Positions 1-64,000 of a DNA stretch of 64,000 nucleotides are shown piece after piece. The position numbers and the translations under genes are program-made. Each line of letters begins with the position of its first letter. Position 1 is the first letter of the stretch. Source of the DNA: Methylobacterium sp. NMS14P (GTDB lineage Bacteria > Pseudomonadota > Alphaproteobacteria > Rhizobiales > Beijerinckiaceae); NCBI RefSeq assembly GCF_028583545.1, contig NZ_CP087106.1, positions 930,001 through 994,000 of the forward strand, written 5' to 3'. The notes under the pieces are model-generated. The model did not search any database and had not been told where the DNA came from. It worked only from the letters and a program-made list of their open reading frames with translations.

Positions 1-1
1 G

Positions 2-175
2 CGCGAGATGATCGTCGCCGGCGTGGTGCGGCCGGAGGACATCGAGTCCGACAACACGATCGACTCGGCCAAGATCGCACAGGCCCGCATCGCCTACGGC
101 GGCCGGGGCCAGATCACCGACGTGCAGCAGCCGCGCTACGGCCAGCAGATCGTCGACATCCTGCTGCCGTTCTGA
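2..175 (+). CDS. flgH: Flagellar L-ring protein FlgH, C-terminal fragment
   Basis: This is the last 57 residues of a gene that begins upstream of the window. The visible peptide contains [14 protein letters not shown], then [20 protein letters not shown] and a C-terminus ILLPF, which is the conserved end of FlgH. FlgH is the lipoprotein that forms the L ring of the flagellar basal body in the outer membrane. The gene runs convergently into the oxidoreductase at 201. Its stop codon lies inside the first copy of a tandem palindromic 16-mer. Recognition rests on the FlgH C-terminal signature; the lipobox is outside the window. Confidence 0.9.
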
Positions 176-205
176 GGCACCTCAGCTCGTCTGAGGCACC
201 TCAGC
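171..205. repeat. Tandem duplicated palindromic 16-mer between convergent stops
   Basis: The 16-mer TCTGAGGCACCTCAGC occurs at 171-186 and again at 190-205. Each copy has inverted arms CTGAGG and CCTCAG around two bases. The flgH stop lies in copy 1 and the opposite-strand oxidoreductase stop lies in copy 2. It may act as a weak bidirectional terminator, but there is no T tract. Confidence 0.6.
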
Positions 206-1499
206 CCGGCTCCTCCGGCTCCGGCCCGCGCGTGACGTCGAGACCGGAGCCGGCGCCGGCGGGCGGCCCGACCTTGACCGGCGCTCCGGTCCGGGCGGCC
301 TCGTAGATCGCCTCCATCAGGACCTGGTCCTGCAGCCCCTCCTCGCCGGGCGTGCGGGGCCGCAGGTTCTCCTGGATGCACCGCGCGAAATGGTCCAGCT
401 CCAGGGCGAACTGGTTCTTCGGGCTCAGGACCTTCTCGTCCCGGGCGGCGTTCTTGCCGTCGCGGTGGCCGATATAGAGGCGCTGGCCCTGGTAGGCGAA
501 GGCGTTCTGGAGATCGACGGAGGCGGTGCCGGTGTGCAGGGTCAGGCTCCGCGCCTCGTAGACCCCGTAGCTCGACAGGCACTGGGCGATCACGCCGGAC
601 GGGAAGTGGAGGGTGAAGCTCGCCGTCTCCTCGACCTCGCGGTACTTGGGATCGTCCGGCGGCGAGTGGGTCTGGGCCTGGATCAGGTTCGGCTCCTCGC
701 CGAGAACCGCGCGGGCGGTGTTCAGGCAGTAGAGCCCGATATCCGGCAGCGAGCCGCCGCCCGCCAGCGCCTTCCGCAGGCGCCACTGCTCCGGCAGTCC
801 CGTGGTCTGGCCGTTGAAGGCCTGGATCAGCCGGGGCCGGCCGAACTCGCCCGAGCGGGCGAGCTTGATCACGGCCCGGTTGTGGGGCTCGTACTGGCAC
901 CGGTAGGCGATCATCAGCTTGACGCCGGCTTTCGCGCAGGCCGCGATCATCTCCCGGCACTCGTCCGAGGTCACCGCCATCGGCTTCTCGCAGAGCACCT
1001 GCTTGCCGGCCGCGGCGGCCGCCACGACGTTGTCCCGGTGCACGCCGTTCGGCGTGACGATGTAGACAGCCTGGACGTCGGGGTTGGCCTTCAGCCGATC
1101 CCACGCGTCGTAGCCGTAGACGGCGTCGTCCGGCAGCCCGTACTGCCGCGCCACGAGCTTCGCCTTGTCGGGCGAGCCCGACATCACGGCCGCGAGGCGG
1201 GCGCGCTTGCTCTCGCCGAAGGCCGGCAGGATCTCGTCGAGGCTCAGGCGCCCGAGACCCACGACGCAGTAGCCGACGCGCTGGCCCGGCGGCTGCGGCG
1301 CCGGGCTCGAGGCGGGCGGCCTGTCGCCGGTCCCGCGCCAGTTCGGGAACATCACCCGTCCGCCCTGCACGGCGCCGGTATCGGCCGGGACCGCGGGCGC
1401 CGGCGGGGCGGCCTGCGCGCCGCCGCCCACCGCGGCGCCGGCCAGGGCGCCCCCGGCCGCGAGGAGATTGCGTCGTGAGAGCCGGGTGTCGTCCGCCAT
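201..1499 (-). CDS. Tat-exported Gfo/Idh/MocA family oxidoreductase
   Basis: A 432-residue NAD(P)-dependent oxidoreductase of the glucose-fructose oxidoreductase family, probably periplasmic. The N-terminus has a twin-arginine signal (SRRNLLAAGG, residues 8-17) followed by a hydrophobic stretch ending near AQA at 28-30. A Rossmann nucleotide-binding segment VVGLGRLSLDEI follows at about 79-90, and the family signature CEKP is at 170-173. The C-terminal half has the Gfo/Idh alpha/beta domain. Zymomonas GFOR is also Tat-exported with tightly bound NADP, so a sugar or polyol substrate is likely, but the substrate cannot be read from sequence. It is a single gene convergent with flgH. Confidence 0.9.
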   Translation of the reverse strand: MADDTRLSRRNLLAAGGALAGAAVGGGAQAAPPAPAVPADTGAVQGGRVMFPNWRGTGDRPPASSPAPQPPGQRVGYCVVGLGRLSLDEILPAFGESKRARLAAVMSGSPDKAKLVARQYGLPDDAVYGYDAWDRLKANPDVQAVYIVTPNGVHRDNVVAAAAAGKQVLCEKPMAVTSDECREMIAACAKAGVKLMIAYRCQYEPHNRAVIKLARSGEFGRPRLIQAFNGQTTGLPEQWRLRKALAGGGSLPDIGLYCLNTARAVLGEEPNLIQAQTHSPPDDPKYREVEETASFTLHFPSGVIAQCLSSYGVYEARSLTLHTGTASVDLQNAFAYQGQRLYIGHRDGKNAARDEKVLSPKNQFALELDHFARCIQENLRPRTPGEEGLQDQVLMEAIYEAARTGAPVKVGPPAGAGSGLDVTRGPEPEEPG

Positions 1500-1584
1500 G
1501 TGCCTCGCCGTGTCGCCGGATCGGGAGGGCGGCGCTCCGGGGCGCCGCCTGCGCCGGAAACCGCCGGGTGGCGGAACCGCGCCC

Positions 1585-1953
1585 TCAGTGAACGCGACCC
1601 GGCTCCGGGCTGTTTCCGTCGAGGAGCGCGGCGCGCAGACGCGCCACCTCCGCCTCGCTGGCGGCGAGCCGGCGCGCGACCGCCTCGGGCTCCGTCGCCG
1701 CGCGGGTCTCGGCGAAGCCGAGGCCGACCGACTCGCCCGCGCGCCAGGCCACGAAGGCGCGCCGGGCCTCGCCGCGACAGGGAATGAACAGCTCGACGCA
1801 ATCGGGGAGCACGGCCCCCGCCGGCAGCCGGATGCGCGCCCCGTCGAGGGACACGTCGCGGACCGTGCAGTCGATCTCCGGCAGGAAGGCCGCGACGCGC
1901 AGCTGCCCGCCCAGGCAGACGCGGCGTCGGGCAGTGCGGCGGCGCTCGATCAC
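1585..1953 (-). CDS. PilZ domain protein
   Basis: A small PilZ protein, the usual cyclic-di-GMP receptor fold. With the GTG start at 1953 it has 122 residues and opens with the arginine-rich IERRRTARRRV (residues 2-12). The second motif, D33-x-S35-x-x-G38 in RDVSLDGARIRL, follows as expected. The C-terminal 30 residues are Ala/Glu/Arg-rich and probably helical. An upstream ATG at 2025 would add 24 residues that read poorly (MDGRCPSGLDGCC) and overlap a GC hairpin, so I prefer the GTG, which has AGGG about 11 bases upstream. Its neighbour is flagellar, which fits c-di-GMP control of motility, but the target is unknown. Confidence 0.8.
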   Translation of the reverse strand: MIERRRTARRRVCLGGQLRVAAFLPEIDCTVRDVSLDGARIRLPAGAVLPDCVELFIPCRGEARRAFVAWRAGESVGLGFAETRAATEPEAVARRLAASEAEVARLRAALLDGNSPEPGRVH

Positions 1954-2055
1954 GATCGCTTGACCCTGATGGTTTCGGTTGCGGGGACAACAGCCATCCA
2001 GCCCGGACGGGCACCGCCCGTCCACCTTAACCGTCCGTTTACCTTAACGCCGGGC

Positions 2056-2814
2056 TCAGGCGGGCGGCGGCGGGTCGGGCGCCTCGACCTCGCCGTGGCG
2101 CTGCAGCTGCAGGGCGACGAACCAGCACAGGGAGGCCCAGGCCGCGCCGATGCACCAGCCGGCCAGGACGTCGCTCGGCCAGTGCACGCCGAGATAGATG
2201 CGGCTGATGCCGACCAGCAGCGTCACGCTCACCCCGAGCGCCAGGACGAGCGCCTTGGCGCGGCGGTTGCGCTCGACCCGGGCGATCAGGGTCGCCAGGG
2301 TCAGGTAGGCGATCGCCGACATGGTGGCGTGGCCGCTCGGGAAGCTCGCCGTGAACACCTCCATGCCGTGGGGCACGAGGTCCGGCCGCGGCCGGTGGTA
2401 GAAGATCTTCAGCACCGTCGAGACCAGCTCGCCGCTGCCCACCGCGGCGAGGACGTAGAGGCCGATGCGCCGGCGCCCGGACACGCCGAGATAGGCCGCC
2501 ACCGCGCAGGTCAGGAACAGCACTGTGAAGACGCTGCCGAGCCCGGTGATGTCGCGCATCGACTCCTCGAGCCAGGGCGGCCCGATCGGGTCGGCGAGAT
2601 CGGCGGGGTTGCGCAGGGCGAGCAGGATCCGCCGGTCGAGGGCCGCGGTGGAGCCCTCGCCGACCTCGTGGGCGAGGTAGAAGAACCCGTAGCCGAGGAT
2701 GCTCAGGCAGAGCAGGGCGACGAGGGGTCCGACCTCGTTCAGGCGCAGCCGCAGCCACACCGCCAGGGCGGGCTCGATCAGCCGGTTCTGCCGCAGGTTG
2801 CCCGGCGCCCTCAT
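2056..2814 (-). CDS. PAP2-superfamily membrane phosphatase
   Basis: A 252-residue integral membrane lipid phosphatase with about six hydrophobic segments. All three catalytic motifs of the PAP2/acid phosphatase superfamily are present: K136 with RPRP at 141-144, PSGH at 159-162 (catalytic-motif His162), and SR at 204-205 with His211 and Asp215. The active site faces the periplasm in this family, and substrates are phosphatidic acid, phosphatidylglycerol phosphate or undecaprenyl pyrophosphate. The gene starts 31 bp after the 2H phosphoesterase on the same strand, so it is probably the last gene of that transcript. Confidence 0.88.
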   Translation of the reverse strand: MRAPGNLRQNRLIEPALAVWLRLRLNEVGPLVALLCLSILGYGFFYLAHEVGEGSTAALDRRILLALRNPADLADPIGPPWLEESMRDITGLGSVFTVLFLTCAVAAYLGVSGRRRIGLYVLAAVGSGELVSTVLKIFYHRPRPDLVPHGMEVFTASFPSGHATMSAIAYLTLATLIARVERNRRAKALVLALGVSVTLLVGISRIYLGVHWPSDVLAGWCIGAAWASLCWFVALQLQRHGEVEAPDPPPPA

Positions 2815-2845
2815 GCCGCGGTCCCCCGGCGCGCGTCGAAATCCA

Positions 2846-3364
2846 TCAGGCGTTCTCTCCGAAAGGCAGGCGGGCGACGGCGTCCCAGGGGCCGCCGCGG
2901 TAGCGCCAGAGCAGGGTGCCGGGCGCGGTGAAGCGGAACGGCGCGAACCCCGCCGACAGGTCGGCGTGCAGCGCCCGGGCCCGGTCCGGCAACACCTTGT
3001 TCTGCACCGTGACGTGCGGGCGCCAGCCCTGCCGGTCCTGGGCAGTGAGGTGGGCGGCGAATTCCTGCGCGAGACGGGCCCGGAACCGCGCCAGCGCGTC
3101 GGAGTCGAGCGCGTAGGCGACGCCGCGGCCGGTGAAGCGCAGGCCGGTCACGGCGACCTCCGGCGGCGGCACCGTGCGGGCGAGCGCGGTGATCGCCTCG
3201 ATCACGCCCCGCTCGCGGTCGCCCGGCAGGTGGTGGAACAGCGTCGCGTGCGCCGGGATGCGGTTCAGGGCTTCCGGGAAGTGGCGGCGCCGCTCGCCGT
3301 CGAACCGCGCGAAGGTCGGTTCGTCGAAGGCGAGCGTCAGGATCAGGGGGGCCGCGTCGGTCAT
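2846..3364 (-). CDS. 2'-5' RNA ligase / 2H phosphoesterase family protein
   Basis: A 172-residue protein with two HxT motifs, HAT at 39-41 and HVT at 117-119, about 78 residues apart. This is the hallmark of two-histidine phosphoesterases (ThpR/LigT-like), which hydrolyse or form 2',5' or cyclic phosphodiester bonds in RNA or nucleotides. The frame stays open further upstream, but MTDAAPLILTLAF at 3364 is the first start giving a normal domain. It follows the radical SAM gene by 26 bp on the same strand. The exact substrate is unknown. Confidence 0.85.
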   Translation of the reverse strand: MTDAAPLILTLAFDEPTFARFDGERRRHFPEALNRIPAHATLFHHLPGDRERGVIEAITALARTVPPPEVAVTGLRFTGRGVAYALDSDALARFRARLAQEFAAHLTAQDRQGWRPHVTVQNKVLPDRARALHADLSAGFAPFRFTAPGTLLWRYRGGPWDAVARLPFGENA

Positions 3365-3390
3365 CGGGGCCAGATGGCGCCCGCGGGGGC

Positions 3391-4524
3391 TCAGGTCCAG
3401 TACAGGATCCGCGCCGTCGGCAGGTCGCGGGCGAGGCACGCGGTGAGGTGGGCGCGCATCGCCTGCATCAGGGGCTTGGGGAAGACGTGCTTCACCGAGC
3501 CGAATTTGGTGCGCTTCTCGACGCGCTCCGCCTCGTCGAGGGGAAGGTCCGAGCCAGGATACCAGCCGCGCAGCACCGCCTTCGAGCCCGGCGTGAACCG
3601 GTGGGTGATGAGTTCGGCGGTGAGGTCGAGATCGGGGACGCCGGCCAGCGCGTCTGCGGCGGCGCGGATCAGGCCGGCGTAGGCGTCCTCCCAGCCCGGG
3701 ACCGGCAGGATCGGCGCGACGGTCAGGCCGACCGGGTAGCCGGCCCGCGCCGCCGCCGCCATGGCGGCGAGACGCGCGTCGAGGGGATCGGTGCCGCCCT
3801 CGTAATGCGCGGCCGCCCGCGGATTGACCGAGAAGCGGATGCGCGTGCGCCGGTTGTGCGGCAGGTCGAGGAGCGGTTCGACCGCGGCGAACTTGGTGGT
3901 GAAGCGCAGCTGCACCGGCGCGTCCCAGGCGCCGAAATGCCGGATCGCCGCCGACAGCGAGCCGGTGAGGTGCTCGATGCCGAGGGGATCGGTGTAGCAG
4001 GACGCCTCGAAGGTGGTCCCCTCCTGCGCCCGCTCGGCGGAGGCCGACGTCACCGCGCCGCGCCCCGCGTAGTCCGCGAGGTTGCCGAGGATCGCCGCCA
4101 GATTGGCGTAGGCGCGGGTCACCGGCGGCCCGGACAGCGAGCCCGCGAGGTAGCAGTACTGGCAATGGGCCGGGCAGCCCTCAGCGAGGTCGAAGCGCCA
4201 GTCGGCCGAGGGCGGGATCGGCTGCAGCCGCAACTTGGTCGGCGGCGCGACCGTGAGCGCGAGGGTCGCCTTGGCGGCCGCGTAGGCCCGGCGGGGATCC
4301 GGCTCGCGCGGGCTCGGCAGGCGGTTGGACGGCAGCCGCTCTATCGGCAGGCCCAGCGCCTCGGCGCGGGCCAACATGGCCCGCCCGTGGACATGCTCCA
4401 GGGCGGCGGGCATCACCAGCACCCGGCGCGGGCGCCACAGGCGCGCCGCGCGGGCGGGCGCCGCACCGCCGGGCTGCTCCGGGCGATCGCGGGTCTGGAC
4501 GGCCGGGGCAGGCGAGGGCGGCAT
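3391..4524 (-). CDS. Spore photoproduct lyase family radical SAM protein
   Basis: A 377-residue radical SAM protein of the SplB family. The CxxxCxxC cluster motif is at 117-124 (CPAHCQYC), followed by YLAGSLSGPP. Later segments include EASCYTDPLGIEHLTGSL and RIRFSVNPR. In Bacillus, SplB repairs the UV lesion 5-thyminyl-5,6-dihydrothymine in germinating spores. This organism is not a spore former by any sign here, so the role is inferred to be repair of a UV or desiccation lesion, or a related nucleic-acid reaction. A 2H phosphoesterase and a PAP2 phosphatase follow at 26 and 31 bp, suggesting one transcript. Confidence 0.85.
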   Translation of the reverse strand: MPPSPAPAVQTRDRPEQPGGAAPARAARLWRPRRVLVMPAALEHVHGRAMLARAEALGLPIERLPSNRLPSPREPDPRRAYAAAKATLALTVAPPTKLRLQPIPPSADWRFDLAEGCPAHCQYCYLAGSLSGPPVTRAYANLAAILGNLADYAGRGAVTSASAERAQEGTTFEASCYTDPLGIEHLTGSLSAAIRHFGAWDAPVQLRFTTKFAAVEPLLDLPHNRRTRIRFSVNPRAAAHYEGGTDPLDARLAAMAAAARAGYPVGLTVAPILPVPGWEDAYAGLIRAAADALAGVPDLDLTAELITHRFTPGSKAVLRGWYPGSDLPLDEAERVEKRTKFGSVKHVFPKPLMQAMRAHLTACLARDLPTARILYWT

Positions 4525-4596
4525 GCCTGACGAACGCGCGGTACCGGCGCCGGGTCCGGCCTAGTCGCCCGGTCGCGGTGAGGCTAAAGCACCGTC

Positions 4597-5565
4597 ATGG
4601 CTGCAGGCAGGGAGAGCGTACATGTCGGCCGCGACGGCTGGTTATTCCTCACCGGGGGGACCAACCGGGTCATGGACCGGTATCGCGGCGGCCTGCGGCA
4701 CTGGCTGCTGCTGCGCGGCTGGACGCGGCTGATCAGGGCCCGCGCGCGGCGGGCCGAGGGCCTCGGCATCCGCTGCCTCCACGTGATCGTGCCGGAGAAG
4801 CTGTCGGTCTACGACGACAAGACCGACGGCCTGCGCTACGCCCCGGGCAAGGCCTCGACCCGGCGGCTGGCCCGGAGCCTCGCCCGGGACCCGGCCTATC
4901 TCGATCTCCTCGCCCCGCTCCGCGCGGCCCGGAACGGGCCGGTGCCGCTGTACCTGCGCACCGACACCCACTGGACCGCGCAGGGCTGCCTGCTGGCCTA
5001 CCGCGCGATCATGCGGGCGCTCGGGGCGATCCCGCCGGCCGATATCGGCGCGCGTCCGGGCATCGTCTCGGACCAGCTCATGGATCTCGGCGAGAAGCTG
5101 CCCGAGCGGCCGCGCGAGCGCCTGGAGCGGTTCATGCTGCAGCGCGACGCGACGCGGGTGGAGACCGGGCCGCTTCTCGCCGCCTACGAGGCGGAGGGGC
5201 GCGACCGGGAGGTGCATGTCGGCGCGCATGTCGTCTACCGGAACGCGTCACCGGCGGCCGATCCCCGCCGGCTCGTCCTGTTCGGCGATTCGTGCGCCCA
5301 TTTCGACCCGTTCCTGCTGACCGGGCTGCTCGCCGAGAGCTTCAGCGAGGTGCACTTCGTCTGGTCGTCGAGCCTCGACTGGGCCTATATCGAGCGCGTC
5401 CGCGCCGACATCCTGCTGTTCGAGCTGGCCGAGCGCTTCCTCGCCAAGCTCCCGAAGGACGATTTCGACGTGGCCGTCGCCGGCCAGCGCGGGACCGGCG
5501 GCCGCCTCGCGAAGCTCCGGACCGGCGGCCTCGACGCCGTCGGCCGCGGGGCGACGCCTCAGTAG
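4597..5565 (+). CDS. AlgX/AlgJ-like SGNH acetyltransferase-type protein
   Basis: A 322-residue protein with the signature of the alginate O-acetyltransferase AlgX/AlgJ SGNH-hydrolase-like domain: GRDGWLFL at 11-18, a DTHWT motif at 123-127 (catalytic Asp-His pair), and GDS at 230-232 in LVLFGDSCAHFD. AlgX/AlgJ proteins transfer acetyl groups to exopolysaccharide in the periplasm. This one shows no signal peptide or membrane anchor, and no acyl-donor membrane protein (AlgI type) or polysaccharide genes lie nearby. Its acceptor and its compartment are therefore open questions. It is a single gene, divergent from the radical SAM operon and convergent with the next small gene. Confidence 0.75.
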   Translation: MAAGRESVHVGRDGWLFLTGGTNRVMDRYRGGLRHWLLLRGWTRLIRARARRAEGLGIRCLHVIVPEKLSVYDDKTDGLRYAPGKASTRRLARSLARDPAYLDLLAPLRAARNGPVPLYLRTDTHWTAQGCLLAYRAIMRALGAIPPADIGARPGIVSDQLMDLGEKLPERPRERLERFMLQRDATRVETGPLLAAYEAEGRDREVHVGAHVVYRNASPAADPRRLVLFGDSCAHFDPFLLTGLLAESFSEVHFVWSSSLDWAYIERVRADILLFELAERFLAKLPKDDFDVAVAGQRGTGGRLAKLRTGGLDAVGRGATPQ

Positions 5566-5783
5566 ATGGCCGCGTCCAGGCGGGCGAAGTCTGCGACGCT
5601 GGCCGCCTGGTACTTCGCGAAGGATTCCGGCGCGCAGGCGATGCCGATCATCAGGACGAGGAGCGTCGCGAGGCACGCGAGCGTCGCGGTGACCACGTCG
5701 GCGTGGCGCCGCAGGGCGTGGATCACCAGGCACCCGAACGTGAACAGGGCCGCCTCGGCGACGGGCACCAGCGCGAACGACAT
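5559..5783 (-). CDS. Small two-helix membrane protein, unknown function
   Basis: A 74-residue protein starting MSFALVPVAEAALFTFG, with two hydrophobic stretches (about residues 5-22 and 31-50) joined by a short HALRRHADVV loop. The C-terminal tail after PESFAKYQ is soluble. The start is fixed by a strong GGAGG ribosome site seven bases upstream of the ATG at 5783; the longer open frame upstream does not look coding. Its last bases overlap the end of the AlgX-like gene on the other strand. I do not recognise a family. Confidence 0.65.
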   Translation of the reverse strand: MSFALVPVAEAALFTFGCLVIHALRRHADVVTATLACLATLLVLMIGIACAPESFAKYQAASVADFARLDAAIY

Positions 5784-6059
5784 CACATCACCTCCATCGA
5801 TCTCCCACCGGGTCGGGCAGCTGCGGCACGCGCACGGCGACGGGTGGGTGACGCGAGACATGGCCGAGTTTGCTGCACCGCAACAGACGGGCGGGCGCAA
5901 GCCTGCCTTGCGTGACGTTCGCGGGCGAACCGGAACCTGACCGGGGGCCGCGCGACCCCGGGTCGGCGGGGCGCAACCCGCGCGCGTCTCCGCACGCGTC
6001 TTCACAGCGGCGGCGCGAGGCCCATCTCGGTGGGATCGCTCAGGCAAGCGGAGACGACG
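5784..6059. other. Divergent intergenic region
   Basis: This 276-bp stretch separates the divergent small membrane protein and glutathione transferase genes. It holds one notable element, CTGCACCGCAAC near 5871-5882, with CTGC/GCAA half sites like those bound by PHA-associated regulators, but this is weak. I see no further gene in it. Confidence 0.4.
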
Positions 6060-7037
6060 ATGGGCCTCCTCGTGGACGGCATCTGGCGCGACCAGTGGTA
6101 CGACACCGCCGCGACGGGCGGCCGCTTCGAGCGCAAGGCCTCAGTCTTCCGCAACTGGGTCACCGCCGACGGGTCGCCCGGCCCCTCCGGCGCGGGCGGC
6201 TTCCGCGGCGAGCCGGGGCGCTACCATCTCTACGTGTCCCTGGCCTGCCCCTGGGCGCATCGCACGCTGATCGGCCGCGCCCTGAAGGGGCTGGAGGACG
6301 CGATCTCCGTCTCGGTGGTCGACCCGCACATGGGCGCGGAGGGCTGGGTCTTCGGCGACGCGCCGGGCGCGACGCCGGACCCGATCCACGGCGCCCGGCG
6401 CCTCTACGAGGTCTACCTGGCCGCCGACCCGTCCTACAGCGGCCGCGTCACCGTCCCGACCCTCTGGGACCGGGAGCGCGCCACCATCGTGTCGAACGAA
6501 TCCGCCGAGATCCTGCGGATGCTGAACGACGGCTTCGGGGGCACCGGCCCCGACCTGTACCCGCCGGACCTGCGCGCCGAGATCGACGCCGTGAACGCCC
6601 GCGTCTACGACCGCGTGAACAACGGCGTCTACAAGGCGGGCTTCGCGACGAAGCAGGAGGCCTACGCCCAGGCCTTCGAGGCCCTGTTCGCGGAACTCGA
6701 GGCGCTGGAGGCGCGCCTCGACCGGAGTCGCTACCTCTGCGGGCAGCGGCTGACCGAGGCCGACATCCGGCTGTTCACCACCCTGGTGCGGTTCGACGCG
6801 GTCTATGTCGGGCACTTCAAGTGCAACAAGCGCCGGATCGCCGACTATCCGAACCTGTCGAACTACCTGCGCGACCTCTACGCGCTGCCCGGCGTCGCGC
6901 CGACCGTGAACCTCACCCACATCAAGCGGCACTATTACGAGAGCCACCCGACCATCAATCCGACGGGGATCGTGCCCCTCGGCCCGGAGCTGGACTTCGC
7001 CCTACCGAACGATCGGGCCCTGCGGTTCGCGGGCTAG
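6060..7037 (+). CDS. Glutathionyl-hydroquinone reductase (Xi/omega-like GST)
   Basis: A 325-residue cytosolic enzyme of the YqjG/ECM4/PcpF family, which reduces glutathionyl-hydroquinones to free hydroquinones using glutathione. The catalytic cysteine is Cys63 in LYVSLACPWAHRTL, the family signature. The C-terminal helical GST domain contains SRYLCGQRLTEADIRLFTTL and the typical YPNLSNYLRDLY. The ATG at 6060 is preferred over an in-frame start ten codons earlier because GGAG lies 7 bases upstream. No quinone-catabolism genes are close, so a general role in redox protection of quinones is likely. Confidence 0.9.
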   Translation: MGLLVDGIWRDQWYDTAATGGRFERKASVFRNWVTADGSPGPSGAGGFRGEPGRYHLYVSLACPWAHRTLIGRALKGLEDAISVSVVDPHMGAEGWVFGDAPGATPDPIHGARRLYEVYLAADPSYSGRVTVPTLWDRERATIVSNESAEILRMLNDGFGGTGPDLYPPDLRAEIDAVNARVYDRVNNGVYKAGFATKQEAYAQAFEALFAELEALEARLDRSRYLCGQRLTEADIRLFTTLVRFDAVYVGHFKCNKRRIADYPNLSNYLRDLYALPGVAPTVNLTHIKRHYYESHPTINPTGIVPLGPELDFALPNDRALRFAG

Positions 7038-7258
7038 GGTCGGCCCGGATCGCGTTGCGACGGGCTGCGAGACTGGCCTCTCCGGTCCGGGCGGCCGCGA
7101 CATGCCTCCTCTCCCGTGAGGGCGAGGGGGCCCGCGCGTCGTTCCGTCCGGCGCTTCCCCGACTCACCGGCCGTCGAGCCGGTTCTCGAGGTGTGAACCC
7201 TCGACGGCGTTCGCGGCGCGCCTAGTTCGGCTCTCAACCGGAGGATGCCCGACACGCC
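7038..7258. other. Intergenic region with short inverted repeat
   Basis: No gene is visible. At about 7105-7128 there is a CCTCTCCCGTGAGGGCGAGG inverted repeat that shares its CCTCTCCCGTG core with the larger palindromic repeat near 56.1 kb. It lies just after the glutathione transferase gene. Confidence 0.4.
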
Positions 7259-7726
7259 ATGACCAACAGCCTGCGCCTCGCGCTGCTCTGCGCCCTCGTC
7301 AGCCTGCCCTCCGCGGCCCGCGCCCAGGCGGCGCTGCGGCTGGAAGGGACCTGCGAGAAGCTCGTCGTCGGCACGCAGGACCTGAGCAAGGCCTGCAGCA
7401 ATGTCCTGACCAACGCGGTGAGCCGCAACCGCACGAGCTTCGACTTCACCACCGCCGATGGTCAGACCCTCAGCTTCAGCGGCAACGGCGCCCAGCAGGA
7501 AGCCACCGAGGAGACCGATCCGCTCCAGCCGATCAACGTCGTCACCACGGGCAAGGACGGTGCCCCGATCCTCGCGATCGGCGCCTGCCGCTTCTCGACG
7601 CCGGAACCCGGGCGCACCGCGATCACCTGCGAGGCCAGCACCGCCGACGGGCGCCCGTTCGCCGGCACGTTCGTGACCGCCGCCAAGGCGGCGGCGGGAG
7701 CGCCGGCCGCCGCGCCGCCGCGCTGA
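7259..7726 (+). CDS. Exported protein of unknown function
   Basis: A 155-residue secreted protein. Residues 1-22 form a Sec signal peptide (hydrophobic LRLALLCALVSLPSAARA, probable cleavage after ARA). The mature part has four cysteines (GTCEKL, KACSNV, GACRFS, ITCEAS) that could form two disulfides, and ends in a low-complexity Ala/Pro tail. The segments RTSFDFTTADGQTLSFSG and GRPFAGTF suggest a beta-rich fold. GGAGG precedes the ATG. I do not recognise the family. Confidence 0.75.
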   Translation: MTNSLRLALLCALVSLPSAARAQAALRLEGTCEKLVVGTQDLSKACSNVLTNAVSRNRTSFDFTTADGQTLSFSGNGAQQEATEETDPLQPINVVTTGKDGAPILAIGACRFSTPEPGRTAITCEASTADGRPFAGTFVTAAKAAAGAPAAAPPR

Positions 7727-7808
7727 GGAGCCCGGTCCATGGGCTGGTCAGACCGGGGCGGAAGCCCCATTTAAGGGGCTCCACGAAAAAGGTTCCGAAG
7801 CCAGACCA

Positions 7809-8723
7809 ATGCTCAACGACACCCTCGCCGCGGGCGGTGCCCCGGCCGGCGACACCGGCTCCCTCATCAAGGACACGACGACAGCGACCTTCCGTCAGGA
7901 TGTCATCGCCGAGTCGATGCACCGGCCGGTCCTGGTCGACTTCTGGGCGCCCTGGTGCGGGCCGTGCAAGCAGCTCACGCCGGTTCTGGAGAAGGTGGTC
8001 CGGGAGGCCGCGGGCGCGGTCGTCCTGGCGAAGATGAACATCGACGAGCATCCCTCGATCGCCGGTCAGCTCGGCATCCAGTCGATCCCGGCGGTCATCG
8101 TCTTCCAGAAGGGCCAGCCGGTCGACGGCTTCATGGGCGCGGTCCCGGAGAGCCAGATCAAGGAGCTGATCGGACGCGTGGCCGGCCCGCAGCAGGACCC
8201 GCTGGAGGCGGCCCTCGCCGACGCGGCCGCCCTGATCCAGGAAGGCGACCTCGCCGGCGCCGCCGAGATCTACGCGGCCGTGCTGGAGCAGCAGCCCGAC
8301 AACGTCACGGCGCTGGCCGGCCTCGCCAAGATGCAGCTCGACGCGGGCGAGATCGAGAACGCCAAGCGCGTGCTGGCGATGGTTCCGGAGGCGAAGGCCA
8401 GCGACCCAGCGCTCGTCGGCATCCGCGCCGCGCTGGAACTCGCCGAGCAGGCGGCGTCTCTGGGCGATCTCGCGGGCCTCCAGCGGGAGGTCGAGGCGAA
8501 TTCCGACGCCCATCAGGCGCGGTTCGACCTCGCGCTCGGACTCGCCGCCCGGGGTGAGCGCGGCCAGGCCGTCGATCACCTGATCGAGCTGCGCAAGCGC
8601 GACAGGGACTGGAACGAGGACGGGGCGCGCAAGCAGCTGCTGCAGTTCTTCGAGGCCTGGGGTGTGATGGACCCGGACACGATCCGCGGCCGGCGCAAGC
8701 TCTCGGCGCTTCTGTTCTCGTGA
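7809..8723 (+). CDS. Thioredoxin with C-terminal TPR domain (CnoX/YbbN-like)
   Basis: A 304-residue cytosolic protein with an N-terminal thioredoxin fold and a C-terminal TPR-like region (about 135-290). The active site WCGPC is at 49-53 in VDFWAPWCGPCKQL, and the cis-proline is in IQSIPAVIVF. This architecture matches YbbN/CnoX chaperedoxins, although E. coli CnoX lacks a second active cysteine whereas here CxxC is intact, as in many alphaproteobacterial homologues. It is the first gene of a plus-strand group with the LON-domain protein (49 bp) and Trm112 (12 bp). The role is inferred to be thiol protection and protein folding. Confidence 0.9.
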   Translation: MLNDTLAAGGAPAGDTGSLIKDTTTATFRQDVIAESMHRPVLVDFWAPWCGPCKQLTPVLEKVVREAAGAVVLAKMNIDEHPSIAGQLGIQSIPAVIVFQKGQPVDGFMGAVPESQIKELIGRVAGPQQDPLEAALADAAALIQEGDLAGAAEIYAAVLEQQPDNVTALAGLAKMQLDAGEIENAKRVLAMVPEAKASDPALVGIRAALELAEQAASLGDLAGLQREVEANSDAHQARFDLALGLAARGERGQAVDHLIELRKRDRDWNEDGARKQLLQFFEAWGVMDPDTIRGRRKLSALLFS

Positions 8724-8772
8724 GGCACCGGCTCGCGCTCCCGCCCTCCAATCGGCCCCTCTGGGAGGCGCC

Positions 8773-9438
8773 ATGAGCACCCACGCGAGCTACAAGGGCC
8801 CCGCCGACTGCCCTGCCGTGATCCCGGTCTTCCCGCTGTCCGGGGCGCTGCTGCTGCCGCGGGGACAGATGCCGCTGAACATCTTCGAGCCGCGCTACCT
8901 CGCGATGGTCGACGATGCCATGCGCACCGACCGGATCATCGGCATGATCCAGCCCGACCCCGAAGGATCGAGCGGGGCGAATCCGAAGCTCTACCGCGTC
9001 GGCTGCGCGGGCCGCGTGACCCAGTACGCCGAAACCGGCGACGGCCGGTACCTGATCTCGCTCACCGGCGTCACCCGGTTCCGGGTCGAGAGCGAGCTGG
9101 CCTCGATCGGCCCCTATCGCCGCTGCCACGTCTCCTACGACGAGTTCGCGGTGGACTTCGAGCCGCGGGCGGGCGAGGAGCAGGTCGACCGTGACGGCGT
9201 CCTCAAGGCGCTGCGCGATTTCGTGGAGTCGAACGACCTCAAGGTGGACTGGGCCGGGATCGACGAGGCGCCCGACGAGGCGCTGGTCAACGCCCTGTGC
9301 ATGATGAGCCCGTTCGGCGTGCGCGAGAAGCAGGCGATGCTGGAGGCTCCCGACCTGAAGACCCGGGCCGAGATCCTGATCGCGGTCACGCAGATGGAAC
9401 TGGTTCGCGGCTCGGGTCCCGAGTCGCCGATGCAATAG
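8773..9438 (+). CDS. LON N-terminal (substrate-binding) domain protein
   Basis: A 221-residue protein made of a LON substrate-binding domain without the ATPase or protease domains. Conserved parts include FPLSGALLLPRGQMPLNIFE, followed by PRYLAMVDDAM, then GCAGRVTQYAETGDGRYLI and GVTRFRV, ending with a helical segment. Such stand-alone proteins are often encoded beside a thioredoxin and a Trm112-like protein in alphaproteobacteria, as here. The biochemical role is not established. GGAGG lies seven bases before the ATG. Confidence 0.88.
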   Translation: MSTHASYKGPADCPAVIPVFPLSGALLLPRGQMPLNIFEPRYLAMVDDAMRTDRIIGMIQPDPEGSSGANPKLYRVGCAGRVTQYAETGDGRYLISLTGVTRFRVESELASIGPYRRCHVSYDEFAVDFEPRAGEEQVDRDGVLKALRDFVESNDLKVDWAGIDEAPDEALVNALCMMSPFGVREKQAMLEAPDLKTRAEILIAVTQMELVRGSGPESPMQ

Positions 9439-9450
9439 GTTGCTTCACCG

Positions 9451-9657
9451 ATGTCCAACGATCTCACCGCCCCCGTCGAGGCGACCCGTGTCGACCCGAA
9501 GCTCCTGGAGATCCTGGTCTGCCCGCTGACCAAGGGCACCCTGGAATACGACTCGGCCCGGCAGGAGCTGATCAGCCGCTCGGCGAAGCTCGCCTACCCG
9601 ATCCGCGACGGGATCCCGATCATGCTGCCCGAGGAAGCCCGGCCGCTGACCGACTGA
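9451..9657 (+). CDS. Trm112 family protein (UPF0434/YcaR-like)
   Basis: A 68-residue protein with the signature [17 protein letters not shown] followed by [20 protein letters not shown]. This is the Trm112/YcaR fold, a small zinc-ribbon-like domain. Only one cysteine is kept here, so zinc binding is doubtful. In eukaryotes Trm112 activates methyltransferases; the bacterial partner is unknown. It is the last gene of the thioredoxin/LON-domain operon and is followed 17 bp later by a strong stem-loop. Confidence 0.88.
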
Positions 9658-9674
9658 GCGCCGCCGACCGCTCC

Positions 9675-9699
9675 GGCCGTCCCGCGCGGCGGGGCGGCC
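9675..9699 (+). terminator. Stem-loop terminator candidate after Trm112 gene
   Basis: An 11-bp stem (GGCCGTCCCGC paired with GCGGGGCGGCC, one G-U wobble) with a three-base loop, 17 bp after the stop codon. There is no T tract, so it may act as a Rho-assisted terminator or an RNA-protecting hairpin. Confidence 0.5.
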
Positions 9700-10151
9700 T
9701 GACACGACGCTGGAGACGGGCGGGGGACTGGATCGCTGCCCGCGCCCGCCGACGGATCCGATCACGGTCCTACCGATGCCGCACCACTGAGAGGCTGCCG
9801 GCTTCCGGCGCTTGGGGCACTCCCGCGAAGCCGGGGTCAGGAACAGTTCCGCGGTCGCTCTCCCGCGGGCTCGGCAATCCTCGGTGTCCCCGTGGAAGTC
9901 GTGGATCACCTCCGCCTCCGACGCGATGAGCGGAGACCTTGACGCCCCGATCGGCAGATCAGGCGACAGCATCGACCAGGTCGAGCTTGACTATTCGCCG
10001 CGAGACTCTCGACCGTGATCTATCTTGAGCAGGCGGCAGGCGGCCATACTCTTGCCGCTTCCATCGTTCAGCATCGAGTCATCCTCGATCGACGATTCTG
10101 ACCGTGCACGCCGCCTCGGGCGGTGTCCGCTCCGCTGAAAGATTGCAACGC
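9700..10151. other. Long intergenic region, no supported gene
   Basis: About 450 bp with no convincing gene on either strand. A 68-codon plus-strand frame at 9812-10018 and a minus-strand frame across 9445-9972 are open but have unnatural composition and no ribosome site. The base composition around 9940-10090 is less GC-rich than the flanks, which fits a promoter region for the exported protein that follows. Confidence 0.4.
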
Positions 10152-10541
10152 ATGACCAAGCTGACCGCGGTCGCGGCCCTCGCCGCCGGCCTAACCCTCC
10201 CGACGTGCCTGCCCGCCAGCGCCGGGCCGAGCACGCATAACGGACGGTGGTCGGTGGAGCTGGTGACGGAGAGCGGCCTGTGCAGCGCCCGTTACACCTA
10301 CGCGCTCGCCATCCGCGAGGGGCAGGTGCAGCTCATTTCCGGAACCGACGGAGCGCAGGTCAACGGCCATGTCCGGCCGGACGGCAGCGTCGGCATCACC
10401 GTCAGCAACGGGACGGCGAGCGGCACCGGCACCGGGCGGCTCCAGGCCGGCAGCGGCGCCGGCACCTGGAAGGTCTCGTCCCTGTGCTCGGGCCACTGGA
10501 CCGCGCGGCGCAGCGACACCCGCACCGCGCAGGCCGATTGA
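10152..10541 (+). CDS. Exported protein of unknown function
   Basis: A 129-residue secreted protein. It has a signal peptide (MTKLTAVAALAAGLTLP to ASA, cleavage near residue 24) and a mature domain with NGRWSVELVTESGLCSARYTY, a glycine/threonine-rich stretch and SSLCSGHWTARR near the C-terminus. The two mature cysteines are placed to form a disulfide. Similar short 'NGxWSV...C...Y' proteins are common hypothetical exported proteins in Methylobacteriaceae and Bradyrhizobiaceae. The ATG at 10152 is chosen because the signal peptide starts there. Confidence 0.7.
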   Translation: MTKLTAVAALAAGLTLPTCLPASAGPSTHNGRWSVELVTESGLCSARYTYALAIREGQVQLISGTDGAQVNGHVRPDGSVGITVSNGTASGTGTGRLQAGSGAGTWKVSSLCSGHWTARRSDTRTAQAD

Positions 10542-10547
10542 GGTCGC

Positions 10548-10910
10548 TCAGGCCGCCGCGGCGAGCCAGGTCCGCGCCTCGTCGATGCGGGCGCGCTCGA
10601 ACACCTTGATCTGGGTCGGCGACACGAAGTTGAAGGTCTCGGCCAGCGCCTTCAACCAGGGCGCGTCCGTCACCAGAGCGACGTGGCTGATGCTCTTCAT
10701 CATCGAGATGCCGAAGCGCGGGTCCTTGAAGAAGGCCGCCGGCTCCATGCCTTCGAAGGCGCGGATGTCCTCGAGCAGCTTGATCTTGCCGCCCTTGTCG
10801 AGGTCGGCCTTCATCGCGGTCATCGCCGCGTTCATCTCCTCGTCGGTGATCTTCCCGTCGACCACGATCTCGGCGACATTCGAATCCGGCGTCTTGGTGT
10901 AGGTCAGCAC
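10548..10910 (-). CDS. SpoIIAA-like (STAS-related) protein
   Basis: A 120-residue protein of the SpoIIAA-like family (Pfam 11964 type). It reads LTYTKTPDSNVAEIVVDGKI, then a helix, IKLLEDIRAFEGMEP, and a C-terminal VKVFERARIDEARTWL-like helix (here IKVFERARIDEARTWL). The start is the GTG at 10910, fixed by GGAGGA seven bases upstream; an ATG eight codons earlier would place the ribosome site inside the gene. It is a single-domain cytosolic protein whose partner is unknown. It is convergent with the preceding exported-protein gene. Confidence 0.8.
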   Translation of the reverse strand: MLTYTKTPDSNVAEIVVDGKITDEEMNAAMTAMKADLDKGGKIKLLEDIRAFEGMEPAAFFKDPRFGISMMKSISHVALVTDAPWLKALAETFNFVSPTQIKVFERARIDEARTWLAAAA

Positions 10911-11087
10911 TGATCGCTCCTCCGGGAACCGCATGCGTCCCGTAGCCGGTCTCCGACCAGGGTCCGCCGCCCGTGACCTGAGCCATACCCGATCGCGGGA
11001 CGAACCGGTATGGCTCCGGACCCTCGCTCTGACGTGCCTCCCGACAGCGAACCGGCGCTCACGAGGCCGGGAGACCCGCGAAGTCTC

Positions 11088-13277
11088 CTACAAAAAGCTC
11101 TGCGGGTCGACATCGATGGCGACCCGGACGTTGCCCCGCACCTTCGGGCCCCGGGCGATCCAGGCGCGCAGGTAGGCCTGGAGATCGACGTTGCGCTCGG
11201 TCTTCACGAGCAGCCGGAAGCGGTAGCGGCCGCGCACCAGGGCGAGCGGCGCCTCGGCGGGCCCGAGGACCATCACGCCCTCCGGCGGCTCCGCCGCGCG
11301 GGCGAGCGCCTGCCCGTGCGCCTCCGCGACCTCGCGCTCGCTCGCCGAGACGATCAGGGCCGCGAGCCGCCCGAACGGCGGCAGGCCCGCCGCCTCGCGG
11401 GCCTGGATCTCCTCCGCGTAGAAGCGCTCGGCATCGCCCGACAGCAGGGCCGCGATCACCGGGTGGTCCGGCTGATAGGTCTGGACGAGGGCGCGCCCGG
11501 GCTTCTCGCCGCGTCCGGCGCGGCCGGTAACCTGCTGGAGCAACTGGAAGGTGCGCTCCGCCGCCCGCGGGTCGCCCGAGGTCAGGCCGATATCGGCGTC
11601 GAGGACGCCGACCAGGGTCAGGAAGGGGAAGTTGTGGCCCTTGGCCACGAGCTGCGTGCCGATCACGACGTCGCACTCGCCGGCCGCGACCGCCTCGAGT
11701 TCCTGCCGCAGACGCTCCGCGCCGCCGGGGAAGTCGCTCGACAGGACGACGATCCGCCGGTCCGGGAACATCTCGGCGGCCTCCTCGGCGATCCGCTCGA
11801 CCCCGGGCCCGCAGGCGGTGAGATTGTCGAAGGTCCCGCACTCGGTGCAGGCCTCCGGCCGGCGCTCGGCGTAGCCGCACTGGTGGCAGACCAGCGCGCG
11901 GCGGAACCGGTGCTCCACGAGCCAGGTCGAGCAGTTCTTGCACTGGTAGCGGTGGCCGCAGGCCCGGCAGAGAGTCAGCGGCGCGTAGCCCCGGCGGTTG
12001 AGGAACAGCAGCGTCTGCTCGCCGCGCTCCAGGGTGCTCTTCACGGCGTTGACCAGCGGCGGGCTGAGGAAGCGGCCGCGCTCGGGCTGGTCGAGGCGCA
12101 TGTCGATCGCGGCGATGTCGGGCAGGCGCCGGCCGCCGAAGCGCTCGGGGAGCAGGACATGGCGGTAGCGCCCCCGCGCGGCGTTGACACGGGTCTCGAT
12201 GGCGGGCGTCGCCGAGGTCAGGACGACCGGGCAGCCCTCGAGCCGTCCGCGCACCACCGCCATGTCGCGGGCGTGGTAATGGACGCCGTCCTCCTGCTTG
12301 TAGGCGGTCTCGTGCTCCTCATCGACCACGATCAGGCCGAGCCGCGCGAAGGGCAGGAACAGGGCCGAGCGCGCGCCGACCACCACGAGCGCCTCGCCCT
12401 CGGCCACGGCGGCGCGCAGGCGCTCGCGCCGCTTGCCGCCGATCCCGGAATGCCACGCGGCCGGACGGACCCCGAACCGCGCGGCGAACCGGTCGAGGAA
12501 CTGCGCCGTCAGGGCGATCTCCGGCATCAGGATCAGCGCTTGGCGCCCGGCGCGGACGCAGGCCGCCACCGCCTCGAAATAGACCTCGGTCTTGCCCGAG
12601 CCGGTGACGCCCTCCAGCAGGACCGGGCGGAGATCGTCGGATTCCTGCGGCTGCGGCCGGTCCCACGGGAAGGGCGCGACGAGGGCCGCCACCGCCGCGG
12701 CCTGGGCGGGCGAGAGCGGCGCCCGCGGGAAGTCCGGATCGGGCCGCGGCGCGACCGGCTCGGGCTCGACCGCCACGGTCTCGAGGACGCCGTCGTCGAT
12801 CAGCCCGTCGACCACCGAGAGCGAGACGCCGGCCTCCTTGGCGAGCGCGCTCTTGCCGCGCAGGGCGCCGTCGGCCGCCGCGGCGAGCACCTTGGCGCGG
12901 GCCGGGGTCGGCCGGGACGGGGGCTTGTCGGTGAGGCGCACGGCGACGCGGGCGGTCTCGCCGGCCGCCGCCTCGTCGGGCAGCCGCAGCACCATGGCGA
13001 GCGCCGAGCCCTTCGGCGCCAGCGTGTAGCGGGCGATCCAGTCGACGAGGCTGCGCAGCGGCTCCGACAGGGGCAGGTAGGGCAGGCGGCCGGTCACCGG
13101 CCTCAGGTTCGAGCCGCCGGCCGTCTCGGTCACGCCCCAGACCACCCCGACGATCTCGCGCGGGCCGAGGGGCACCTGGACCACGTCGCCCGCGGCGAGG
13201 TCGAGCCCGGCCGGCGCCACGTAGCTGTAGGGCGTGTCGAGGGCGAGCGGGATCAGGATCTCGGCGACGGCGGGCAT
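11088..13277 (-). CDS. priA: Primosomal replication protein N' (PriA helicase)
   Basis: A 729-residue superfamily 2 helicase that reloads the replisome at collapsed forks. The N-terminal DNA-binding region is followed by Walker A GVTGSGKTE at 223-231, the Walker B box DEEH at 319-322, and the zinc-binding insertion CRACGHRYQCKNC with later CHQCGYAERR and CTECG. Motif V/VI segments include VIGTQLVAKGHNFP and LLQQVTGRAGRG. Length and motifs are normal. It lies 65 bp downstream of the MFS transporter on the same strand. Confidence 0.97.
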   Translation of the reverse strand: MPAVAEILIPLALDTPYSYVAPAGLDLAAGDVVQVPLGPREIVGVVWGVTETAGGSNLRPVTGRLPYLPLSEPLRSLVDWIARYTLAPKGSALAMVLRLPDEAAAGETARVAVRLTDKPPSRPTPARAKVLAAAADGALRGKSALAKEAGVSLSVVDGLIDDGVLETVAVEPEPVAPRPDPDFPRAPLSPAQAAAVAALVAPFPWDRPQPQESDDLRPVLLEGVTGSGKTEVYFEAVAACVRAGRQALILMPEIALTAQFLDRFAARFGVRPAAWHSGIGGKRRERLRAAVAEGEALVVVGARSALFLPFARLGLIVVDEEHETAYKQEDGVHYHARDMAVVRGRLEGCPVVLTSATPAIETRVNAARGRYRHVLLPERFGGRRLPDIAAIDMRLDQPERGRFLSPPLVNAVKSTLERGEQTLLFLNRRGYAPLTLCRACGHRYQCKNCSTWLVEHRFRRALVCHQCGYAERRPEACTECGTFDNLTACGPGVERIAEEAAEMFPDRRIVVLSSDFPGGAERLRQELEAVAAGECDVVIGTQLVAKGHNFPFLTLVGVLDADIGLTSGDPRAAERTFQLLQQVTGRAGRGEKPGRALVQTYQPDHPVIAALLSGDAERFYAEEIQAREAAGLPPFGRLAALIVSASEREVAEAHGQALARAAEPPEGVMVLGPAEAPLALVRGRYRFRLLVKTERNVDLQAYLRAWIARGPKVRGNVRVAIDVDPQSFL

Positions 13278-13342
13278 GCGGGGCTTTTCGGGCGGGTCCG
13301 TTCCGGGTCCGTACCATAGGCGCGGGAAAAGAACCCGCCGCT

Positions 13343-14509
13343 TCAGCGATCCCGCAGCGCCGGCACGAGCGGCAGGGCCGCGAGGCTCAGCGCCGCCATG
13401 GCCCAGAAGGCGGGAGCGCCGAGCGCCCCGTAGAGCGCCCCGGAGGCCAGGGTCGCGGCGACCCCCGACAGGCCGAGGCCCAGCGTCCCGTAGAGCGCCA
13501 GCGCGGTCGTCCGGAGATCGGCCGGCGTCGACGCCTCGATGAGCCCCAGGCAGGCGAGGTGCAGGAGGGCGAAGCTCAGCCCGTGCAGGGACTCGGCGGC
13601 GGCGAGCCAGGGAAGCGCGGTCGTGGATGCCAGCACCGCCCAGCGCAGTGCCCCCGCGCAGGCTGCCAACGCGACGCCGGTCGCGGGACCGATCCGCGCC
13701 AGCAGGGGCGGCCCGACCAGCAGGAAGACCAGGACCTCGGCCGCCACCGAGACCGACCAGAGCAGGCCGGCGGTGGCTGCCGCGATCCCGGCGGACCGCC
13801 ACAGGATCATGGCGAAGCCGTCGTGCATCGCGTGCGCGCCGATCACAAGGGCGGCGACCAGCACCGTGCGGCGGAAGCGCGGCAGCGCGACCAGGGCGGC
13901 GAAGCCGTGCCACGGCGCCCCGGCCTTGGCCGCGCCGCCCGGACCGGCGGGCAGCGCCAGGGCGGCCGCGCCGGCGGCCAGGAACAGGCCGCCGCTCGCC
14001 ACCAGAGCGGCGGCGAGGCCGTAGAGGCCGATCAGCCAGCCGGCCGCGGCGGTGCCGACGATGAACGCGGCCGAGCCCGCGCCCCGGATCCAGCCGTACT
14101 GGAACGCCGCACCGCCGCGCGCGGCGGCCAGGGCCAGCGCGTCGGCGAGGGGCGCCGGGGCCGCGGTGCCCGCCGCGTAGAGGAGCGCCGGCCCGATCAG
14201 CTGCGCCAGCCCGGCGCCCGGCAGGTGCGCCAGGGCGCTGAGCCCGGCCAGCGCGAGACTCGCCGCCAGGACGGAGCGGCCGGCCCGGTGGCGGTCGGCG
14301 AAGGCGCCGGCCAGGGGTCCGATCCCGAGGCGCAGCGCGCCCGCGGCGGCGAGCAGGAGGCCGATCTCGCCGGGCGTCAGGCCGCGCGCGGCCAGGAAGC
14401 CCGGAAGGACCGGCGACAGGACGCCGTAGGCGCCGTAGAGCGCCGCGTACAGGACGAGGAATCGGGCGAGCCCGCCGCGCCGTCCCACCCCTGTCGCCTG
14501 GCGCTCCAT
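13343..14509 (-). CDS. MFS transporter (MFS_1-like / HcaT-type)
   Basis: A 388-residue major facilitator with about 12 membrane segments. The first reads LVLYAALYGAYGVLSPVLPG and the loop after helix 2 carries the family's GPLAGAFADRHRAGRS motif. The pattern is like the PucC/HcaT/LacY-related MFS_1-like group. The substrate cannot be inferred. It precedes priA on the same strand, but the 65-bp gap and unrelated function make co-transcription incidental. Confidence 0.85.
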   Translation of the reverse strand: MERQATGVGRRGGLARFLVLYAALYGAYGVLSPVLPGFLAARGLTPGEIGLLLAAAGALRLGIGPLAGAFADRHRAGRSVLAASLALAGLSALAHLPGAGLAQLIGPALLYAAGTAAPAPLADALALAAARGGAAFQYGWIRGAGSAAFIVGTAAAGWLIGLYGLAAALVASGGLFLAAGAAALALPAGPGGAAKAGAPWHGFAALVALPRFRRTVLVAALVIGAHAMHDGFAMILWRSAGIAAATAGLLWSVSVAAEVLVFLLVGPPLLARIGPATGVALAACAGALRWAVLASTTALPWLAAAESLHGLSFALLHLACLGLIEASTPADLRTTALALYGTLGLGLSGVAATLASGALYGALGAPAFWAMAALSLAALPLVPALRDR

Positions 14510-14564
14510 CGGCGGAGCGTAGCACCGGCGGGCGTCCCGGTGTCAGGTCCGCGCTGGGCTCTCG

Positions 14565-14822
14565 TCAGCAGGGTCGGCGGACGGCGTAGCGGTAGCGCCG
14601 CCCCTGCGCGTCGAGCAGCTCGCTGTCCGGCCCTTCCTGCCACACGACCTCGTCCTCGGGACGGGCCGCGTCGGTCAGGGTCGCCCCGCGGACGATGTCG
14701 AGGCTGAGGCCGAACCCGTAATTGGTCGCGGTCGCGTCGGTGATCGCGGCCGAGATGTCGGCCTCGTCGGGCAGGCAGGCGAACAGGACGCCGTCGGCGA
14801 TGGCGAGGGTGTAGGTTTGCAC
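14565..14822 (-). CDS. Small protein of unknown function
   Basis: An 85-residue protein beginning with GTG at 14822 (VQTYTLAIADGVLFACLPDE). The start is set by GGAGG eight bases upstream. The protein is acidic, with DEVVWQEGPDSELLDAQGRR in the second half, and has no signal peptide or membrane segment. I do not recognise a family. It is transcribed in the same direction as the esterase upstream but is separated by 149 bp. Confidence 0.65.
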   Translation of the reverse strand: MQTYTLAIADGVLFACLPDEADISAAITDATATNYGFGLSLDIVRGATLTDAARPEDEVVWQEGPDSELLDAQGRRYRYAVRRPC

Positions 14823-14971
14823 GGATGGCCTCCAGGAGGCTCGAGGAGCGTGGACCGGCTGCGAGGGGCCGAACCTAGGCATCGCGGCCCGGATGTGAAC
14901 CCTCTCCACTGAGATGCTGCATTGCACCATTTCGTGAGCACGAGCTCCGCGCGAGCCCGCGCCGCCGCGCC

Positions 14972-16084
14972 TCAGCGACCCAGATGATCGTCGAAGAAGT
15001 GCGCCATCTCTCCGAAGACCTCCCTGGTCTCGGGCGAGTCCGGCGTGAACAGGTACTGGGCGTGCGACATGCCCTCAAACACCTGCAGCGACGCCTCGAT
15101 CCCGGCGGCGCGCAGCTTCCGGTGGGTGCGCACCGTGTTCGACAGGAACAGGTCGCGGGTGCCGGTGACCAGGATCGCGGGCGGCAGGCCGGCGAAGTCG
15201 CCGTAGATCGGCGAGAGCTGCGGGTCCTTCAGGTCGCGGCCGGCGGCGTAGAGCTTCGCGGCCGGCGTCAGGTAGCCGGAGTAGCTGACGAGGACGTTGT
15301 CGAGCCACTCGTTGGTCCGGTAGCTGTCGCCGGTCTCGGTCATGTCCGACCAGGGCGTCCCGAGGCCGATCGCCGCGGGCAGCGCCAGCCCCTCGGCCTT
15401 GGCGCGGAGCATCAGGGCCAGCGTCATGCCGCCGCCCGTGGAGGTGCCGAACACCGCCATGTTCTGCGGCTTCTGCATGGACAGCATGGCCCGCCACACG
15501 GCGGTCGCGTCGTCCATGGCGGCCGGGTAGGGCGCATCCGGCGGCATGCGGTAATCCACCGAGATGACCTTGTAGCCGCCGAGGCCGGCCATCAGGATCG
15601 CCTCCAGCGTTCCGGATTCGCCGGGGTTGTAGACGTAGCCGCCCCCGTGGATGTGCAGGAGCAGGCGGTCGCGGTTCGCCGCGGGGATCTGCCGGGGCTG
15701 GATCACGAAGGCCTTCACGCCGCCGATCACCGCGGCCTCGCTGGTGACGCCGAGCTTCTCGCGCAGGGCCGGGAGGGTGGCGGCTCCGGCGGCGGCGAGC
15801 TTGTCGACCAGCGCCTTCCAGGCCGCGGCGTCCGGTGGGTTCGCGTTCCAGGCCGGCACGCGGTAGGGCGCCGCCACAGCGGTGCGGAATTGCGGGCTCG
15901 TCGTGTCGGGGACCGGCACGACCTTGGCCGGCACGGTCCGAGGCCCTGGGACGGCGTTGGCCGTTCCCATCTCGGCTTCCAGCTGCGCGAAGCGCGGGAC
16001 GGCCCGGTCCGCCGGCGCGGCCTGCCCGAAGGCGGCCTGGGTGCCGCAGGCGATCATCAGCAGCGCGGACAGGCTCGGGCGCAT
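14972..16084 (-). CDS. Exported alpha/beta hydrolase, HSL-type esterase
   Basis: A 370-residue secreted esterase/lipase-like hydrolase. Residues 1-20 form a signal peptide (SLSALLMIACGTQAAFG). The oxyanion-hole motif HGGG is at 146-149, and the nucleophile is Ser215 in FGTSTGGGM. The acid is probably the Asp in VTGTRDLF and the base the His in GMSHAQYLF. These features place it in the hormone-sensitive-lipase group of alpha/beta hydrolases. The substrate is unknown. It is a monocistronic gene. Confidence 0.88.
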   Translation of the reverse strand: MRPSLSALLMIACGTQAAFGQAAPADRAVPRFAQLEAEMGTANAVPGPRTVPAKVVPVPDTTSPQFRTAVAAPYRVPAWNANPPDAAAWKALVDKLAAAGAATLPALREKLGVTSEAAVIGGVKAFVIQPRQIPAANRDRLLLHIHGGGYVYNPGESGTLEAILMAGLGGYKVISVDYRMPPDAPYPAAMDDATAVWRAMLSMQKPQNMAVFGTSTGGGMTLALMLRAKAEGLALPAAIGLGTPWSDMTETGDSYRTNEWLDNVLVSYSGYLTPAAKLYAAGRDLKDPQLSPIYGDFAGLPPAILVTGTRDLFLSNTVRTHRKLRAAGIEASLQVFEGMSHAQYLFTPDSPETREVFGEMAHFFDDHLGR

Positions 16085-16210
16085 CTCGGTTCCTCTTGCC
16101 GCAGCCCGTCATGCGCGCCCCGTCTCGGCGGGTGCCGGCTGCACTCGTGCGAAACCTATCGGACCGGGCCGACCGCGACAGCGGCCCGGGTTACGATCGC
16201 GGCCGCGCGT

Positions 16211-17500
16211 TCACGCGCCGAGCCTCGGGAGTGCGGCCGGCGTCTCCGGCTCGACCACCAGGGTTGCCGGCACGGCGCCGTCGCCCGCGAGCGCCTCGGC
16301 GATCGCCTCCGGCCCGATCGGGTCCTCCGCCGCGTCGGCGACGGTCGACGGCTCCGGCGTGATGCGGGCCGTCTCCCGACGCGGCCCGGTCTCGGCCGCC
16401 GCCGCGTGCTCGTCGGCGACGCCGGCCACCGCCCCGGGCGCGATCAGCCCGATGGCGGCCGCGTGCTCGGCCATGGCGACGCTGTCGGCGGCGAGCACGA
16501 GGCTCGACCCGGCCCGGGCGACGGCGCCGGCGAGCCGGACGATCTCCTCGACCCGCGCGGAGTCGCGGGACACGTTGCGGATGTAGACCGCCAGCACCCG
16601 CCCGGGATTCTCCTCGACGATCTGCGCGTAGACCTCCGGGTCGTGCTGACCGCTGTCGCCGATCAGCACGAAGGGCAGGTCGCCGTAGAGGGCGAGCATG
16701 TGCCGGATCAGCGCCTGCTTGTGGTCGGTGGCCCGGCGCGGCAGCGGGTGGGTCCAGGACAGGCCCCATTCCCGCAGGAACAGCACCGGGCCCGCCGGGA
16801 TGCCGTGCCGCTGGAAGAACTCCGACAGCATCTCGTAGAGGCCCCACGGCGCCCGGGAGACGTAGAGCATCGGGTTGCCCTCGCCGCCGCCGGCGCCCGC
16901 GTGAAGGGCGCGGTACAGGGCGGTGACGCCCGGGAAGGCGACCCGGCTCTCGGCATCCTCCACGAAGAGGCGCCAGAGCATCTTCAGCTTGTTGGCGACG
17001 CCGGTGCGCATGACCGTGTCGTCGATGTCGCTGACCACGACGCAGCGGCAGCGATCGGGCGGGATGAACACCGCGCCCTCGGCGGGGATCGGCGGATCGG
17101 CATCGAGCAGGAGATCGACCGCGTGCCAGTCGCCCGTCTCGGCCGGGGGCGTGCGCGGGTGCAGGTGCACGCGGAAATACCCGTCCCGGTCGGTCTCGAC
17201 CCGCACCGTATCGTCGCCGAACCGGGCCGTGACGCCCGCGCCGGCGATCGTCCGCCGGGCGATGCGGCGGCGCAGGTCGCGCCACTGCGCCCGCAGGGAT
17301 TCGGGATCCTCGCCGGGTATCCCCGGCGACTGCCGGAAGACGCGGCCGATCAGGAACACCTCGTCCCGTGACCCGTAGCCGCGGTAGGGCTCGACCACGA
17401 GCCCGCCGCGGCCCTTGCCGCCATATCCCTGCGCGCGGCGGACCGGCCGGGTGAGAACCCGCAGCGCCTTGGTGGCGCCCCTGCGCGCGCGCGAGGCCAT
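16211..17500 (-). CDS. App1-family phosphatidate phosphatase (DUF2183)
   Basis: A 429-residue protein of the App1/DUF2183 family. The HAD-type catalytic motif DIDDT is at 158-162 in CVVVSDIDDTVMRTGV, followed by PMLYVSRAPWGLYEML, KQALIRHMLALYGDLPFVLIGDSGQHDPE and a C-terminal acidic Ala/Pro/Glu-rich tail of about 90 residues. Yeast App1 dephosphorylates phosphatidate and related lipids. The bacterial substrate is inferred, not shown. No signal peptide is present, so it is probably cytosolic or membrane-peripheral. It starts 23 bp after the DUF3775 gene and is likely co-transcribed with it. Confidence 0.88.
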   Translation of the reverse strand: MASRARRGATKALRVLTRPVRRAQGYGGKGRGGLVVEPYRGYGSRDEVFLIGRVFRQSPGIPGEDPESLRAQWRDLRRRIARRTIAGAGVTARFGDDTVRVETDRDGYFRVHLHPRTPPAETGDWHAVDLLLDADPPIPAEGAVFIPPDRCRCVVVSDIDDTVMRTGVANKLKMLWRLFVEDAESRVAFPGVTALYRALHAGAGGGEGNPMLYVSRAPWGLYEMLSEFFQRHGIPAGPVLFLREWGLSWTHPLPRRATDHKQALIRHMLALYGDLPFVLIGDSGQHDPEVYAQIVEENPGRVLAVYIRNVSRDSARVEEIVRLAGAVARAGSSLVLAADSVAMAEHAAAIGLIAPGAVAGVADEHAAAAETGPRRETARITPEPSTVADAAEDPIGPEAIAEALAGDGAVPATLVVEPETPAALPRLGA

Positions 17501-17523
17501 CGTGACCGGCCGCCGTTGGGCGC

Positions 17524-17922
17524 TCAGGCCTGCGGCAGTTCGGGGCTGAGCCCCATCGCGTCGAGGCCTTCCTCCAGGAGATCGCCGGCGTCGGGGCTGC
17601 CGAGCAGTTCCCGCACGGCGCCCTCGCCGGCGGCCTCGCGCTCGCGGGCGAAGCGCACCGCCTCGCTCCACTCCTCCGGTTCCATATCGCCGCGTCCGAC
17701 GTAGAGGAGGGCGAGCAGCTCGGCCCGGGAATCGTCGTCGAGCCCGGCGATCACGCCCCGGACCTCGGATTCCGTCGCGTCGTCGGTGCCGGAGATCAGG
17801 ACGTCGGTGGCGCCGTCGTCGATGGGGTTCGAGCCCGAATCCGGGTCGGTGTTGCCCTCCTTCACCTCGATGGCGCGCAGCCGCATGACGATGTCGGTGA
17901 CGGTTTCGACGGCGATATCCAT
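17524..17922 (-). CDS. DUF3775 family protein
   Basis: A 132-residue acidic protein matching the DUF3775 pattern: an N-terminal helix AVETVTDIVMRLRAIEVKE, an acidic linker, then VRGVIAGLDDDSRAELLALLYVGRGD and MEPEEWSEAVRFARER. Its biochemical role is unknown. The ATG at 17922 has CCGGAG nine bases upstream. It is the first gene of a two-gene unit with the App1 phosphatase. Confidence 0.8.
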   Translation of the reverse strand: MDIAVETVTDIVMRLRAIEVKEGNTDPDSGSNPIDDGATDVLISGTDDATESEVRGVIAGLDDDSRAELLALLYVGRGDMEPEEWSEAVRFAREREAAGEGAVRELLGSPDAGDLLEEGLDAMGLSPELPQA

Positions 17923-18115
17923 GCGCTGATCTCCGGACGATGACGGGGTCGGGCAAGCGGGGCCCTCAAGCCGCGACAACGGGCGAGCGGGCGCCGGGTT
18001 CGCCCCCATCCCCATCGAAGGCGGCTTGCGTGGTCCGCGCCACTTTCCGGCTCAGCAACCCTGGGATAGAGGCTGCGGAACTATTCCGACACCCGGATCG
18101 ACATCGGCGATAGAC

Positions 18116-19702
18116 GTGATTTTAGTAAAGACCCCCAAGACGTCGCCTGCCGATACCGTCATTCCCCTTGCACGCGGCGCCGAGGCCCGGCGGCGCTCGC
18201 GCGGGCGCCGCCGGGCGCTCGCGGCCCTCGCGGCTTTCTCGGCTCTGGCCGGATCCGCGCTGGTCGGGACGCGATCCGCCGAGGCCCGGCCCGCGAGCTA
18301 CGAGGGCAGCGCGCCGAGCTGCTTCCTGACCGGCGGCGGCGCGCTCGAGATCTGCCGCGAGGGCTCGGAGGCCGAGGGCGTCCTGATCGCGCCGGCCCCG
18401 TGCGCCTTCGTGCGCGGCGTGCAGATCCTGCGGCTCGCCCGCTCCGAGGCGCCCGGCCCGCTCCAGGCCGTGTTCCAGGGTCAGACTCCGGCGGCGTCCC
18501 GCCGGGACGAGCCCTGCCCGGAGCGCCGAGCCACGGACAGCCGCGACGGCGGCGCCCTGCGCACCGGTCGCACCTTCGAGGCCCTGGTCACGACGCTGCC
18601 GCCCTCGGCCGACCGGTTCTGGGTCGACCTGCCGGAGGAGCGCGCCCGGACGCGCGGCTGGTCCGAACCGACGCCGTCCGCCGAGGGCATCGGCCCGCGC
18701 GACCCGATCGCCGTGACGGGCCGGACCTGGGCCGGCGAGGCCTACAGCTACGTCTTCCTGCTCGGGCAGGAGCGCGTCGGCGTCACGGGCGGCGACGCGG
18801 CCGAGGCCGGGCGCCGCGGCCGGCGTCGGCGGGCGGAGCGGGACGAGCCCGCGACGGGTCCGGCCGACGTCCGGCGCCGCGTCCAGATCGAGGCGCGCAC
18901 CCTCGACTTCCAGACCTTCGAGATCCGGACCCGGACCGCCGACGGCTACGGACTGGCCTGGACGCCGTTCGAGGCCGGCGCGGGCCGCGGGCGGCGCAGC
19001 GACCCGCCCGTCCCCGCCGCGGTGGTCGACGAGGCGGGCAAGCCGGTCACGTCGGCCTGCACGGCGCCGGCCTTCGAGACCCACGGACTCGCCGGCTCGA
19101 TCAGCGTCGTCGACCGCACCTATCACTACGTCTACACCGACGTGCTGCCCGAGGATTGCGGTCTCGCCCCGGAGAAGCGCCGCACCGGGCTGTTCCTGCG
19201 CACCGCCCAGGACCTTTCGGGACCGAAGGTCTGGTCGACGGCGCGCAAGCTCGCCGGGCCGCTGCCGCCCGGAACCCTCGTGCGGGTGGCCCGGGCCAAG
19301 GGCATGCAGCGCTGGGCGGTCTCCTACACGTGCCAGCGTCCGGCCAACGCCCCGGGCGGCCCGGTGGCGGATATCTGCCTCCAGTACACCGCCGACCTGA
19401 ACCTCGACGGGATCGGCGCCCTCAAGCTCTACGCCGATCCGGTGGAGGCGGGCCGGTCCGCCGCCTACCTCGGGCTGCGCTCGGGGGGCGACGGCAGCGG
19501 CCGGTACGACCGGAGCGCGCATTTCTGGATGACCGACGCGGAGGGCAACCTCGACACGCCGGGGATCTACCCGAACAAGGCGGGCTTCCTGACCTGGCTC
19601 GACCGGCTGGCCCCGGCCGCCTCCGGGCGCGACACGTCGAGCCTGTACGGGCGGCCCGTCTACTGGGCGACGTGGACGGTGCGCCCGATCGGCGCGCAAT
19701 AA
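18116..19702 (+). CDS. Large exported protein of unknown function
   Basis: A protein of about 528 residues from the GTG at 18116; an ATG at 18026 would add 30 residues that read like non-coding DNA. A basic region (ARRRSRGRRR) followed by hydrophobic ALAALAAFSALAGSALVG and SAEA forms a long signal peptide. The mature part has scattered cysteines (CFLTGGGALEIC, APCAFVRGVQILRL, QRWAVSYTCQ, DICLQYTADLN) and aspartate/tyrosine-rich segments like TYHYVYTDVLPEDCG. It seems to be a periplasmic or surface beta-rich protein. I do not recognise its family. The CNNM gene follows after 60 bp. Confidence 0.7.
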   Translation: MILVKTPKTSPADTVIPLARGAEARRRSRGRRRALAALAAFSALAGSALVGTRSAEARPASYEGSAPSCFLTGGGALEICREGSEAEGVLIAPAPCAFVRGVQILRLARSEAPGPLQAVFQGQTPAASRRDEPCPERRATDSRDGGALRTGRTFEALVTTLPPSADRFWVDLPEERARTRGWSEPTPSAEGIGPRDPIAVTGRTWAGEAYSYVFLLGQERVGVTGGDAAEAGRRGRRRRAERDEPATGPADVRRRVQIEARTLDFQTFEIRTRTADGYGLAWTPFEAGAGRGRRSDPPVPAAVVDEAGKPVTSACTAPAFETHGLAGSISVVDRTYHYVYTDVLPEDCGLAPEKRRTGLFLRTAQDLSGPKVWSTARKLAGPLPPGTLVRVARAKGMQRWAVSYTCQRPANAPGGPVADICLQYTADLNLDGIGALKLYADPVEAGRSAAYLGLRSGGDGSGRYDRSAHFWMTDAEGNLDTPGIYPNKAGFLTWLDRLAPAASGRDTSSLYGRPVYWATWTVRPIGAQ

Positions 19703-19762
19703 GTCGCAGGAGGCGCTATATGGGCGGCCGACAAGCCGCTCGAGGCGTGCCTGACGGACCCG

Positions 19763-21085
19763 ATGGAAACCCATATCGACCTGTGGTTCGCCGCGAGCAT
19801 CGTGGCGATCTCGTTGCTGCTCTCGGCCTTCTTCGCGGGCGCGGAGACCGCCTTCACGGCCGCCTCGCGGGCCCGGATGCACGCCCTCGAGCAGGCGGGC
19901 GACCCGCGCGCCGCGATCGTCAACCGCATCCTGGCGATCCGCGAGCGCTTCATCGGCGCGATGCTGATCGGCTACAACATCGTGGCGATCGGCGCCTCGG
20001 CCTTCACCACCAGCGTGCTCACCGCGCTGTTCGGCAAGAGCGGCGTCATCTACGCGACGGTCGGCATGTCGGTGCTGGTCATCGTCTTCGCCGAGGTGCT
20101 GCCGAAGACGCTGGCGATCTCGAAGCCTGACCGGGCCGCGCTGCTCACCGCCCGCCCGGTGGCCTTCGCGGTGGCGCTGATGGGCCCGCTGGCCATCGCG
20201 ATCGAGCACGTGGTGCGGCTGATGCTGAAGCCGTTCGGCGTCACCATCGGCGAGCACCAGTCGATCCTCACCGCCGCCGAGGAGCTGCGCGGGCAGGTGG
20301 CGCTGATGCACCGGGAGGGCGGCGTCGCCAAGGCCGAGCGGGACATGCTGGGCGGCCTCCTCGACCTGTCGGACCTGTCGGTCTCCGACGTGATGGTCCA
20401 CCGCACGAAGATGCGGGCGATCGACGCGGACCAGCCCTCCGAGGACATCGTCCGGGCGGTGCTGTCCTCGCCCTACACCCGCATGCCGCTGTGGCGCGGC
20501 ACGCCCGAGAACATCGTCGGCGTCCTCCACGCCAAGGACCTGCTGCGGGCGCTCGACGCCGCGGGCGGCGACGCCTCCGGCCTCAAGGTCGAGGCGCTGG
20601 CCCTGGAGACGTGGTTCGTGCCGGGCACGACGTCGCTGCGCGCCCAGCTCAAGGCCTTCCTGACCAAGAAGACCCACTTCGCCCTGGTGGTCGACGAGTA
20701 CGGCGAGGTGATGGGGCTCGTGACCCTGGAGGACATCCTGGAGGAGATCGTCGGCGACATCGCCGACGAGCACGACGTCACCGTCTCGGGCGTGCGCCCG
20801 CAGGGGGACGGGTCGGTGAACGTCGACGGCGGCGTGCCGATCCGCGACCTGAACCGGGCCATGGACTGGAACCTGCCCGACGAGGAGGCGACCACGATCG
20901 CCGGCCTCGTCATCCACGAGGCCCGGACCATCCCGGACCAGGGGACGGCCTTCAACTTCCACGGCTTCCGCTTCCAGGTGCTCCGGAAGGCCAAGAACCG
21001 CATCACCACGCTGCGCATCACGCCGCTGACCGCGGCGGGGATCCAGGCCGCCGCGCTGCCGGACGCGCAGCGCGACGCGGTGTGA
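19763..21085 (+). CDS. CNNM/CorC-type hemolysin family membrane protein
   Basis: A 440-residue protein with an N-terminal DUF21/CNNM transmembrane domain (about 1-190; FFAGAETAFTAASRARMHALE and LIGYNIVAIGAS are typical), a pair of CBS domains (about 205-330; VSDVMVHRTKM and ALVVDEYGEVMGLVTLEDILEEIVG), and a C-terminal CorC/HlyC domain. Bacterial members are linked to Mg2+ or Co2+ efflux and heavy-metal resistance rather than true hemolysis. The substrate here is inferred only. Confidence 0.92.
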   Translation: METHIDLWFAASIVAISLLLSAFFAGAETAFTAASRARMHALEQAGDPRAAIVNRILAIRERFIGAMLIGYNIVAIGASAFTTSVLTALFGKSGVIYATVGMSVLVIVFAEVLPKTLAISKPDRAALLTARPVAFAVALMGPLAIAIEHVVRLMLKPFGVTIGEHQSILTAAEELRGQVALMHREGGVAKAERDMLGGLLDLSDLSVSDVMVHRTKMRAIDADQPSEDIVRAVLSSPYTRMPLWRGTPENIVGVLHAKDLLRALDAAGGDASGLKVEALALETWFVPGTTSLRAQLKAFLTKKTHFALVVDEYGEVMGLVTLEDILEEIVGDIADEHDVTVSGVRPQGDGSVNVDGGVPIRDLNRAMDWNLPDEEATTIAGLVIHEARTIPDQGTAFNFHGFRFQVLRKAKNRITTLRITPLTAAGIQAAALPDAQRDAV

Positions 21086-21290
21086 CGGCGGCCCTCTCCG
21101 CGGCCGGCTTCTCGATGCGCGTTCCCACACCGGACGCCGTCAGTCCGGGGCCGCGAAGCGGGGCCCGGAATCCGGAGCCGTCGACGGGCCTAGGTCTGCA
21201 GCGACGGTGCTCCGCGAGTCAGGGTCCGCCTGCGGCGCCCCGGACTGGCGGCGTTGGCCTCCCCACTCTCCGAGGCCCGCGGCAGGCCAC

Positions 21291-22679
21291 TTACGCCGGC
21301 ATCGCCTCCAGACCCTCGGCGCGGATCCAGTCGCGGGTGCGGTCCAGCGCGCGGCCGAGCCGGTCGAACAGCGCGTCGATCTCGTCCGGCGCGATGATGA
21401 GCGGCGGGCAGACGGCGACCCGGTCCCCCGCGAGCGCGCGCACGATCAGCCCCTCGCCCTGCGCGAAGGCGACGCAGCGGGCCGCGACCCCCTTCTTCGG
21501 GTCGTACTGCCGCTTCGTGGCCTTGTCGGCGACGATCTCCAGGCCGCCGATCAGCCCGAGCCCGCCGGCCTCGCCCACGATGTCGTGCCCGGCGAGGGCC
21601 GACAGGCGGCGCTGGAACTGCGGCGCCTTCTCGGCCGCCCCCTCGATCACCCGGTCGCGGCGGTAGATCTCGATCGCCTTCAGCGCCACCGCGGCGGCCA
21701 CCGGGTGCCCGGAATAGGTGGTGCCGTGGCCGAACGTGCCGATCTTCTCGCTCTGGCCGATCAGCGCCTCGTAGAGCGGCTCGTCGATGCTCACGCCGCC
21801 GAGCGGCATGTAGGCCGAGGTCAGGGCCTTCGCGAAGGAGATCGAATCGGGCCGGGCCCCCAGCGCCTCGCTGCCGAACCACGTGCCGAGCCGGCCGAAG
21901 CCGCAGATCACCTCGTCGGCGATGAACCGGACGTCGTACTTCGCCAGCACCGCCTGGATCGCCGCGAAGTAGCCCCGCGGCGGCACGATCGCGCCGCCTG
22001 CGCCCATCACCGGCTCGGCGATGAAGGCCGCGACCGTGTCGGGGCCCTCGCGCAGGATCGTCTCCTCCAGCTCGGCGGCGAGGCGCGCCGAGTAGGCCTC
22101 CTCGCTCTCGCCCGGCTCGGCGCCCCGGTAGTGGTGCGCGGGCGAGACGTGCAGGAAGCCCGGCAGCGGCAGGTCCCAGTCGGCGTGGTTCGCCGCGAGC
22201 CCGGTCATCGAGGCGCTCGCGACCGTGACGCCGTGATAGCCCTTCTGGCGGGCGATGATCTTCTTCTTCTGCGGCCGGCCCAGCGCGTTGTTGTAGTACC
22301 AGGTCAGCTTGACCTGCGTGTCGTTGGCCTCCGACCCCGAGGAGGTGAAGAAGATCTTCGAGGTCGGGACCGGCATCAGCTCCTTGAGCGTCTCGGCGAG
22401 CTCGATGCCCGGATCGTGGCTGCGGCCGGAGAACAGGTGCGTGAAGGGCAGGCGCGCCATCTGCGCCCGGGCCGCCTCCACGAGCTCCGCGTTCGAGTAG
22501 CCGAGGGCCGTGCACCACAGGCCGGACATGCCCTCGATGTAGGAGCGCCCCTCGGTGTCGTAGACGTGCACACCCTCGCCGCGCTCCAGGACCAGCGGGC
22601 CGGTCTGTCGGTGCGTCGACAGGTTGGTGTAGGGATGAAGGACGGTTTCGACGTCGCGGGTCGCGAGGTTCGAGAGCAT
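21291..22679 (-). CDS. Class III (omega-type) aminotransferase
   Basis: A 462-residue PLP-dependent aminotransferase. Typical motifs are FFTSSGSEANDTQ, KGYHGVTVASASMTG, FIADEVICGFGRLGTWFG and SFAKALTSAYMPLGG with the PLP lysine near residue 284. The family includes taurine, putrescine and beta-alanine:pyruvate aminotransferases, and the substrate is not evident. The ATG at 22679 is chosen because GAGGA lies about 10 bases upstream; a TTG three codons earlier would sit too close to it. The gene is divergent from the cysteine-cluster protein. Confidence 0.92.
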   Translation of the reverse strand: MLSNLATRDVETVLHPYTNLSTHRQTGPLVLERGEGVHVYDTEGRSYIEGMSGLWCTALGYSNAELVEAARAQMARLPFTHLFSGRSHDPGIELAETLKELMPVPTSKIFFTSSGSEANDTQVKLTWYYNNALGRPQKKKIIARQKGYHGVTVASASMTGLAANHADWDLPLPGFLHVSPAHHYRGAEPGESEEAYSARLAAELEETILREGPDTVAAFIAEPVMGAGGAIVPPRGYFAAIQAVLAKYDVRFIADEVICGFGRLGTWFGSEALGARPDSISFAKALTSAYMPLGGVSIDEPLYEALIGQSEKIGTFGHGTTYSGHPVAAAVALKAIEIYRRDRVIEGAAEKAPQFQRRLSALAGHDIVGEAGGLGLIGGLEIVADKATKRQYDPKKGVAARCVAFAQGEGLIVRALAGDRVAVCPPLIIAPDEIDALFDRLGRALDRTRDWIRAEGLEAMPA

Positions 22680-22826
22680 GGTTCGCAAGGTCCTCGTGCG
22701 CGGGTGACCGTCGCCACACTACCGACCCGATGCCCCGGCAGGTAGCCCGGAGGATCCGCGGCCGGCCGTTGCCGGACGCATGCCGTCAGCACCGCCCCCA
22801 GAACCGTCCCTCGCCGCGCCCGACCG

Positions 22827-23360
22827 ATGCTCAACCCGGAAGCCTACGTCGCACAACCCGCCCCCGGCCGCGCCTGCGGCGCCTGCACGCTGTGCTGCAA
22901 GGTCTACGACGTGCCCGCGGTCGAGAGCGTCGCGGGCACGTGGTGCCGCCACACCAGGGCCGGCCAGGGCTGCGCCATCCACGCCACTCGCCCGGACCAT
23001 TGCCGGGCGTTCCACTGCCTCTGGATGACGGAGGGCTGGCTCGGCCCGGAATGGAAGCCGGATCGCGCCAAGATGGTGCTGAGCCTCGATCCGCTCACCC
23101 GCAACATGAACGTGCAGGTCGATCCCGGGCAGGCGGGCGCGTGGCGGCGCGAGCCCTATTACGGCCAGCTCAAGCGCTGGGCCGCGGCCTCGGTGCCCCT
23201 GCGGCGGCACGTGCTGGTCCACGTCAACAAGAGCACCACCGTCATCCTGCCGGACCGCGACGTCAGCCTCGGGATCGTCGGCGCCGACGAGCGCATCGTC
23301 ACCACCGACCGCATGACGCCCCAGGGCCCGAGCTTCGACGTCCGGAAAGTGCCGGCCTGA
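22827..23360 (+). CDS. YkgJ-like cysteine-cluster protein
   Basis: A 177-residue protein with an N-terminal cysteine cluster: CGACTLCCKVYDVP (17-30), TWCRH, GCAIHATRPDHCRAFHC. This pattern matches the YkgJ/CxxCxxCC zinc- or iron-chelating domain family. The rest is predicted alpha/beta and ends with DVRKVPA. The bound metal and function are unknown. A second protein of a related family (YcgN) is at 55.4 kb. It is divergent from the aminotransferase. Confidence 0.8.
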   Translation: MLNPEAYVAQPAPGRACGACTLCCKVYDVPAVESVAGTWCRHTRAGQGCAIHATRPDHCRAFHCLWMTEGWLGPEWKPDRAKMVLSLDPLTRNMNVQVDPGQAGAWRREPYYGQLKRWAAASVPLRRHVLVHVNKSTTVILPDRDVSLGIVGADERIVTTDRMTPQGPSFDVRKVPA

Positions 23361-23570
23361 ACCGGGCGACGGCCGAGCGGCTGGGCCCGCGAAGCGCGGC
23401 CGGCTCAGCGCTCGGCGCCGGACTGCCTCTGCATCACCGGCGATCCGACCACCTGGGCCGTCATCGGGCCTGAGAGCCTCGGCCGGGATCCCGGCGCCGC
23501 GCCGCGGGCCGACGCCATGTCGCGACGCGCGAGCCTTGCGGATCCGGCCGGTTTGCCCGAGTGATCGGGC

Positions 23571-24056
23571 ATGACGACCGTTCACGATTTCAGCGTCTCC
23601 GCGGCCGACGGAACGCCGTACCCGCTCGCGCAGCATCGCGGTCAGGTGCTGCTCATCGTGAACACGGCTTCCCGCTGCGGCTTCACCCCGCAATACGAGG
23701 GGCTCGAGGCGCTCTGGCGCCGGCACCGGGACGCGGGCCTGGCGGTCCTGGGCTTCCCCTGCAACCAGTTCGGCGCGCAGGAGCCGGGCGACGCTGCCGA
23801 GATCGCGAGCTTCTGCACGCTGCGCTACGACGTGAGCTTCCCGGTGCTCGGCAAGGTCGCGGTGAACGGGGCCGGAGCCGACCCGCTCTTCGCCCATCTC
23901 ACCCGGGCCCGCGCCGGGCTGTTCGGCACGCGGGCGGTGAAGTGGAACTTCACTAAATTCCTGGTGGGACGCGACGGCCGGGTCATCGCCCGCTTCGCCC
24001 CCGGGACGAAGCCCGCGGCCCTGGAGGCAGAGATCCAGGCGGCCCTGGCCGCCTGA
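23571..24056 (+). CDS. Glutathione peroxidase family protein (Cys form)
   Basis: A 161-residue peroxidase. The peroxidatic Cys36 is in VNTASRCGFTPQYEGL, with the tetrad partners Gln and Trp in LGFPCNQFGAQEPG and VKWNFTKFLV. It uses cysteine instead of selenocysteine. Bacterial Cys-GPx enzymes reduce hydroperoxides, often with thioredoxin rather than glutathione. Size and motifs are normal. It is a monocistronic gene, convergent with the small protein at 24.1 kb. Confidence 0.95.
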   Translation: MTTVHDFSVSAADGTPYPLAQHRGQVLLIVNTASRCGFTPQYEGLEALWRRHRDAGLAVLGFPCNQFGAQEPGDAAEIASFCTLRYDVSFPVLGKVAVNGAGADPLFAHLTRARAGLFGTRAVKWNFTKFLVGRDGRVIARFAPGTKPAALEAEIQAALAA

Positions 24057-24068
24057 GCCGCGCCGGCG

Positions 24069-24389
24069 TCAGACGGCGTCGAGATCCGCGGCCTCGGCCG
24101 AGGGGATGCGGCGCGCGTCGACCCGTTCGCGCGCGCGCAGCACCGTCCGCAGAGGCGCGATCGGGAACGGACGCACCGACTCGCGCAGGATCCCCGCCAG
24201 GAACCGGATCTCGGCGATCTTGCGCAAGGTCAAGTCGGGCGCACCGGCGCCCTGAGCTCGGCGCTCCAGGTCCGAGAGGGCGTCGAAGAGCGCGCATCGC
24301 GCGTCGAGATCCCGCGAAGACTGCTTCGACGCGATCAGATTAGCCAATTCGCCTTCAAAATTGCATCGGACAGGCTGATCGGCACGCAT
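24069..24389 (-). CDS. Small cytosolic protein of unknown function
   Basis: A 106-residue protein from the ATG at 24389 (MRADQPVRCNFEGELANLIA); a GTG five codons upstream is possible. It is predicted largely helical: RDLDARCALFDALSDLERR, TLRKIAEIRFLAGILRESV. No known domain is evident. Its upstream region carries two operator-like palindromes (24402-24431), so it is probably regulated separately from the ATP12 gene upstream on the same strand. Confidence 0.6.
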   Translation of the reverse strand: MRADQPVRCNFEGELANLIASKQSSRDLDARCALFDALSDLERRAQGAGAPDLTLRKIAEIRFLAGILRESVRPFPIAPLRTVLRARERVDARRIPSAEAADLDAV

Positions 24390-24401
24390 CGTCGACTCGA
24401 A

Positions 24402-24431
24402 CACAGTGTGCGTCGACCCTAAAACAGTGTT
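24402..24431 (-). promoter_or_regulatory. Tandem operator-like palindromes
   Basis: Two nine-base palindromes, CACAGTGTG (24402-24410) and AACAGTGTT (24423-24431), have centres 21 bp apart, which is two helical turns. They share the core ACAGTGT and sit just upstream of the small gene starting at 24389. The cognate regulator is unknown. Confidence 0.4.
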
Positions 24432-24521
24432 CGCGCTTTGTCAGCCTCGGACGCGGCGTGAGCGCCGCGAATGCGGGCTTGTTGCGCAATTGCATCTGCG
24501 CGACCGCCCCGGACCGTGGGC

Positions 24522-25319
24522 TCAGGCTCGGTCGCTGGCCCCCACGAACGCGGCGGCCGCCTCGAATTCCGTCCGGCGCGCCTCGAGGCGCGCCTCCGCC
24601 TCGGCATCGCGCCCCCAGACGGCGGCCTGGTAGGTCTCGTCGACGTGGGCCGCCTCCCAGGCCTCCGCCGGGGTCAGACGACCCTCGAGGACCGCCAGGG
24701 CGATCAGCAGGGAGCCGGTCAGCGTCGTCAGCGTGTGCAGGCCCACCAGCTGGAACGGGTCCGTCACCGCGTTCACCGCCGCGGAGAGGGCCCGGATCGT
24801 GTCGTCCGGCTGCGCGACGTGCATGACGCCCTCGCTCAGGATCACGCGCGCGCCGAACGCGTCCCGTGCCCAGGCGAGGATGGGATCCCAGGCCTCCGCC
24901 TGGGCCGCCACGAGGCGCTCCGGGTCGCCGGCGCGGTAGGCCACGAGATCGGTGCCCGCGTAGGCGCAGAGATCGGCGGCGACCTCGGCCAGGCGGGGCG
25001 TGACGCCGTCGATCGCCGTGTTGGCGAGCCGGGTCAGGGGCATCCGCGCGGGATCGATCGCGGTGTCCTGGGCGCCCCATTCCGCCGCGACACGTTCGGC
25101 CAGGGCCCGGTCGGGGAGGCGCAGCGGGTTGCGGGCCGGCGTGTTGGCCGGACGCCCGTCCAGGGTCAGCCGGAATCCATCGGCATCCTCGGAGAAGTCG
25201 GCTTCCTTGTAGAACCGCCGGGGCAGGGCCGGCTTGGCGTGGCCGCGGGCTGCCCGGACCGGATCCGGCTTGTCACCGTCGCTCGGCTGCCCGAGCCAGT
25301 CTGTCGTCTGATCGCTCAT
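24522..25319 (-). CDS. ATP12 family F1-ATPase assembly chaperone
   Basis: A 265-residue protein of the ATP12 family, which in mitochondria binds the F1 alpha subunit during ATP synthase assembly. Diagnostic segments are RRFYKEADFSEDADGFRLTL, GRPANTPARNPLRLP, AEWGAQDTAIDPARMPLTRLANTAID and DLVAYRAGDPERLVAAQAE. The family is typical of alphaproteobacteria. The ATG at 25319 is preferred because it gives the normal length. It starts 46 bp after the HAD hydrolase on the same strand, so the two may be co-transcribed. Confidence 0.92.
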   Translation of the reverse strand: MSDQTTDWLGQPSDGDKPDPVRAARGHAKPALPRRFYKEADFSEDADGFRLTLDGRPANTPARNPLRLPDRALAERVAAEWGAQDTAIDPARMPLTRLANTAIDGVTPRLAEVAADLCAYAGTDLVAYRAGDPERLVAAQAEAWDPILAWARDAFGARVILSEGVMHVAQPDDTIRALSAAVNAVTDPFQLVGLHTLTTLTGSLLIALAVLEGRLTPAEAWEAAHVDETYQAAVWGRDAEAEARLEARRTEFEAAAAFVGASDRA

Positions 25320-25365
25320 GGAGGCGAGATAGGCGCTTCCGGCCCCGCGCGCGAGCCTCCCGCGC

Positions 25366-26031
25366 TCAGGCGTCCGTCGCGAGCCCCTCCAGGAGCAGCG
25401 CCTCCAGCGCCGCGGCACTCGGGACCACCGTCACGGCCCCGGCGCCGTAGAGCGCGTCCGGAGGATGGTAGCCCCAGGCGACGCCGATCGCGGTGGCACC
25501 GGCCGCCACGCCCATGGCGACGTCGAAGGTGGTGTCGCCGACCATCACGGTGGCCTCGGGCTCGCAGCCGGCCTCGCGGATCGCCTGCTGCAGCATGGTC
25601 GGATCCGGCTTCGACGGCGCGTCGTCGGCGCTCTGGGTCGTGGCGAACCAGCCCGCCCAGCCGTGATGCGCGATCAGCCGGTCGACACCGCGCCGCGACT
25701 TCCCGGTGGCGAGGCCGATCAGCACGTCGGAGCGCGCGTGCAGCCGGGTCAGCAGGTCGGCCATGCCGGGGAACAGGGGCTCCTCGTGGGCGGGGTCGAG
25801 CCGCAGGCGGTTGTAGGCCTGCTTGTAGCTCTCCGAGAGTTCCGCGACCGGCCCGTCCTCGCCGACCAGGCGCCGGAACGCCTGCGGCAGCGACAGGCCG
25901 ACCACCGACAGAGCCTCCCGTCGCCCGGGCGCCGGCAGGCCGTTCTCCGCGAACGCCACCTCCTGGGCCGCCACGATCAGGTGCTGACTGTCGACGAGGG
26001 TGCCGTCGACGTCGAAGACGATGAGCCTCAT
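25366..26031 (-). CDS. HAD hydrolase, phosphoglycolate-phosphatase-like
   Basis: A 221-residue HAD-superfamily hydrolase. Motif I is FDVDGTLVDSQ (nucleophile Asp7, Asp9), motif II is the Thr in GLATGKSRRGVD, and motif IV is VMVGDTTFDVAMG. The cap is helical (type C1). This combination is typical of Gph/CbbZ/PGMB-like phosphatases; the substrate is not defined. It is likely co-transcribed with ATP12 downstream. Confidence 0.88.
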   Translation of the reverse strand: MRLIVFDVDGTLVDSQHLIVAAQEVAFAENGLPAPGRREALSVVGLSLPQAFRRLVGEDGPVAELSESYKQAYNRLRLDPAHEEPLFPGMADLLTRLHARSDVLIGLATGKSRRGVDRLIAHHGWAGWFATTQSADDAPSKPDPTMLQQAIREAGCEPEATVMVGDTTFDVAMGVAAGATAIGVAWGYHPPDALYGAGAVTVVPSAAALEALLLEGLATDA

Positions 26032-26101
26032 CGCGGCCGACGCGCCGCGAGCCGCGCCGCGAGCAGCCCCGACGGCGCGGGCGGGCGGATCCCGCTCTCC
26101 G

Positions 26102-26482
26102 TCACGGCTTCCGGCCCGGCTGTGCCGGCGCCGCCGCGGCGGGCTGCCCGCCGGGGACCCGGGTCCGCTCGTAGCCGAGCCGGCAGCGGATCAGGAAGCG
26201 CCGGCGCTTGCCGCCGCGCAATCCGCGCTGGTGCGAGGCGCGGTTGCACGCCGCGTAGGAGCGCCGCCGGCGCTCCGCGCGGGCACTGTTGGCCGTGCGC
26301 GGGGCGGCCTGCGCGGGCGCCGCGCCGGGTGCGGGCGCAGTGGCCGGATGCGGGGCCGCCGTCTCGGGCGGGTGGGTGCCGTTCGCCGTCGGCGCCGGCC
26401 TGGTCGTCTCGCCCGGTGCGGCATGCGCGATCGGCCCGGTGAGGCACAGGGCGGCGAGGCAGGCCAGCATCGCGAGCTTCAT
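26102..26482 (-). CDS. Exported PsiF-like basic protein
   Basis: A 126-residue secreted protein. It has a signal peptide (MKLAMLACLAALCLTGPIAHA), a long Pro/Ala/Thr linker, and a C-terminal basic segment SYAACNRASHQRGLRGGKRR followed by RFLIRCRLG. The Cys-x(n)-LxGxxRxxF-x(3)-C spacing resembles one PsiF repeat. PsiF function is unknown, although it is phosphate-starvation inducible in E. coli. The similarity is weak and the call is tentative. Confidence 0.6.
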   Translation of the reverse strand: MKLAMLACLAALCLTGPIAHAAPGETTRPAPTANGTHPPETAAPHPATAPAPGAAPAQAAPRTANSARAERRRRSYAACNRASHQRGLRGGKRRRFLIRCRLGYERTRVPGGQPAAAAPAQPGRKP

Positions 26483-26682
26483 GTGTCAGGGTCTCGAACC
26501 GCCGGGAACAGGCCCCGCGGCGGATCGGCGGGGCGCGGGGCAGCATATGAGGCGGCGCGGCCGGTTGCCAAGGCATGCGTCGCGCGGGACGCCCGGATGG
26601 TACCCCGGTTTCACCGGGATGCCGCGGCGCGACAGGGCGCTCGCGGGAGGGTTAGTGCGGTGACAGGAAGGGTGATCCGGCG

Positions 26683-27396
26683 ATGAACCTCGTGCTGCTG
26701 CCCGGCTTCATGACCGACACCGACCTCTGGTCGGACATCGTCGGACGCCTCGCCGAGGTCGGTCCGATCACGCACGGCGATCTCACGCGCGACGCCGCCA
26801 TCGCCGACATGGCGCGCCGCGTCGCCGCGGAGGCGCCCGCGCTCTTCGGGCTCGTCGGCTTCTCCATGGGCGGCTACGTCGCCCGCGCGGTGGCGCGGCT
26901 GGAACCGGACCGTGTGGAGGCGCTCGTCCTCGTCGCGACCTCGTCGCGCGCCGACACGCCCGCCCAGGCGCGCCGGAAGGCCGCCGCAATCGCCCATATC
27001 CGCCAGCAGGGCTACCGGGGTCTCAGCCGCGCGGCGATCCTCCAGTCGGTGCACCCGGACCGGGCCGGCGACGGGGCCCTCCTGACCCGGATCCGGCAGA
27101 TGGGCGACCGGCTCGGCGGGGAGGTCTTCCTGCGCCAGGCCAGGCGGGCGCGGGAATCAGACCGCGACCGCCTCGGCGCGATCGGCTGCCCGACCCTGGT
27201 CGTGGCGGCGGCTCAGGACGCCCTGCGGAGCCTCGACGAGGCAAGGGAACTCCGCGACGGCATCCCGGGCGCGACCCTGACGGTGATCGACGGGTCGGGA
27301 CACATGCTGCCGTTCGAGGCCCCGGACGCCCTCGCCGACGCGATCGTGCCCTGGCTGCGGGCTCAGGCCTCCGGAGCCTCGACGATCGGGTCGTAG
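26683..27396 (+). CDS. Alpha/beta hydrolase
   Basis: A 237-residue cytosolic hydrolase. The nucleophile elbow is GFSMGG with Ser61, and the catalytic histidine is in IDGSGHMLPFE near the C-terminus. LVLLPGFMTDTDLWSDIV at the N-terminus gives the oxyanion-hole region. It is an alpha/beta hydrolase of the proline iminopeptidase/ester hydrolase type, with unknown substrate. Its 3' end overlaps the 3' end of the convergent RluA gene by 34 bp. Confidence 0.9.
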   Translation: MNLVLLPGFMTDTDLWSDIVGRLAEVGPITHGDLTRDAAIADMARRVAAEAPALFGLVGFSMGGYVARAVARLEPDRVEALVLVATSSRADTPAQARRKAAAIAHIRQQGYRGLSRAAILQSVHPDRAGDGALLTRIRQMGDRLGGEVFLRQARRARESDRDRLGAIGCPTLVVAAAQDALRSLDEARELRDGIPGATLTVIDGSGHMLPFEAPDALADAIVPWLRAQASGASTIGS

Positions 27397-28781
27397 CGGG
27401 CGGCGTCGAAGCCCAGGAGGTTCCAGCTCTGGGCCATGTGCGGCGGGAGCGGCGCGCTCACGTCGATCGGCTTGCCGGTCCGCGGGTGCGGGATGACGAT
27501 CCGCCGGGCGAGCAGGTGGAGGCGGTTCTGGATGCCGCCCGGCAGCTCCCAGTTCTCGACCGAGAAGTATTTCGGGTCGCCCACGATCGGGTGGCCGATA
27601 TGGGCCGCGTGGGCGCGCAGCTGGTGCGTGCGGCCGGTGACCGGCTTGAACGACAGCCAGGACAGCTTCTGGGCGGCCTGATCGACCATCGCGTAGTAGG
27701 TCAGCGCGTGGCTCGCGCCCTCGTCGCCGTGCTTGGCGACGCGCATCCGCGCGTCGGCGTCGGTGGGCTCCTCCTTGGCGAGGTAGGTCGAGACGCGTCC
27801 CTGCCGGACCCGCGGCACGCCCGCGGTGAGCGCCCAGTAGATCTTCCGCGCCGCCCGGGACCGGAAGCTCTTGGCCAGCGTCGCGGCGGCGAGCCGGGTC
27901 TTGGCGATGATCAGGCACCCGGCCGTGTCCTTGTCCAGCCGGTGAACGAGGCGCGGCTTCTGGCCGTCCGGACCCGTGAGGGCGGCGAGCAGGCCGTCCA
28001 CGTGCCGGACCGTCCCCGAACCGCCCTGGACCGCGAGGCCGAAGGGCTTGTTGAGGATCATCATGTCGGCATCCTCGTAGAGGATCAGCGACCGGATGAA
28101 GGCGGCGTCGTCCTGCTCGCGGGCGGCGCTGCGCGGCCGCTCGGTGGGCTGGTCGAGGCGCAGCGGCGGCACGCGCACGCTCATGCCCGGCTCCAGCCGG
28201 TCGTTCGGCTTGGCGCGCTTGCCGTCGACCCGCAACTCGCCCTTGCGGACGATGGTCTGCACGCGGGTGAAGGGCAGGAGCGGGAAGCGGGCGGTGAGGA
28301 AGCGGTCGATCCGCATCCCGGCCTCGTCCGGCTCGACGGTCAGGGTCTGCACGCCGGAGGCGAGGGTCGCGGAGGCGGCAGCGCGCTGCTCGCGCCGGGT
28401 CGGACCCGGCGCGGGGGCAGAAGCGGGGGCAGGGGCGGTGGCGAGGACCGGGGAGGGGGCCGCCGAGCGCCTGGCCGGCGGCCGGCTGCCGGGCTTGCCC
28501 GCCGCGGCATCGCGCGGTGCGGCGGCGTCGCGGCGCGGCTTCGGCGGCCGGGCCGGCGCCGGGGCCGCAGCGGCCTGCGCACCCCAGGGATCGCGGGTGC
28601 CGGCATCCTCGCCGCGGTTGCGGGCCGCGCGCTCGGCGGCGTCGCGGGCGCTGGTGCGCGGGCCCGTGCGGGCGCGGCCGTCGGCCTGGGCCTTGCCGCC
28701 CCTGAACTTGCTGGTGCTGAACTTGCCGGCCTGAGGCTTGCGCCCCTTCGGCCCGCCACTTTTGGGAGGTCGTGTCGTCAT
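27363..28781 (-). CDS. RluA family pseudouridine synthase
   Basis: A 472-residue enzyme that isomerises uridine in rRNA or tRNA. Its first about 170 residues are a low-complexity Lys/Arg/Ala/Pro extension with PPKSGGPKGRKPQAGKFSTS. The S4 domain follows (RIDRFLTARFPLLPFTRVQT), then the catalytic domain with HRLDKDTAGCLIIAKT (catalytic Asp) and RTHQLRAHAAHIGHPIVGD. The basic extension is typical of alphaproteobacterial RluC-like proteins and may contact RNA. The ATG at 28781 is preferred over in-frame upstream codons. Which uridines are modified is not evident. Confidence 0.92.
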   Translation of the reverse strand: MTTRPPKSGGPKGRKPQAGKFSTSKFRGGKAQADGRARTGPRTSARDAAERAARNRGEDAGTRDPWGAQAAAAPAPARPPKPRRDAAAPRDAAAGKPGSRPPARRSAAPSPVLATAPAPASAPAPGPTRREQRAAASATLASGVQTLTVEPDEAGMRIDRFLTARFPLLPFTRVQTIVRKGELRVDGKRAKPNDRLEPGMSVRVPPLRLDQPTERPRSAAREQDDAAFIRSLILYEDADMMILNKPFGLAVQGGSGTVRHVDGLLAALTGPDGQKPRLVHRLDKDTAGCLIIAKTRLAAATLAKSFRSRAARKIYWALTAGVPRVRQGRVSTYLAKEEPTDADARMRVAKHGDEGASHALTYYAMVDQAAQKLSWLSFKPVTGRTHQLRAHAAHIGHPIVGDPKYFSVENWELPGGIQNRLHLLARRIVIPHPRTGKPIDVSAPLPPHMAQSWNLLGFDAARYDPIVEAPEA

Positions 28782-28923
28782 GCTTCCGCCGGCACCCGTC
28801 TTCGCGTCGGACGGAGCGTCCGGGCGCGTGGGCCGCGGCGTCGCGGACGTCCGGACCGATGGGATTGCCCGGCTGTAGCATCGCCCGCGCCGAGCGGCAA
28901 AGGCGGTGGACCGGCTCGGTCCG

Positions 28924-29391
28924 TCAGGGCTCCGCACCCCACGCGTCGCGGAGCGGGGCCTTCAGGCCGGCGGGGAAGAGATCCGGACCGCCCGGCACGT
29001 CGAGCCCGTCCAGATCGCACCACCGCGCCACGCAAGCGGTGCCGGAATCCTCGTGGAAGACGAAGCGCTCCTGCCCGTCGAACCGCCCCGGCGGCAGGGC
29101 GACGGGGAACAGGAACAGCACCTCGTGACCGACCTGCCCCTCATGCGTGAAGATGTTCTCCATGACGCGGGGGCCGCCGAGCACCGAGACGGTGACACCG
29201 AGCTCCTCCCGGAACTCCCGGATCAGGGCGTCCTCGACCCGCTCGCCGAACGCGACGCTGCCGCCGAGGGGCCGGACGCCTTTCAGCCGCCCGTCATCCG
29301 CGCGGACCTCCGCCACGAGCAGGCTGTTGCCGCGCCGGGGCAGACCCAGCGCCTTCACGCGAATCTCCGCAGGGGGCCGCCAGACCGTCAT
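28924..29391 (-). CDS. NUDIX hydrolase
   Basis: A 155-residue NUDIX protein. The Nudix box GX5EX7REUXEEXGU is intact in GSVAFGERVEDALIREFREE followed by LGV. The rest includes a conserved C-terminal FHEDSGTACVARWCDLDGLD. The substrate could be a nucleotide sugar or a capped or damaged nucleotide; it cannot be inferred. It is on the same strand as RluA but separated by 142 bp. Confidence 0.9.
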   Translation of the reverse strand: MTVWRPPAEIRVKALGLPRRGNSLLVAEVRADDGRLKGVRPLGGSVAFGERVEDALIREFREELGVTVSVLGGPRVMENIFTHEGQVGHEVLFLFPVALPPGRFDGQERFVFHEDSGTACVARWCDLDGLDVPGGPDLFPAGLKAPLRDAWGAEP

Positions 29392-29510
29392 CCCGCACGG
29401 GCTAGCCCGCCGTCGGTGAGGCCGCAACGGGCCGACGTGCCGCGCGCCGATCCACGGCAACAACCGGACATACGGTTGACGCCCGGGCACGCTGCGGCCA
29501 AGCTGTGCGC

Positions 29511-29674
29511 GACGGTTCCCCTCGGGGATCAAAAGGGAACGCGATGAGGGGCTCGCCCCGAAGCCGCGGCTGCCCCCGCAACTGTAAGCGGCGAGCCCTT
29601 CACCACCACGTCACTGGGTCACCCCGGGAAGACGGTGCGAGGGCGGCGACCCGCGAGCCAGGAGACCTGCCGTC
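29511..29674 (+). ncRNA. Cobalamin (AdoCbl) riboswitch
   Basis: A complete B12 riboswitch aptamer. The closing helix GACGG (29511-29515) pairs with CCGTC (29670-29674). The aptamer contains GGTTCCC with AAAAGGGAAC, the core GCCGCGGCTGCCCCCGCAAC and TGTAAGCGG (29563-29590), CACTGG and GGGAAG, and a perfect B12 box GAGCCAGGAGACCTGCC (29655-29671). It faces the TonB receptor gene starting at 29974. A 7-bp hairpin (CTGGCGG/CCGCCAG, 29713-29737) lies just downstream and may be part of the expression platform. In this class, adenosylcobalamin usually turns expression off. Confidence 0.95.
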
Positions 29675-29973
29675 AGCCGTGGTCACACGCGAAACGCGCC
29701 GGGCGGGGTGTCCTGGCGGGTGTCGAGGCGCCGCCAGTCCCGAGGGGAGGCGGTCGCCGAGGCCTCGTTCGCGGTGACGTGCCACAGCAAGCGCGCCCGC
29801 GACGCCGTTCCCCATGCCCGTCTCCGCCGTCCCGAACCACTCGAGCCCTGTCGCAGGACGCCGTCGCGCGCCCGCGCAGGCAGAGGCTGCCGGACAGCGG
29901 TCGCATTGTAATGTTATTACAATGCTTGTACGACGCGGGGGCCGGCGCGCGCCGTGCACGGACCGCTTCTCCC
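29675..29973 (+). promoter_or_regulatory. Leader between riboswitch and receptor gene
   Basis: This 299-bp leader separates the riboswitch from the receptor start codon, unusually long for an aptamer-gene distance. It contains the hairpin at 29713-29737 and the Zur-box-like palindrome at 29903-29925, which ends 48 bp before the ATG. The frame stays open, but I see no coding signal. Confidence 0.6.
29903..29925. promoter_or_regulatory. Zur-box-like perfect palindrome upstream of TonB receptor
   Basis: A perfect inverted repeat: arm GCATTGTAAT, spacer GTT, arm ATTACAATGC. The internal ATGTTAT...ACA core matches 12 of 16 positions of the perfect palindrome before the CobW-type gene at 35940. 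The base composition is strikingly AT-rich for this genome. It lies between the cobalamin riboswitch and the gene, so a second, metal-controlled promoter may sit here. Zur is the most likely ligand by resemblance; no regulator gene is in the window. Confidence 0.6.
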
Positions 29974-32157
29974 ATGTCTCCATCGACCTATCGCTCCTGC
30001 CTCGGCGGGCGGGCCCCGCTCTGCGGCGTTCTCCTCGCGCTCCTCGCCAGTCCGACCGCCGCCCAGGACGCGGTCACCCTGGACGAACTGTCCGTCGCCG
30101 GCGCGGGCGGTGACCCGGGCCGCCTCCCGCCGAACGGCCTCAACCTGCGCACGCCCGACCGGACCGCGAGCCGCCTCGGCCTGACGCCGCTGGAGACGCC
30201 GGCCAGCCTCGACATCGTGTCGGGCGAGACCGCGCGGCTCCGCGGCCAGGACACGATCGCCGAGGCCGTGACCCAGGACGCGACCGGCATCACCACCATC
30301 GCGGCGCCCGGCAACGGCAACGGCGCGTTCACGTCCCGCGGCTTTGCCGGCCCGAACTCGATCCAGCAACTCTACGACGGCACGCGCTTCTACGTCGGCG
30401 CCAATACCGTGACCTTCCCGTTCGACACGTGGAACGTCGAGCGGATCGAGGTGCTGCGCGGGCCGTCCTCGGTGCTGTACGGCGACGGCGCCATCGGCGG
30501 CGTCATCAACGTGGTGCCCAAGAAGCCGGTCTTCGTGCCGATCAACGCCGCCCGCGCGGTCATCGGCACCGACGGGGTCGCGCGGCTCGCCCTCGATTCC
30601 GGCGGCCCGCTGGGCCAGGCGGAGTACGGCGACACCTTCGCGTACCGCCTCAACGTCAGCGGCAACCGCGCCGACGGCTGGATGCGGCCGGAGGGCGATT
30701 TCCGCAACCTCGCCGTCTCCGCAGCCCTGCTGTTCCGGCCGAGCGCCGACCTCGCCTTCACCCTGAGCCACGATCTCGGCTACCAGGAACCGGCCCGCTA
30801 CTGGGGCACGCCGCTCGTCGAGGGACGCATCCCGGATCTCATCCGGTTCAACAACTACAACGTCCGCGACGCGAAGATCACCTGGGCCGACAACTGGACC
30901 CAGCTCAAGACCGAGTGGTCCCCCTCGGCCGACATCACGATCCGCAACACCGCCTACCGGCTCACCAGCCGGCGCCACTGGCTCGACGTCGAGCAGTACA
31001 GCTACAACCGCGGCACCGGGCTCGTGGACCGGGGCGACTACCTGGAGATCTACCACAGCCAGGAGCAGGTCGGAGACCGCCTCGACGCGACCTTCCGGGG
31101 CAGCCTGTTCGGGTTGCCGAACCAGTTCGTGGCCGGCTTCGACGTGAACCACATCGATTTCCGCCACACCAACAACTTCTACTTCGACCAGACCACGAGC
31201 GTCCCGCTCACCGGCTACGATCCGGGCCTGTTCCCGCAGAACGGGCGGGCCCGTCCGGCCTACGCCACGCAGACGAGCCAGGCCTCGGTCTTCGCCGAGG
31301 ACCGGCTGATCCTGTCGGACAAGCTCTCGTTCCTCACCGGCGTGCGCCTCGACGTGCCGACGCTGAACCGCGAGGATCTGCAGACCGGATCGCGGTTCGA
31401 GAAGACCTACCGGGCGCTGGGCTACCGGTTCGGCCTCGTCTACAACCCGACGCCGGACAGCGCGCTCTACGCCCAGTACAGCTTCGCCACCGACCCGGTG
31501 AACAGCCTGATCACGCTGTCGCAGTCGCTGGCCGGCTTCAAGCTCGCGACCGGCGATCAGGTCGAGATCGGCGCCAAGGGGCTGGCCTTCGACGGCGCCC
31601 TGGAATGGACCGTGGCGGGCTACCGGATCGTCAAGGACAACCTGATCTCGGCGATCCCCGGCCAGCCGACGCTCTCGACGCAGGTCGGGAGCCAGTCCTC
31701 GCAGGGCTTCGAGCTGGCGCTGGGCTGGCGGTTCGCGCCGGGCTGGCGCCTCGACGGCAACCTTGCGCTCCTCCACGCGCAGTACGACCGGTTCGACCAG
31801 ACGGTGGGCGGCGCCACGGTCTCGTATGCCGGCAACCAGCCGATCGACGTGCCCGAGCGCGTGGCCAACCTCTGGCTGACCTGGGACGTCGCCCGCGACT
31901 GGACCGCGCGGGTCGGGCTGCAGAACGTCGGGCAGGTCTACAGCGACTTCGGCAACACGGCGCGTCGCCCGGCCTACAACCTCGTCAACGTGGTCCTCGA
32001 CCATCAGGTCACGGCGGAGTCGCGCCTGTCCCTGCGGGTCTACAACCTGTTCGACAAGGTCTACGCGATCTCGGGCAACGCCGTGAACGGGGTCGGCACC
32101 AACTGGCTGCTCGGGCGCCCGCGCTCGGTCGAGGTCGCCTACACGGTGACGTGGTGA
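29974..32157 (+). CDS. TonB-dependent outer-membrane receptor (riboswitch-controlled)
   Basis: A 727-residue TonB-dependent transporter. It has a signal peptide (residues 1 to about 30, ending SPTAAQD), a TonB box VTLDELSVAG just after cleavage, a plug domain with TFPFDTWNVERIEVLRGPSS followed by VLYGDGAIGGVINV, and a C-terminal 22-strand barrel ending VEVAYTVTW with terminal aromatic residue. There is no N-terminal signalling (STN) domain. The plug looks like ferric-siderophore receptors (PLETPASLDIVSGE), not canonical BtuB. The cobalamin riboswitch and Zur-like box upstream suggest a corrinoid, cobalt or zinc-complex ligand. The downstream PepSY gene overlaps its stop by 4 bp. Confidence 0.92.
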   Translation: MSPSTYRSCLGGRAPLCGVLLALLASPTAAQDAVTLDELSVAGAGGDPGRLPPNGLNLRTPDRTASRLGLTPLETPASLDIVSGETARLRGQDTIAEAVTQDATGITTIAAPGNGNGAFTSRGFAGPNSIQQLYDGTRFYVGANTVTFPFDTWNVERIEVLRGPSSVLYGDGAIGGVINVVPKKPVFVPINAARAVIGTDGVARLALDSGGPLGQAEYGDTFAYRLNVSGNRADGWMRPEGDFRNLAVSAALLFRPSADLAFTLSHDLGYQEPARYWGTPLVEGRIPDLIRFNNYNVRDAKITWADNWTQLKTEWSPSADITIRNTAYRLTSRRHWLDVEQYSYNRGTGLVDRGDYLEIYHSQEQVGDRLDATFRGSLFGLPNQFVAGFDVNHIDFRHTNNFYFDQTTSVPLTGYDPGLFPQNGRARPAYATQTSQASVFAEDRLILSDKLSFLTGVRLDVPTLNREDLQTGSRFEKTYRALGYRFGLVYNPTPDSALYAQYSFATDPVNSLITLSQSLAGFKLATGDQVEIGAKGLAFDGALEWTVAGYRIVKDNLISAIPGQPTLSTQVGSQSSQGFELALGWRFAPGWRLDGNLALLHAQYDRFDQTVGGATVSYAGNQPIDVPERVANLWLTWDVARDWTARVGLQNVGQVYSDFGNTARRPAYNLVNVVLDHQVTAESRLSLRVYNLFDKVYAISGNAVNGVGTNWLLGRPRSVEVAYTVTW

Positions 32158-33623
32158 GCCTGCCGCGCCGGCTCGGCAAGGCGGGACGGCGCTGGCTGCT
32201 CCTGTTCCACCGCTGGGCCGGAATCGCCGCGGGGCTGCTCTTCGCCCTGTGGATCGGTTCCGGGCTGGTGATGCTCTACGTGCCGTTCCCGGCGCTCACC
32301 GCGGCCGAGCGCCTGTCACGGCTCGGCCCGATCGCCTGGGACCAAATCATGGTCTCGCCGGATGACGCTCTCCGCGCCGGCGGCCTCGGCGGCGTGCCGG
32401 CCGCCTTCGGCCTGGAGATGCGGGGCGGGGAGGCCATCTACCGGATCGCCGACCGCGACGGCGGCCGGGCCACGGTCTCGGCGCGGACCGGCGCGCGCCT
32501 CGGGCCGGTGACGCCGGAAGACGCGCGGCGTCTCGCGGGGGAGGGGACGCTGGAGGCGCGCGTCGAGCCGGTCGAGCGCGACCAGTGGACCGTCACGGCC
32601 CGGTACGACCCGCTCCGCCCCTTCCTGAAGGTCGCCCTCGACGACCCGGCGGGGACCGAACTCTACGTCTCGCGGGTCACCGGCGAGATCGCCCTCGACA
32701 CGACCCGGTCCGAGCGGGCCTGGAACTGGGTCGGCGCCGTGGCGCACTGGATCTACCTCACGCCGCTGCGCGCCCGGGCGGAGCTGTGGCGGACGGTCCT
32801 GCTGTGGCTGTCGGGCCTCGCCGCCCTGGGGGCGCTGAGCGGGCTGGCGATCGGGATCTGGCGCCTGCGCCTCCGGCGGCGCTACGCGGGCGGGGCCGTC
32901 ACGCCCTATCGCGGGCTCGCCCGCTGGCACCACCTGTTCGGCCTCGCCGGCGGGATCGGACTCAGCACCTTCATCCTGAGCGGCTGGATCTCGATGAACC
33001 CGAACCGCTGGTTCGCGTCGACCGCGGCGCCCGACGCCATCCGCGCCGCCTATGCCGGACAGCCGCAGGGCCTCGGCCTCACCGCCGAGGCCCTGCGCGG
33101 CTTCGCGGGGCCCGGGACGCGAGCGCTGCGCTTCGCCGCGATCGGCGGAGCATGGTGGATCGTCGCCGACGGCCCGGCCGGCGTCCCGGCGCGCCGCGCG
33201 GATGACGGCGCGGCCCTCGATGCCGCCGCGATCGCGCGTGCCGCGGCCCCGACGCTGCCCGGCGGCGGGTTGCGGGCGGCGGAGCGCCTGAGCGCCTACG
33301 ACCTGTACTGGTACCCGCACGGGTCCGATCCGCGGCCGCTCCCGGTGCTGCGCCTGCGGTTCGGCGACCCGGACGCCACCTGGCTCCACGTCGATCCCCG
33401 GGACGGAACCATCCTCCAGCGCCTGGACCGCTCCGGCCGGATCAACCGCTGGCTGTTCGACGCGGCGCACCGCCTCGATCTGCCCGGGCTCACAGGCAAC
33501 CGCCCGCTCCACGACGCGGCCCAGTGGATCCTCAACCTCCTGGCGGCCGGGATCGCCGTGACGGGGATCGTCGCGGGCTGGCGCAGGCTGCGCCGCGGCC
33601 AGCCGGCTCCGAAACCTCGATGA
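32154..33623 (+). CDS. PepSY-associated transmembrane protein
   Basis: A 489-residue inner-membrane protein of the PepSY-TM (iron-regulated membrane protein) family. The N-terminus RRWLLLFHRWAGIAAGLLFA is the family hallmark (HRWxG), with further membrane segments near WRTVLLWLSGLAALGALSGL, the HHLFGLAGGIGLSTFILSGW region, and a C-terminal helix WILNLLAAGIAVTGIVAGW. PepSY-like periplasmic domains lie between them. Such proteins are paired with TonB receptors and are proposed to reduce or release the metal from its chelate in the periplasm. The GTG start overlaps the receptor stop (GTGA), giving translational coupling. Confidence 0.9.
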   Translation: MSLPRRLGKAGRRWLLLFHRWAGIAAGLLFALWIGSGLVMLYVPFPALTAAERLSRLGPIAWDQIMVSPDDALRAGGLGGVPAAFGLEMRGGEAIYRIADRDGGRATVSARTGARLGPVTPEDARRLAGEGTLEARVEPVERDQWTVTARYDPLRPFLKVALDDPAGTELYVSRVTGEIALDTTRSERAWNWVGAVAHWIYLTPLRARAELWRTVLLWLSGLAALGALSGLAIGIWRLRLRRRYAGGAVTPYRGLARWHHLFGLAGGIGLSTFILSGWISMNPNRWFASTAAPDAIRAAYAGQPQGLGLTAEALRGFAGPGTRALRFAAIGGAWWIVADGPAGVPARRADDGAALDAAAIARAAAPTLPGGGLRAAERLSAYDLYWYPHGSDPRPLPVLRLRFGDPDATWLHVDPRDGTILQRLDRSGRINRWLFDAAHRLDLPGLTGNRPLHDAAQWILNLLAAGIAVTGIVAGWRRLRRGQPAPKPR

Positions 33624-33635
33624 CCGACGCGGCCC

Positions 33636-35780
33636 TCAGAACCGCGCGGTCAGGAACAGCCGCACGTTCCGCCCCGGCAGCAGGATCTCGTCCTTCTTGA
33701 ACGAGGTCGAGTTGCGGATGTCGTCGTTCAGGAGGTTGCGGCCCTGGACGCCGAGGGTGATCGCGCTCGCCCCGTAGACCGCGGGATCGACGGCCTTGGT
33801 GTAGCTCAGCTCGGCGCGCAGGTCGTCGTAGCCGGGGGTCGGCGTCTCGTACACGGCCGTGGCGTCGTGGCTGAAGGCGTGGAGCAGGTTCACCCGCGCG
33901 AACCACCCGTCGGCCCGCAGGTAGACGCCGCCGCCGAGCCGGTAGGGCGGGATGCGCGGCACGTTCGCGCCGTTGTCGAACTGGGCGCGGACGAAGTCGA
34001 ACTGCGCCTCGACGCCGGCGAAGCCGTTGCCCACCGGCACGAGGTCGTACTGGCCGATGATCTCGGCGCCGTAGAAGGTCGCGTTCTGCTGCTGGTAGAC
34101 GATCTGCCGGTTGTCGGTGCCGACGCCGCAGGACGCGAAATCGTCGTCGCAGGTCAGGCCCGTGTAGTTCCGGTAGATGAAGCCGGTGTAGCGCGTGAAG
34201 TAGCCGGTGGCGTCGAGGCGGAACGGCCCCTCGGCCCGCCGGATGCTGGCCTCGACGGTCCGGGCGCGCTCCTTCTTGAGATTCGGGTTGCCGATCTCGA
34301 AGGTCGCGGTGGCGTCGTGCGGGCCCTGCGAGAACAGCTCGTAGCCCGTGGGCCCGCGCTCGACGTAGGAGCCGGTGAGGCTCGCCACGAAGCCGTAGGG
34401 CAGGTCCTGCAGGGCGCCGATGCTGGCGCTCTTCGGGGCGAAGCGCCGGGTCCGCGCGTACTGGAACGGCTCCTGGCCGTCGACCGGCACGTAGTCGGAG
34501 GGGAACTGGGCCGCCGTGCTCGACAGCCGGTCGACCTCGTAGCGCCCGGCCGCCTGCAGCCGCGTGCCCGGACGCAGTTCCAGCTCCTCGAACAGGTAGA
34601 CCGCGTTCGCGCGCGACTCCGTCTTCGGCAGGAACGATTCGAGCTGCGTGTTGATCACGCGCCGGTCCGACTGGAAGCCGAGCGCGCCGGTGAGCTTGCC
34701 GAACGGGGTGAAGACCGGGACGTGCTGGAGTTCCAGGCGCCCCTCGGCCTCGCGGTTCTTGAAGATCGCCTGGACGCCCTCGATCCCGTCGTCGCCGATC
34801 CCGACCTCGTTGTGACGGTAGACCGAGTAGCCCGCCCAGTAGCGGATCACCTCGAAGGGCCCGTCGAGCGGGCGGTACTCGCCCCGCGACAGGACTCGGT
34901 CCTGGTTCGGGGTCAGGCGGGTCCGGTCCTGCTCGGCGACGCCGCCGGGGATCGCGTAGACCGCGTCGTAGTGGCTGAAGGAGATGCCCACGAAGCCGCG
35001 GTCGCCGATCGCCGAGATGCCGACCGCGCCGCCCTGCGACTCGTTGTAGGAGTTGCGCTGGATCCCGCCGGGGATCGCGTAGCTGTCGTTCGCGGTCCTG
35101 AAGCCGTCGGCGTGGACCGCGATGCCGTCGCCGCCGGCATCCACCGTGGCGGCGCCGAGGCGGCCGTTATCCACGCTGGAGAAGCCGCTGGTGACTTGGC
35201 CCTGCACCCCGTTCGCCGGGATGAAGGTCGGCACCCGGTTGTTGTCGGCCGAGACGACGCCGCCGATGGCCCCCGAGCCGTAGCGCAGGGTCGCGGGGCC
35301 GCGGATCACCTCGATCCGGTCGGCGACCAGCGGGTTGACCGGCACGGCGTGGTCCTCGCCGAGGTCGGACACGCCGCCGTTGACGATGCCGTTCTCCTGG
35401 ATCCGCACCCGGGCATTGTCGAGGCCGCGGATGATCGGCCGGGACGCTGCCCCCGGCGCGTAGGTCGTGCCCGAGATGCCCGGCCTGTCGAACAGGGCGT
35501 CACCCAGGGTCCGCGGCTGGTCGCGCGCGATCTGGTCCTGGGTCACCACCGTCACCGGTGAGAACGTGTTGGTCGCCACCGGCAGGACGCCGATCGGCAC
35601 GGCGGCATCCGCCGCGACCGCGCCGCGCGACGGCTGGATCGGGCTCGGGCTGGTGACGCTGAGCTCGTCGAGGGCGACGGCCTGCTGCGCCCGCACGGCG
35701 GACGGTGTCAGGAGGCCGACGCAGACGGTCGAGGACAGGACCGTGCTGGCGAGGAAACCGAAGCGGCGCGAGGGAAGCAT
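33636..35780 (-). CDS. ZnuD-like TonB-dependent receptor
   Basis: A 714-residue TonB-dependent receptor. It has a signal peptide (RRFGFLASTVLSSTVCVGLL to RAQ), a TonB box VALDELSVTS nearly identical to that of the first receptor, a plug with RPIIRGLDNARVRIQENGI, then EDHAVPVNPLVADRIEVIRG and PATLRYGSGAIGGVVSADNN, and a barrel ending VRLFLTARF. The plug sequence and the extracellular cysteine loop (CDDDFASCG) match the zinc receptor ZnuD group. It is divergent from the ZigA-type GTPase and shares with it a Zur-like regulatory region. Zinc import under starvation is the likely role. Confidence 0.88.
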   Translation of the reverse strand: MLPSRRFGFLASTVLSSTVCVGLLTPSAVRAQQAVALDELSVTSPSPIQPSRGAVAADAAVPIGVLPVATNTFSPVTVVTQDQIARDQPRTLGDALFDRPGISGTTYAPGAASRPIIRGLDNARVRIQENGIVNGGVSDLGEDHAVPVNPLVADRIEVIRGPATLRYGSGAIGGVVSADNNRVPTFIPANGVQGQVTSGFSSVDNGRLGAATVDAGGDGIAVHADGFRTANDSYAIPGGIQRNSYNESQGGAVGISAIGDRGFVGISFSHYDAVYAIPGGVAEQDRTRLTPNQDRVLSRGEYRPLDGPFEVIRYWAGYSVYRHNEVGIGDDGIEGVQAIFKNREAEGRLELQHVPVFTPFGKLTGALGFQSDRRVINTQLESFLPKTESRANAVYLFEELELRPGTRLQAAGRYEVDRLSSTAAQFPSDYVPVDGQEPFQYARTRRFAPKSASIGALQDLPYGFVASLTGSYVERGPTGYELFSQGPHDATATFEIGNPNLKKERARTVEASIRRAEGPFRLDATGYFTRYTGFIYRNYTGLTCDDDFASCGVGTDNRQIVYQQQNATFYGAEIIGQYDLVPVGNGFAGVEAQFDFVRAQFDNGANVPRIPPYRLGGGVYLRADGWFARVNLLHAFSHDATAVYETPTPGYDDLRAELSYTKAVDPAVYGASAITLGVQGRNLLNDDIRNSTSFKKDEILLPGRNVRLFLTARF

Positions 35781-35791
35781 CGAGACTCACA

Positions 35792-35807
35792 CAGTGTTAT
35801 ATCGTTT
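35792..35807 (-). promoter_or_regulatory. Degenerate Zur-box-like site before ZnuD-like gene
   Basis: CAGTGTTATATCGTTT matches 12 of 16 positions of the perfect palindrome at 35940-35955 and lies 12 bp upstream of the ZnuD-like start codon. A further weaker match (AAACGTTACATCGTTG, 11 of 16) is at 35870-35885. Both could be Zur sites controlling the receptor, but the symmetry is imperfect. Confidence 0.45.
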
Positions 35808-35939
35808 CATTGTTGCGGCGCGTCGCTTCGGTGCAAGCGTTAATCCCAAGCGCGCCGGACACCGCGGAGAAACGTTACATCGTTGCAACAGCGGCTTGGC
35901 CTGCGCTCCCGTCCAGCTCCTTGAAACAGGTTGACTTTG

Positions 35940-35955
35940 AAATGTTATAACATTT
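35940..35955 (+). promoter_or_regulatory. Perfect Zur-box-like palindrome before CobW-type gene
   Basis: AAATGTTATAACATTT is a perfect 16-bp palindrome ending 10 bp before the ATG of the CobW-family gene. It contains the TGTTATAACA core of Zur boxes (E. coli consensus half GAAATGTTATA). A candidate -35 element TTGAAA at 35921-35926 lies 17 bp before GTTATA at 35944, so binding would cover the -10 region. This is the strongest operator-like site in the window. Confidence 0.7.
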
Positions 35956-35965
35956 TGATCATGAC

Positions 35966-37186
35966 ATGACCCAGCACGACACCCGCCTTCCCGTCACCGT
36001 CCTGTCCGGCTTCCTCGGAGCCGGGAAGACGACCCTGCTCAATCACGTGCTCAACAACCGCGACGGCCGCCGCGTCGCGGTGATCGTCAACGACATGAGC
36101 GAGGTGAACATCGACGCCGACTTGGTCCGTGCGGGCGGGGCCGACCTGTCCCGGACCGACGAGACGCTGGTCGAGATGACCAACGGCTGCATTTGTTGCA
36201 CCCTGCGCGACGATCTGCTCGCCGAGGTCCGGCGGCTGTCGGAGACGGGGCGGTTCGACTACCTGCTGATCGAGGGGACCGGCATCGCCGAGCCGCTGCC
36301 GGTCGCCTCGACCTTCTCGTTCCGCGACGAGGCCGGCCGCTCGCTCTCGGATCTCGCGCGGCTCGACACGATGGTCACGGTGGTCGACGCGGTGAACCTG
36401 CTCAAGGATTACGGCTCGGCCGCCTTCCTGCGCGAGCGCGGCGAGACCGCCGGCGCCGAGGACACGCGCACGCTCGTGGACCTGCTCGTGGAGCAGATCG
36501 AGTTCGCCGACGTGGTGGTGATCAACAAGGCGCACGACGTCTCCGCCGAGCACCTCGCGCTGGTCCGCTCCGTCGTGCGCGGCCTGAACGCCGATGCCCG
36601 GATCCTCGAGACCGATCACGGGCGCGCGCCGCTCGCCGCGATCCTCGACACCGGCCTGTTCGACGAGGAGAAGGCCCAGCAGCACCCGCTCTGGTTCAAG
36701 GAACTCTACGGCGCGCACGAGCACGTGCCGGAGACCGAGGAGTACGGCATCGCCTCCTTCGTCTACCGAGCTCGCCGGCCCTTCGACCCGGAGCGCTTCA
36801 ACGCCTTCGTCAACGCCACGTGGCCGGGCCTGATCCGCGCGAAGGGCCACTTCTGGCTCGCGACCCGGCCGGACTGGGTCGGCGAGTTCTCCCTCGCGGG
36901 CGCCGTGGCCCGGGTCTCGGCTATGGGGTTCTGGTGGTCGGCCGTGCCGCGGCGGCGCTGGCCGGAGGCGCCCGAGTTCCAGGCGCGGCTCCAGGATGTC
37001 TGGAGCGAGGTCTGGGGCGACCGGCGCCAGGAACTGGTCTTCATCGGCGCCGGCATGGACGCGGCGGCGCTGACGGCGGCGCTGGACGCCTGCCTAATCG
37101 AGACCGGTGCGGACCGGGAGCCGTTCGATCCCGCACCCTATCGCGGCCTGCCGGACCCGTTCCCGGCGTGGCGCCGCGCGGCCTGA
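35966..37186 (+). CDS. CobW/COG0523 family GTPase, ZigA-like zinc metallochaperone
   Basis: A 406-residue P-loop GTPase. Walker A is GFLGAGKTT (15-23), the metal-binding CxCC motif is CICC (75-78), followed by [17 protein letters not shown] and [14 protein letters not shown] (the base-recognition NKxD position reads NKAH). The C-terminal CobW_C domain contains [20 protein letters not shown] and [19 protein letters not shown], as in zinc-starvation ZigA proteins. Zur-regulated COG0523 GTPases deliver zinc to priority enzymes during starvation. The Zur-like palindrome 10 bp upstream supports this over cobaltochelatase CobW. Convergent with MarR. Confidence 0.9.
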
Positions 37187-37195
37187 GGCCGGCGG

Positions 37196-37822
37196 TCAGG
37201 TCGCCAGCGCCTCGGCCTCGTCCTCGGCCTCGATCTCGGCATCCGCCTCGGTCGTCTGACCGGAGGCGCCGGCCGCCTCGGCGAGGCCGCGGGCCGCCTT
37301 CCGCAGGAGCTTCCGGAGGCGGCGGCGATCGGTCTTGTCGAGGTGGTCGAGCAGCTCGGCCTCGACCTCCTCCTGGATCCGCTCGATGGCCTCGGCCTTG
37401 GCCATGCCGGCCTCCGTGAGCTGGACCCGGACCACGCGGCCGTCGCCCGACTCGGCCCGGCGCTCGACGATGCCGAGGGCGGCGAGCCGCGTCACTGTCT
37501 TGGAGGCGGTGGGCGGCCGGACGCGCAGCAGCGCGGCGAGATCGCCCATCGTCATCGTGCCGGCCGCGGCCAGCGCCTGAACCACCTGCTCCTGGCCGGC
37601 GAACAGGCCGAGCTTGGCCAGGCGGTCGCCGGTCCGCGCCCGGTGCAGGCGCGCTGCCTGGACCAGGGCCCAGCCGACGCTGCGCACGCCGGGCGGCCTC
37701 AGCTTCTTGGACGGGAGGCCGAGCACGGCGGCGGCCCCGTCCTGATGATCGCGCTTCTGCTTGTCGCCCACCGGAGCGCCCGAATTAGAGCCGGCGGCCG
37801 CCGGACGATCCTGAATCTGCAC
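37196..37822 (-). CDS. MarR family transcriptional regulator
   Basis: A 208-residue winged-helix protein. The core domain reads GLFAGQEQVVQALAAAGTMT, then MGDLAALLRVRPPTASKTVTRLAALGIVERR (HTH) and GDGRVVRVQLTEAGMAKAEA (wing). A charged C-terminal helix (DKTDRRRLRKLLRKAARGLAE) and an acidic tail EADAEIEAEDEAEALA extend the usual 140-residue length. Its N-terminal 40 residues are variable. The stop is only 9 bp from the convergent GTPase stop. Its target is unknown. Confidence 0.88.
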   Translation of the reverse strand: MQIQDRPAAAGSNSGAPVGDKQKRDHQDGAAAVLGLPSKKLRPPGVRSVGWALVQAARLHRARTGDRLAKLGLFAGQEQVVQALAAAGTMTMGDLAALLRVRPPTASKTVTRLAALGIVERRAESGDGRVVRVQLTEAGMAKAEAIERIQEEVEAELLDHLDKTDRRRLRKLLRKAARGLAEAAGASGQTTEADAEIEAEDEAEALAT

Positions 37823-37906
37823 CGTCCACCCCCATCAAGCGGCCGCCCAGGTCCCTGTGGCGCCGACCGGTGACGGTGCGATGACGGGTGTGACGCGGAG
37901 GCGCGC

Positions 37907-38296
37907 TCAGCAGTGCATGAGACGCTGGAGACGGTCCAGGATGTCCTCGCCGGTGCAGGGACGGGCGATGAACTCGGCATGTTTCGGCATGCGGGCCGGG
38001 TCCGGGGCCGCGCGCCCGGACACGATCAGGATCGGCAATTGCGGCCGCGCCTCGGCCACGGAACTCGCGAGGTCGAAACCGTCGGTCTTTCCCGAGAGCT
38101 GCACGTCCGTGACCAGCCCGCAAATGTCCGGACGCGCCTGCAGGATGCTGAGCGCCCGCTCGGCGGAGGCGCACTGGACGGTGTCGTAGCCGCCTTCCTC
38201 CAGCACGTCCCCGAGGTCCATGATCGTCAGCGCCTCGTCCTCGACGAGGAGGATTACCGGCCGATCGCCGCTCGAACCCGTCTGCTCGCTCGCCAC
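37907..38296 (-). CDS. Single-domain response regulator
   Basis: A 129-residue receiver domain with no output domain. The acidic pocket is ED at 19-20 and the phospho-acceptor is Asp64 in LVTDVQLSG, with Ser93 in the switch position. The normally invariant lysine is replaced by Arg112 (FIARPCTGED). The other receiver features are normal, so it may still be phosphorylated with altered dynamics. No kinase gene is adjacent. It lies between MarR and bioA. Confidence 0.85.
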   Translation of the reverse strand: MASEQTGSSGDRPVILLVEDEALTIMDLGDVLEEGGYDTVQCASAERALSILQARPDICGLVTDVQLSGKTDGFDLASSVAEARPQLPILIVSGRAAPDPARMPKHAEFIARPCTGEDILDRLQRLMHC

Positions 38297-38430
38297 TGTG
38301 TACTCCCTTCAGCAGCGCCCGGCCGCGCGGGCCGCCGCACGCATCTCCAGTCGTAGGCCCAACGGCAGAAACGGTCCCGGGTTGCAGGCGGGCGCCGGCG
38401 CTGGTCACGGGAATGTGGAACGCGCAGGCG

Positions 38431-39696
38431 TCATGTCGATGCCGGCGCCATGTCGGTCACCACCGCGGCGACCGCCTCGATCAGCCGGTCGAGATCCGCC
38501 GCGCCGATCGTGAGGGCGGGGGTGAGATAGACGATGTCGCCGAACGGCCGCACCCAGACGCCGCGGGCGAGCAGTTCCGCCTTCAGGACGGCCAGATCGG
38601 GCGCCCGCGCGAACTGGACCGCCCCGATGGCCCCGAGGACCCGGACATCCGCCACGCCGGACACGCGCCGCAGCGGCTCCAGCCCCGCGGCGAGGCGCTC
38701 CGCAATGGCGCCGGCCTGGGCCAGACGCGGCTCGGTCTCGAACAGGTCGAGACTGGCATTGGCCGCCGCGCAGGCGAGGGGGTTGGCCATGAAGGTCGGG
38801 CCGTGCATCAGCGCCGCCGCCGGATCCTCGGACCAGAACGCCGCGAACACCTCCGTGCGGGCGATCGTGGCGGCGAGCGCCATCGTGCCGCCCGTGAGCG
38901 CCTTCGACAGGCACAGGATGTCGGGGACGATCCCCGCCTGCTCGCAGGCGAACAGGCTGCCGGTGCGCCCGAAGCCGGTGAAGATCTCGTCGGCGATGAG
39001 CGGCAGCCCGTGCCGGCGCGCCAGCCCGGCGACCGTCGCCAGCACCTCCGGCGGGTGCGTCCGCATCCCGCCGGCACCCTGGACCAGCGGCTCGACGATC
39101 ACCGCCGCCAGGATGTCGCGATGGGCCGCGAGGGCCGCGTCGAGCGCCGCGGTCTCGGCGGCGCTCCGCGGCAGGTCGCAGAAGATCTGGCGCGGCAGGT
39201 AGGCCCCGAAGCGGCGGTGCATGCCCTCCTCGGGGTCGCAGACCGACATCGCCCCCATCGTGTCGCCGTGGTAGCCGCCGCGGAACGCGAGGACCTTCGT
39301 CCGCCCGCTCACCCCGCGGTTGATCCACATCTGCGCCGCCATCTTGAGCGCGACCTCCACGGCGACCGAGCCCGAATCGCTGAGGAAGACGTGGTCGAGA
39401 TCGCCCGGCAGCAGGGCGGCGAGCCGCCGGGCCAGGGCCTCCGCCGGCGCGTGGGTGAGGCCGCCGAACATCACGTGGGGCATGCGCGCGAGCTGCTCGG
39501 CCACCGCGCCCGCTATGTGCGGGTGATTGTAGCCGTGCACCGCGGTCCACCAGGAGGCGATGCCGTCCACGAGCTCGCGTCCGTCGGCGAGGCGGATGCG
39601 GGTGCCCTGGGTCGCGACCGCCTCCAGGGGCGGCGCCGCGAGGCGCATCTGCGTGTAGGGCCGCCAGAGTTGGCCTGCGGGCGTTGCGAGGGTCAT
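38431..39696 (-). CDS. bioA: Adenosylmethionine-8-amino-7-oxononanoate aminotransferase
   Basis: A 421-residue class III PLP aminotransferase of biotin synthesis that converts KAPA to DAPA with SAM as amino donor. Diagnostic segments are LWRPYTQMRLAAPPL, ELVDGIASWWTAVHGYNHP, RHGLPLIADEIFTGFGRTG and the PLP lysine in ILCLSKALTGGTMALAATIA. ATG at 39696 gives the normal length. It is divergent from bioF with 91 bp between the starts, so both may share a regulatory region. bioB and bioD are not in the window. Confidence 0.95.
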   Translation of the reverse strand: MTLATPAGQLWRPYTQMRLAAPPLEAVATQGTRIRLADGRELVDGIASWWTAVHGYNHPHIAGAVAEQLARMPHVMFGGLTHAPAEALARRLAALLPGDLDHVFLSDSGSVAVEVALKMAAQMWINRGVSGRTKVLAFRGGYHGDTMGAMSVCDPEEGMHRRFGAYLPRQIFCDLPRSAAETAALDAALAAHRDILAAVIVEPLVQGAGGMRTHPPEVLATVAGLARRHGLPLIADEIFTGFGRTGSLFACEQAGIVPDILCLSKALTGGTMALAATIARTEVFAAFWSEDPAAALMHGPTFMANPLACAAANASLDLFETEPRLAQAGAIAERLAAGLEPLRRVSGVADVRVLGAIGAVQFARAPDLAVLKAELLARGVWVRPFGDIVYLTPALTIGAADLDRLIEAVAAVVTDMAPAST

Positions 39697-39787
39697 GCGT
39701 CCGGCATGGTAGGGCCTCGGACGAGGGTCAAGGGTCCGGCACCCGCCGCTTGACTTTGCCGGCGCGGCACCGCCCATCCCCGTCCCC

Positions 39788-40906
39788 ATGGACAGCCTCG
39801 ACGCCTTCGCCACCGGGAAACTCGACGCCCTCGAGGCCGGCAGCCTCCGCCGGAAGCTGGTGCCGACGGAGCGCGGCTCCGGCGCCGCGGCGGCGCGGCG
39901 GGGGCGGGCGCTCGTCTCCTTCTCGTGCAACGATTACCTCGGCCTCTCGCACCACCCGCGGGTGATCGCGGCGGCTCAGGCTGCCGTGGCGTCCCACGGC
40001 GCGGGGGCGGGCGGGTCGCGGCTCGTGACCGGCGACCATCCCTATCTCGGCGCGCTGGAGGCAGGCCTCGCCCGCCACAAGGGCACGGAGGCCGCCCTGG
40101 TCTTCGGCAGCGGCTACCTCGCCAATCTCGGCATCACCCCGGCGCTCGCCGGGCGCGGCGACCTCGTCCTGCTGGACGAACTGTCCCACGCCTGCATGTG
40201 GGCGGGCGCGCGGCTCTCGGGGGCGCGGGTCCTGACCTTCCGCCACAACGATCCCGGCGACCTCGCGGCGCGGCTCGCCGAGCATCGGCCCCACCACGGG
40301 CGCGCCCTCGTGCTGACCGAGCGGGTGTTCAGCATGGACGGCGACCGGGCGCCGCTCGGCGACATCCTGGGCATCGCCGAAACCTTCGACGCCTGGACGC
40401 TGGTGGACGATGCCCACGGCATCGGCGTGGTCGAGGACGGACCGCGCGCGCCGCTGGAGATGGGCACCCTGTCGAAGGCGCTCGGCTCGTACGGCGGCTA
40501 TCTCTGCGCCTCGCGCCCGGTCGTCGACCTGATGACGAGCCGCGCCCGCAGCTTCGTCTACACCACCGGCCTGCCCCCGGCCTCGGCCGCCGCCGCCCTG
40601 GAGGCGCTGGCGATCCTGGAGGCGGAGCCCGAGCGCCGGGCCCGGCCGCTCGCCCTGGCCCGGCGCTTCACCGCCCGCCTGGGCCTGCCGGAAGCCGAGA
40701 GCGCGGTCGTGCCGGTGCTGGTCGGCGAGGCGCATAGAGCGCTCGACATCTCGGCGGCGTTGGAGGCGCAGGGCTACCTCGTGGTGGCGATCCGCCCGCC
40801 GACCGTGCCGGCCGGGACGGCGCGGCTGCGGGTCGCCTTCTCGGCGGCTCACGACGCGGCGCAGGTCGATGGTCTCGCCGAGGCTTTGGCGGCCCTGATC
40901 GGTTGA
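39788..40906 (+). CDS. bioF: 8-amino-7-oxononanoate synthase
   Basis: A 372-residue PLP enzyme that condenses pimeloyl-ACP (or pimeloyl-CoA) with alanine to KAPA, the step before BioA. Motifs are SFSCNDYLGLSHHP, GAGAGGSRLVTGDHPYLG, TLVDDAHGIGVV and the PLP lysine Lys230 in GTLSKALGSYGGYLCAS. Length and motifs are normal. Divergent arrangement with bioA makes a two-gene biotin locus. Confidence 0.95.
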   Translation: MDSLDAFATGKLDALEAGSLRRKLVPTERGSGAAAARRGRALVSFSCNDYLGLSHHPRVIAAAQAAVASHGAGAGGSRLVTGDHPYLGALEAGLARHKGTEAALVFGSGYLANLGITPALAGRGDLVLLDELSHACMWAGARLSGARVLTFRHNDPGDLAARLAEHRPHHGRALVLTERVFSMDGDRAPLGDILGIAETFDAWTLVDDAHGIGVVEDGPRAPLEMGTLSKALGSYGGYLCASRPVVDLMTSRARSFVYTTGLPPASAAAALEALAILEAEPERRARPLALARRFTARLGLPEAESAVVPVLVGEAHRALDISAALEAQGYLVVAIRPPTVPAGTARLRVAFSAAHDAAQVDGLAEALAALIG

Positions 40907-40980
40907 GCGCGGGCGCTTCCCGGCCATCGCGCCGATCTCCATATCTGCTGACCGACCAAGCGGCTGCGGACACCGTTCGT

Positions 40981-41066
40981 CTTCGCGAGCGGAGCGAAGC
41001 AATCCCGGGCAGCGCGACCTCTGAGATCGTGGCGCCACACTGGATTGCTTCGCTGCGCTCGCAAAG
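40981..41066. repeat. Large imperfect inverted repeat, copy 1
   Basis: Two 25-bp arms (40981-41005 and 41042-41066) match at 23 of 25 positions when one is reverse-complemented, with a 36-bp spacer. The arm begins CTTCGCGAGCGGAGCGAAGC. A related element lies at 42565-42655. It sits between bioF and the OsmC gene and is probably a dispersed intergenic palindromic element. Confidence 0.75.
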
Positions 41067-41164
41067 GCGGTGAGGGCTTCGCGACAACCTGCTAAGGCGT
41101 TTCGCGCATCAAGAACCCGATCCGGCCGCCCGGGGTCGGGCGACATCATCGAGAGGACGACGCC

Positions 41165-41674
41165 ATGGACGCCACCGCGCTGCGAGCCCTCCAGGCTCCG
41201 ATCAAGGACAAGTACCGCACCGCGCCGGACGCGGCGGTCATCACCTTGAAGGCCAGGGGTACGCTGGACGACACCAAGATCGCCTGCAAGGTCGAGACGG
41301 GCCGCGCCATCGCGGAGGCCGGGCTGCATCCGGCCACGGGCGGTTCGGGCGCGGAGCTGTGCTCGGGCGACATGCTGCTGGAGGCGCTGGTCGCCTGCGC
41401 GGGCGTGACGCTCAAGGCGGTGGCGACCGCCCTGGAGATCCCGCTGCGCGCTGGCACGGTCAGCGCCGAGGGCGACCTCGACTTCCGCGGCACCCTCGGG
41501 GTCGACAAGGAGGCGCCGGTGGGCTTCCGCAGCATCCGCCTATTCTTCGAGCTCGACACCGACGCGCCGGAGGACAAGCTCGCGCAGCTCCTGAAGCTGA
41601 CCGAGCGCTACTGCGTGGTCTTCCAGACCCTCAACCACAAGCCGGAACTGTCGGTATCGGCGACGACGGCCTGA
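41165..41674 (+). CDS. OsmC family protein
   Basis: A 169-residue OsmC-like protein. The cysteines Cys66 (AELCSGDML) and Cys78 (LVACAGVTLKAV) fit the redox-active site of the Ohr/OsmC superfamily, which reduces organic hydroperoxides. Full substrate type is uncertain, since the subfamily lacks the Ohr signature. It is followed by a methyltransferase after 10 bp on the same strand. Confidence 0.88.
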   Translation: MDATALRALQAPIKDKYRTAPDAAVITLKARGTLDDTKIACKVETGRAIAEAGLHPATGGSGAELCSGDMLLEALVACAGVTLKAVATALEIPLRAGTVSAEGDLDFRGTLGVDKEAPVGFRSIRLFFELDTDAPEDKLAQLLKLTERYCVVFQTLNHKPELSVSATTA

Positions 41675-41684
41675 CGGGGGCAAC

Positions 41685-42542
41685 ATGGCGGGCGGCATCA
41701 CCCAGGCCGAGTACTGGAACGGCGAGGTCGGGACGCGCTGGGCACGCAATCAGGCCGTCCTCGACGCGATGTTCGTCCCGCTGACGGAGGCGCTCTTCGC
41801 CGGCGCGCGGCTCGTCCCGGGCGAGACGGTGCTCGACATCGGCTGCGGCGCGGGCGCCACGACCCTGGAGGCCGCGCGCCGGGTCGGGCCCGGCGGCGGT
41901 GTGACGGGCGCCGACATCTCGGCGCCCCTCCTCGCCGTGGGACGGGATCGCGCCGAGGCGGAGCCGCCCGGGGCCGCCCCGATCCGGTTCGTCGAGGCCG
42001 ATGTCGAGGCGGCCGATCTCGGCCGGTTCGACCGGGTCGTGTCGCGGTTCGGCGTGATGTTCTTCGCGGATTCCGCCCGCGCCTTCGCCAACGTGCGCCG
42101 GATGCTCGGGCCGGGCGGCCGGATGACCTTCCTGTGCTGGCGGGCCCTCTCCGACAATCTGTGGGTACGCGTGCCGCGCGACGCGGTGTTGCCGCTCCTG
42201 CCGGAGGTGCCGTCGCCGCCGCAGCCCGACACCCCGGGGCCGTTCCGCTTCGCCGAGGCCGACCCGCTCGTCGCGCTCCTGCGCGGCGCCGGGTTCGACC
42301 GCGTGGCCTGCGACGCCCTCGACCGCGACATCGTCGTCGGGGAGGGCGAGACCGACGCGGCGGCGACCGCGGCGGCCACCCACGTCTCCCTGAACCTCGG
42401 CCCGAGCTCCCACCTCGTCCGCGAGGCCGCGCCGGATCTCCGGGCGCGCGCCGAGGCGGCCGTGGCGGAGGCCCTCCGGCGGCACGCGGCGGGCGGCGCC
42501 GTGCGCCTGCGCGCCGCGTGCTGGCTCGTCCAGGCGGGATAG
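41685..42542 (+). CDS. Class I SAM-dependent methyltransferase
   Basis: A 285-residue methyltransferase. Motif I is VLDIGCGAGATTLEAARRVG, and the later VSRFGVMFFADSARAFANV is typical of the UbiE/COQ5-like (methyltransferase_11/25) group, with a C-terminal region for substrate binding. Its substrate is unknown. The start at 41685 lies 10 bp after the OsmC stop, so the two are probably co-transcribed. Confidence 0.88.
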   Translation: MAGGITQAEYWNGEVGTRWARNQAVLDAMFVPLTEALFAGARLVPGETVLDIGCGAGATTLEAARRVGPGGGVTGADISAPLLAVGRDRAEAEPPGAAPIRFVEADVEAADLGRFDRVVSRFGVMFFADSARAFANVRRMLGPGGRMTFLCWRALSDNLWVRVPRDAVLPLLPEVPSPPQPDTPGPFRFAEADPLVALLRGAGFDRVACDALDRDIVVGEGETDAAATAAATHVSLNLGPSSHLVREAAPDLRARAEAAVAEALRRHAAGGAVRLRAACWLVQAG

Positions 42543-42564
42543 GTCTTGCGCTGCTCGATCTCAC

Positions 42565-42655
42565 CGTCTTCGCGAGCGAAGCGAAGCGATCCAGCCAGCG
42601 CTACGATCCCGGACGTCGCGCTGCCCTGGGTCACTTCGCTTCGCTCGTGATGACG
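42565..42655. repeat. Large imperfect inverted repeat, copy 2
   Basis: Two 30-bp arms (42565-42594 and 42626-42655) match at 26 of 30 positions when paired, with a 31-bp spacer. The left arm CGTCTTCGCGAGCGAAGCGA is closely related to the arm of the repeat at 40981. The two copies bracket the OsmC/methyltransferase pair. Confidence 0.75.
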
Positions 42656-42696
42656 AAGGGCGTGACAGCCGCCGAAGAGGTCGACCGGAAACGTTA

Positions 42697-44295
42697 TCAG
42701 AGGCCCAGCGCGCCGCCGTCCGAGCGCGGGTCGTGGGTCGCCTCGATCCGCCCGTTCCGGGGATGGCGGACCAGCATGCCGGCATGGCCGAGCGAGTCGA
42801 TGTAGGGGCCGCCGAGCTCCTCGATCTCGTGGCCGAGGCGGCCGAGGGCCGCGATGCAGGCCGGATCGAACCGCTCCTCGACCTTCACGCTGAGCGAGGG
42901 CGCCCCCCAGGTGCGCCCGTAGAGCAGGCGCGGCGCGTCGACCGCGTCCGCCACCGACATCCCGTAATCGGCGTAGCGGGAGAAGATCTGGGCCTGGAAC
43001 TGCGGCTGGCCGTCGCCGCCCATGCTGCCGTAGCTCATCACCCGCCCGTCGTCGAAGGCGGCGAGCGCCGGGATCAGCGTGTGGAACGGGCGCCGACCCG
43101 GCTCCAGGGGGTTCACGGCCTTCGGGTCGAGGGAGAACGACATGCCCCGGTTCTGCCAGCAGATGCCGGTGGCGGGCAGGACCGTCCCGGAGCCGTACTC
43201 CCAGTAGACCGACTGGATGTAGGAGACGGCGAGGCCGTCCTTGTCGATCGCCCCCATCCAGACCGTGTCGCCGTGACCCGGATCGGGCAGGGGCACCCGG
43301 GCGGCGCGGCCCATGTCGACGAGTGCGGCCTCGCGGGCGAGCCGGTCCGGCGTGAGGAAGGCGGCCGGGTCGTGCCGCAGGCGGGCGAAATCGGTGACCA
43401 CCCGGTCGCGGATCGCGAAGGCCCGCTTCGTCGCCTCGATCAGCCCGTGATACTGCGCGGTGCTCTCGGGCTCGGCGATGTTCAGGCGGTCGAAGATCCC
43501 GAGGATCAGGAGCGCGGCGAGCCCCTGGGTCGGCGGCGGGAAGTTGTACAGCGTCGCGTCGCGGCGGCGGATCGACAGGGGCGCCCGCTCGACCGCCGCG
43601 AAGGATTCCAGATCCGCCCGGGTGACCGGCGCGCCGAGGCGCTCCAGGTCGGCGGCGATCTCCCGGCCGATGTCGCCGCGGTAGAAGTCGCCGAGGCCGG
43701 CATGGGCGAGCTGCTCCAGGGTGGCGGCGAGCAGCGGCAGGCTCCGGGTCTCGCCGGCCGGGAACGGCTTCCCCTCGTTCAGGAACGTCCGCGCGAAGTT
43801 CGGGGCGTCGTGGAGCGTGTCGAGTTCCTGGGGCACGTAGCGCGCCTCCGACGGCGAGACCGGGACGCCGGTCCGCGCCTGCGCGATCGCGTCGGCGAGC
43901 AGGGTCTCCAGCGGGAGGCGGCCGCCGAGCGCCCGCGCCAGCTCGAGGGCGAGGCGCCAGCCGCCCACCGCGCCCGCGACCGTCACCATCGCGTCGGGGC
44001 CGCGGGCGGGGATCGCGTCGTAGCCCTTCTCGCGGTAGCGCGGGATCGTGGCGAGGCGCCCGGTCGGACCGCAGGCCTCGATGCCGCGCACCCGGCCACC
44101 ACGCTCGCGCACCAGCCAGAATCCGTCGCCGCCGATGCCGTTCATGTGCGGGTAGACCACCGCGATGGAGGCGGCCATCGCCACCATCGCCTCGATGGCG
44201 TTGCCGCCCTGCGCCAGGACGGTCTGGCCGGCCTGGGCGGCGAGGCTGTGGGGCGCGGCGACGGCGGCGGACGTGAAGACGGGAGTCTCGGGCAT
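42697..44295 (-). CDS. ggt: Gamma-glutamyltransferase family protein
   Basis: A 532-residue Ntn hydrolase. Autoprocessing should occur before Thr354 in GHGDTVWMGAIDKDG, generating large and small subunits. Other conserved parts are HMNGIGGDGFWLV, TATGICWQNRGMSFS-like region (PATGICWQNRGMSFS) and YGSMGGDGQPQ. No signal peptide is visible, so it may be cytosolic. It may act in glutathione breakdown or on other gamma-glutamyl compounds; GGT-like cephalosporin acylases cannot be excluded. It is convergent with the methyltransferase. Confidence 0.9.
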   Translation of the reverse strand: MPETPVFTSAAVAAPHSLAAQAGQTVLAQGGNAIEAMVAMAASIAVVYPHMNGIGGDGFWLVRERGGRVRGIEACGPTGRLATIPRYREKGYDAIPARGPDAMVTVAGAVGGWRLALELARALGGRLPLETLLADAIAQARTGVPVSPSEARYVPQELDTLHDAPNFARTFLNEGKPFPAGETRSLPLLAATLEQLAHAGLGDFYRGDIGREIAADLERLGAPVTRADLESFAAVERAPLSIRRRDATLYNFPPPTQGLAALLILGIFDRLNIAEPESTAQYHGLIEATKRAFAIRDRVVTDFARLRHDPAAFLTPDRLAREAALVDMGRAARVPLPDPGHGDTVWMGAIDKDGLAVSYIQSVYWEYGSGTVLPATGICWQNRGMSFSLDPKAVNPLEPGRRPFHTLIPALAAFDDGRVMSYGSMGGDGQPQFQAQIFSRYADYGMSVADAVDAPRLLYGRTWGAPSLSVKVEERFDPACIAALGRLGHEIEELGGPYIDSLGHAGMLVRHPRNGRIEATHDPRSDGGALGL

Positions 44296-44429
44296 CGACG
44301 GTCCTGTGGTGTACCGGCCGCAGGGTTAGGCGAGCCTGTGCATCCTGCAAAGGCCGGGCGTGGACAGCCACTGCGCCGTGCTATGCTGTTCCCGTGCCGG
44401 GACCGTTTGCCGAAGCGGCGGAGCGTGGA

Positions 44430-45944
44430 GTGCCGATCCGTCCGATCACCGGCGAAGCGCGTGTCGCAAACCGCAGCACCGGGCGCCGCGGCGGCACCCG
44501 CGCGCGCGCGTCCGGTCTCGCGCTCGGGCTGGGCCTACTGGTCGCGCCCGCCGCGGCCCAGCAGCACGCGCCCACGGTCTTCGAGGGTGCCGGCGCCGAT
44601 CCGCGCGTCTCGGTCTCCCAGCCGGAAACCACCAGCCAGGCCTCCGGCGGCTACGTCCGCTCGGTCGAGCCCTATCTCGGCCCGCTCGGCGATCCGCTGG
44701 GGATCCGCCCCGTCCTGAAGGAGCGGGGCATCCAGTACAGCCTGACCTACATCGTCGACGTGCTCGGCAACCCGGTCGGCGGCCTGCGGCAGGGCGCGAT
44801 CGTCGAGGACCGCCTCAACCTGCGCCTCAACCTCGACCTCGACCGGCTCGCGGGCTGGCAGGGGGCGACGGTCCACGCCAACGCCTACTTCATCCACGGC
44901 ACCGGCCTGTCGCGCTACTACGTCGGCAACCTGCTGACCACGAGCGTCATCGAGGCGCTGCCGTCGACGCGGCTCTACGTGCTCTGGTTCGACCAGAGCC
45001 TGATGGACGGCCAGCTCGGGATCCGGATCGGCCAGCAGGCCGCCGATACCGAGTTCTTCGTCAGCCAGACCGCGACCCTGTTCGTGAACTCCACCTTCGG
45101 CTGGCCGGCCATCACCGGGCTCGACCTGCCGAGCGGCGGCCCGGCCTACCCGCTCGCGGCGCCGGCGATCCGGGCCAAGTACGCGCCGGGCAACGGCTTC
45201 TCCCTGCAGGTGGGGCTCTACGACGGCGATCCGGCCGGCGCGAACCGCCCCGGTCGGGATCCGGAGGCGCAGCGCCTCGACCGCACGGGCACGAATTTCC
45301 GCCTGCGCGATCCGGCCCTGATCATCGCCGAGGCGACCTACGCGTACAACATCGCTCCCGGCTCCAGGGGCCTGCCGGGCGACGTCACCCTGGGCGGCTG
45401 GCAGCATTTCGGCCGGTTCGACAGCCTGCGCTTCGACATCACCGGCGTGCCGCTCGCCGACCCGAACGCCACCGGGATCGGCCGGCCGGTACGCGGCAAT
45501 GCCGGCCTCTACGCGATCTACGACCAGACCCTCTACAGGGAATCCGGCAAGGACGACGAGGGCCTGGGCTTCTTCGTGCGCGCCGCGTGGTCGCCCACCC
45601 GCTCCAGCCTGATCGACGCCTACGTGGACACCGGCCTCGCCTACAAGGGACTGCTCGACGGGCGCGACGACGACACGATCGGCCTCAGCTTCGCCTACGC
45701 CCGCATCGGCGACGATGCGCAGCGGGCCGACCGGGACACGATCCTCTACACGGGCCAGCCGATGCCGCGCCGCCGCGCCGAGGCGGTGATCGAGGCGACC
45801 TATCAGGCGGTGGTGGTGCCGGGCTTCACGGTGCAGCCCGACGCGCAGTACGTCATCCGGCCCGGCGCCGGCATCGCCGGTCCGGACGGCCGCCGGCTGC
45901 GCAACGCGGCGGTGCTCGGCCTGCGCGCGACCGTGCAGTACTGA
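44430..45944 (+). CDS. OprB-family carbohydrate-selective porin
   Basis: A 504-residue outer-membrane protein. The GTG start at 44430 is preferred (GGCGGAG upstream) over a GTG 12 codons earlier. The signal peptide is ARASGLALGLGLLVAPAAA. The mature protein has the OprB pattern: YLGPLGDPLGIRPVLKERGI, IVDVLGNPVGGLRQG, LSRYYVGNLLTTSVIEALPS, and repeated beta strands, ending in GLRATVQY. OprB proteins admit glucose and other sugars. The sugar is not evident. Confidence 0.9.
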   Translation: MPIRPITGEARVANRSTGRRGGTRARASGLALGLGLLVAPAAAQQHAPTVFEGAGADPRVSVSQPETTSQASGGYVRSVEPYLGPLGDPLGIRPVLKERGIQYSLTYIVDVLGNPVGGLRQGAIVEDRLNLRLNLDLDRLAGWQGATVHANAYFIHGTGLSRYYVGNLLTTSVIEALPSTRLYVLWFDQSLMDGQLGIRIGQQAADTEFFVSQTATLFVNSTFGWPAITGLDLPSGGPAYPLAAPAIRAKYAPGNGFSLQVGLYDGDPAGANRPGRDPEAQRLDRTGTNFRLRDPALIIAEATYAYNIAPGSRGLPGDVTLGGWQHFGRFDSLRFDITGVPLADPNATGIGRPVRGNAGLYAIYDQTLYRESGKDDEGLGFFVRAAWSPTRSSLIDAYVDTGLAYKGLLDGRDDDTIGLSFAYARIGDDAQRADRDTILYTGQPMPRRRAEAVIEATYQAVVVPGFTVQPDAQYVIRPGAGIAGPDGRRLRNAAVLGLRATVQY

Positions 45945-46001
45945 GCCGGCCTGCGACGGTGGCACCCGGAACGGTCCCGGGGCTCCGCCTCTTTCAGCAG
46001 C

Positions 46002-47537
46002 ATGTTGATTTTCGAGTGGGTCGTCGGCGTCCTGTTCGGCGCCGTCCTCCTGGCCGGCGTCGCGCGCCGGCTCGGTGCGCCGTATCCCGCCTTCCTGGCG
46101 CTGGGCGGCGTCGGCCTCGCCTTCGTTCCCGGCGTCCCGAACCTGCGGCTCGATCCCGAACTGGCGCTCGCCCTGTTCCTGGCCCCGGTCCTGCTCGATG
46201 CCGGGTTCGACGCCTCCGTGCGGGACCTGAAGGAGAACTGGCGCCCGGTGTTGGGGCTCGCGGTCGGGGCCGTCGCGGTGACGACCGTCGCGGTCGCGGT
46301 CGTGGCGCGGCTCGTCGTGCCGGACATGCCGCTCTCCGCCTGCATCGTGCTCGGCGCCGTGGTCGCGCCGCCCGACGCCGTGGCGGCGCTGGCGGTGCTC
46401 AAGCACGCGCCGATGCCGCACCGGCTCGCCACGATCCTGCGCGGCGAGAGCCTGCTCAACGACGCGGCCTCGCTGCTGATCTACCGGCTCGGCGTGACGG
46501 CCGCGATGGCGGGCACCTTCCACCCGGCGGAGGTGGCGCCGGCCTTCCTCCTGGGCGTCGTGGCGAGCCTCATCGTCGGCCCCTGCCTCGGCCTGATGTT
46601 CGTGGCCTTGACCCGGCGCGTGACCGATCCGGCGACCGCGATCGTGTTGCAGTTCGTCGCCGCCTTCGGGATCTGGCTCGCCGCGGAGCGGCTGGAGCTG
46701 TCCGGGGTCCTGACCATCGTGACCTTCGCGGTGACGGTCGCCCGCCGGGCTCCCGGCGTCACCGCGCCCCGCGCCCGGGTGATCTCCTACGCGGTCTGGG
46801 ACACGGCGGTGTTCGTGCTCAACGTGCTGGCCTTCGTGCTGATCGGCATCCAGATCGACCCGATCCGGGAACGGCTGAGCGGCGCGGATGCGTGGCAGGC
46901 CCTGCTCCTCGCGGGCGCGACCTTCGCCACCGTGGTGCTGACCCGCCTCGCCTGGGTGCTGCCGACCACCGGGATCCGCGGGTTCGGCCTCCGGCAGGCC
47001 GGAGCCCCGGCGCGGCTGGGCCCGGGGATCGCCCTGTCGTGGGCGGGGATGCGCGGGATCGTCACCGTGGCGGCCGCCCTGGCGCTGCCCGCCGAGTTCC
47101 CGCACCGGGATCTCGTGGTGGTCACCGCCTTCGTCACGGTGCTCGGCACCCTGATCATCCAGGGCCTGACCCTGCGGCCGCTGCTCGCCCACCTGCGGCT
47201 GGAGGACGACGACCCGGTGGGCCGCGAGACCGGCTGGGCCCGGGCGGCGGCCTACGAGGCCGCCCTGGAGAGCCTCGCGGACGCCGAGAACGAGCCGGCG
47301 ACCGATGCCCTGCGCGCCGAGTTCCGCGCGGCCCTCGCGGAGGCCGAGGCGCACGACGAGGGTCTGGCGCCGGAGAGCCTGCCGGCGGATGCCGCGCGGC
47401 GGCGCGCCGTCGAGGCCGCCCGCGACGCGGTGCTCGCCCTGCGCCGCCAGGGCCGGATCGGCGACGACGCCTACTACCTGCTGGAGGAGGAATTCGACTG
47501 GGCCGAACTCAGCGCGACCCCGCGCGCCGAGACGTGA
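46002..47537 (+). CDS. NhaP-type sodium/proton antiporter (CPA1)
   Basis: A 511-residue CPA1 antiporter with about 12 membrane helices and a C-terminal cytosolic helical domain of about 120 residues. Core motifs are VVAPPDAVAALAVL and LRGESLLNDAASLLIYRLGV, which correspond to the cation-binding region of NhaP/NHE. Later ALSWAGMRGIVTVAAALALP matches the family. It is 57 bp after the porin gene on the same strand, but co-transcription is uncertain. Confidence 0.92.
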   Translation: MLIFEWVVGVLFGAVLLAGVARRLGAPYPAFLALGGVGLAFVPGVPNLRLDPELALALFLAPVLLDAGFDASVRDLKENWRPVLGLAVGAVAVTTVAVAVVARLVVPDMPLSACIVLGAVVAPPDAVAALAVLKHAPMPHRLATILRGESLLNDAASLLIYRLGVTAAMAGTFHPAEVAPAFLLGVVASLIVGPCLGLMFVALTRRVTDPATAIVLQFVAAFGIWLAAERLELSGVLTIVTFAVTVARRAPGVTAPRARVISYAVWDTAVFVLNVLAFVLIGIQIDPIRERLSGADAWQALLLAGATFATVVLTRLAWVLPTTGIRGFGLRQAGAPARLGPGIALSWAGMRGIVTVAAALALPAEFPHRDLVVVTAFVTVLGTLIIQGLTLRPLLAHLRLEDDDPVGRETGWARAAAYEAALESLADAENEPATDALRAEFRAALAEAEAHDEGLAPESLPADAARRRAVEAARDAVLALRRQGRIGDDAYYLLEEEFDWAELSATPRAET

Positions 47538-47549
47538 GAGGGCGCGCCG

Positions 47550-48506
47550 TCAGACGCCCTTGCGGGCCGCGACCCGGGCCTCGATCGCGTCCCAGACGGC
47601 GACCGACAGGTCGGGCCCGCCGAGCCGCTGGATCGCCCGGATGCCGGTGGGGGAGGTGACGTTGATCTCGGTGAGGTGCCCGTCGATCACGTCGATGCCC
47701 ACCAGGATCAGGCCCCGCCGCGCCAGTTTCGGGCCGATCGTGGCGCAGATCTCGCGCTCGCGGTCGGTCAGCTCGGAGGCGGAGGCGGCGCCGCCACGGA
47801 CCATGTTGGAGCGGATATCGTTCGCGGCCGGGACGCGGTTGACCGCCCCCATCGGGACGCCGTCGACCAGGATGATGCGCTTGTCGCCCTCCGTGACCCG
47901 GTCGAGGTAGCGCTGCACGACCCAGGCCTCCCGGAAGGTGGTGGCGAACAGGTCGAACATCGAGCCGAAATTCGGGTCCTTCTCGGTGACCTTGAACACG
48001 GCCGCGCCGCCGTGCCCGTGCAGCGGCTTCATCGCCACGGTCCCGTGCTCCAGCCGGAAAGCCTCGATCTCCGCCCTGTCGCGGCTGATCAGGGTCGGCG
48101 GCATCAGCTCGGGAAAGTCGAGGACGAACAGCTTCTCGGGCGCGTTGCGCACCTCGAAGGGATCGTTGACCACGAGGGTCTCCGGATGGATCCGCTCGAG
48201 CATGTGGGTGGCCGTGATGTAGGCCATGTCGAAGGGCGGATCCTGGCGCATCAGCACCACGTCGGCCTCGGCGAGGTCGAGCCGTTCCGGCGCCGCCAGG
48301 GTGAAATGCGCGCCCTCGACGTCCTGCACTCTCAGCCGCTCGACGCGGGCCGTGACGCGCCGGCCCTGCATCGAGAGCCGGTCCGGCGTGTAGTAGACGA
48401 GCGCGTGCCCCCGCCGCTGGGCCTCCAGCAGCAGGGCGAAGGTGGTGTCACCCGCGATCCGGATATTCTGGATCGGGTCCATCTGGACCGCGACGGTCAG
48501 GCTCAT
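47550..48506 (-). CDS. gshB: Glutathione synthetase
   Basis: A 318-residue ATP-grasp enzyme that joins gamma-glutamylcysteine to glycine. Characteristic segments are [70 protein letters not shown] and the C-terminal [17 protein letters not shown]. Length is normal for GshB. It sits convergent with the antiporter. Together with the hydroquinone reductase it confirms a glutathione-based thiol system. Confidence 0.97.
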
Positions 48507-48552
48507 ACCAAACGCCCCTCGCCAATCGCGGGCAACTCGACCGGGTCCCGTC

Positions 48553-48846
48553 TCAATCGTCGGACAGGGACTTGCTGCCCGTACGCTTGTCGTAGTCGCC
48601 GATCGCGGACCGGCATTCGGGGGACAGGCGCTTGCGGTTGCGCATCATGCAGCGATCCGCGTCCTGGCTGTTCGGATCGACGCCCGCGCAGAGGCGGAAA
48701 TAGTCGTTCGCGCAGCCGAGCTGCAGGCCCTGGTCCTCCCGTTGGGCGTAGGCGGGCCCGGCGGTCAGCGCGAACAGCGCCAGCGCCGCAGTGGCCAAGC
48801 CGCGGCGGCGGGAGGCGCGCAGGGATCGTTCCGGAACCAGTCGCAT
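48553..48846 (-). CDS. Small exported cysteine-rich protein
   Basis: A 97-residue secreted protein. It has a signal peptide ([18 protein letters not shown] to AYA) and a mature core with four cysteines in [14 protein letters not shown] and [18 protein letters not shown]. The C-x(7)-C ... C-x(11)-C layout resembles one Cys-rich repeat of the GLG1 (MG-160) type. Function is unknown. It is on the same strand as gshB, separated by 46 bp. Confidence 0.72.
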
Positions 48847-49050
48847 TCAGCGGTGTCCTCAATCTCGATCGGGCGGAGAACCGACGCGGCGGTCCCGCCA
48901 TCGCCCGTGTCCGGCATATCGGTCCGGCCGGGCGGTAGGCAAGCGCCGAGGGTCCCGACGGGTTCCGCGCGGGAACGTCGCGGCCACGCTTCGCCGCGGT
49001 GTGGCGCGCGGGTCGCACAGCGCCGCAGCCCGACAGGACCGGGCGCACAT

Positions 49051-49085
49051 AAGAAGGCCCCGTCCGGGATCGGACAGGGCCTCAA
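49051..49085 (-). terminator. Intrinsic terminator, minus-strand orientation
   Basis: In the minus-strand RNA, AGGCCCTGTCC pairs with GGACGGGGCCT (one G-U wobble) around a GATCCC loop, followed by a TCTT run. The plus-strand version has a C-A mismatch and no T tract, so termination acts on leftward transcripts. No minus-strand protein gene ends here, which points to a small RNA. Confidence 0.65.
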
Positions 49086-49135
49086 GTCGAAGGGAGGAAA
49101 CGCCCGCCATGGGCGCCGACAGCCTCGCAATTCAC
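49051..49135 (-). ncRNA. Putative small RNA ending at intrinsic terminator
   Basis: Reading leftward, a 5-bp hairpin CGCCC-ATGGC-GGGCG (49101-49115) is followed by an unpaired TTTCCTCCCTTCGACTTG linker and then the terminator. Hairpin, anti-Shine-Dalgarno-like CCUCCC linker and terminator together resemble trans-acting small RNAs of alphaproteobacteria. The 5' end is not defined; the start at 49135 is a guess. It sits in a 450-bp gap (48847-49296) with no other gene. Confidence 0.35.
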
Positions 49136-49296
49136 GCGCCAACTCCCGGAGGAACCCCCATTCCCGGCCGAGGCGCGGGCCGAGGCGCGGAAAGACTCCG
49201 TTAACCACGTCGTGCTGGATTGTTTCGGTAGCCCTTGCCGACGCCCTCCGAAGGGCCCGGGCCAGATGCTCGGACCGCCGACAGGAGCCGGAGACC

Positions 49297-49509
49297 ATGA
49301 CCCTTTTCAAGCCGCTGGAGACCGGCGAGACCCGTTCGTCGAAGCTCGCCGCCGATCCGACGCGCCGCGCTGCCCCGGCCGCGTCCGCGACCCTGATCCC
49401 GTTCCCGGGCGCGGAGGCGCGGCGGACCTGCCGGATCCCGCGCTCCGGCGAGCGGCGCGGCGAGATCCTCCTGTTCCTCGGCGTGCGCTACGAGCGCCTC
49501 GCGTCCTGA
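49297..49509 (+). CDS. Small basic protein of unknown function
   Basis: A 70-residue protein starting MTLFKPLETGETRSSKLAAD and ending RGEILLFLGVRYERLAS. AGGAGCCGGAG lies just upstream of the ATG. The C-terminal EILLFLGVRYER segment is shared by short hypothetical proteins I recall from Methylobacteriaceae and related families. No function is known. It may be co-transcribed with the lipoprotein gene 52 bp downstream. Confidence 0.65.
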   Translation: MTLFKPLETGETRSSKLAADPTRRAAPAASATLIPFPGAEARRTCRIPRSGERRGEILLFLGVRYERLAS

Positions 49510-49561
49510 GGACGTCCCCGCGCATGTCTCCCGGCCGCGCGATACCACCCACGGTTCTCCC

Positions 49562-50392
49562 ATGACAGCCCCGGATCGCCGGCCGCTCGGCCGCGCCCGC
49601 ACCGCGCTGCGCCTCGCCCCCGCCGGCGCCGCGCTGGCCGTGCTCGCGGCCTGCACCCAGAGCGGCGATTTCGGCCGGCAGCGCACGGGGGTCTGGAACG
49701 GGCTCATCGACACGACGGGCAGCTTCAGCACCCGGGATCGCGGGCGCCTCCTGCTCGAATCCGGCCTGACCGACGACGAGCAGGCCCTGCGCGACCGCGC
49801 GTGGCGGTTCGTCGAGCCTGCCAGCAGCTTCACGGCCTTCCAGGACACGGTGTTCGGCCTCGCCAGCGCCCACGCGCTCCCGCCGACGTGGCGCTACGAG
49901 GAGGTCGGCGCCTATTACGAGATCCTGACGGGGGAGCCGTCCCGCTCACCGGTCTCCCGTTACCGGAAGCTCAGCGACGACGCGACCGCCGATGCCCGGC
50001 TGATCCCGCTCTTCGTGGCGCTCGCCGCCCGCGTCATCGACGCGGATGCCGCGCGGCTGCGCAGCCTGCCCTTCGCCAAGACCCTCGACGACGCGGCCGT
50101 GCGGGATGCCGTCCAGCGGGTCGCCGAGAACCGCTGCCTGATCGCCTGGGTGCGCTTCGAGGCCGGCCTGCGGCTCGCCCGCTACCGGTTCGCCCTGGAG
50201 CACCTGTTCGCCGCGGCGCCGGCGCCGGAATCGGTCTCGGCCGAGCGGTCCATCCTGATGCTGGCCGCGCGCCGCAACCTGCTCGACCCGCTTCTCCCGC
50301 CGGACGCCGCGGCCCGGTGCGGCCTCGGGCCGGTTCCGCTGCCGCCCCCGCCACCGGTCGCGCGGGCGGAGCCGTTGGTGGTCAAATACTGA
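49562..50392 (+). CDS. Putative lipoprotein of unknown function
   Basis: A 276-residue protein with a lipoprotein-type N-terminus: hydrophobic LRLAPAGAALAVLAAC with the lipobox LAAC near residue 31. The mature part is helical and charged (TRDRGRLLLESGLTDDEQAL and RLIPLFVALAARVIDADAARL), with few cysteines. It ends in a proline-rich tail. I do not recognise the family. It is probably anchored in the periplasmic leaflet of a membrane. Confidence 0.68.
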   Translation: MTAPDRRPLGRARTALRLAPAGAALAVLAACTQSGDFGRQRTGVWNGLIDTTGSFSTRDRGRLLLESGLTDDEQALRDRAWRFVEPASSFTAFQDTVFGLASAHALPPTWRYEEVGAYYEILTGEPSRSPVSRYRKLSDDATADARLIPLFVALAARVIDADAARLRSLPFAKTLDDAAVRDAVQRVAENRCLIAWVRFEAGLRLARYRFALEHLFAAAPAPESVSAERSILMLAARRNLLDPLLPPDAAARCGLGPVPLPPPPPVARAEPLVVKY

Positions 50393-50452
50393 GCGGCCGA
50401 GGCCGACCCAGGAGGAGGGTCGCGCGTGGCCGGAAGCCGGCCTCGGCCGGCC

Positions 50453-51418
50453 CTAGTACTTCAGCCCGGTGTCGCAGAGGACGGTCACGGCAGTGGCGTC
50501 GCGGGGGAGACGCCCGGACGACAGCAGCGCGACCGTCGCCGCGACGTTGGCCGCCGCCGAGTAGCCGACGTGCAGGCCCTCCCGCGTCGCCAGGACCCGC
50601 CGCCACTGCTCGACCGCCGCGTCGGTCACCGGGATGGACAGGTCCATCAGGCCGGCCGTCCAGTGCGGCGGGACGCTGCCGTAGCCGGTGCCCTGGATGA
50701 GGTGCCGGTGCTTCGTGACCGGCACTCCGCCGAGGGGCTGACAGCCCGCCGGCTCGACCGCGGCGCAGATCAGGCGCGGGTTGCGCGCGCGCAGGGCCGC
50801 GGCCACCCCGAGGAAGGTCGCGCCCGTGCCCACGGCCGCCACCCAGGCATCGACCCGGCCGGACGTTTGCGCCCAGATCTCCGGTCCGGTCGTCTCGCGA
50901 TGCGCGCGCAGGCCCTCCGGCGCGCGGAACTGGTCGACGTAGTAGCCGCTCCGCTCGGTCGCGACGCGCTCCGCCGCGTCCGCGGCCGCCCGCACGTCGG
51001 CTCCGGTGACCTGTCCCGGAACCCCGTCCACCTGGGGCACCCGCACGACCTCCGCCCCGAGCGCCTCGAGCATCCGCGCGCGCTGGGGACTGTTCCCAGC
51101 CGACATGGTGACCACGAGCGGGTGCCCCAGCGCCGCGCAGGCCACCGCGAGGCCCGCGCCCATGTTGCCGCTGGTCATCTCCACGACGGGCGCCCCCGCG
51201 GCCAGGCGCCCGTCCGCGCGCGCGGCCATCAGGATGGCGCGGGCGGCCCGATCCTTGACGCTGCCGCCGGGCTGCACGAACTCGGCCTTCGCGAGGATGC
51301 GGCCGGGACCGGGATGGACGCGGTCGAGGGCCACGAGCGGCGTGTTGCCGATCAGATCGAGGGCGGACGGCGCGATCCCGGCGGCCAGGGACGGCGCCGT
51401 CGCGGCGGGCGCGGTCAT
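50453..51418 (-). CDS. PLP-dependent cysteine synthase family protein
   Basis: A 321-residue fold-type II PLP enzyme. The PLP lysine is in QPGGSVKDRAARAIL, the substrate-binding loop is EMTSGNMGAGLAV (where cysteine synthases usually have TSGNTG), and the glycine-rich phosphate loop is VGTGATFLGVAAAL. It resembles cysteine synthases and cystathionine beta-synthase-like enzymes. The Thr-to-Met change in SGN(T/M)G suggests a substrate other than O-acetylserine. The ATG at 51418 gives the expected N-terminus LIGNTPLVAL. Confidence 0.88.
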   Translation of the reverse strand: MTAPAATAPSLAAGIAPSALDLIGNTPLVALDRVHPGPGRILAKAEFVQPGGSVKDRAARAILMAARADGRLAAGAPVVEMTSGNMGAGLAVACAALGHPLVVTMSAGNSPQRARMLEALGAEVVRVPQVDGVPGQVTGADVRAAADAAERVATERSGYYVDQFRAPEGLRAHRETTGPEIWAQTSGRVDAWVAAVGTGATFLGVAAALRARNPRLICAAVEPAGCQPLGGVPVTKHRHLIQGTGYGSVPPHWTAGLMDLSIPVTDAAVEQWRRVLATREGLHVGYSAAANVAATVALLSSGRLPRDATAVTVLCDTGLKY

Positions 51419-51515
51419 CGCGACGGCGCGGCGGGCTCCGCCACCCGGGAGACCGCGGGTCCGCGGAGGGCCGGCATCGGCCGACCGACGCGGCGAACCG
51501 GTACGGCGTCCTCCC

Positions 51516-52160
51516 TCAACGTCCCGCTCCCTTTCCCGACGCATCCTTGCCGGACGCGTCCTTGCCCGCCGACGAATCGTCCGTCGGCGTGTCGGTGGTG
51601 CAGGAGACGGCCTGGACGGCGGCGTTGGCGGCGGGCCGCTGGCTCGGGAGACCGGCGATCACCCGCACCACCACGAAGCCGCGCGCGTCGGGCGCGACGA
51701 TGCGCACGTCGCGGCTCGGATCGTTCTCGTCGTCGTCGGCCAGCGCCTCGTCGTACTGGGCGCGGGTCAGGATCACGAGGTCGAGGGCCCCGCGAACCGC
51801 GGCCTGATCGGTCACCGCGTAGAAGGCCCCGCGGCGGGCATGCGCGGCGAGCGACAGGGACAGCGGCCCGGTGCGGGCCGAGACGCGCATGGGTCCGTCC
51901 GCGAGGTTGTAGGCGCAGACGCCCACAGCGACCGCCGGATCTGGGATCGGCAGCCACGCCTCGGGCGGGGAGGGGTCGTCACCGGTCGCGACCGCGTAGA
52001 TCGATTGCGGATGGTCCAGGTTCTCGCTGGTGCGGGCGCGCGAGACGGCGTCGGTCTCCGACAGGGCGGGGATCGCCAGGACCGCCGCGATGTGGACGAT
52101 CCCGGCGAGCACGAGGCCGATCAGCGTGGCGTAGACGAAGCGCAGGCTCACGGGGCGCAT
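51516..52160 (-). CDS. DUF1254-like membrane-anchored protein
   Basis: A 214-residue protein with an N-terminal membrane anchor (FVYATLIGLVLAGIVHIAAVLA) and a periplasmic domain ending in a Lys/Ser/Gly repeat tail (KDASGKDASGKGAGR). The pairing with a DUF1214 protein immediately upstream matches the DUF1214/DUF1254 gene pairs known in Rhizobiales. The start overlaps the end of the DUF1214 gene by 13 bp, showing close co-expression. Function is unknown. Confidence 0.78.
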   Translation of the reverse strand: MRPVSLRFVYATLIGLVLAGIVHIAAVLAIPALSETDAVSRARTSENLDHPQSIYAVATGDDPSPPEAWLPIPDPAVAVGVCAYNLADGPMRVSARTGPLSLSLAAHARRGAFYAVTDQAAVRGALDLVILTRAQYDEALADDDENDPSRDVRIVAPDARGFVVVRVIAGLPSQRPAANAAVQAVSCTTDTPTDDSSAGKDASGKDASGKGAGR

Positions 52161-52831
52161 CCCACCCGGGTGATGGCCGGCACGGAAGTCCGGTCGAGGG
52201 ACCCGACGCTGGCGGCGGCCGGCGTGTCGTACAGGCGCAGGGCGAGGCGGACCGGCCCGCTCGCCCGCGGGCTCGGGAGCCAGTTGCCCGGCTGGACATC
52301 CGGCGCGAGCGTGATGGTGAACCGCCCGTCGGCCGTGCGCAGCACCTCCGTGGAGGTGAAGCCCTCGCGCAGCGGCGCGCGGCCGGGTTCGCGCGGTCCG
52401 CGCCCGGCCACCGTGACGGTCCAGGCGCGGGCGGGCGGCGTCGCGCCGCCGATCTGGTACGTGCAGGTGGCGTCGAGCGCCTGCCCGGAATCGTCGACCG
52501 CCGCCGTCAGCAGCAGGCCCTCACCGACCGCCAGGGGGATCTCGCCGCGGCGCGCGTTGACGGCGCGGGTGTAGGGATCGGCATTCGCCGCGCCGGCGCG
52601 CGGCCACGCGGTCCAGGCGCCGACCTGAACGCCGCCGAACGGGTAGCCGCCGCTCGTGGCCCAGTCGGCGCTGGCGAGGCCGAGGACGGCGCCCAGCGCC
52701 AGGGTGTAGGCGGCGAGGCCGGCGACAGAACTCTTGCGCCAGAGACGCAGGACGAAGCGCACCGCGCCGCGGCGCGGGGCGCCGGCGAACGCGGAGGTCC
52801 GGCCGAACGCGTCGGGGATCGTGAGCTTCAT
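52148..52831 (-). CDS. DUF1214 domain protein
   Basis: A 227-residue protein with one N-terminal membrane segment (VAGLAAYTLALGAVLGLASA) and a C-terminal DUF1214 domain. Typical elements are NADPYTRAVNARRGEIPLAV, FTITLAPDVQPGNWLPSPRA and LALRLYDTPAAAS. Function is unknown. The ATG at 52831 lies 4 bp after the PBP1A stop, so it is in one operon with that gene and the DUF1254-like gene. Confidence 0.85.
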   Translation of the reverse strand: MKLTIPDAFGRTSAFAGAPRRGAVRFVLRLWRKSSVAGLAAYTLALGAVLGLASADWATSGGYPFGGVQVGAWTAWPRAGAANADPYTRAVNARRGEIPLAVGEGLLLTAAVDDSGQALDATCTYQIGGATPPARAWTVTVAGRGPREPGRAPLREGFTSTEVLRTADGRFTITLAPDVQPGNWLPSPRASGPVRLALRLYDTPAAASVGSLDRTSVPAITRVGCAP

Positions 52832-52835
52832 GCGC

Positions 52836-55235
52836 TCACCGCACCTCGGTGAAGCCGCCGACCGGGCGAGCGCCCTCGGCAACCTCGCGCAGCTGACCCG
52901 ACGGCGGCGCCGCCGCCCGGTCGCCCGGCTTCCGGCCGGTCTTCGGCGCGTCTCCGGCGCCGGCGGGCGCGTCCGCGGCCGAGCCGGGCGCGCGCTCGAC
53001 GGTGCGGAACAGGCCGTTCAGGCCGCTGATCACCTCGAAGGAGCGGCGCGAGAGCTTGCCGTAGGCGCTGGCATTGGGATCGGTCGGCGCGGTCGGGCCG
53101 CCGGAGGCCTGCTGCTGGGCGGCGCGCGGGCTCTCCTTCAGGCCGGGCAGGCCCTTGATCTCGATGCCCTGGTGGGCCGGCTCCATCACGTCGTGCCAGA
53201 GCTGGGCCGGGAGGGAGCCGCCGGTCAGCTTGTTGGTCGAGGTGTGGTCGTCGTTGCCGAACCAGACGGCGCCGACGTAATTGCCGGTGTAGCCGACGAA
53301 CCACGCGTCCCGGTAGGCGTTCGTCGTGCCGGACTTGCCGGCCACCTTCACGCCCTCGAGCTGCGCCCGCTTGCCGGTGCCCTCCTCGACCACCTTGTTG
53401 AGCATGAAGTTCATGTCCGCCACGACCTGGGGCGAGAGGACCCGCTCGGGCGCCTCGTCGGCGTGGCGGTAGATCACCTCGCCGGACGAGTTCTTCACCT
53501 CGATGGCCGCGTAGGGCTTGGCGCGGAAGCCGCCGTTGGCGAACACCGCGTAGCCCGCCGCCTGGTCGATGACCGTCACCTCGTCCGAGCCGATCGGCAT
53601 CGAGACCGTGTCGATCAGGTTCGAGGTGATGCCCATCTTGTGGGCGAGTTCCGTGATCTTCGCGCGGCCCGCCTTGGCGGCCTTGGCCTCGTGGGAGATC
53701 CCCATCGCCTTGCCCAGCGCGATCGAGATCTTGATCGGGATCGTGTTGATCGACTTCGCCACCGCGAGCCACATCGGCACCCGGCCGGCATAGGAGCGGC
53801 CGTAATTCTGCGGGCACCAGTTGCCGATGCAGACGGGGCTGTCGACCACCGTCGTGTCGGGCTTGAACAGCCCGGAGGCGAGCGCGGCCGAGTAGACGTA
53901 GGGCTTGAACGAGGATCCGGGCTGCCGCAGCGCGTCGGTGGCGCGGTTGAACTGGCTCTCGCCGTAATCGGCGCCGCCCACCATGGCGCGCAGCGCCCCG
54001 TCGGGATCGAGGATCACCATGGCGGCCTCGTCCACGTCGTAGGCGTCGCCGGATTTGCGCAGGATGTCGGCCACCGCCTCGTCGGCCCGCTTCTGGATCG
54101 CGAGGTCCAGCGGCGTCTTCACGGTCAGCACGCGGTCGTTGCGCAGCTTGCCCGCGTCGGCCATCGCCTTGATCTCGCCGAAGGCCCAGTCGAGGTAGTA
54201 GTCGGCGGTGATGTCGCGAGTGCGGGTCACCGGCGTCGCCGGGTTGCGGAGCGCCGTCTGGATCTGGCCCTCGGTGACGAAGCCCGCCTCCACCATGTTG
54301 TGGAGCACGTCCGCCGCCCGCGCGCGCGCCGCCGGCAGGTTGACGTGCGGGGCGTACTTGGTCGGCGCCTTGAACAGGCCCGCCAGCATGGCGGCCTCGG
54401 CGAGGCTGATGTCCTTGAGCGGCTTGCCGAAATAGTAATCCGCCGCCGCCACCGCGCCGAAGGTTCCGCCGCCCATGTAGGCGCGGTCGAGGTAGAGCTT
54501 CAGGATCTCGTTCTTGGTGAGATGGCTCTCGAGCCACAGGGCCAGGAACGCCTCGTTGACCTTCCGCTCCAGGGAGCGCTCGTTCGTCAGGAACAGGTTC
54601 TTGGCGAGCTGCTGGGTGATCGAGGACCCGCCCTGCGTGCCGCTGCCGCCGCGGGAGTTGTTCACCAGCGCCCGCAGCGTGCCGATCGGGTCGATGCCCC
54701 AGTGCTCGTAGAAGCGCCGGTCCTCCGTGGAGACCAGCGCCTTGATCATGATGTCGGGGAAGTCGTCGAGCTTCAGCGAGTCGTCGTGCTTGATGCCGCG
54801 GCGTCCGACCTCGGTGCCGTAGCGGTCGAGGAAGGTGACGGCGAGGTCCTGCTGCTTCAGCCAGTTCTCGCTGGTGAGCTGGAAGGCGGGCTGCGCCAGG
54901 GCGAGCATCAGGATAGCGCCGCCGGTCCCGATGGTGACGCCCTCGCTCGTCAGGTCGAGGGCGGCGCGCTTCCAGCCGCGCACCGCGAAGCGGCCCATGA
55001 CGCGCTGGAAGCGCTCGTAGGCCTGACCGGTCGACTGGCCGCCGTCGTACAGGCTCGCGTTGACCCAGGCGTCGAAGGCGAGGGCGGCGCGTTCGAGGCG
55101 GACCTTGATCTCGGTGAACGTCGGCAGGCGCACGATGTCGAACCCGGCTTGTCGAGCGCCTCTGCGGCGGATCCTGGCGGCGGATGGTCGGGCGCCCGCG
55201 CCGCGGACACGAACCCTGCGCCGGCGCCACCGCAC
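52836..55235 (-). CDS. Penicillin-binding protein 1A (bifunctional transglycosylase/transpeptidase)
   Basis: A 799-residue class A PBP that polymerises and cross-links peptidoglycan. The short basic cytosolic N-terminus is followed by a membrane anchor (TIGTGGAILMLALAQPAFQL), a GT51 domain with ALVSTEDRRFYEHWGIDPIG, and the transpeptidase with SxxK in RQPGSSFKPYVYSAAL, SxN in AKSINTIP and KSGT in VAGKSGTTNAYRDAWFVGY. The C-terminal 100 residues are Pro/Ala-rich. GTG at 55235 is the upstream start used; a shorter N-terminus is possible. It leads the DUF1214/DUF1254 operon. Confidence 0.93.
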   Translation of the reverse strand: MRWRRRRVRVRGAGARPSAARIRRRGARQAGFDIVRLPTFTEIKVRLERAALAFDAWVNASLYDGGQSTGQAYERFQRVMGRFAVRGWKRAALDLTSEGVTIGTGGAILMLALAQPAFQLTSENWLKQQDLAVTFLDRYGTEVGRRGIKHDDSLKLDDFPDIMIKALVSTEDRRFYEHWGIDPIGTLRALVNNSRGGSGTQGGSSITQQLAKNLFLTNERSLERKVNEAFLALWLESHLTKNEILKLYLDRAYMGGGTFGAVAAADYYFGKPLKDISLAEAAMLAGLFKAPTKYAPHVNLPAARARAADVLHNMVEAGFVTEGQIQTALRNPATPVTRTRDITADYYLDWAFGEIKAMADAGKLRNDRVLTVKTPLDLAIQKRADEAVADILRKSGDAYDVDEAAMVILDPDGALRAMVGGADYGESQFNRATDALRQPGSSFKPYVYSAALASGLFKPDTTVVDSPVCIGNWCPQNYGRSYAGRVPMWLAVAKSINTIPIKISIALGKAMGISHEAKAAKAGRAKITELAHKMGITSNLIDTVSMPIGSDEVTVIDQAAGYAVFANGGFRAKPYAAIEVKNSSGEVIYRHADEAPERVLSPQVVADMNFMLNKVVEEGTGKRAQLEGVKVAGKSGTTNAYRDAWFVGYTGNYVGAVWFGNDDHTSTNKLTGGSLPAQLWHDVMEPAHQGIEIKGLPGLKESPRAAQQQASGGPTAPTDPNASAYGKLSRRSFEVISGLNGLFRTVERAPGSAADAPAGAGDAPKTGRKPGDRAAAPPSGQLREVAEGARPVGGFTEVR

Positions 55236-55426
55236 GGCATCCGACGTCCATAGCAGGATCCGGAACCGGCGGCGAGGCTCTGCGCAGTCTCGCGATCCGC
55301 CGCGGACGAGCTTGGGCGTAACGCGCGGAGGCGCGATCCGGTCGCACGGAGGCCGTCGGCGGCCACGCTTGCAGCGGTGCCCCGGCTCGGGCAGAGAGGC
55401 GGCTTCCCATCCGAGAGACTTTTCCG

Positions 55427-55918
55427 ATGCCCAAGCCCGAGGCGCCGCGCCGCGGGGCGGTCGAGCCGTTCTGGCGGACCAAGACGCTCGAAGCCATGAC
55501 CCCGTCCGAGTGGGAGAGCCTGTGCGACGGCTGCGGCCGGTGCTGCCTGATGAAACTCGAGGACGAGGATACCGGCGAGGTCCACCACACCGATATCGGC
55601 TGCACCCTGCTCGACGGCCTGACTTGCCGGTGCCGCGACTACGCCCGGCGACAGAAGCGCGTGCCCGACTGCGTGCGCCTGACGCCGGACGCCGTGCGGT
55701 CGATCGCGTGGCTGCCGCCGACCTGCGCGTACCGGCTCGTGCGCGACGGGCAGCCGCTCTACCCGTGGCACCCCCTGGTCTCCGGCCGGGCCGCGAGCGT
55801 GCACGAGGCGGGCATCTCGGTCCGCGGCCGGCTCAGCGGCAATGAGGAGGAATTCTCGGAGGACGAGTTGCCGGACCGGATCGTGGACTGGCCGGGCCTC
55901 GATCCCGGCGCGGTGTGA
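55427..55918 (+). CDS. YcgN family cysteine-cluster protein (UPF0260)
   Basis: A 163-residue protein. The cluster motif [20 protein letters not shown] is followed by [20 protein letters not shown] and [13 protein letters not shown], and C-terminal [20 protein letters not shown]. This is the conserved YcgN/UPF0260 pattern of metal-chelating cysteines. Function is unknown. It is divergent from PBP1A with a 191-bp gap. Confidence 0.92.
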
Positions 55919-56233
55919 AGCGACCGCACCGGAAGCCCCCGACCCGCTCGGCCGACTGGACGAGACCCTCGCCTCGACCCGTACGCCCTAGAGCTGTTCC
56001 CGATCGTGCTGCAAGGACTTGGAAGGACGACGACTCCGGTCGAGACAGCCGCGCCACGCCCCCTCTCCCGTGCGTGAGAGGGCTGGGGTGAGGGATCAGG
56101 TCCTTCCGGCTAGGGCGCACCCCTCACCCGGCTTTCTGCGAAAGCAGACCTCTCCCGCACGGGAGAGGGGACCTGCGCCATGTGCGCCACGGGCTTGGCA
56201 ATCGCCACCGTCCCAATCCGGTCGGGAACGACG
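55919..56233. other. Intergenic region dominated by a palindromic repeat
   Basis: This 315-bp gap separates YcgN and NrsF, which converge. It holds the large palindrome at 56060-56170 and nothing else I can identify. No open frame here looks coding. Confidence 0.5.
56060..56170. repeat. Nested palindromic intergenic repeat
   Basis: The outer arms CCCCTCTCCCGTGCG (56060-56074) and CGCACGGGAGAGGGG (56156-56170) are perfectly complementary over 15 bp. Inside, GGGTGAGGG (56086-56094) pairs with CCCTCACCC (56121-56129). This is a common kind of dispersed repeat in GC-rich Rhizobiales. It may work as a bidirectional terminator between YcgN and NrsF. Confidence 0.75.
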
Positions 56234-56923
56234 CTAGCCGGCCCCGGCGTGCCGGCCGAGCAGCCGGCCGCCGGCCAACCCGTTCGCCGCGATGACGATG
56301 GCGACCGCCGCCGCGTGGAACAGCAGGTCCGTGGCGGTGGCGTCGTGCGGGTGAACCGGCATCAGCAGCGCCGCCGCCGCCGCGGCCACAGCCAGCCCCC
56401 CGAGGGCGGCCGTGAGGTTTGGCCGCAGCGGACAGGCGCGCCGCAGCATCACGACGATCAGCAGGGACAGCGGCACCGAGACGCAGATCAGGAAGCTGAA
56501 GCAGCCCGTGATCGCGTGCTCGCCGGGCATGTCGACCCCGGGCGCGATCCAGTCGCGTAGGCAGCCCAGCCCGCTCGCGCCGACCCACAGGGCGAGGGGC
56601 GGCAGCGGCAGCAGCCCCCAGCGGCCGGACCGTCCCGGCACGCTCGTGGCGAAGGCCGCGTAGGCGGCCGTGATCGCCGTCAGCACGGCGCCGACCGCCG
56701 CCAGGGCCAGATCCGGCACATGCATGCGCAGCATGAAGCCGCCGGTCCCGATCCAGCCCGCGAGGACGACGCCGACCACCAGCGTCGCGCCGAGCCAGAG
56801 GGCCGCGCGGGCCTCCGGGGCCGGCAGCGGCCGCACGGGTTCGAGGCCGCCCGCGAGCTCCTCGACGAGCCGCTCGTGGCGGGACAGGTCGCCGCCGGTC
56901 CCGTTGCTCCCCTCTCCGGGCAT
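56234..56923 (-). CDS. NrsF family (DUF1109) anti-sigma factor
   Basis: A 229-residue inner-membrane protein with about six hydrophobic segments. It matches the NrsF/DUF1109 family that binds and inhibits the paired SigF-type sigma factor. Cysteines at about 121, 141, 147 and 164 (GLGCLRDW, TGCFSFLICVSV, RRACPLRP) lie near membrane segments; conserved cysteines are needed for sensing in Caulobacter NrsF. The ATG overlaps the sigma gene stop by one base (TGATG), so the two are translationally coupled. Confidence 0.88.
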   Translation of the reverse strand: MPGEGSNGTGGDLSRHERLVEELAGGLEPVRPLPAPEARAALWLGATLVVGVVLAGWIGTGGFMLRMHVPDLALAAVGAVLTAITAAYAAFATSVPGRSGRWGLLPLPPLALWVGASGLGCLRDWIAPGVDMPGEHAITGCFSFLICVSVPLSLLIVVMLRRACPLRPNLTAALGGLAVAAAAAALLMPVHPHDATATDLLFHAAAVAIVIAANGLAGGRLLGRHAGAG

Positions 56924-57480
56924 CACTCCCGCTCCTGCGTCAGGCTGGCTCGGAGCGCCTTCAGCGCCCGGTGCAGGTTCACCTTGAGGGCCCCCTTGCT
57001 GCGGCCGGTGAGGGCCGCGGTCTCGTCGAGCGACAGCTCGCGCAGGCCCAGGTGCTCCACCGCCTGCCGCTGGCCGTCGGGCAGGGCCGCCACCGCCCTG
57101 GCCAGGGCGGCGGCCCGGTCCCGCGCCTCCAGCCCGTGGCCGGGGGCCGGCCCCGGATCGACCTCCGCCTCGTAGGCCAGCGGGTCGTTGACCTCCCGCG
57201 GGCGCCGCCCGGCGCGGCGCAGCCGGTCGATCGCCCGCCGCTGGGTGATGGCGCGCAGCCAGGGCAGGAACGGCCGGGCGGGATCGTAGCTCGCCCGGGC
57301 CCGGTGGACGGTCATCAGCGCGTCCTGCACCACGTCGTCCACCGCCTCGCCGCGCGCGCCCTGCGCCCGCGCGATCGCCGAGACCACGGGCAGACAGGCC
57401 TTCAGCAACGCGCGATAGGCGGCCGCGTCGCCGCCCTGGGCCGCCGCCATCAGGGTCGCCAGTTCCTGTTCGAGCGCCAT
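56923..57480 (-). CDS. ECF sigma factor (SigF-type, NrsF-regulated)
   Basis: A 185-residue sigma-70 family factor of the extracytoplasmic-function type. Region 2 includes DDVVQDALMTVHRARASYDP with FLPWLRAITQRRAIDRLRR, and region 4 is ALPDGQRQAVEHLGLRELSL followed by DETAALTGRSKGALKVNLHRAL. It matches the SigF-like group next to NrsF. The ATG at 57480 (GGAG five bases upstream) is chosen over upstream codons. The cognate promoter is not obvious here. Confidence 0.92.
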   Translation of the reverse strand: MALEQELATLMAAAQGGDAAAYRALLKACLPVVSAIARAQGARGEAVDDVVQDALMTVHRARASYDPARPFLPWLRAITQRRAIDRLRRAGRRPREVNDPLAYEAEVDPGPAPGHGLEARDRAAALARAVAALPDGQRQAVEHLGLRELSLDETAALTGRSKGALKVNLHRALKALRASLTQERE

Positions 57481-57590
57481 CCGGGCTCCGCCGTCGTTCC
57501 GTCCCCCGGCACGCGGCCTGTCTACCCCACGGTCCGATCCCGACGCCAGCACCCAGCCGCGCGCGGGCATCCCGCCCGGGACGGCGAGGA

Positions 57591-58334
57591 TCATCGCACG
57601 GCCTCCCGGACCGCCCCGGCTGAGGCCGGGGCGACGCGCGCGGCGCCGAGGATGCGCCCGTCATCGGACTGGAGCAGCAGAGCGGCCGCCTCGCCCTCGG
57701 GACGCGTCGACGCGAAGGTCGCGGCGGAGCCGGACCACCGCCCGAGGTCGCGCACCGACCGGACGATGTTGGCCTGCTCGATGGTGCGGCCGGCATTCTC
57801 GCCGCGCAGCACGCGGGTGGTGTGGCTCGGATCGTACCCGACCAGCAGGACGCGGCCCGCGGAGCCGCCGGTCCCAGCCCCTTCCCCGATCTGCGCGACG
57901 ACCTGCTCGCCGTCGCGGGCCAGCGTCACGGGGATGCCGGGCCCGGCCTGCCGGGCGCGGGCGATCGCGGCGCGCAGGCCGGCCTCGTCGGAACCGACCA
58001 GCCCGACCTGCCCGTCGATCACCGCCTGCGGCGTGTAGGTGGGTCCGCCGAGGCGGGCCGCGTAGGCCTCCTGGCGCGCGGTGGCTGCCGGAAGCGCGTA
58101 GGGATCGCGCCAGTCGAGGTGGTTCCAGTAGGTCACGTGGAACGCGAGCGGCAGGACGTCACCCCGCGTCCCCGCCGGCTCGTGGGCGAGGCGGCCGATC
58201 AGCGCCTCCGCGGGCGGGCACGACGAGCAGCTCTGCGAGGTGAACAGCTCCACGACGATGGGGCGCTCCGCCGCGTGGGCCGGATAGAGGCCGCCGCACA
58301 GGAGGGCGGCGGCGATCAAGAGGGCAGGGCGCAT
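57591..58334 (-). CDS. DUF1223 exported thioredoxin-like protein
   Basis: A 247-residue secreted protein of the DUF1223 family. The signal peptide is LLIAAALLCGGLYPAHA. The thioredoxin-like active site is SQSCSSCPPAEAL, and FHVTYWNHLDWRDPYA and PTYTPQAVIDGQ are typical. Function is probably redox-related in the periplasm. It precedes the sigma/NrsF pair by 110 bp on the same strand, and DUF1223 proteins often appear in SigF-NrsF neighbourhoods. Confidence 0.88.
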   Translation of the reverse strand: MRPALLIAAALLCGGLYPAHAAERPIVVELFTSQSCSSCPPAEALIGRLAHEPAGTRGDVLPLAFHVTYWNHLDWRDPYALPAATARQEAYAARLGGPTYTPQAVIDGQVGLVGSDEAGLRAAIARARQAGPGIPVTLARDGEQVVAQIGEGAGTGGSAGRVLLVGYDPSHTTRVLRGENAGRTIEQANIVRSVRDLGRWSGSAATFASTRPEGEAAALLLQSDDGRILGAARVAPASAGAVREAVR

Positions 58335-58404
58335 GGCCGGAACTCCCGCACGCCGGCGGTTCGGACCCGGCGTACCGGCTCCTTCGGCGGCGGCGCGGCG
58401 GCGG

Positions 58405-59193
58405 TTACACCGGCGGCGCGAGCTCGAAGGCGTCGACGTCGCGCAGCAGGGCGACGAAGGCCTGGGCGCCGTGGTCGAGGGCGGCGCGGCCGGCCTCGGC
58501 GGTGCCGAGCCGGGCATCGCCCATGGCGCCCGACGCCTGGAGGTCGCCGGCCTTCCACGCGAAGGCGGCGGGACGGCCGGCGCGCAGGTGGGTGAACGCG
58601 CGGATCATCGACAGCGTGCGCGGCGGGAAATCCGCGACCCGGTCGGTCCGGACGAGGTCCGGCCGCAGGGCCAGCATCAGCGCCGTCTCGATGCCGCCGG
58701 CATGGATGCCGTGGGCGATCTCGTCCGCCGGAAACAGCCCTTCGGGATAGCCGAGCCGAGCCCAGGACGTCGTGACCGCGACCATGCCGAACCGGGCGCG
58801 CAGCTCGCCCGCCACGAGATCGATGAGCGCGGTGTTGCCGCCGTGGCTGGTGACGATCACCAGCTTGCGGCAGCCGGCGCGGTGGACGGCTGCGCCGATC
58901 CCCGTCCAGGCGGCCAGCGCCGTCCCGGTCTCCAGGGAGAGCGTGCCGGGAAACGCGTCGTGCTCGTCGGACTTGCCCACCGGCTGGACCGGCAGCAGCA
59001 GCACGTCGAGATCCGCCGGCACGCCGTCGCGCACCCGGGCGAGGTAGCCCTCAGCAATGAGGGTGTCGGTAGCGAGTGGCAGGTGGGGACCGTGCTGCTC
59101 GGTGGCGGCCACCGGCAGAACCGCGATCGCGCGGCCCATGTCGCGTCGGGCCAAATCTTCGGTGGTCAGCTCGGACCAGAACTGCGCCGTCAT
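58405..59193 (-). CDS. Creatininase family amidohydrolase
   Basis: A 262-residue metal-dependent amidohydrolase. Metal ligands are in ATEQHGPHLPLATD (Glu32, His34, Asp43), VTSHGGNTALID and the Glu in HAGGIETALML. The family includes creatininase, MftE peptidase and FAPy deformylase, so substrate is uncertain. It is 70 bp upstream of DUF1223 on the same strand. Confidence 0.9.
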   Translation of the reverse strand: MTAQFWSELTTEDLARRDMGRAIAVLPVAATEQHGPHLPLATDTLIAEGYLARVRDGVPADLDVLLLPVQPVGKSDEHDAFPGTLSLETGTALAAWTGIGAAVHRAGCRKLVIVTSHGGNTALIDLVAGELRARFGMVAVTTSWARLGYPEGLFPADEIAHGIHAGGIETALMLALRPDLVRTDRVADFPPRTLSMIRAFTHLRAGRPAAFAWKAGDLQASGAMGDARLGTAEAGRAALDHGAQAFVALLRDVDAFELAPPV

Positions 59194-59327
59194 CCCTGCC
59201 GCGACCTCCGTCCGCCCCGCATCGCGTCGAGTCCGGAAGGCGATCTAGCCGGTCGGCCGCGACCAAGTCGACCGTCGCCAAGTCGACCGCCGCTCCGGCG
59301 TTCGATCCTGCGCCGGCCCGGATCGCG

Positions 59328-59861
59328 TCAGGCGAACAGCGCGTCGATGTCGTCCTGGGAGGGCATGGCCTCCACGGCCTGCGGGCCGTTCAGCATGAGA
59401 TCCTCGGCCCGGGTCCGCCGGGCGCGCTCGGCGGGATCCATGGAGGCCGCGTCGCGGGCCTTCACGGCGCCGACGAAGCGGGCGAGGCGCTGCTCGAACA
59501 GGCGCAGCGATTCGACCACCTTGGCGATCCGCTGGCCGGTGATGTCCTGGAACGCGCAGGCCTCGAAGATCGTGTTGATGCGCTCCTCGACCGCGTCGCG
59601 ATAGCCCGGCCCGTCGGGCAGGCCGAGCATCGCCTCGGCGGCCTCCATGATCGTGTTGGTGGCGCCGGCCGTCGCCTCCACGACGCTGCCGAGCTCCTCG
59701 TGCGCCATGGGAATCCGGTCCCGGCTCATCTCGTTCGCGCGCAGCGCCCCGATCTCCTCGCGGAGATGGGCGATGTAATCCGCGATCTCGATCAGCTCGG
59801 AGATCACGGTCTGCGGCTCCCGAAGCCGCAGATCGGGCTGCCGTGCGGCGGCTGACGACAT
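59328..59861 (-). CDS. cheZ: Chemotaxis protein phosphatase CheZ
   Basis: A 177-residue CheZ-like phosphatase that dephosphorylates CheY-P. The catalytic motif is DITGQ in EACAFQDITGQRIAKVVES (Asp106, Gln110). The C-terminal QDDIDALFA is the CheY-binding tail typical of CheZ. It is short compared with E. coli CheZ (214 residues), as usual in alphaproteobacteria. It lies 110 bp downstream of cheY on the same strand. Confidence 0.93.
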   Translation of the reverse strand: MSSAAARQPDLRLREPQTVISELIEIADYIAHLREEIGALRANEMSRDRIPMAHEELGSVVEATAGATNTIMEAAEAMLGLPDGPGYRDAVEERINTIFEACAFQDITGQRIAKVVESLRLFEQRLARFVGAVKARDAASMDPAERARRTRAEDLMLNGPQAVEAMPSQDDIDALFA

Positions 59862-59971
59862 GCTCTCCTCCTCGGATCTGTGGCCGTCCTGGCCGGCCAC
59901 GCCACGTCTCGGCGTCGGGCGGCGCGGGTGCGATCCGTCCGGACGCGCGGTGGTCGAAGACGGGAGGCCGG

Positions 59972-60355
59972 TCAGCTGCCGCAGACCGCCTCGATCTTCG
60001 ACTTCAGCGTGGCCGCGTTGAAGGGCTTGACGATGTAGTTGTTCACGCCGGCCTTCTTGGCCGCGATCACGTTCTCGGTCTTCGATTCGGCCGTCACCAT
60101 GATGAACGGCGTCGTGCGAAGATTTTCGTCGGCCCGCACGTGACGGAGCAGCTCGTAGCCGGTCATCGGCTCCATGTTCCAGTCGGAGATGACCAGCCCG
60201 TACTTGCGACCCTTCAGTCGCGCGAGCGCCTCGGTCCCGTCGGAAGCGTCGTCGACCTCTTCGAAGCCGAGCTGCTTCAGTAGATTGCGAATAATGCGGA
60301 CCATCGTCTGGTAATCGTCGACAACGAGGATCGGCATGCTCAGGTCGAGAGCCAT
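59972..60355 (-). CDS. cheY: Chemotaxis response regulator CheY
   Basis: A 127-residue single-domain response regulator. The acidic pocket is Asp13/Asp14, the phospho-acceptor is Asp58 in VISDWNMEPMTG, with Thr88 and Lys110 in the expected switch positions. High similarity to classical CheY, with the WNMEPMTG loop, shows that this is the flagellar-motor regulator. A CtrA-like site lies at 60409-60423, 54 bp upstream of the start. Confidence 0.93.
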   Translation of the reverse strand: MALDLSMPILVVDDYQTMVRIIRNLLKQLGFEEVDDASDGTEALARLKGRKYGLVISDWNMEPMTGYELLRHVRADENLRTTPFIMVTAESKTENVIAAKKAGVNNYIVKPFNAATLKSKIEAVCGS

Positions 60356-60408
60356 CGAACAACTGCTCCGTATTGCCCGGCGGGAAGCCGCGGCGGCTCC
60401 CGGATAGA

Positions 60409-60423
60409 TTAACGCTTCGCTAA
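60409..60423 (-). promoter_or_regulatory. CtrA-box-like site upstream of cheY
   Basis: On the minus strand this reads TTAG-N7-TTAA (TTAGCGAAGCGTTAA), one mismatch from the CtrA consensus TTAA-N7-TTAA. It lies 54 bp before the cheY start codon. CtrA controls motility and chemotaxis genes in many alphaproteobacteria. One short match alone is weak evidence. Confidence 0.35.
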
Positions 60424-60610
60424 CGCTGCAATTTAGCTGCGCGGCACAGCATTTCAAATAGGGCATGCGCATTGCGAAGCCGTTAATCGGCGCGGCCGGC
60501 GCATGGCCGCTCTCGCCGCGGCGCGGCGACGGGCGCGCGGGTGGCGGCGGGTCGCTTGACCCTCCGGGCGCCTTTCGGCAGGGTCCGGCCGCGTCGGGCC
60601 CCTCGCGGAC

Positions 60611-61645
60611 ATGTCAGGCGACACCATCCGACCCTTCCGATCACTCGACCCCGAACCGATGGCCCCAGGCGACGACACGGCCGCGCGACCCTTCACGATC
60701 TGCCGCGCCGACGCCCCCGTCCCACCGGCCCTGGCCGGGGCCGTGGCGGCGATCGGCAACTTCGACGGCGTCCATCTCGGGCACCGGATGCTCGTCGACA
60801 GCGTGCGCGCCGCCGCCCGCGCGGCCGGCCGGCCGTCGGCGATCCTGACCTTCGAGCCGCACCCGCGGGCGTACTTCACGCCCGACGCGCCGATGTTCCG
60901 GCTGACCGGCCTCGCCGCGAAGGAGATCGTGTTCGCGCATCTCGGCCTCGACGGGCTGATCGTGCGCCGCTTCGACGGGGCCCTGGCCGAGACCGGCGCC
61001 CGCGCCTTCGTGCTCGACTTCCTGAAGGGGTCCCTCGGCCTGTCCGGCGTGGTCGTCGGACACGATTTCCACTTCGGCCGCGGCCGCGAGGGCACGCCCG
61101 CTATCCTGGCCGACCTGTGCCGGGAGGCGGGGATGAGCTGCCGCGTCGTGGCGCCGGTCGCCCTCGGCGGCGAGACCGAGCCGGTCTCCTCCAGCGCGAT
61201 CCGCGCGGCCCTCGCGGCCGGCGACGTCGCCCGCGCCAACGCGCTGCTCGGCTATCGCTGGTTCGTCCTCGGCGCGGTCCGCCACGGCGACAAGCGCGGC
61301 CGTCAGCTGGGCTTCCCCACCGCCAACATGATGCTGCCCGACTGCGGGCTCGCGCACGGCATCTACGCGGTGCGGGTCCGCCTGGCCTCGGGGGCGTTCC
61401 GCGACGGCGTGGCGAGCTACGGGCGCCGCCCGACCTTCGACGACGGCGCGCCGCTGCTGGAGACCTACCTGTTCGACTTCTCCGGCGATCTCTACGGGCA
61501 GGACATCGCCGTCGAAGTTGTCGGCTACATCCGCGGCGAGGAGCGGTTCGCCAGCGCCGAGGCGCTCGTCGAGCGGATGCACGTCGATGCGGCCGCGGCC
61601 CGGGCCATGCTGGCGCGGGATGAGATCCCGTCGATGCTGACCTGA
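60611..61645 (+). CDS. ribF: Bifunctional riboflavin kinase / FAD synthetase
   Basis: A 344-residue enzyme. The N-terminal FAD synthetase domain has AAIGNFDGVHLGHRMLVD, LTFEPHPRAYF and VGHDFHFGRGREGTP. The C-terminal riboflavin kinase domain has RGRQLGFPTANMML-like sequence (GRQLGFPTANMML) and SYGRRPTFDDGAPLLETYLF. It makes FMN and FAD from riboflavin. Normal length. A start at 60659 is possible, giving 16 fewer residues. Confidence 0.95.
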   Translation: MSGDTIRPFRSLDPEPMAPGDDTAARPFTICRADAPVPPALAGAVAAIGNFDGVHLGHRMLVDSVRAAARAAGRPSAILTFEPHPRAYFTPDAPMFRLTGLAAKEIVFAHLGLDGLIVRRFDGALAETGARAFVLDFLKGSLGLSGVVVGHDFHFGRGREGTPAILADLCREAGMSCRVVAPVALGGETEPVSSSAIRAALAAGDVARANALLGYRWFVLGAVRHGDKRGRQLGFPTANMMLPDCGLAHGIYAVRVRLASGAFRDGVASYGRRPTFDDGAPLLETYLFDFSGDLYGQDIAVEVVGYIRGEERFASAEALVERMHVDAAAARAMLARDEIPSMLT

Positions 61646-61707
61646 GCCCTGCGGGCATCGCGGGGCGCGCGGATCGTGTAGAAGGCACCATCGAGCAGGA
61701 GGCGGAC

Positions 61708-61926
61708 GTGCTGGGTCGTTACGAGCGCGCGAACAACGGCGAGGCGGTCGTCGAGTACGGCGACGGCACCATGCGGGTCGTCAAGCCCGGCAGCTTCGTG
61801 CGCTGCGCGGTGACCGGCGACCCGATACCCCTCGACGCGCTGCGCTACTGGAGCGCCGCCCGCCAGGAGGCCTACGTCTCCCCCGAGGCGATCCTGAAGC
61901 GGCTCAAGGAAACCAGCCGCCCCTGA
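61708..61926 (+). CDS. DUF2093 family protein
   Basis: A 72-residue protein of the DUF2093 family (YERANNGEAVVEYGDGTMRV, VKPGSFVRCAVTGDPIPLDA, LRYWSAARQEAYVS). The start is the GTG at 61708, with AGGAGG six bases upstream. The function is unknown. It lies next to lpxK, a common alphaproteobacterial arrangement. Confidence 0.88.
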   Translation: MLGRYERANNGEAVVEYGDGTMRVVKPGSFVRCAVTGDPIPLDALRYWSAARQEAYVSPEAILKRLKETSRP

Positions 61927-61929
61927 CGG

Positions 61930-62910
61930 TCACGGCGCGCCGAGCGCGCCGCGGATCTGTCGGCGCAGGGCGTCCGCGTCGTCGAGCGCGAGGCGGACGC
62001 GCAGCACCCGCACGCCCGCCGCGAAGGCCGGAGGCAGGCGCACCGCGTCCTTCTCGGTGGTGACGAGCTCGGCGTCGAGGCGCCTGGCCGCCTCGGCAAG
62101 CGCCGCCAGCTCGCGCGCCCGGTAGGGATGATGGTCGGGGTAGGGGCGTGTCCCGACGATCGCCGCGCCCGCCTCGGCCAGGGTCGCGAAGAACTTCTCC
62201 GGGCGGCCGATCCCCGCGAAGGCGAGGCAGCGGCGGCCGGCCAGATCGTCCGTCTCCGAGACGAGGCGCGCCCTGTGGACGGGCAGGCCGCGCCGCGCGG
62301 CCGCCCGGACGACCGAGTCGCCCCCAACTCCGTCGCCGATCACGATCACGCCGCCGACATGCGGCCATTGCCGGGCGAGCGGCGCGCGCAGCGGCCCCGC
62401 CGGGAACGGCAGGCCGTTGCCGAGGCTGGCGGGGCCGTCGACCACCGCGAGGCTGAGGTCCTTCGCGAGGCTCGGGTTCTGGAGGCCGTCATCCATCACG
62501 ATGACGTCGGCGCCGAGGCTCCGGCACAGGGCGGCCCCGGCCGGGCGGTCGCGGGCGACGACCGCGGGCGCGAGGCGGGCGAGGAGCAGCGGCTCGTCGC
62601 CAACCTCGGCGGCGGCGTGGTGCTGGGGATCGACCCGCACCGGGCCCGCGAGCCGGCCGCCGTATCCGCGCGACAGGAACGCCGGCGCGGCGCCGAGTTC
62701 GGCGACGAGGCCCGCCACCGCCAGTGCGGCCGGCGTCTTGCCGGCACCGCCGAGGGTGAAGTTGCCCAGGCACAGGACCGGGCAGCCGGCCCGCGCGCCG
62801 GGGCGGTCCATCCGCCGCGCCGCGAGCGCCCCGTAGGCCGCGCCGACCGGCGCCAGCGCGCGCGCGGCCGGGTGATCCGGCCCCGCGGCCCAGAAGGCCG
62901 GCGGCCGCAT
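61930..62910 (-). CDS. lpxK: Tetraacyldisaccharide 4'-kinase
   Basis: A 326-residue membrane-associated kinase that phosphorylates lipid A disaccharide at position 4'. The P-loop is LGNFTLGGAGKTPAALAVAG, and further conserved sequence is LSRGYGGRLAGPVRVD, VIVMDDGLQNPSLAKDLSLAVVDG and FPAGPLRAPLARQW. The start ATG overlaps the waaA stop by one base (TGATG). It belongs to a lipid A/Kdo operon. Confidence 0.95.
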   Translation of the reverse strand: MRPPAFWAAGPDHPAARALAPVGAAYGALAARRMDRPGARAGCPVLCLGNFTLGGAGKTPAALAVAGLVAELGAAPAFLSRGYGGRLAGPVRVDPQHHAAAEVGDEPLLLARLAPAVVARDRPAGAALCRSLGADVIVMDDGLQNPSLAKDLSLAVVDGPASLGNGLPFPAGPLRAPLARQWPHVGGVIVIGDGVGGDSVVRAAARRGLPVHRARLVSETDDLAGRRCLAFAGIGRPEKFFATLAEAGAAIVGTRPYPDHHPYRARELAALAEAARRLDAELVTTEKDAVRLPPAFAAGVRVLRVRLALDDADALRRQIRGALGAP

Positions 62911-64000
62911 CAGGCCCGCGCGAGCGGGCGCGCGGGGCTGCCGCGGTCGAGACGCTGGAGCTTCATCTGCGCCACGAACGGGTCGAGGACCGCGAGCGTG
63001 CGCGCCACCGCCCCCTCGAACGGCTCCAGGGCGCGCTGCCCGGCGCGGGCCATGTCGGCGAGGCGCTCCCGGTCACCGAGGAGCTCGGCGGCGACCGCCG
63101 CCAGCTCGACGCCGTCGCGCACCGACATGGCGCCGCCGGCGCGGTCGAGGGCCTGGTAGATCACGCCGAAATTCTCGGTGTGCGGCCCGTGCAGCACCGC
63201 CGATTCGAGACGCAGCGGCTCGATCGGGTTCTGGCCGCCCCGCGGGACCAGGGAACCGCCGAGGAACACCAGGGGGCTGAGGCGGTAGAACAGGCCCAGC
63301 TCGCCGATCGTGTCGGCGACGTAGACCTCGATCGACGGATGGGGCCGTCCGCCGGTGGACCGTTGCGCGCTGCGCAGGCCAACGGCGTTCGCGCAGGCGA
63401 CGGCCTCGGCCCCCCGGGCCGGGTGGCGCGGGGCGATGATGGTCAGGAGCTGGGGAAACTGCGCCTTCAGCATCGCGTGCGCGTAGGCGACCATGGCCTC
63501 CTCGCCGGAATGCGTGCTCGCCGCGACCCAGACCGGCCGGCCGGCCACCATGGATCCCAGGTAGGCGAGCTGCTGCGCGTCGGCCGGCGGCACCGACGCG
63601 TCGAATTTCAGGTTGCCGGCGATGCTCACCCGCGGCGCGCCGAGCTTGGCGAAGCGCTCGCCGTCCTCCTGGGTCTGCGTGAGGCAGATCGCGATCCGCG
63701 CCAGGAGGGCCTTCGCGGTGCGCGGGCAGCGCTCCCAGCCCCGGAACGAGCGCTCCGACATGCGCCCGTTGACCAGGATCAGCGGGATCTCGCGCTCGTC
63801 GAGCGCCAGGATCGTGTTCGGCCAGATCTCCGACTCGGCGATCACCGCGAGGTCCGGCTGCCAGTGATCGAGGAATCGCCCGACCCAGCGCGGCGCGTCC
63901 AGGGGCATGTACTGATGCACCGCGCCCGGGGGCAGCCGGACGCCGACCAGCTCGGCGGCCGCGCGCGTGCCGGTGGTGACGAGGACCGAGAAGCCGCGGG
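62910..64000 (-). CDS. waaA: Kdo transferase (waaA/kdtA), 5' end cut by window
   Basis: A partial gene; about 363 residues are visible and the N-terminus lies beyond the window edge. Visible sequence includes SVLVTTGTRAAAELVG, VHQYMPLDAPRWVGRFLDHW and PDLAVIAESEIWPN, then a GT-B fold C-terminal domain with GSLVPRGGQNPIEPLRLESAVLHGPHT-like segments and AVAAELLGDRERLADMARAG. WaaA transfers Kdo to lipid IVA. It directly precedes lpxK, overlapping by one base. Confidence 0.95.
   Translation of the reverse strand, partial: RGFSVLVTTGTRAAAELVGVRLPPGAVHQYMPLDAPRWVGRFLDHWQPDLAVIAESEIWPNTILALDEREIPLILVNGRMSERSFRGWERCPRTAKALLARIAICLTQTQEDGERFAKLGAPRVSIAGNLKFDASVPPADAQQLAYLGSMVAGRPVWVAASTHSGEEAMVAYAHAMLKAQFPQLLTIIAPRHPARGAEAVACANAVGLRSAQRSTGGRPHPSIEVYVADTIGELGLFYRLSPLVFLGGSLVPRGGQNPIEPLRLESAVLHGPHTENFGVIYQALDRAGGAMSVRDGVELAAVAAELLGDRERLADMARAGQRALEPFEGAVARTLAVLDPFVAQMKLQRLDRGSPARPLARA

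Follow-up and report, generated by a model that had tools for sequence, protein, structure and literature searches.

Cobalamin (B12) riboswitches and Zur boxes are individually well known, and several described systems resemble parts of the locus analyzed here. In Caulobacter, the TonB receptor genes znuK, znuL, and znuM likewise have a Zur-type palindrome over the promoter (PMC4176598), although their products differ from the present receptor, which is siderophore/CrtA-like; a term search of PMC4176598 returned no B12 and only four "cobal" words, the one displayed belonging to a cobalamin-independent enzyme. A Novosphingobium TonB receptor predicted for cobalt (PMC7689651) likewise has a riboswitch directly upstream, but it is followed by genes for a NiCoT permease and CobW, and the passage of PMC7689651 on this case does not mention a Zur box. 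The IcuAB system of Methylobacterium extorquens (PMC2732905) is likewise a TonB receptor operon tied to cobalt in the same bacterial group; its second protein, IcuB, is a 243-aa COG5266 protein, unlike the PepSY-type protein of the present operon. CrtA of Bordetella pertussis (9RVQ/9RVX) imports chelated copper, and a PepSY gene follows in >75% of CrtA loci (PMC12914433). It is the nearest solved relative of our receptor and shares with it the adjacent PepSY gene and a conserved essential histidine. According to a 2021 review, no cobalt-specific outer-membrane receptor has been confirmed (PMC7689651). Among the open full-text matches listed, we found no earlier report of a conserved aptamer/Zur-box pair on one outer-membrane receptor operon.

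The DNA analyzed here (the window) is a 64-kb stretch of a 6.88-Mb Methylobacterium genome (G000:C1:930001-994000). Receptors 94 to 96% identical to the one in the window are present in Methylobacterium relatives, including M. fujisawaense and M. longum. The features discussed below, in window coordinates, are as follows:

29476..29504, + strand: predicted promoter P1, upstream of the aptamer
29496..29688, + strand: cobalamin riboswitch aptamer RF00174 (cmscan)
29666..29785, + strand: conserved riboswitch expression platform, overlapping the 3' end of the aptamer and terminating in GGTGACGTGCCAC
29814..30113, + strand: ORF1, with its ATG 28 nt past the platform, in a frame different from that of the receptor and overlapping the receptor start
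29903..29925, unstranded: predicted Zur operator, with core TGTAATGTTATTACA at 29907-29921
29906..29934, + strand: predicted promoter P2, downstream of the aptamer and overlapping the operator
29974..32157, + strand: TonB-dependent receptor, CrtA-like, 727 aa, ATG at 29974
32154..33623, + strand: PepSY-type membrane protein, 489 aa, its start overlapping the receptor stop
33636..35780, - strand: second TonB-dependent receptor, ZnuD-like
35791-35813, 35869-35891, and 35934-35956: three more Zur-like sites, between the ZnuD-like and ZigA genes
35966..37186, + strand: zinc metallochaperone GTPase ZigA (COG0523), divergent from the ZnuD-like gene

Aptamer and box in the window and among relatives

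By its match to RF00174, which spans the whole model (1-189 of 189; 115 bits; cut-off, 31.5; E, 4.2e-28), the segment at 29496-29688 is a cobalamin riboswitch. The complete AdoCbl aptamer that a sequence-only reading of the window had placed at 29511-29674 proved to be the core of this Infernal match. The same reading had described a perfect 10+10 bp palindrome at 29903-29925 and a gap of 228 bp between the two elements, and both descriptions hold: the arms (29903-29912 and 29916-29925; 10 nt each) are 100% complementary around a 3-nt spacer, and the interval 29675-29902 is 228 nt long. The palindrome begins 71 bp before the receptor ATG.

The survey covered 127 relatives of the receptor, of which 117 belong to the genus and 10 come from elsewhere. 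Both aptamer and box were present in 77, the aptamer only in 38, and no aptamer in 6, while 6 were undetermined; within the genus, the counts were 75 with both elements and 32 with the aptamer only. The pair of aptamer and predicted Zur box is therefore, at the level of sequence motifs, widely conserved in Methylobacterium. A FastTree phylogeny requires at least 8 changes for the group having both elements, versus a shuffled mean of 36, a clustering inflated by near-copies; the box has been gained or lost several times. Species lacking it include those of the Methylorubrum type. Outside the genus, Enterovirga aerilata (L225) and a genome of that same genus (L310) carry both elements (box scores, 28.5 and 30.0), leaders L311 and L312 from another genus of the family carry the aptamer only, and the distant relatives L237 and L238 carry neither. 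Since four Sphingomonas relatives (L234, L235, L236, and L239; approximately 40% identity) have the aptamer and lack the box, the aptamer seems to predate the box. Because some species naturally carry the box and others do not, its role can be tested directly.

Two predicted promoters and the proposed logic of the operon

P1 consists of a -35 element TTGACG (29476-29481), a 17-nt spacer, and a -10-like CAAGCT (29499-29504), which would place the transcript start near 29511. Of 91 scorable leaders, 76 have TTGAC in the 45 nt that precede the aptamer (0.024 by shuffling), and in 62 of the 91 it is followed by [TA]AGC. P2 would use TTGTAA (29906-29911), within the left arm of the operator, as its -35 element and TACGAC (29929-29934), 17 nt downstream, as its -10-like element. 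A generic sigma-70 scan of 29380-30000 detected neither promoter.

The expression platform between aptamer and receptor is also conserved. Its end motif, GGTGACGTGCCAC, is present in 109 of the 117 genus leaders and in 108 of the 110 having a B12 box, and its 5' part, CGTGGTCACA, is invariant across 46 aligned leaders, all of which had been preselected for the end motif. An identical type of platform stands behind the aptamers of btuB and of two other riboswitched receptors in the same genome, where, read by eye, a GTG start follows approximately 19 to 23 nt past the platform. In 25 of the 32 aptamer-only genus leaders, the receptor frame opens with an ATG 25 to 29 nt after the platform. This is the position of the ORF1 ATG in the window; among boxed leaders, an ATG lies at +14 to +35 in 66 of 78 (versus 0.14 by shuffling), with all three frames represented. 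The distance from the ORF1 ATG to the receptor shifts by 2 nt among the closest relatives; thus, ORF1 is probably not a conserved protein. As a separate observation, the conserved platform start codon opening this out-of-frame ORF1 (29814-30113) may make ORF1 a decoy or a coupling ORF.

We consider it fairly probable that the operon at 29974-33623 imports a chelated transition metal under two parallel inputs, i.e., P1 with the riboswitch and P2 with Zur. The aptamer, the box, their conservation, the P1 and P2 patterns, the likeness to znuA boxes, and the kinship with CrtA were computed; binding by Zur, the direction of both effects, readthrough from P1, and the ligand are our inferences, and the steps would combine as follows. 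For the first input, P1 would produce a leader RNA carrying the aptamer, and cobalamin-filled aptamer would block initiation at the ATG after the platform; lost translation or early termination would then reduce readthrough into the receptor. Since the riboswitch would act on the start of ORF1, which is out of frame here, the coupling of this step to the receptor is a conditional part of the proposal. For the second input, P2 would yield a short mRNA free of the riboswitch, and zinc-loaded Zur would shut this promoter; this sign is assumed from the position of the box, because a Caulobacter Zur site located upstream of the -35 element activates (PMC4176598). The receptor would thus be made at low zinc (from P2) or at low cobalamin (from P1). 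The 38 relatives having the aptamer only and the copper cargo of CrtA tell against this proposal. The sequence-only reading had proposed one operon answering to two regulators through stacked elements. The dual control gained good in silico support from the znuA-like box, the zinc-gene neighborhood, and the 77 of 127 relatives having both elements; the stacking fared less well because the box fits the -35 element of a promoter downstream of the aptamer, so that aptamer and box are probably not on a single transcript and the inputs look parallel.

The most serious competitor is a reading in which, in boxed species, the riboswitch governs nothing but ORF1, with the receptor expressed from P2 like any other Zur-controlled gene. 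ORF1, the box, and P2 do all sit between the aptamer and the receptor, and the platform ATG is out of the receptor frame (frames 1 and 2) in 45 of the 66 boxed leaders that have one. We nevertheless judge this reading unlikely, given that the aptamer and platform are kept alike in boxed and unboxed leaders and that a generic scan of 29380-30000 found no terminator-like site. Somewhat more improbable is a roadblock, i.e., a box without a promoter of its own, at which Zur would stand in the way of transcription from P1; expression would then require low zinc together with low cobalamin. The box does fall inside the P1 unit, the second receptor family described below has a series order, and the P2 -10 element is absent from the equivalent place in 17 boxed leaders of distant relatives (<63% identity). 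Against the roadblock stands the conserved TA(G) located 17 nt past TTGTAA in the 62 distinct leaders of relatives with at least 63% identity, where the first three -10 positions are T in 57, A in 56, and G in 48.

The palindrome as a predicted Zur operator

Perfect 10+10 palindromes with loops of 0 to 8 nt are no rarity in the GC-rich window, with nine listings, some of them overlapping. The A/T content of the Zur-like palindrome is 16/23, and that of the next highest window palindrome is 7/22. The pattern GNAATGTTATNACANTNC has seven window matches with up to three mismatches, versus 0.12 expected; three are listings of the palindrome, three lie between the second receptor and ZigA genes, and one lies elsewhere. 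Genome-wide, perfect TGTWAYNNNRTWACA occurs only at the palindrome and at a site approximately 150 bp before a ZnuA domain match, and it is not enriched relative to the reversed control (2 versus 1 perfect matches; 11 versus 10 with one mismatch). The meaning of the palindrome therefore depends on its location and conservation, and since the TGTWAYNNNRTWACA count was no higher than that of the control, we built a matrix from znuA boxes.

The matrix was based on the boxes (19 distinct) of 30 znuA loci, i.e., the 30 best-scoring loci of 59 genomes searched. All 30 have a match with up to two mismatches within 400 bp upstream, a level that shuffled 600-bp stretches reach in 23 of 1,500 cases. Because these sites were chosen with a pattern written after the receptor boxes had been seen, the matrix is not wholly independent. 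The palindrome scored 29.2 and ranked first in the 64-kb window, in agreement with the Zur-box-like core claimed from the sequence; ranks 2 to 4 were taken by 35791-35813 (18.6), 35934-35956 (17.6), and 35869-35891 (11.6), and no other window site exceeded 7. Over 2,200 shuffled leaders, the 99th percentile was 4.5 and the maximum was 16.6. None of the seven other over-cut-off aptamers of the genome has a box above 3.0 within 500 bp. In six relatives (L050, L052, L053, L057, L059, and L091), the receptor box, read on the opposite strand, is identical to the znuA core of this genome, TGTAACAATGTTACA. Paracoccus Zur boxes tested by gel shift (table 7 of PMC5387054) differ from the window box at 3 of 15 positions and from the orthologous L073 box at 1 of 15, and none of 200,000 random 15-mers came within three differences of them.

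The neighboring genes also point to zinc. The ZnuD-like receptor (33636-35780) matches NF038289 with 270.6 bits, under the cut-off of 950, and PDB ZnuD 4rdr with an E value of 5.6e-50; the ZigA gene reaches 604.8 bits with NF038288 (cut-off, 600). Two Fur-family proteins were found in the genome, one Zur-like and one Irr. For the former (L275:4486-4968), Zur is the best model (113 bits, under the cut-off of 167), and the PDB matches are 7dh7 (E, 1e-27) and Escherichia coli Zur 4mtd (E, 3e-26). On the basis of the first rank with the znuA matrix, the zinc-gene neighbors, and the finding of only a Zur-like protein and Irr, the palindrome at 29903-29925 is very probably a Zur operator.

It is highly improbable that a regulator other than Zur reads the palindrome. 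The Zur-like protein does score under the curated Zur cut-off, the zur/ABC intergenic site reaches only 4.1 with the znuA matrix, and one-mismatch sites exist without a known zinc gene; however, the motif stands before znuA in 30/30 loci and also in the stretch separating the ZigA gene from the ZnuD-like one, and apart from the Zur-like protein, Irr was the sole Fur-family member found. Action as an RNA hairpin has a negligible probability: the window arms are perfect, but across relatives the motif is kept and the pairing is not, since the six-base arms are fully complementary in only 18 of the 60 distinct boxes, as expected of a protein site.

Upstream of the likely start of a second COG0523 gene of this genome (G000:C1:4122382-4123545; L277) lies a Zur-like site with one mismatch (score, 16.4).

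Receptor kinship, candidate ligand, and other riboswitched loci

As the sequence-only reading had supposed, the receptor is, by model scores, of the siderophore type and not BtuB: it exceeds the cut-off of TIGR01783 (244.9 versus 223.5 bits), and the BtuB identity was rejected with TIGR01779 (67.6 of 599.7 bits) and PRK10641 (34.3 of 836 bits). A separate btuB-btuF-btuC-like operon with its own aptamer is located elsewhere in the genome; BtuB is the best model for its receptor (231.5 bits, also under the cut-off of 599.7). The closest PDB chain of the window receptor is 9rvq, CrtA (E, 4.5e-93; next, 3.5e-31); in the first four blocks of the alignment, identity is 32% (124/387). The CrtA ligand site comprises Y130, W265, E337, Q356, H358, and R395, of which H358 is essential (PMC12914433). 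Four of the six are kept in the window receptor (W265, E337, H358, and R395 as W277, E340, H361, and R397, respectively), whereas Q356 and Y130 are replaced (by I359 and V141, respectively); CrtA is, moreover, copper-responsive in B. pertussis (PMC12914433). In an alignment of 54 sequences, E340 and H361 each occur in 53, W277 in 38 (F in 14), and R397 in 37. The PF03929 match of the 489-aa PepSY-type protein is weak (23.3 bits; cut-off, 28.8). Where the sequence was long enough, a PepSY homologue comes directly after the receptor in 69 of 79 boxed leaders and 15 of 35 unboxed leaders of the genus. In our reading, the window receptor may work like CrtA, though we do not assign it to CrtA.

An IcuA identity was also considered and rejected, as the receptor gene is followed by that of a PepSY-type protein and not of IcuB; the published icuA primers had no match with up to two mismatches among the loci examined, which did not include strain AM1. 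Regarding names, the sequence records of chain PDB 6i96 give the pseudopaline receptor CntO, whereas its entry is titled FoxA, and several Methylobacterium relatives are also named CntO (seen at proteins P0065, P0096, and P0119).

A receptor switched on when zinc or cobalamin is short would fit a ligand carrying cobalt and/or zinc, i.e., a cobalt and/or zinc chelate would suit both inputs. Of the ligands envisaged from the sequence (corrinoid, cobalt, or zinc chelate), the corrinoid has become less likely because the separate riboswitched btuB-btuF-btuC operon exists, and the closest solved relative imports chelated copper. The conserved pair suggests that the cell links its zinc supply to its cobalt/B12 supply. 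It also offers an experimental way to ask whether any outer-membrane receptor is specific for cobalt and what cargo CrtA-like receptors take up outside copper-regulated operons.

A second receptor family of the genus has the reverse order of Zur-like box, promoter, and aptamer. Its member in the window's genome (G000:C2:289996-292215; locus L273, G000:C2:289637-292218) adjoins a NicO gene, and its leader consists of a Zur-like box (24.9), 12 nt, TTGACC, 17 nt, AACTAT, and an aptamer that has decayed below the cut-off in this genome (29.9 versus 31.5 bits). The family, with relatives L314-L343, had matches in 77 of 110 genomes. Among the 30 best-matching loci, 27 have a site scoring at least 13 within 900 bp upstream; of 20 of these loci scanned with Rfam, 15 have an aptamer over the cut-off, and 14 of these are also boxed. 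The box center would lie near -60, a position that recalls the activating Caulobacter site. If Zur activates this family, the sign would be opposite to that at the window operon.

A general zinc and B12 circuit is a tentative extension that we regard as somewhat doubtful: two receptor families would carry the elements in opposite orders with OR versus series logic, Zur would be a joint zinc/cobalt sensor, and the riboswitch would read the cofactor. In Synechocystis, cobalt binds tightly to Zur and activates the protein (PMC7689651), and it is a guess that Methylobacterium Zur might report cobalt too. If such a circuit exists, the cell would decide between zinc and cobalt at the outer membrane.

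Five further TonB-receptor genes (L269-L272 and L282), one of them btuB-like, and a CbtA/CobN locus also lie behind cobalamin aptamers. Additionally, the window contains a match to the small RNA family RF00519 (suhB/mmgR) at 49042-49121 on the - strand (46.1 bits; cut-off, 41).
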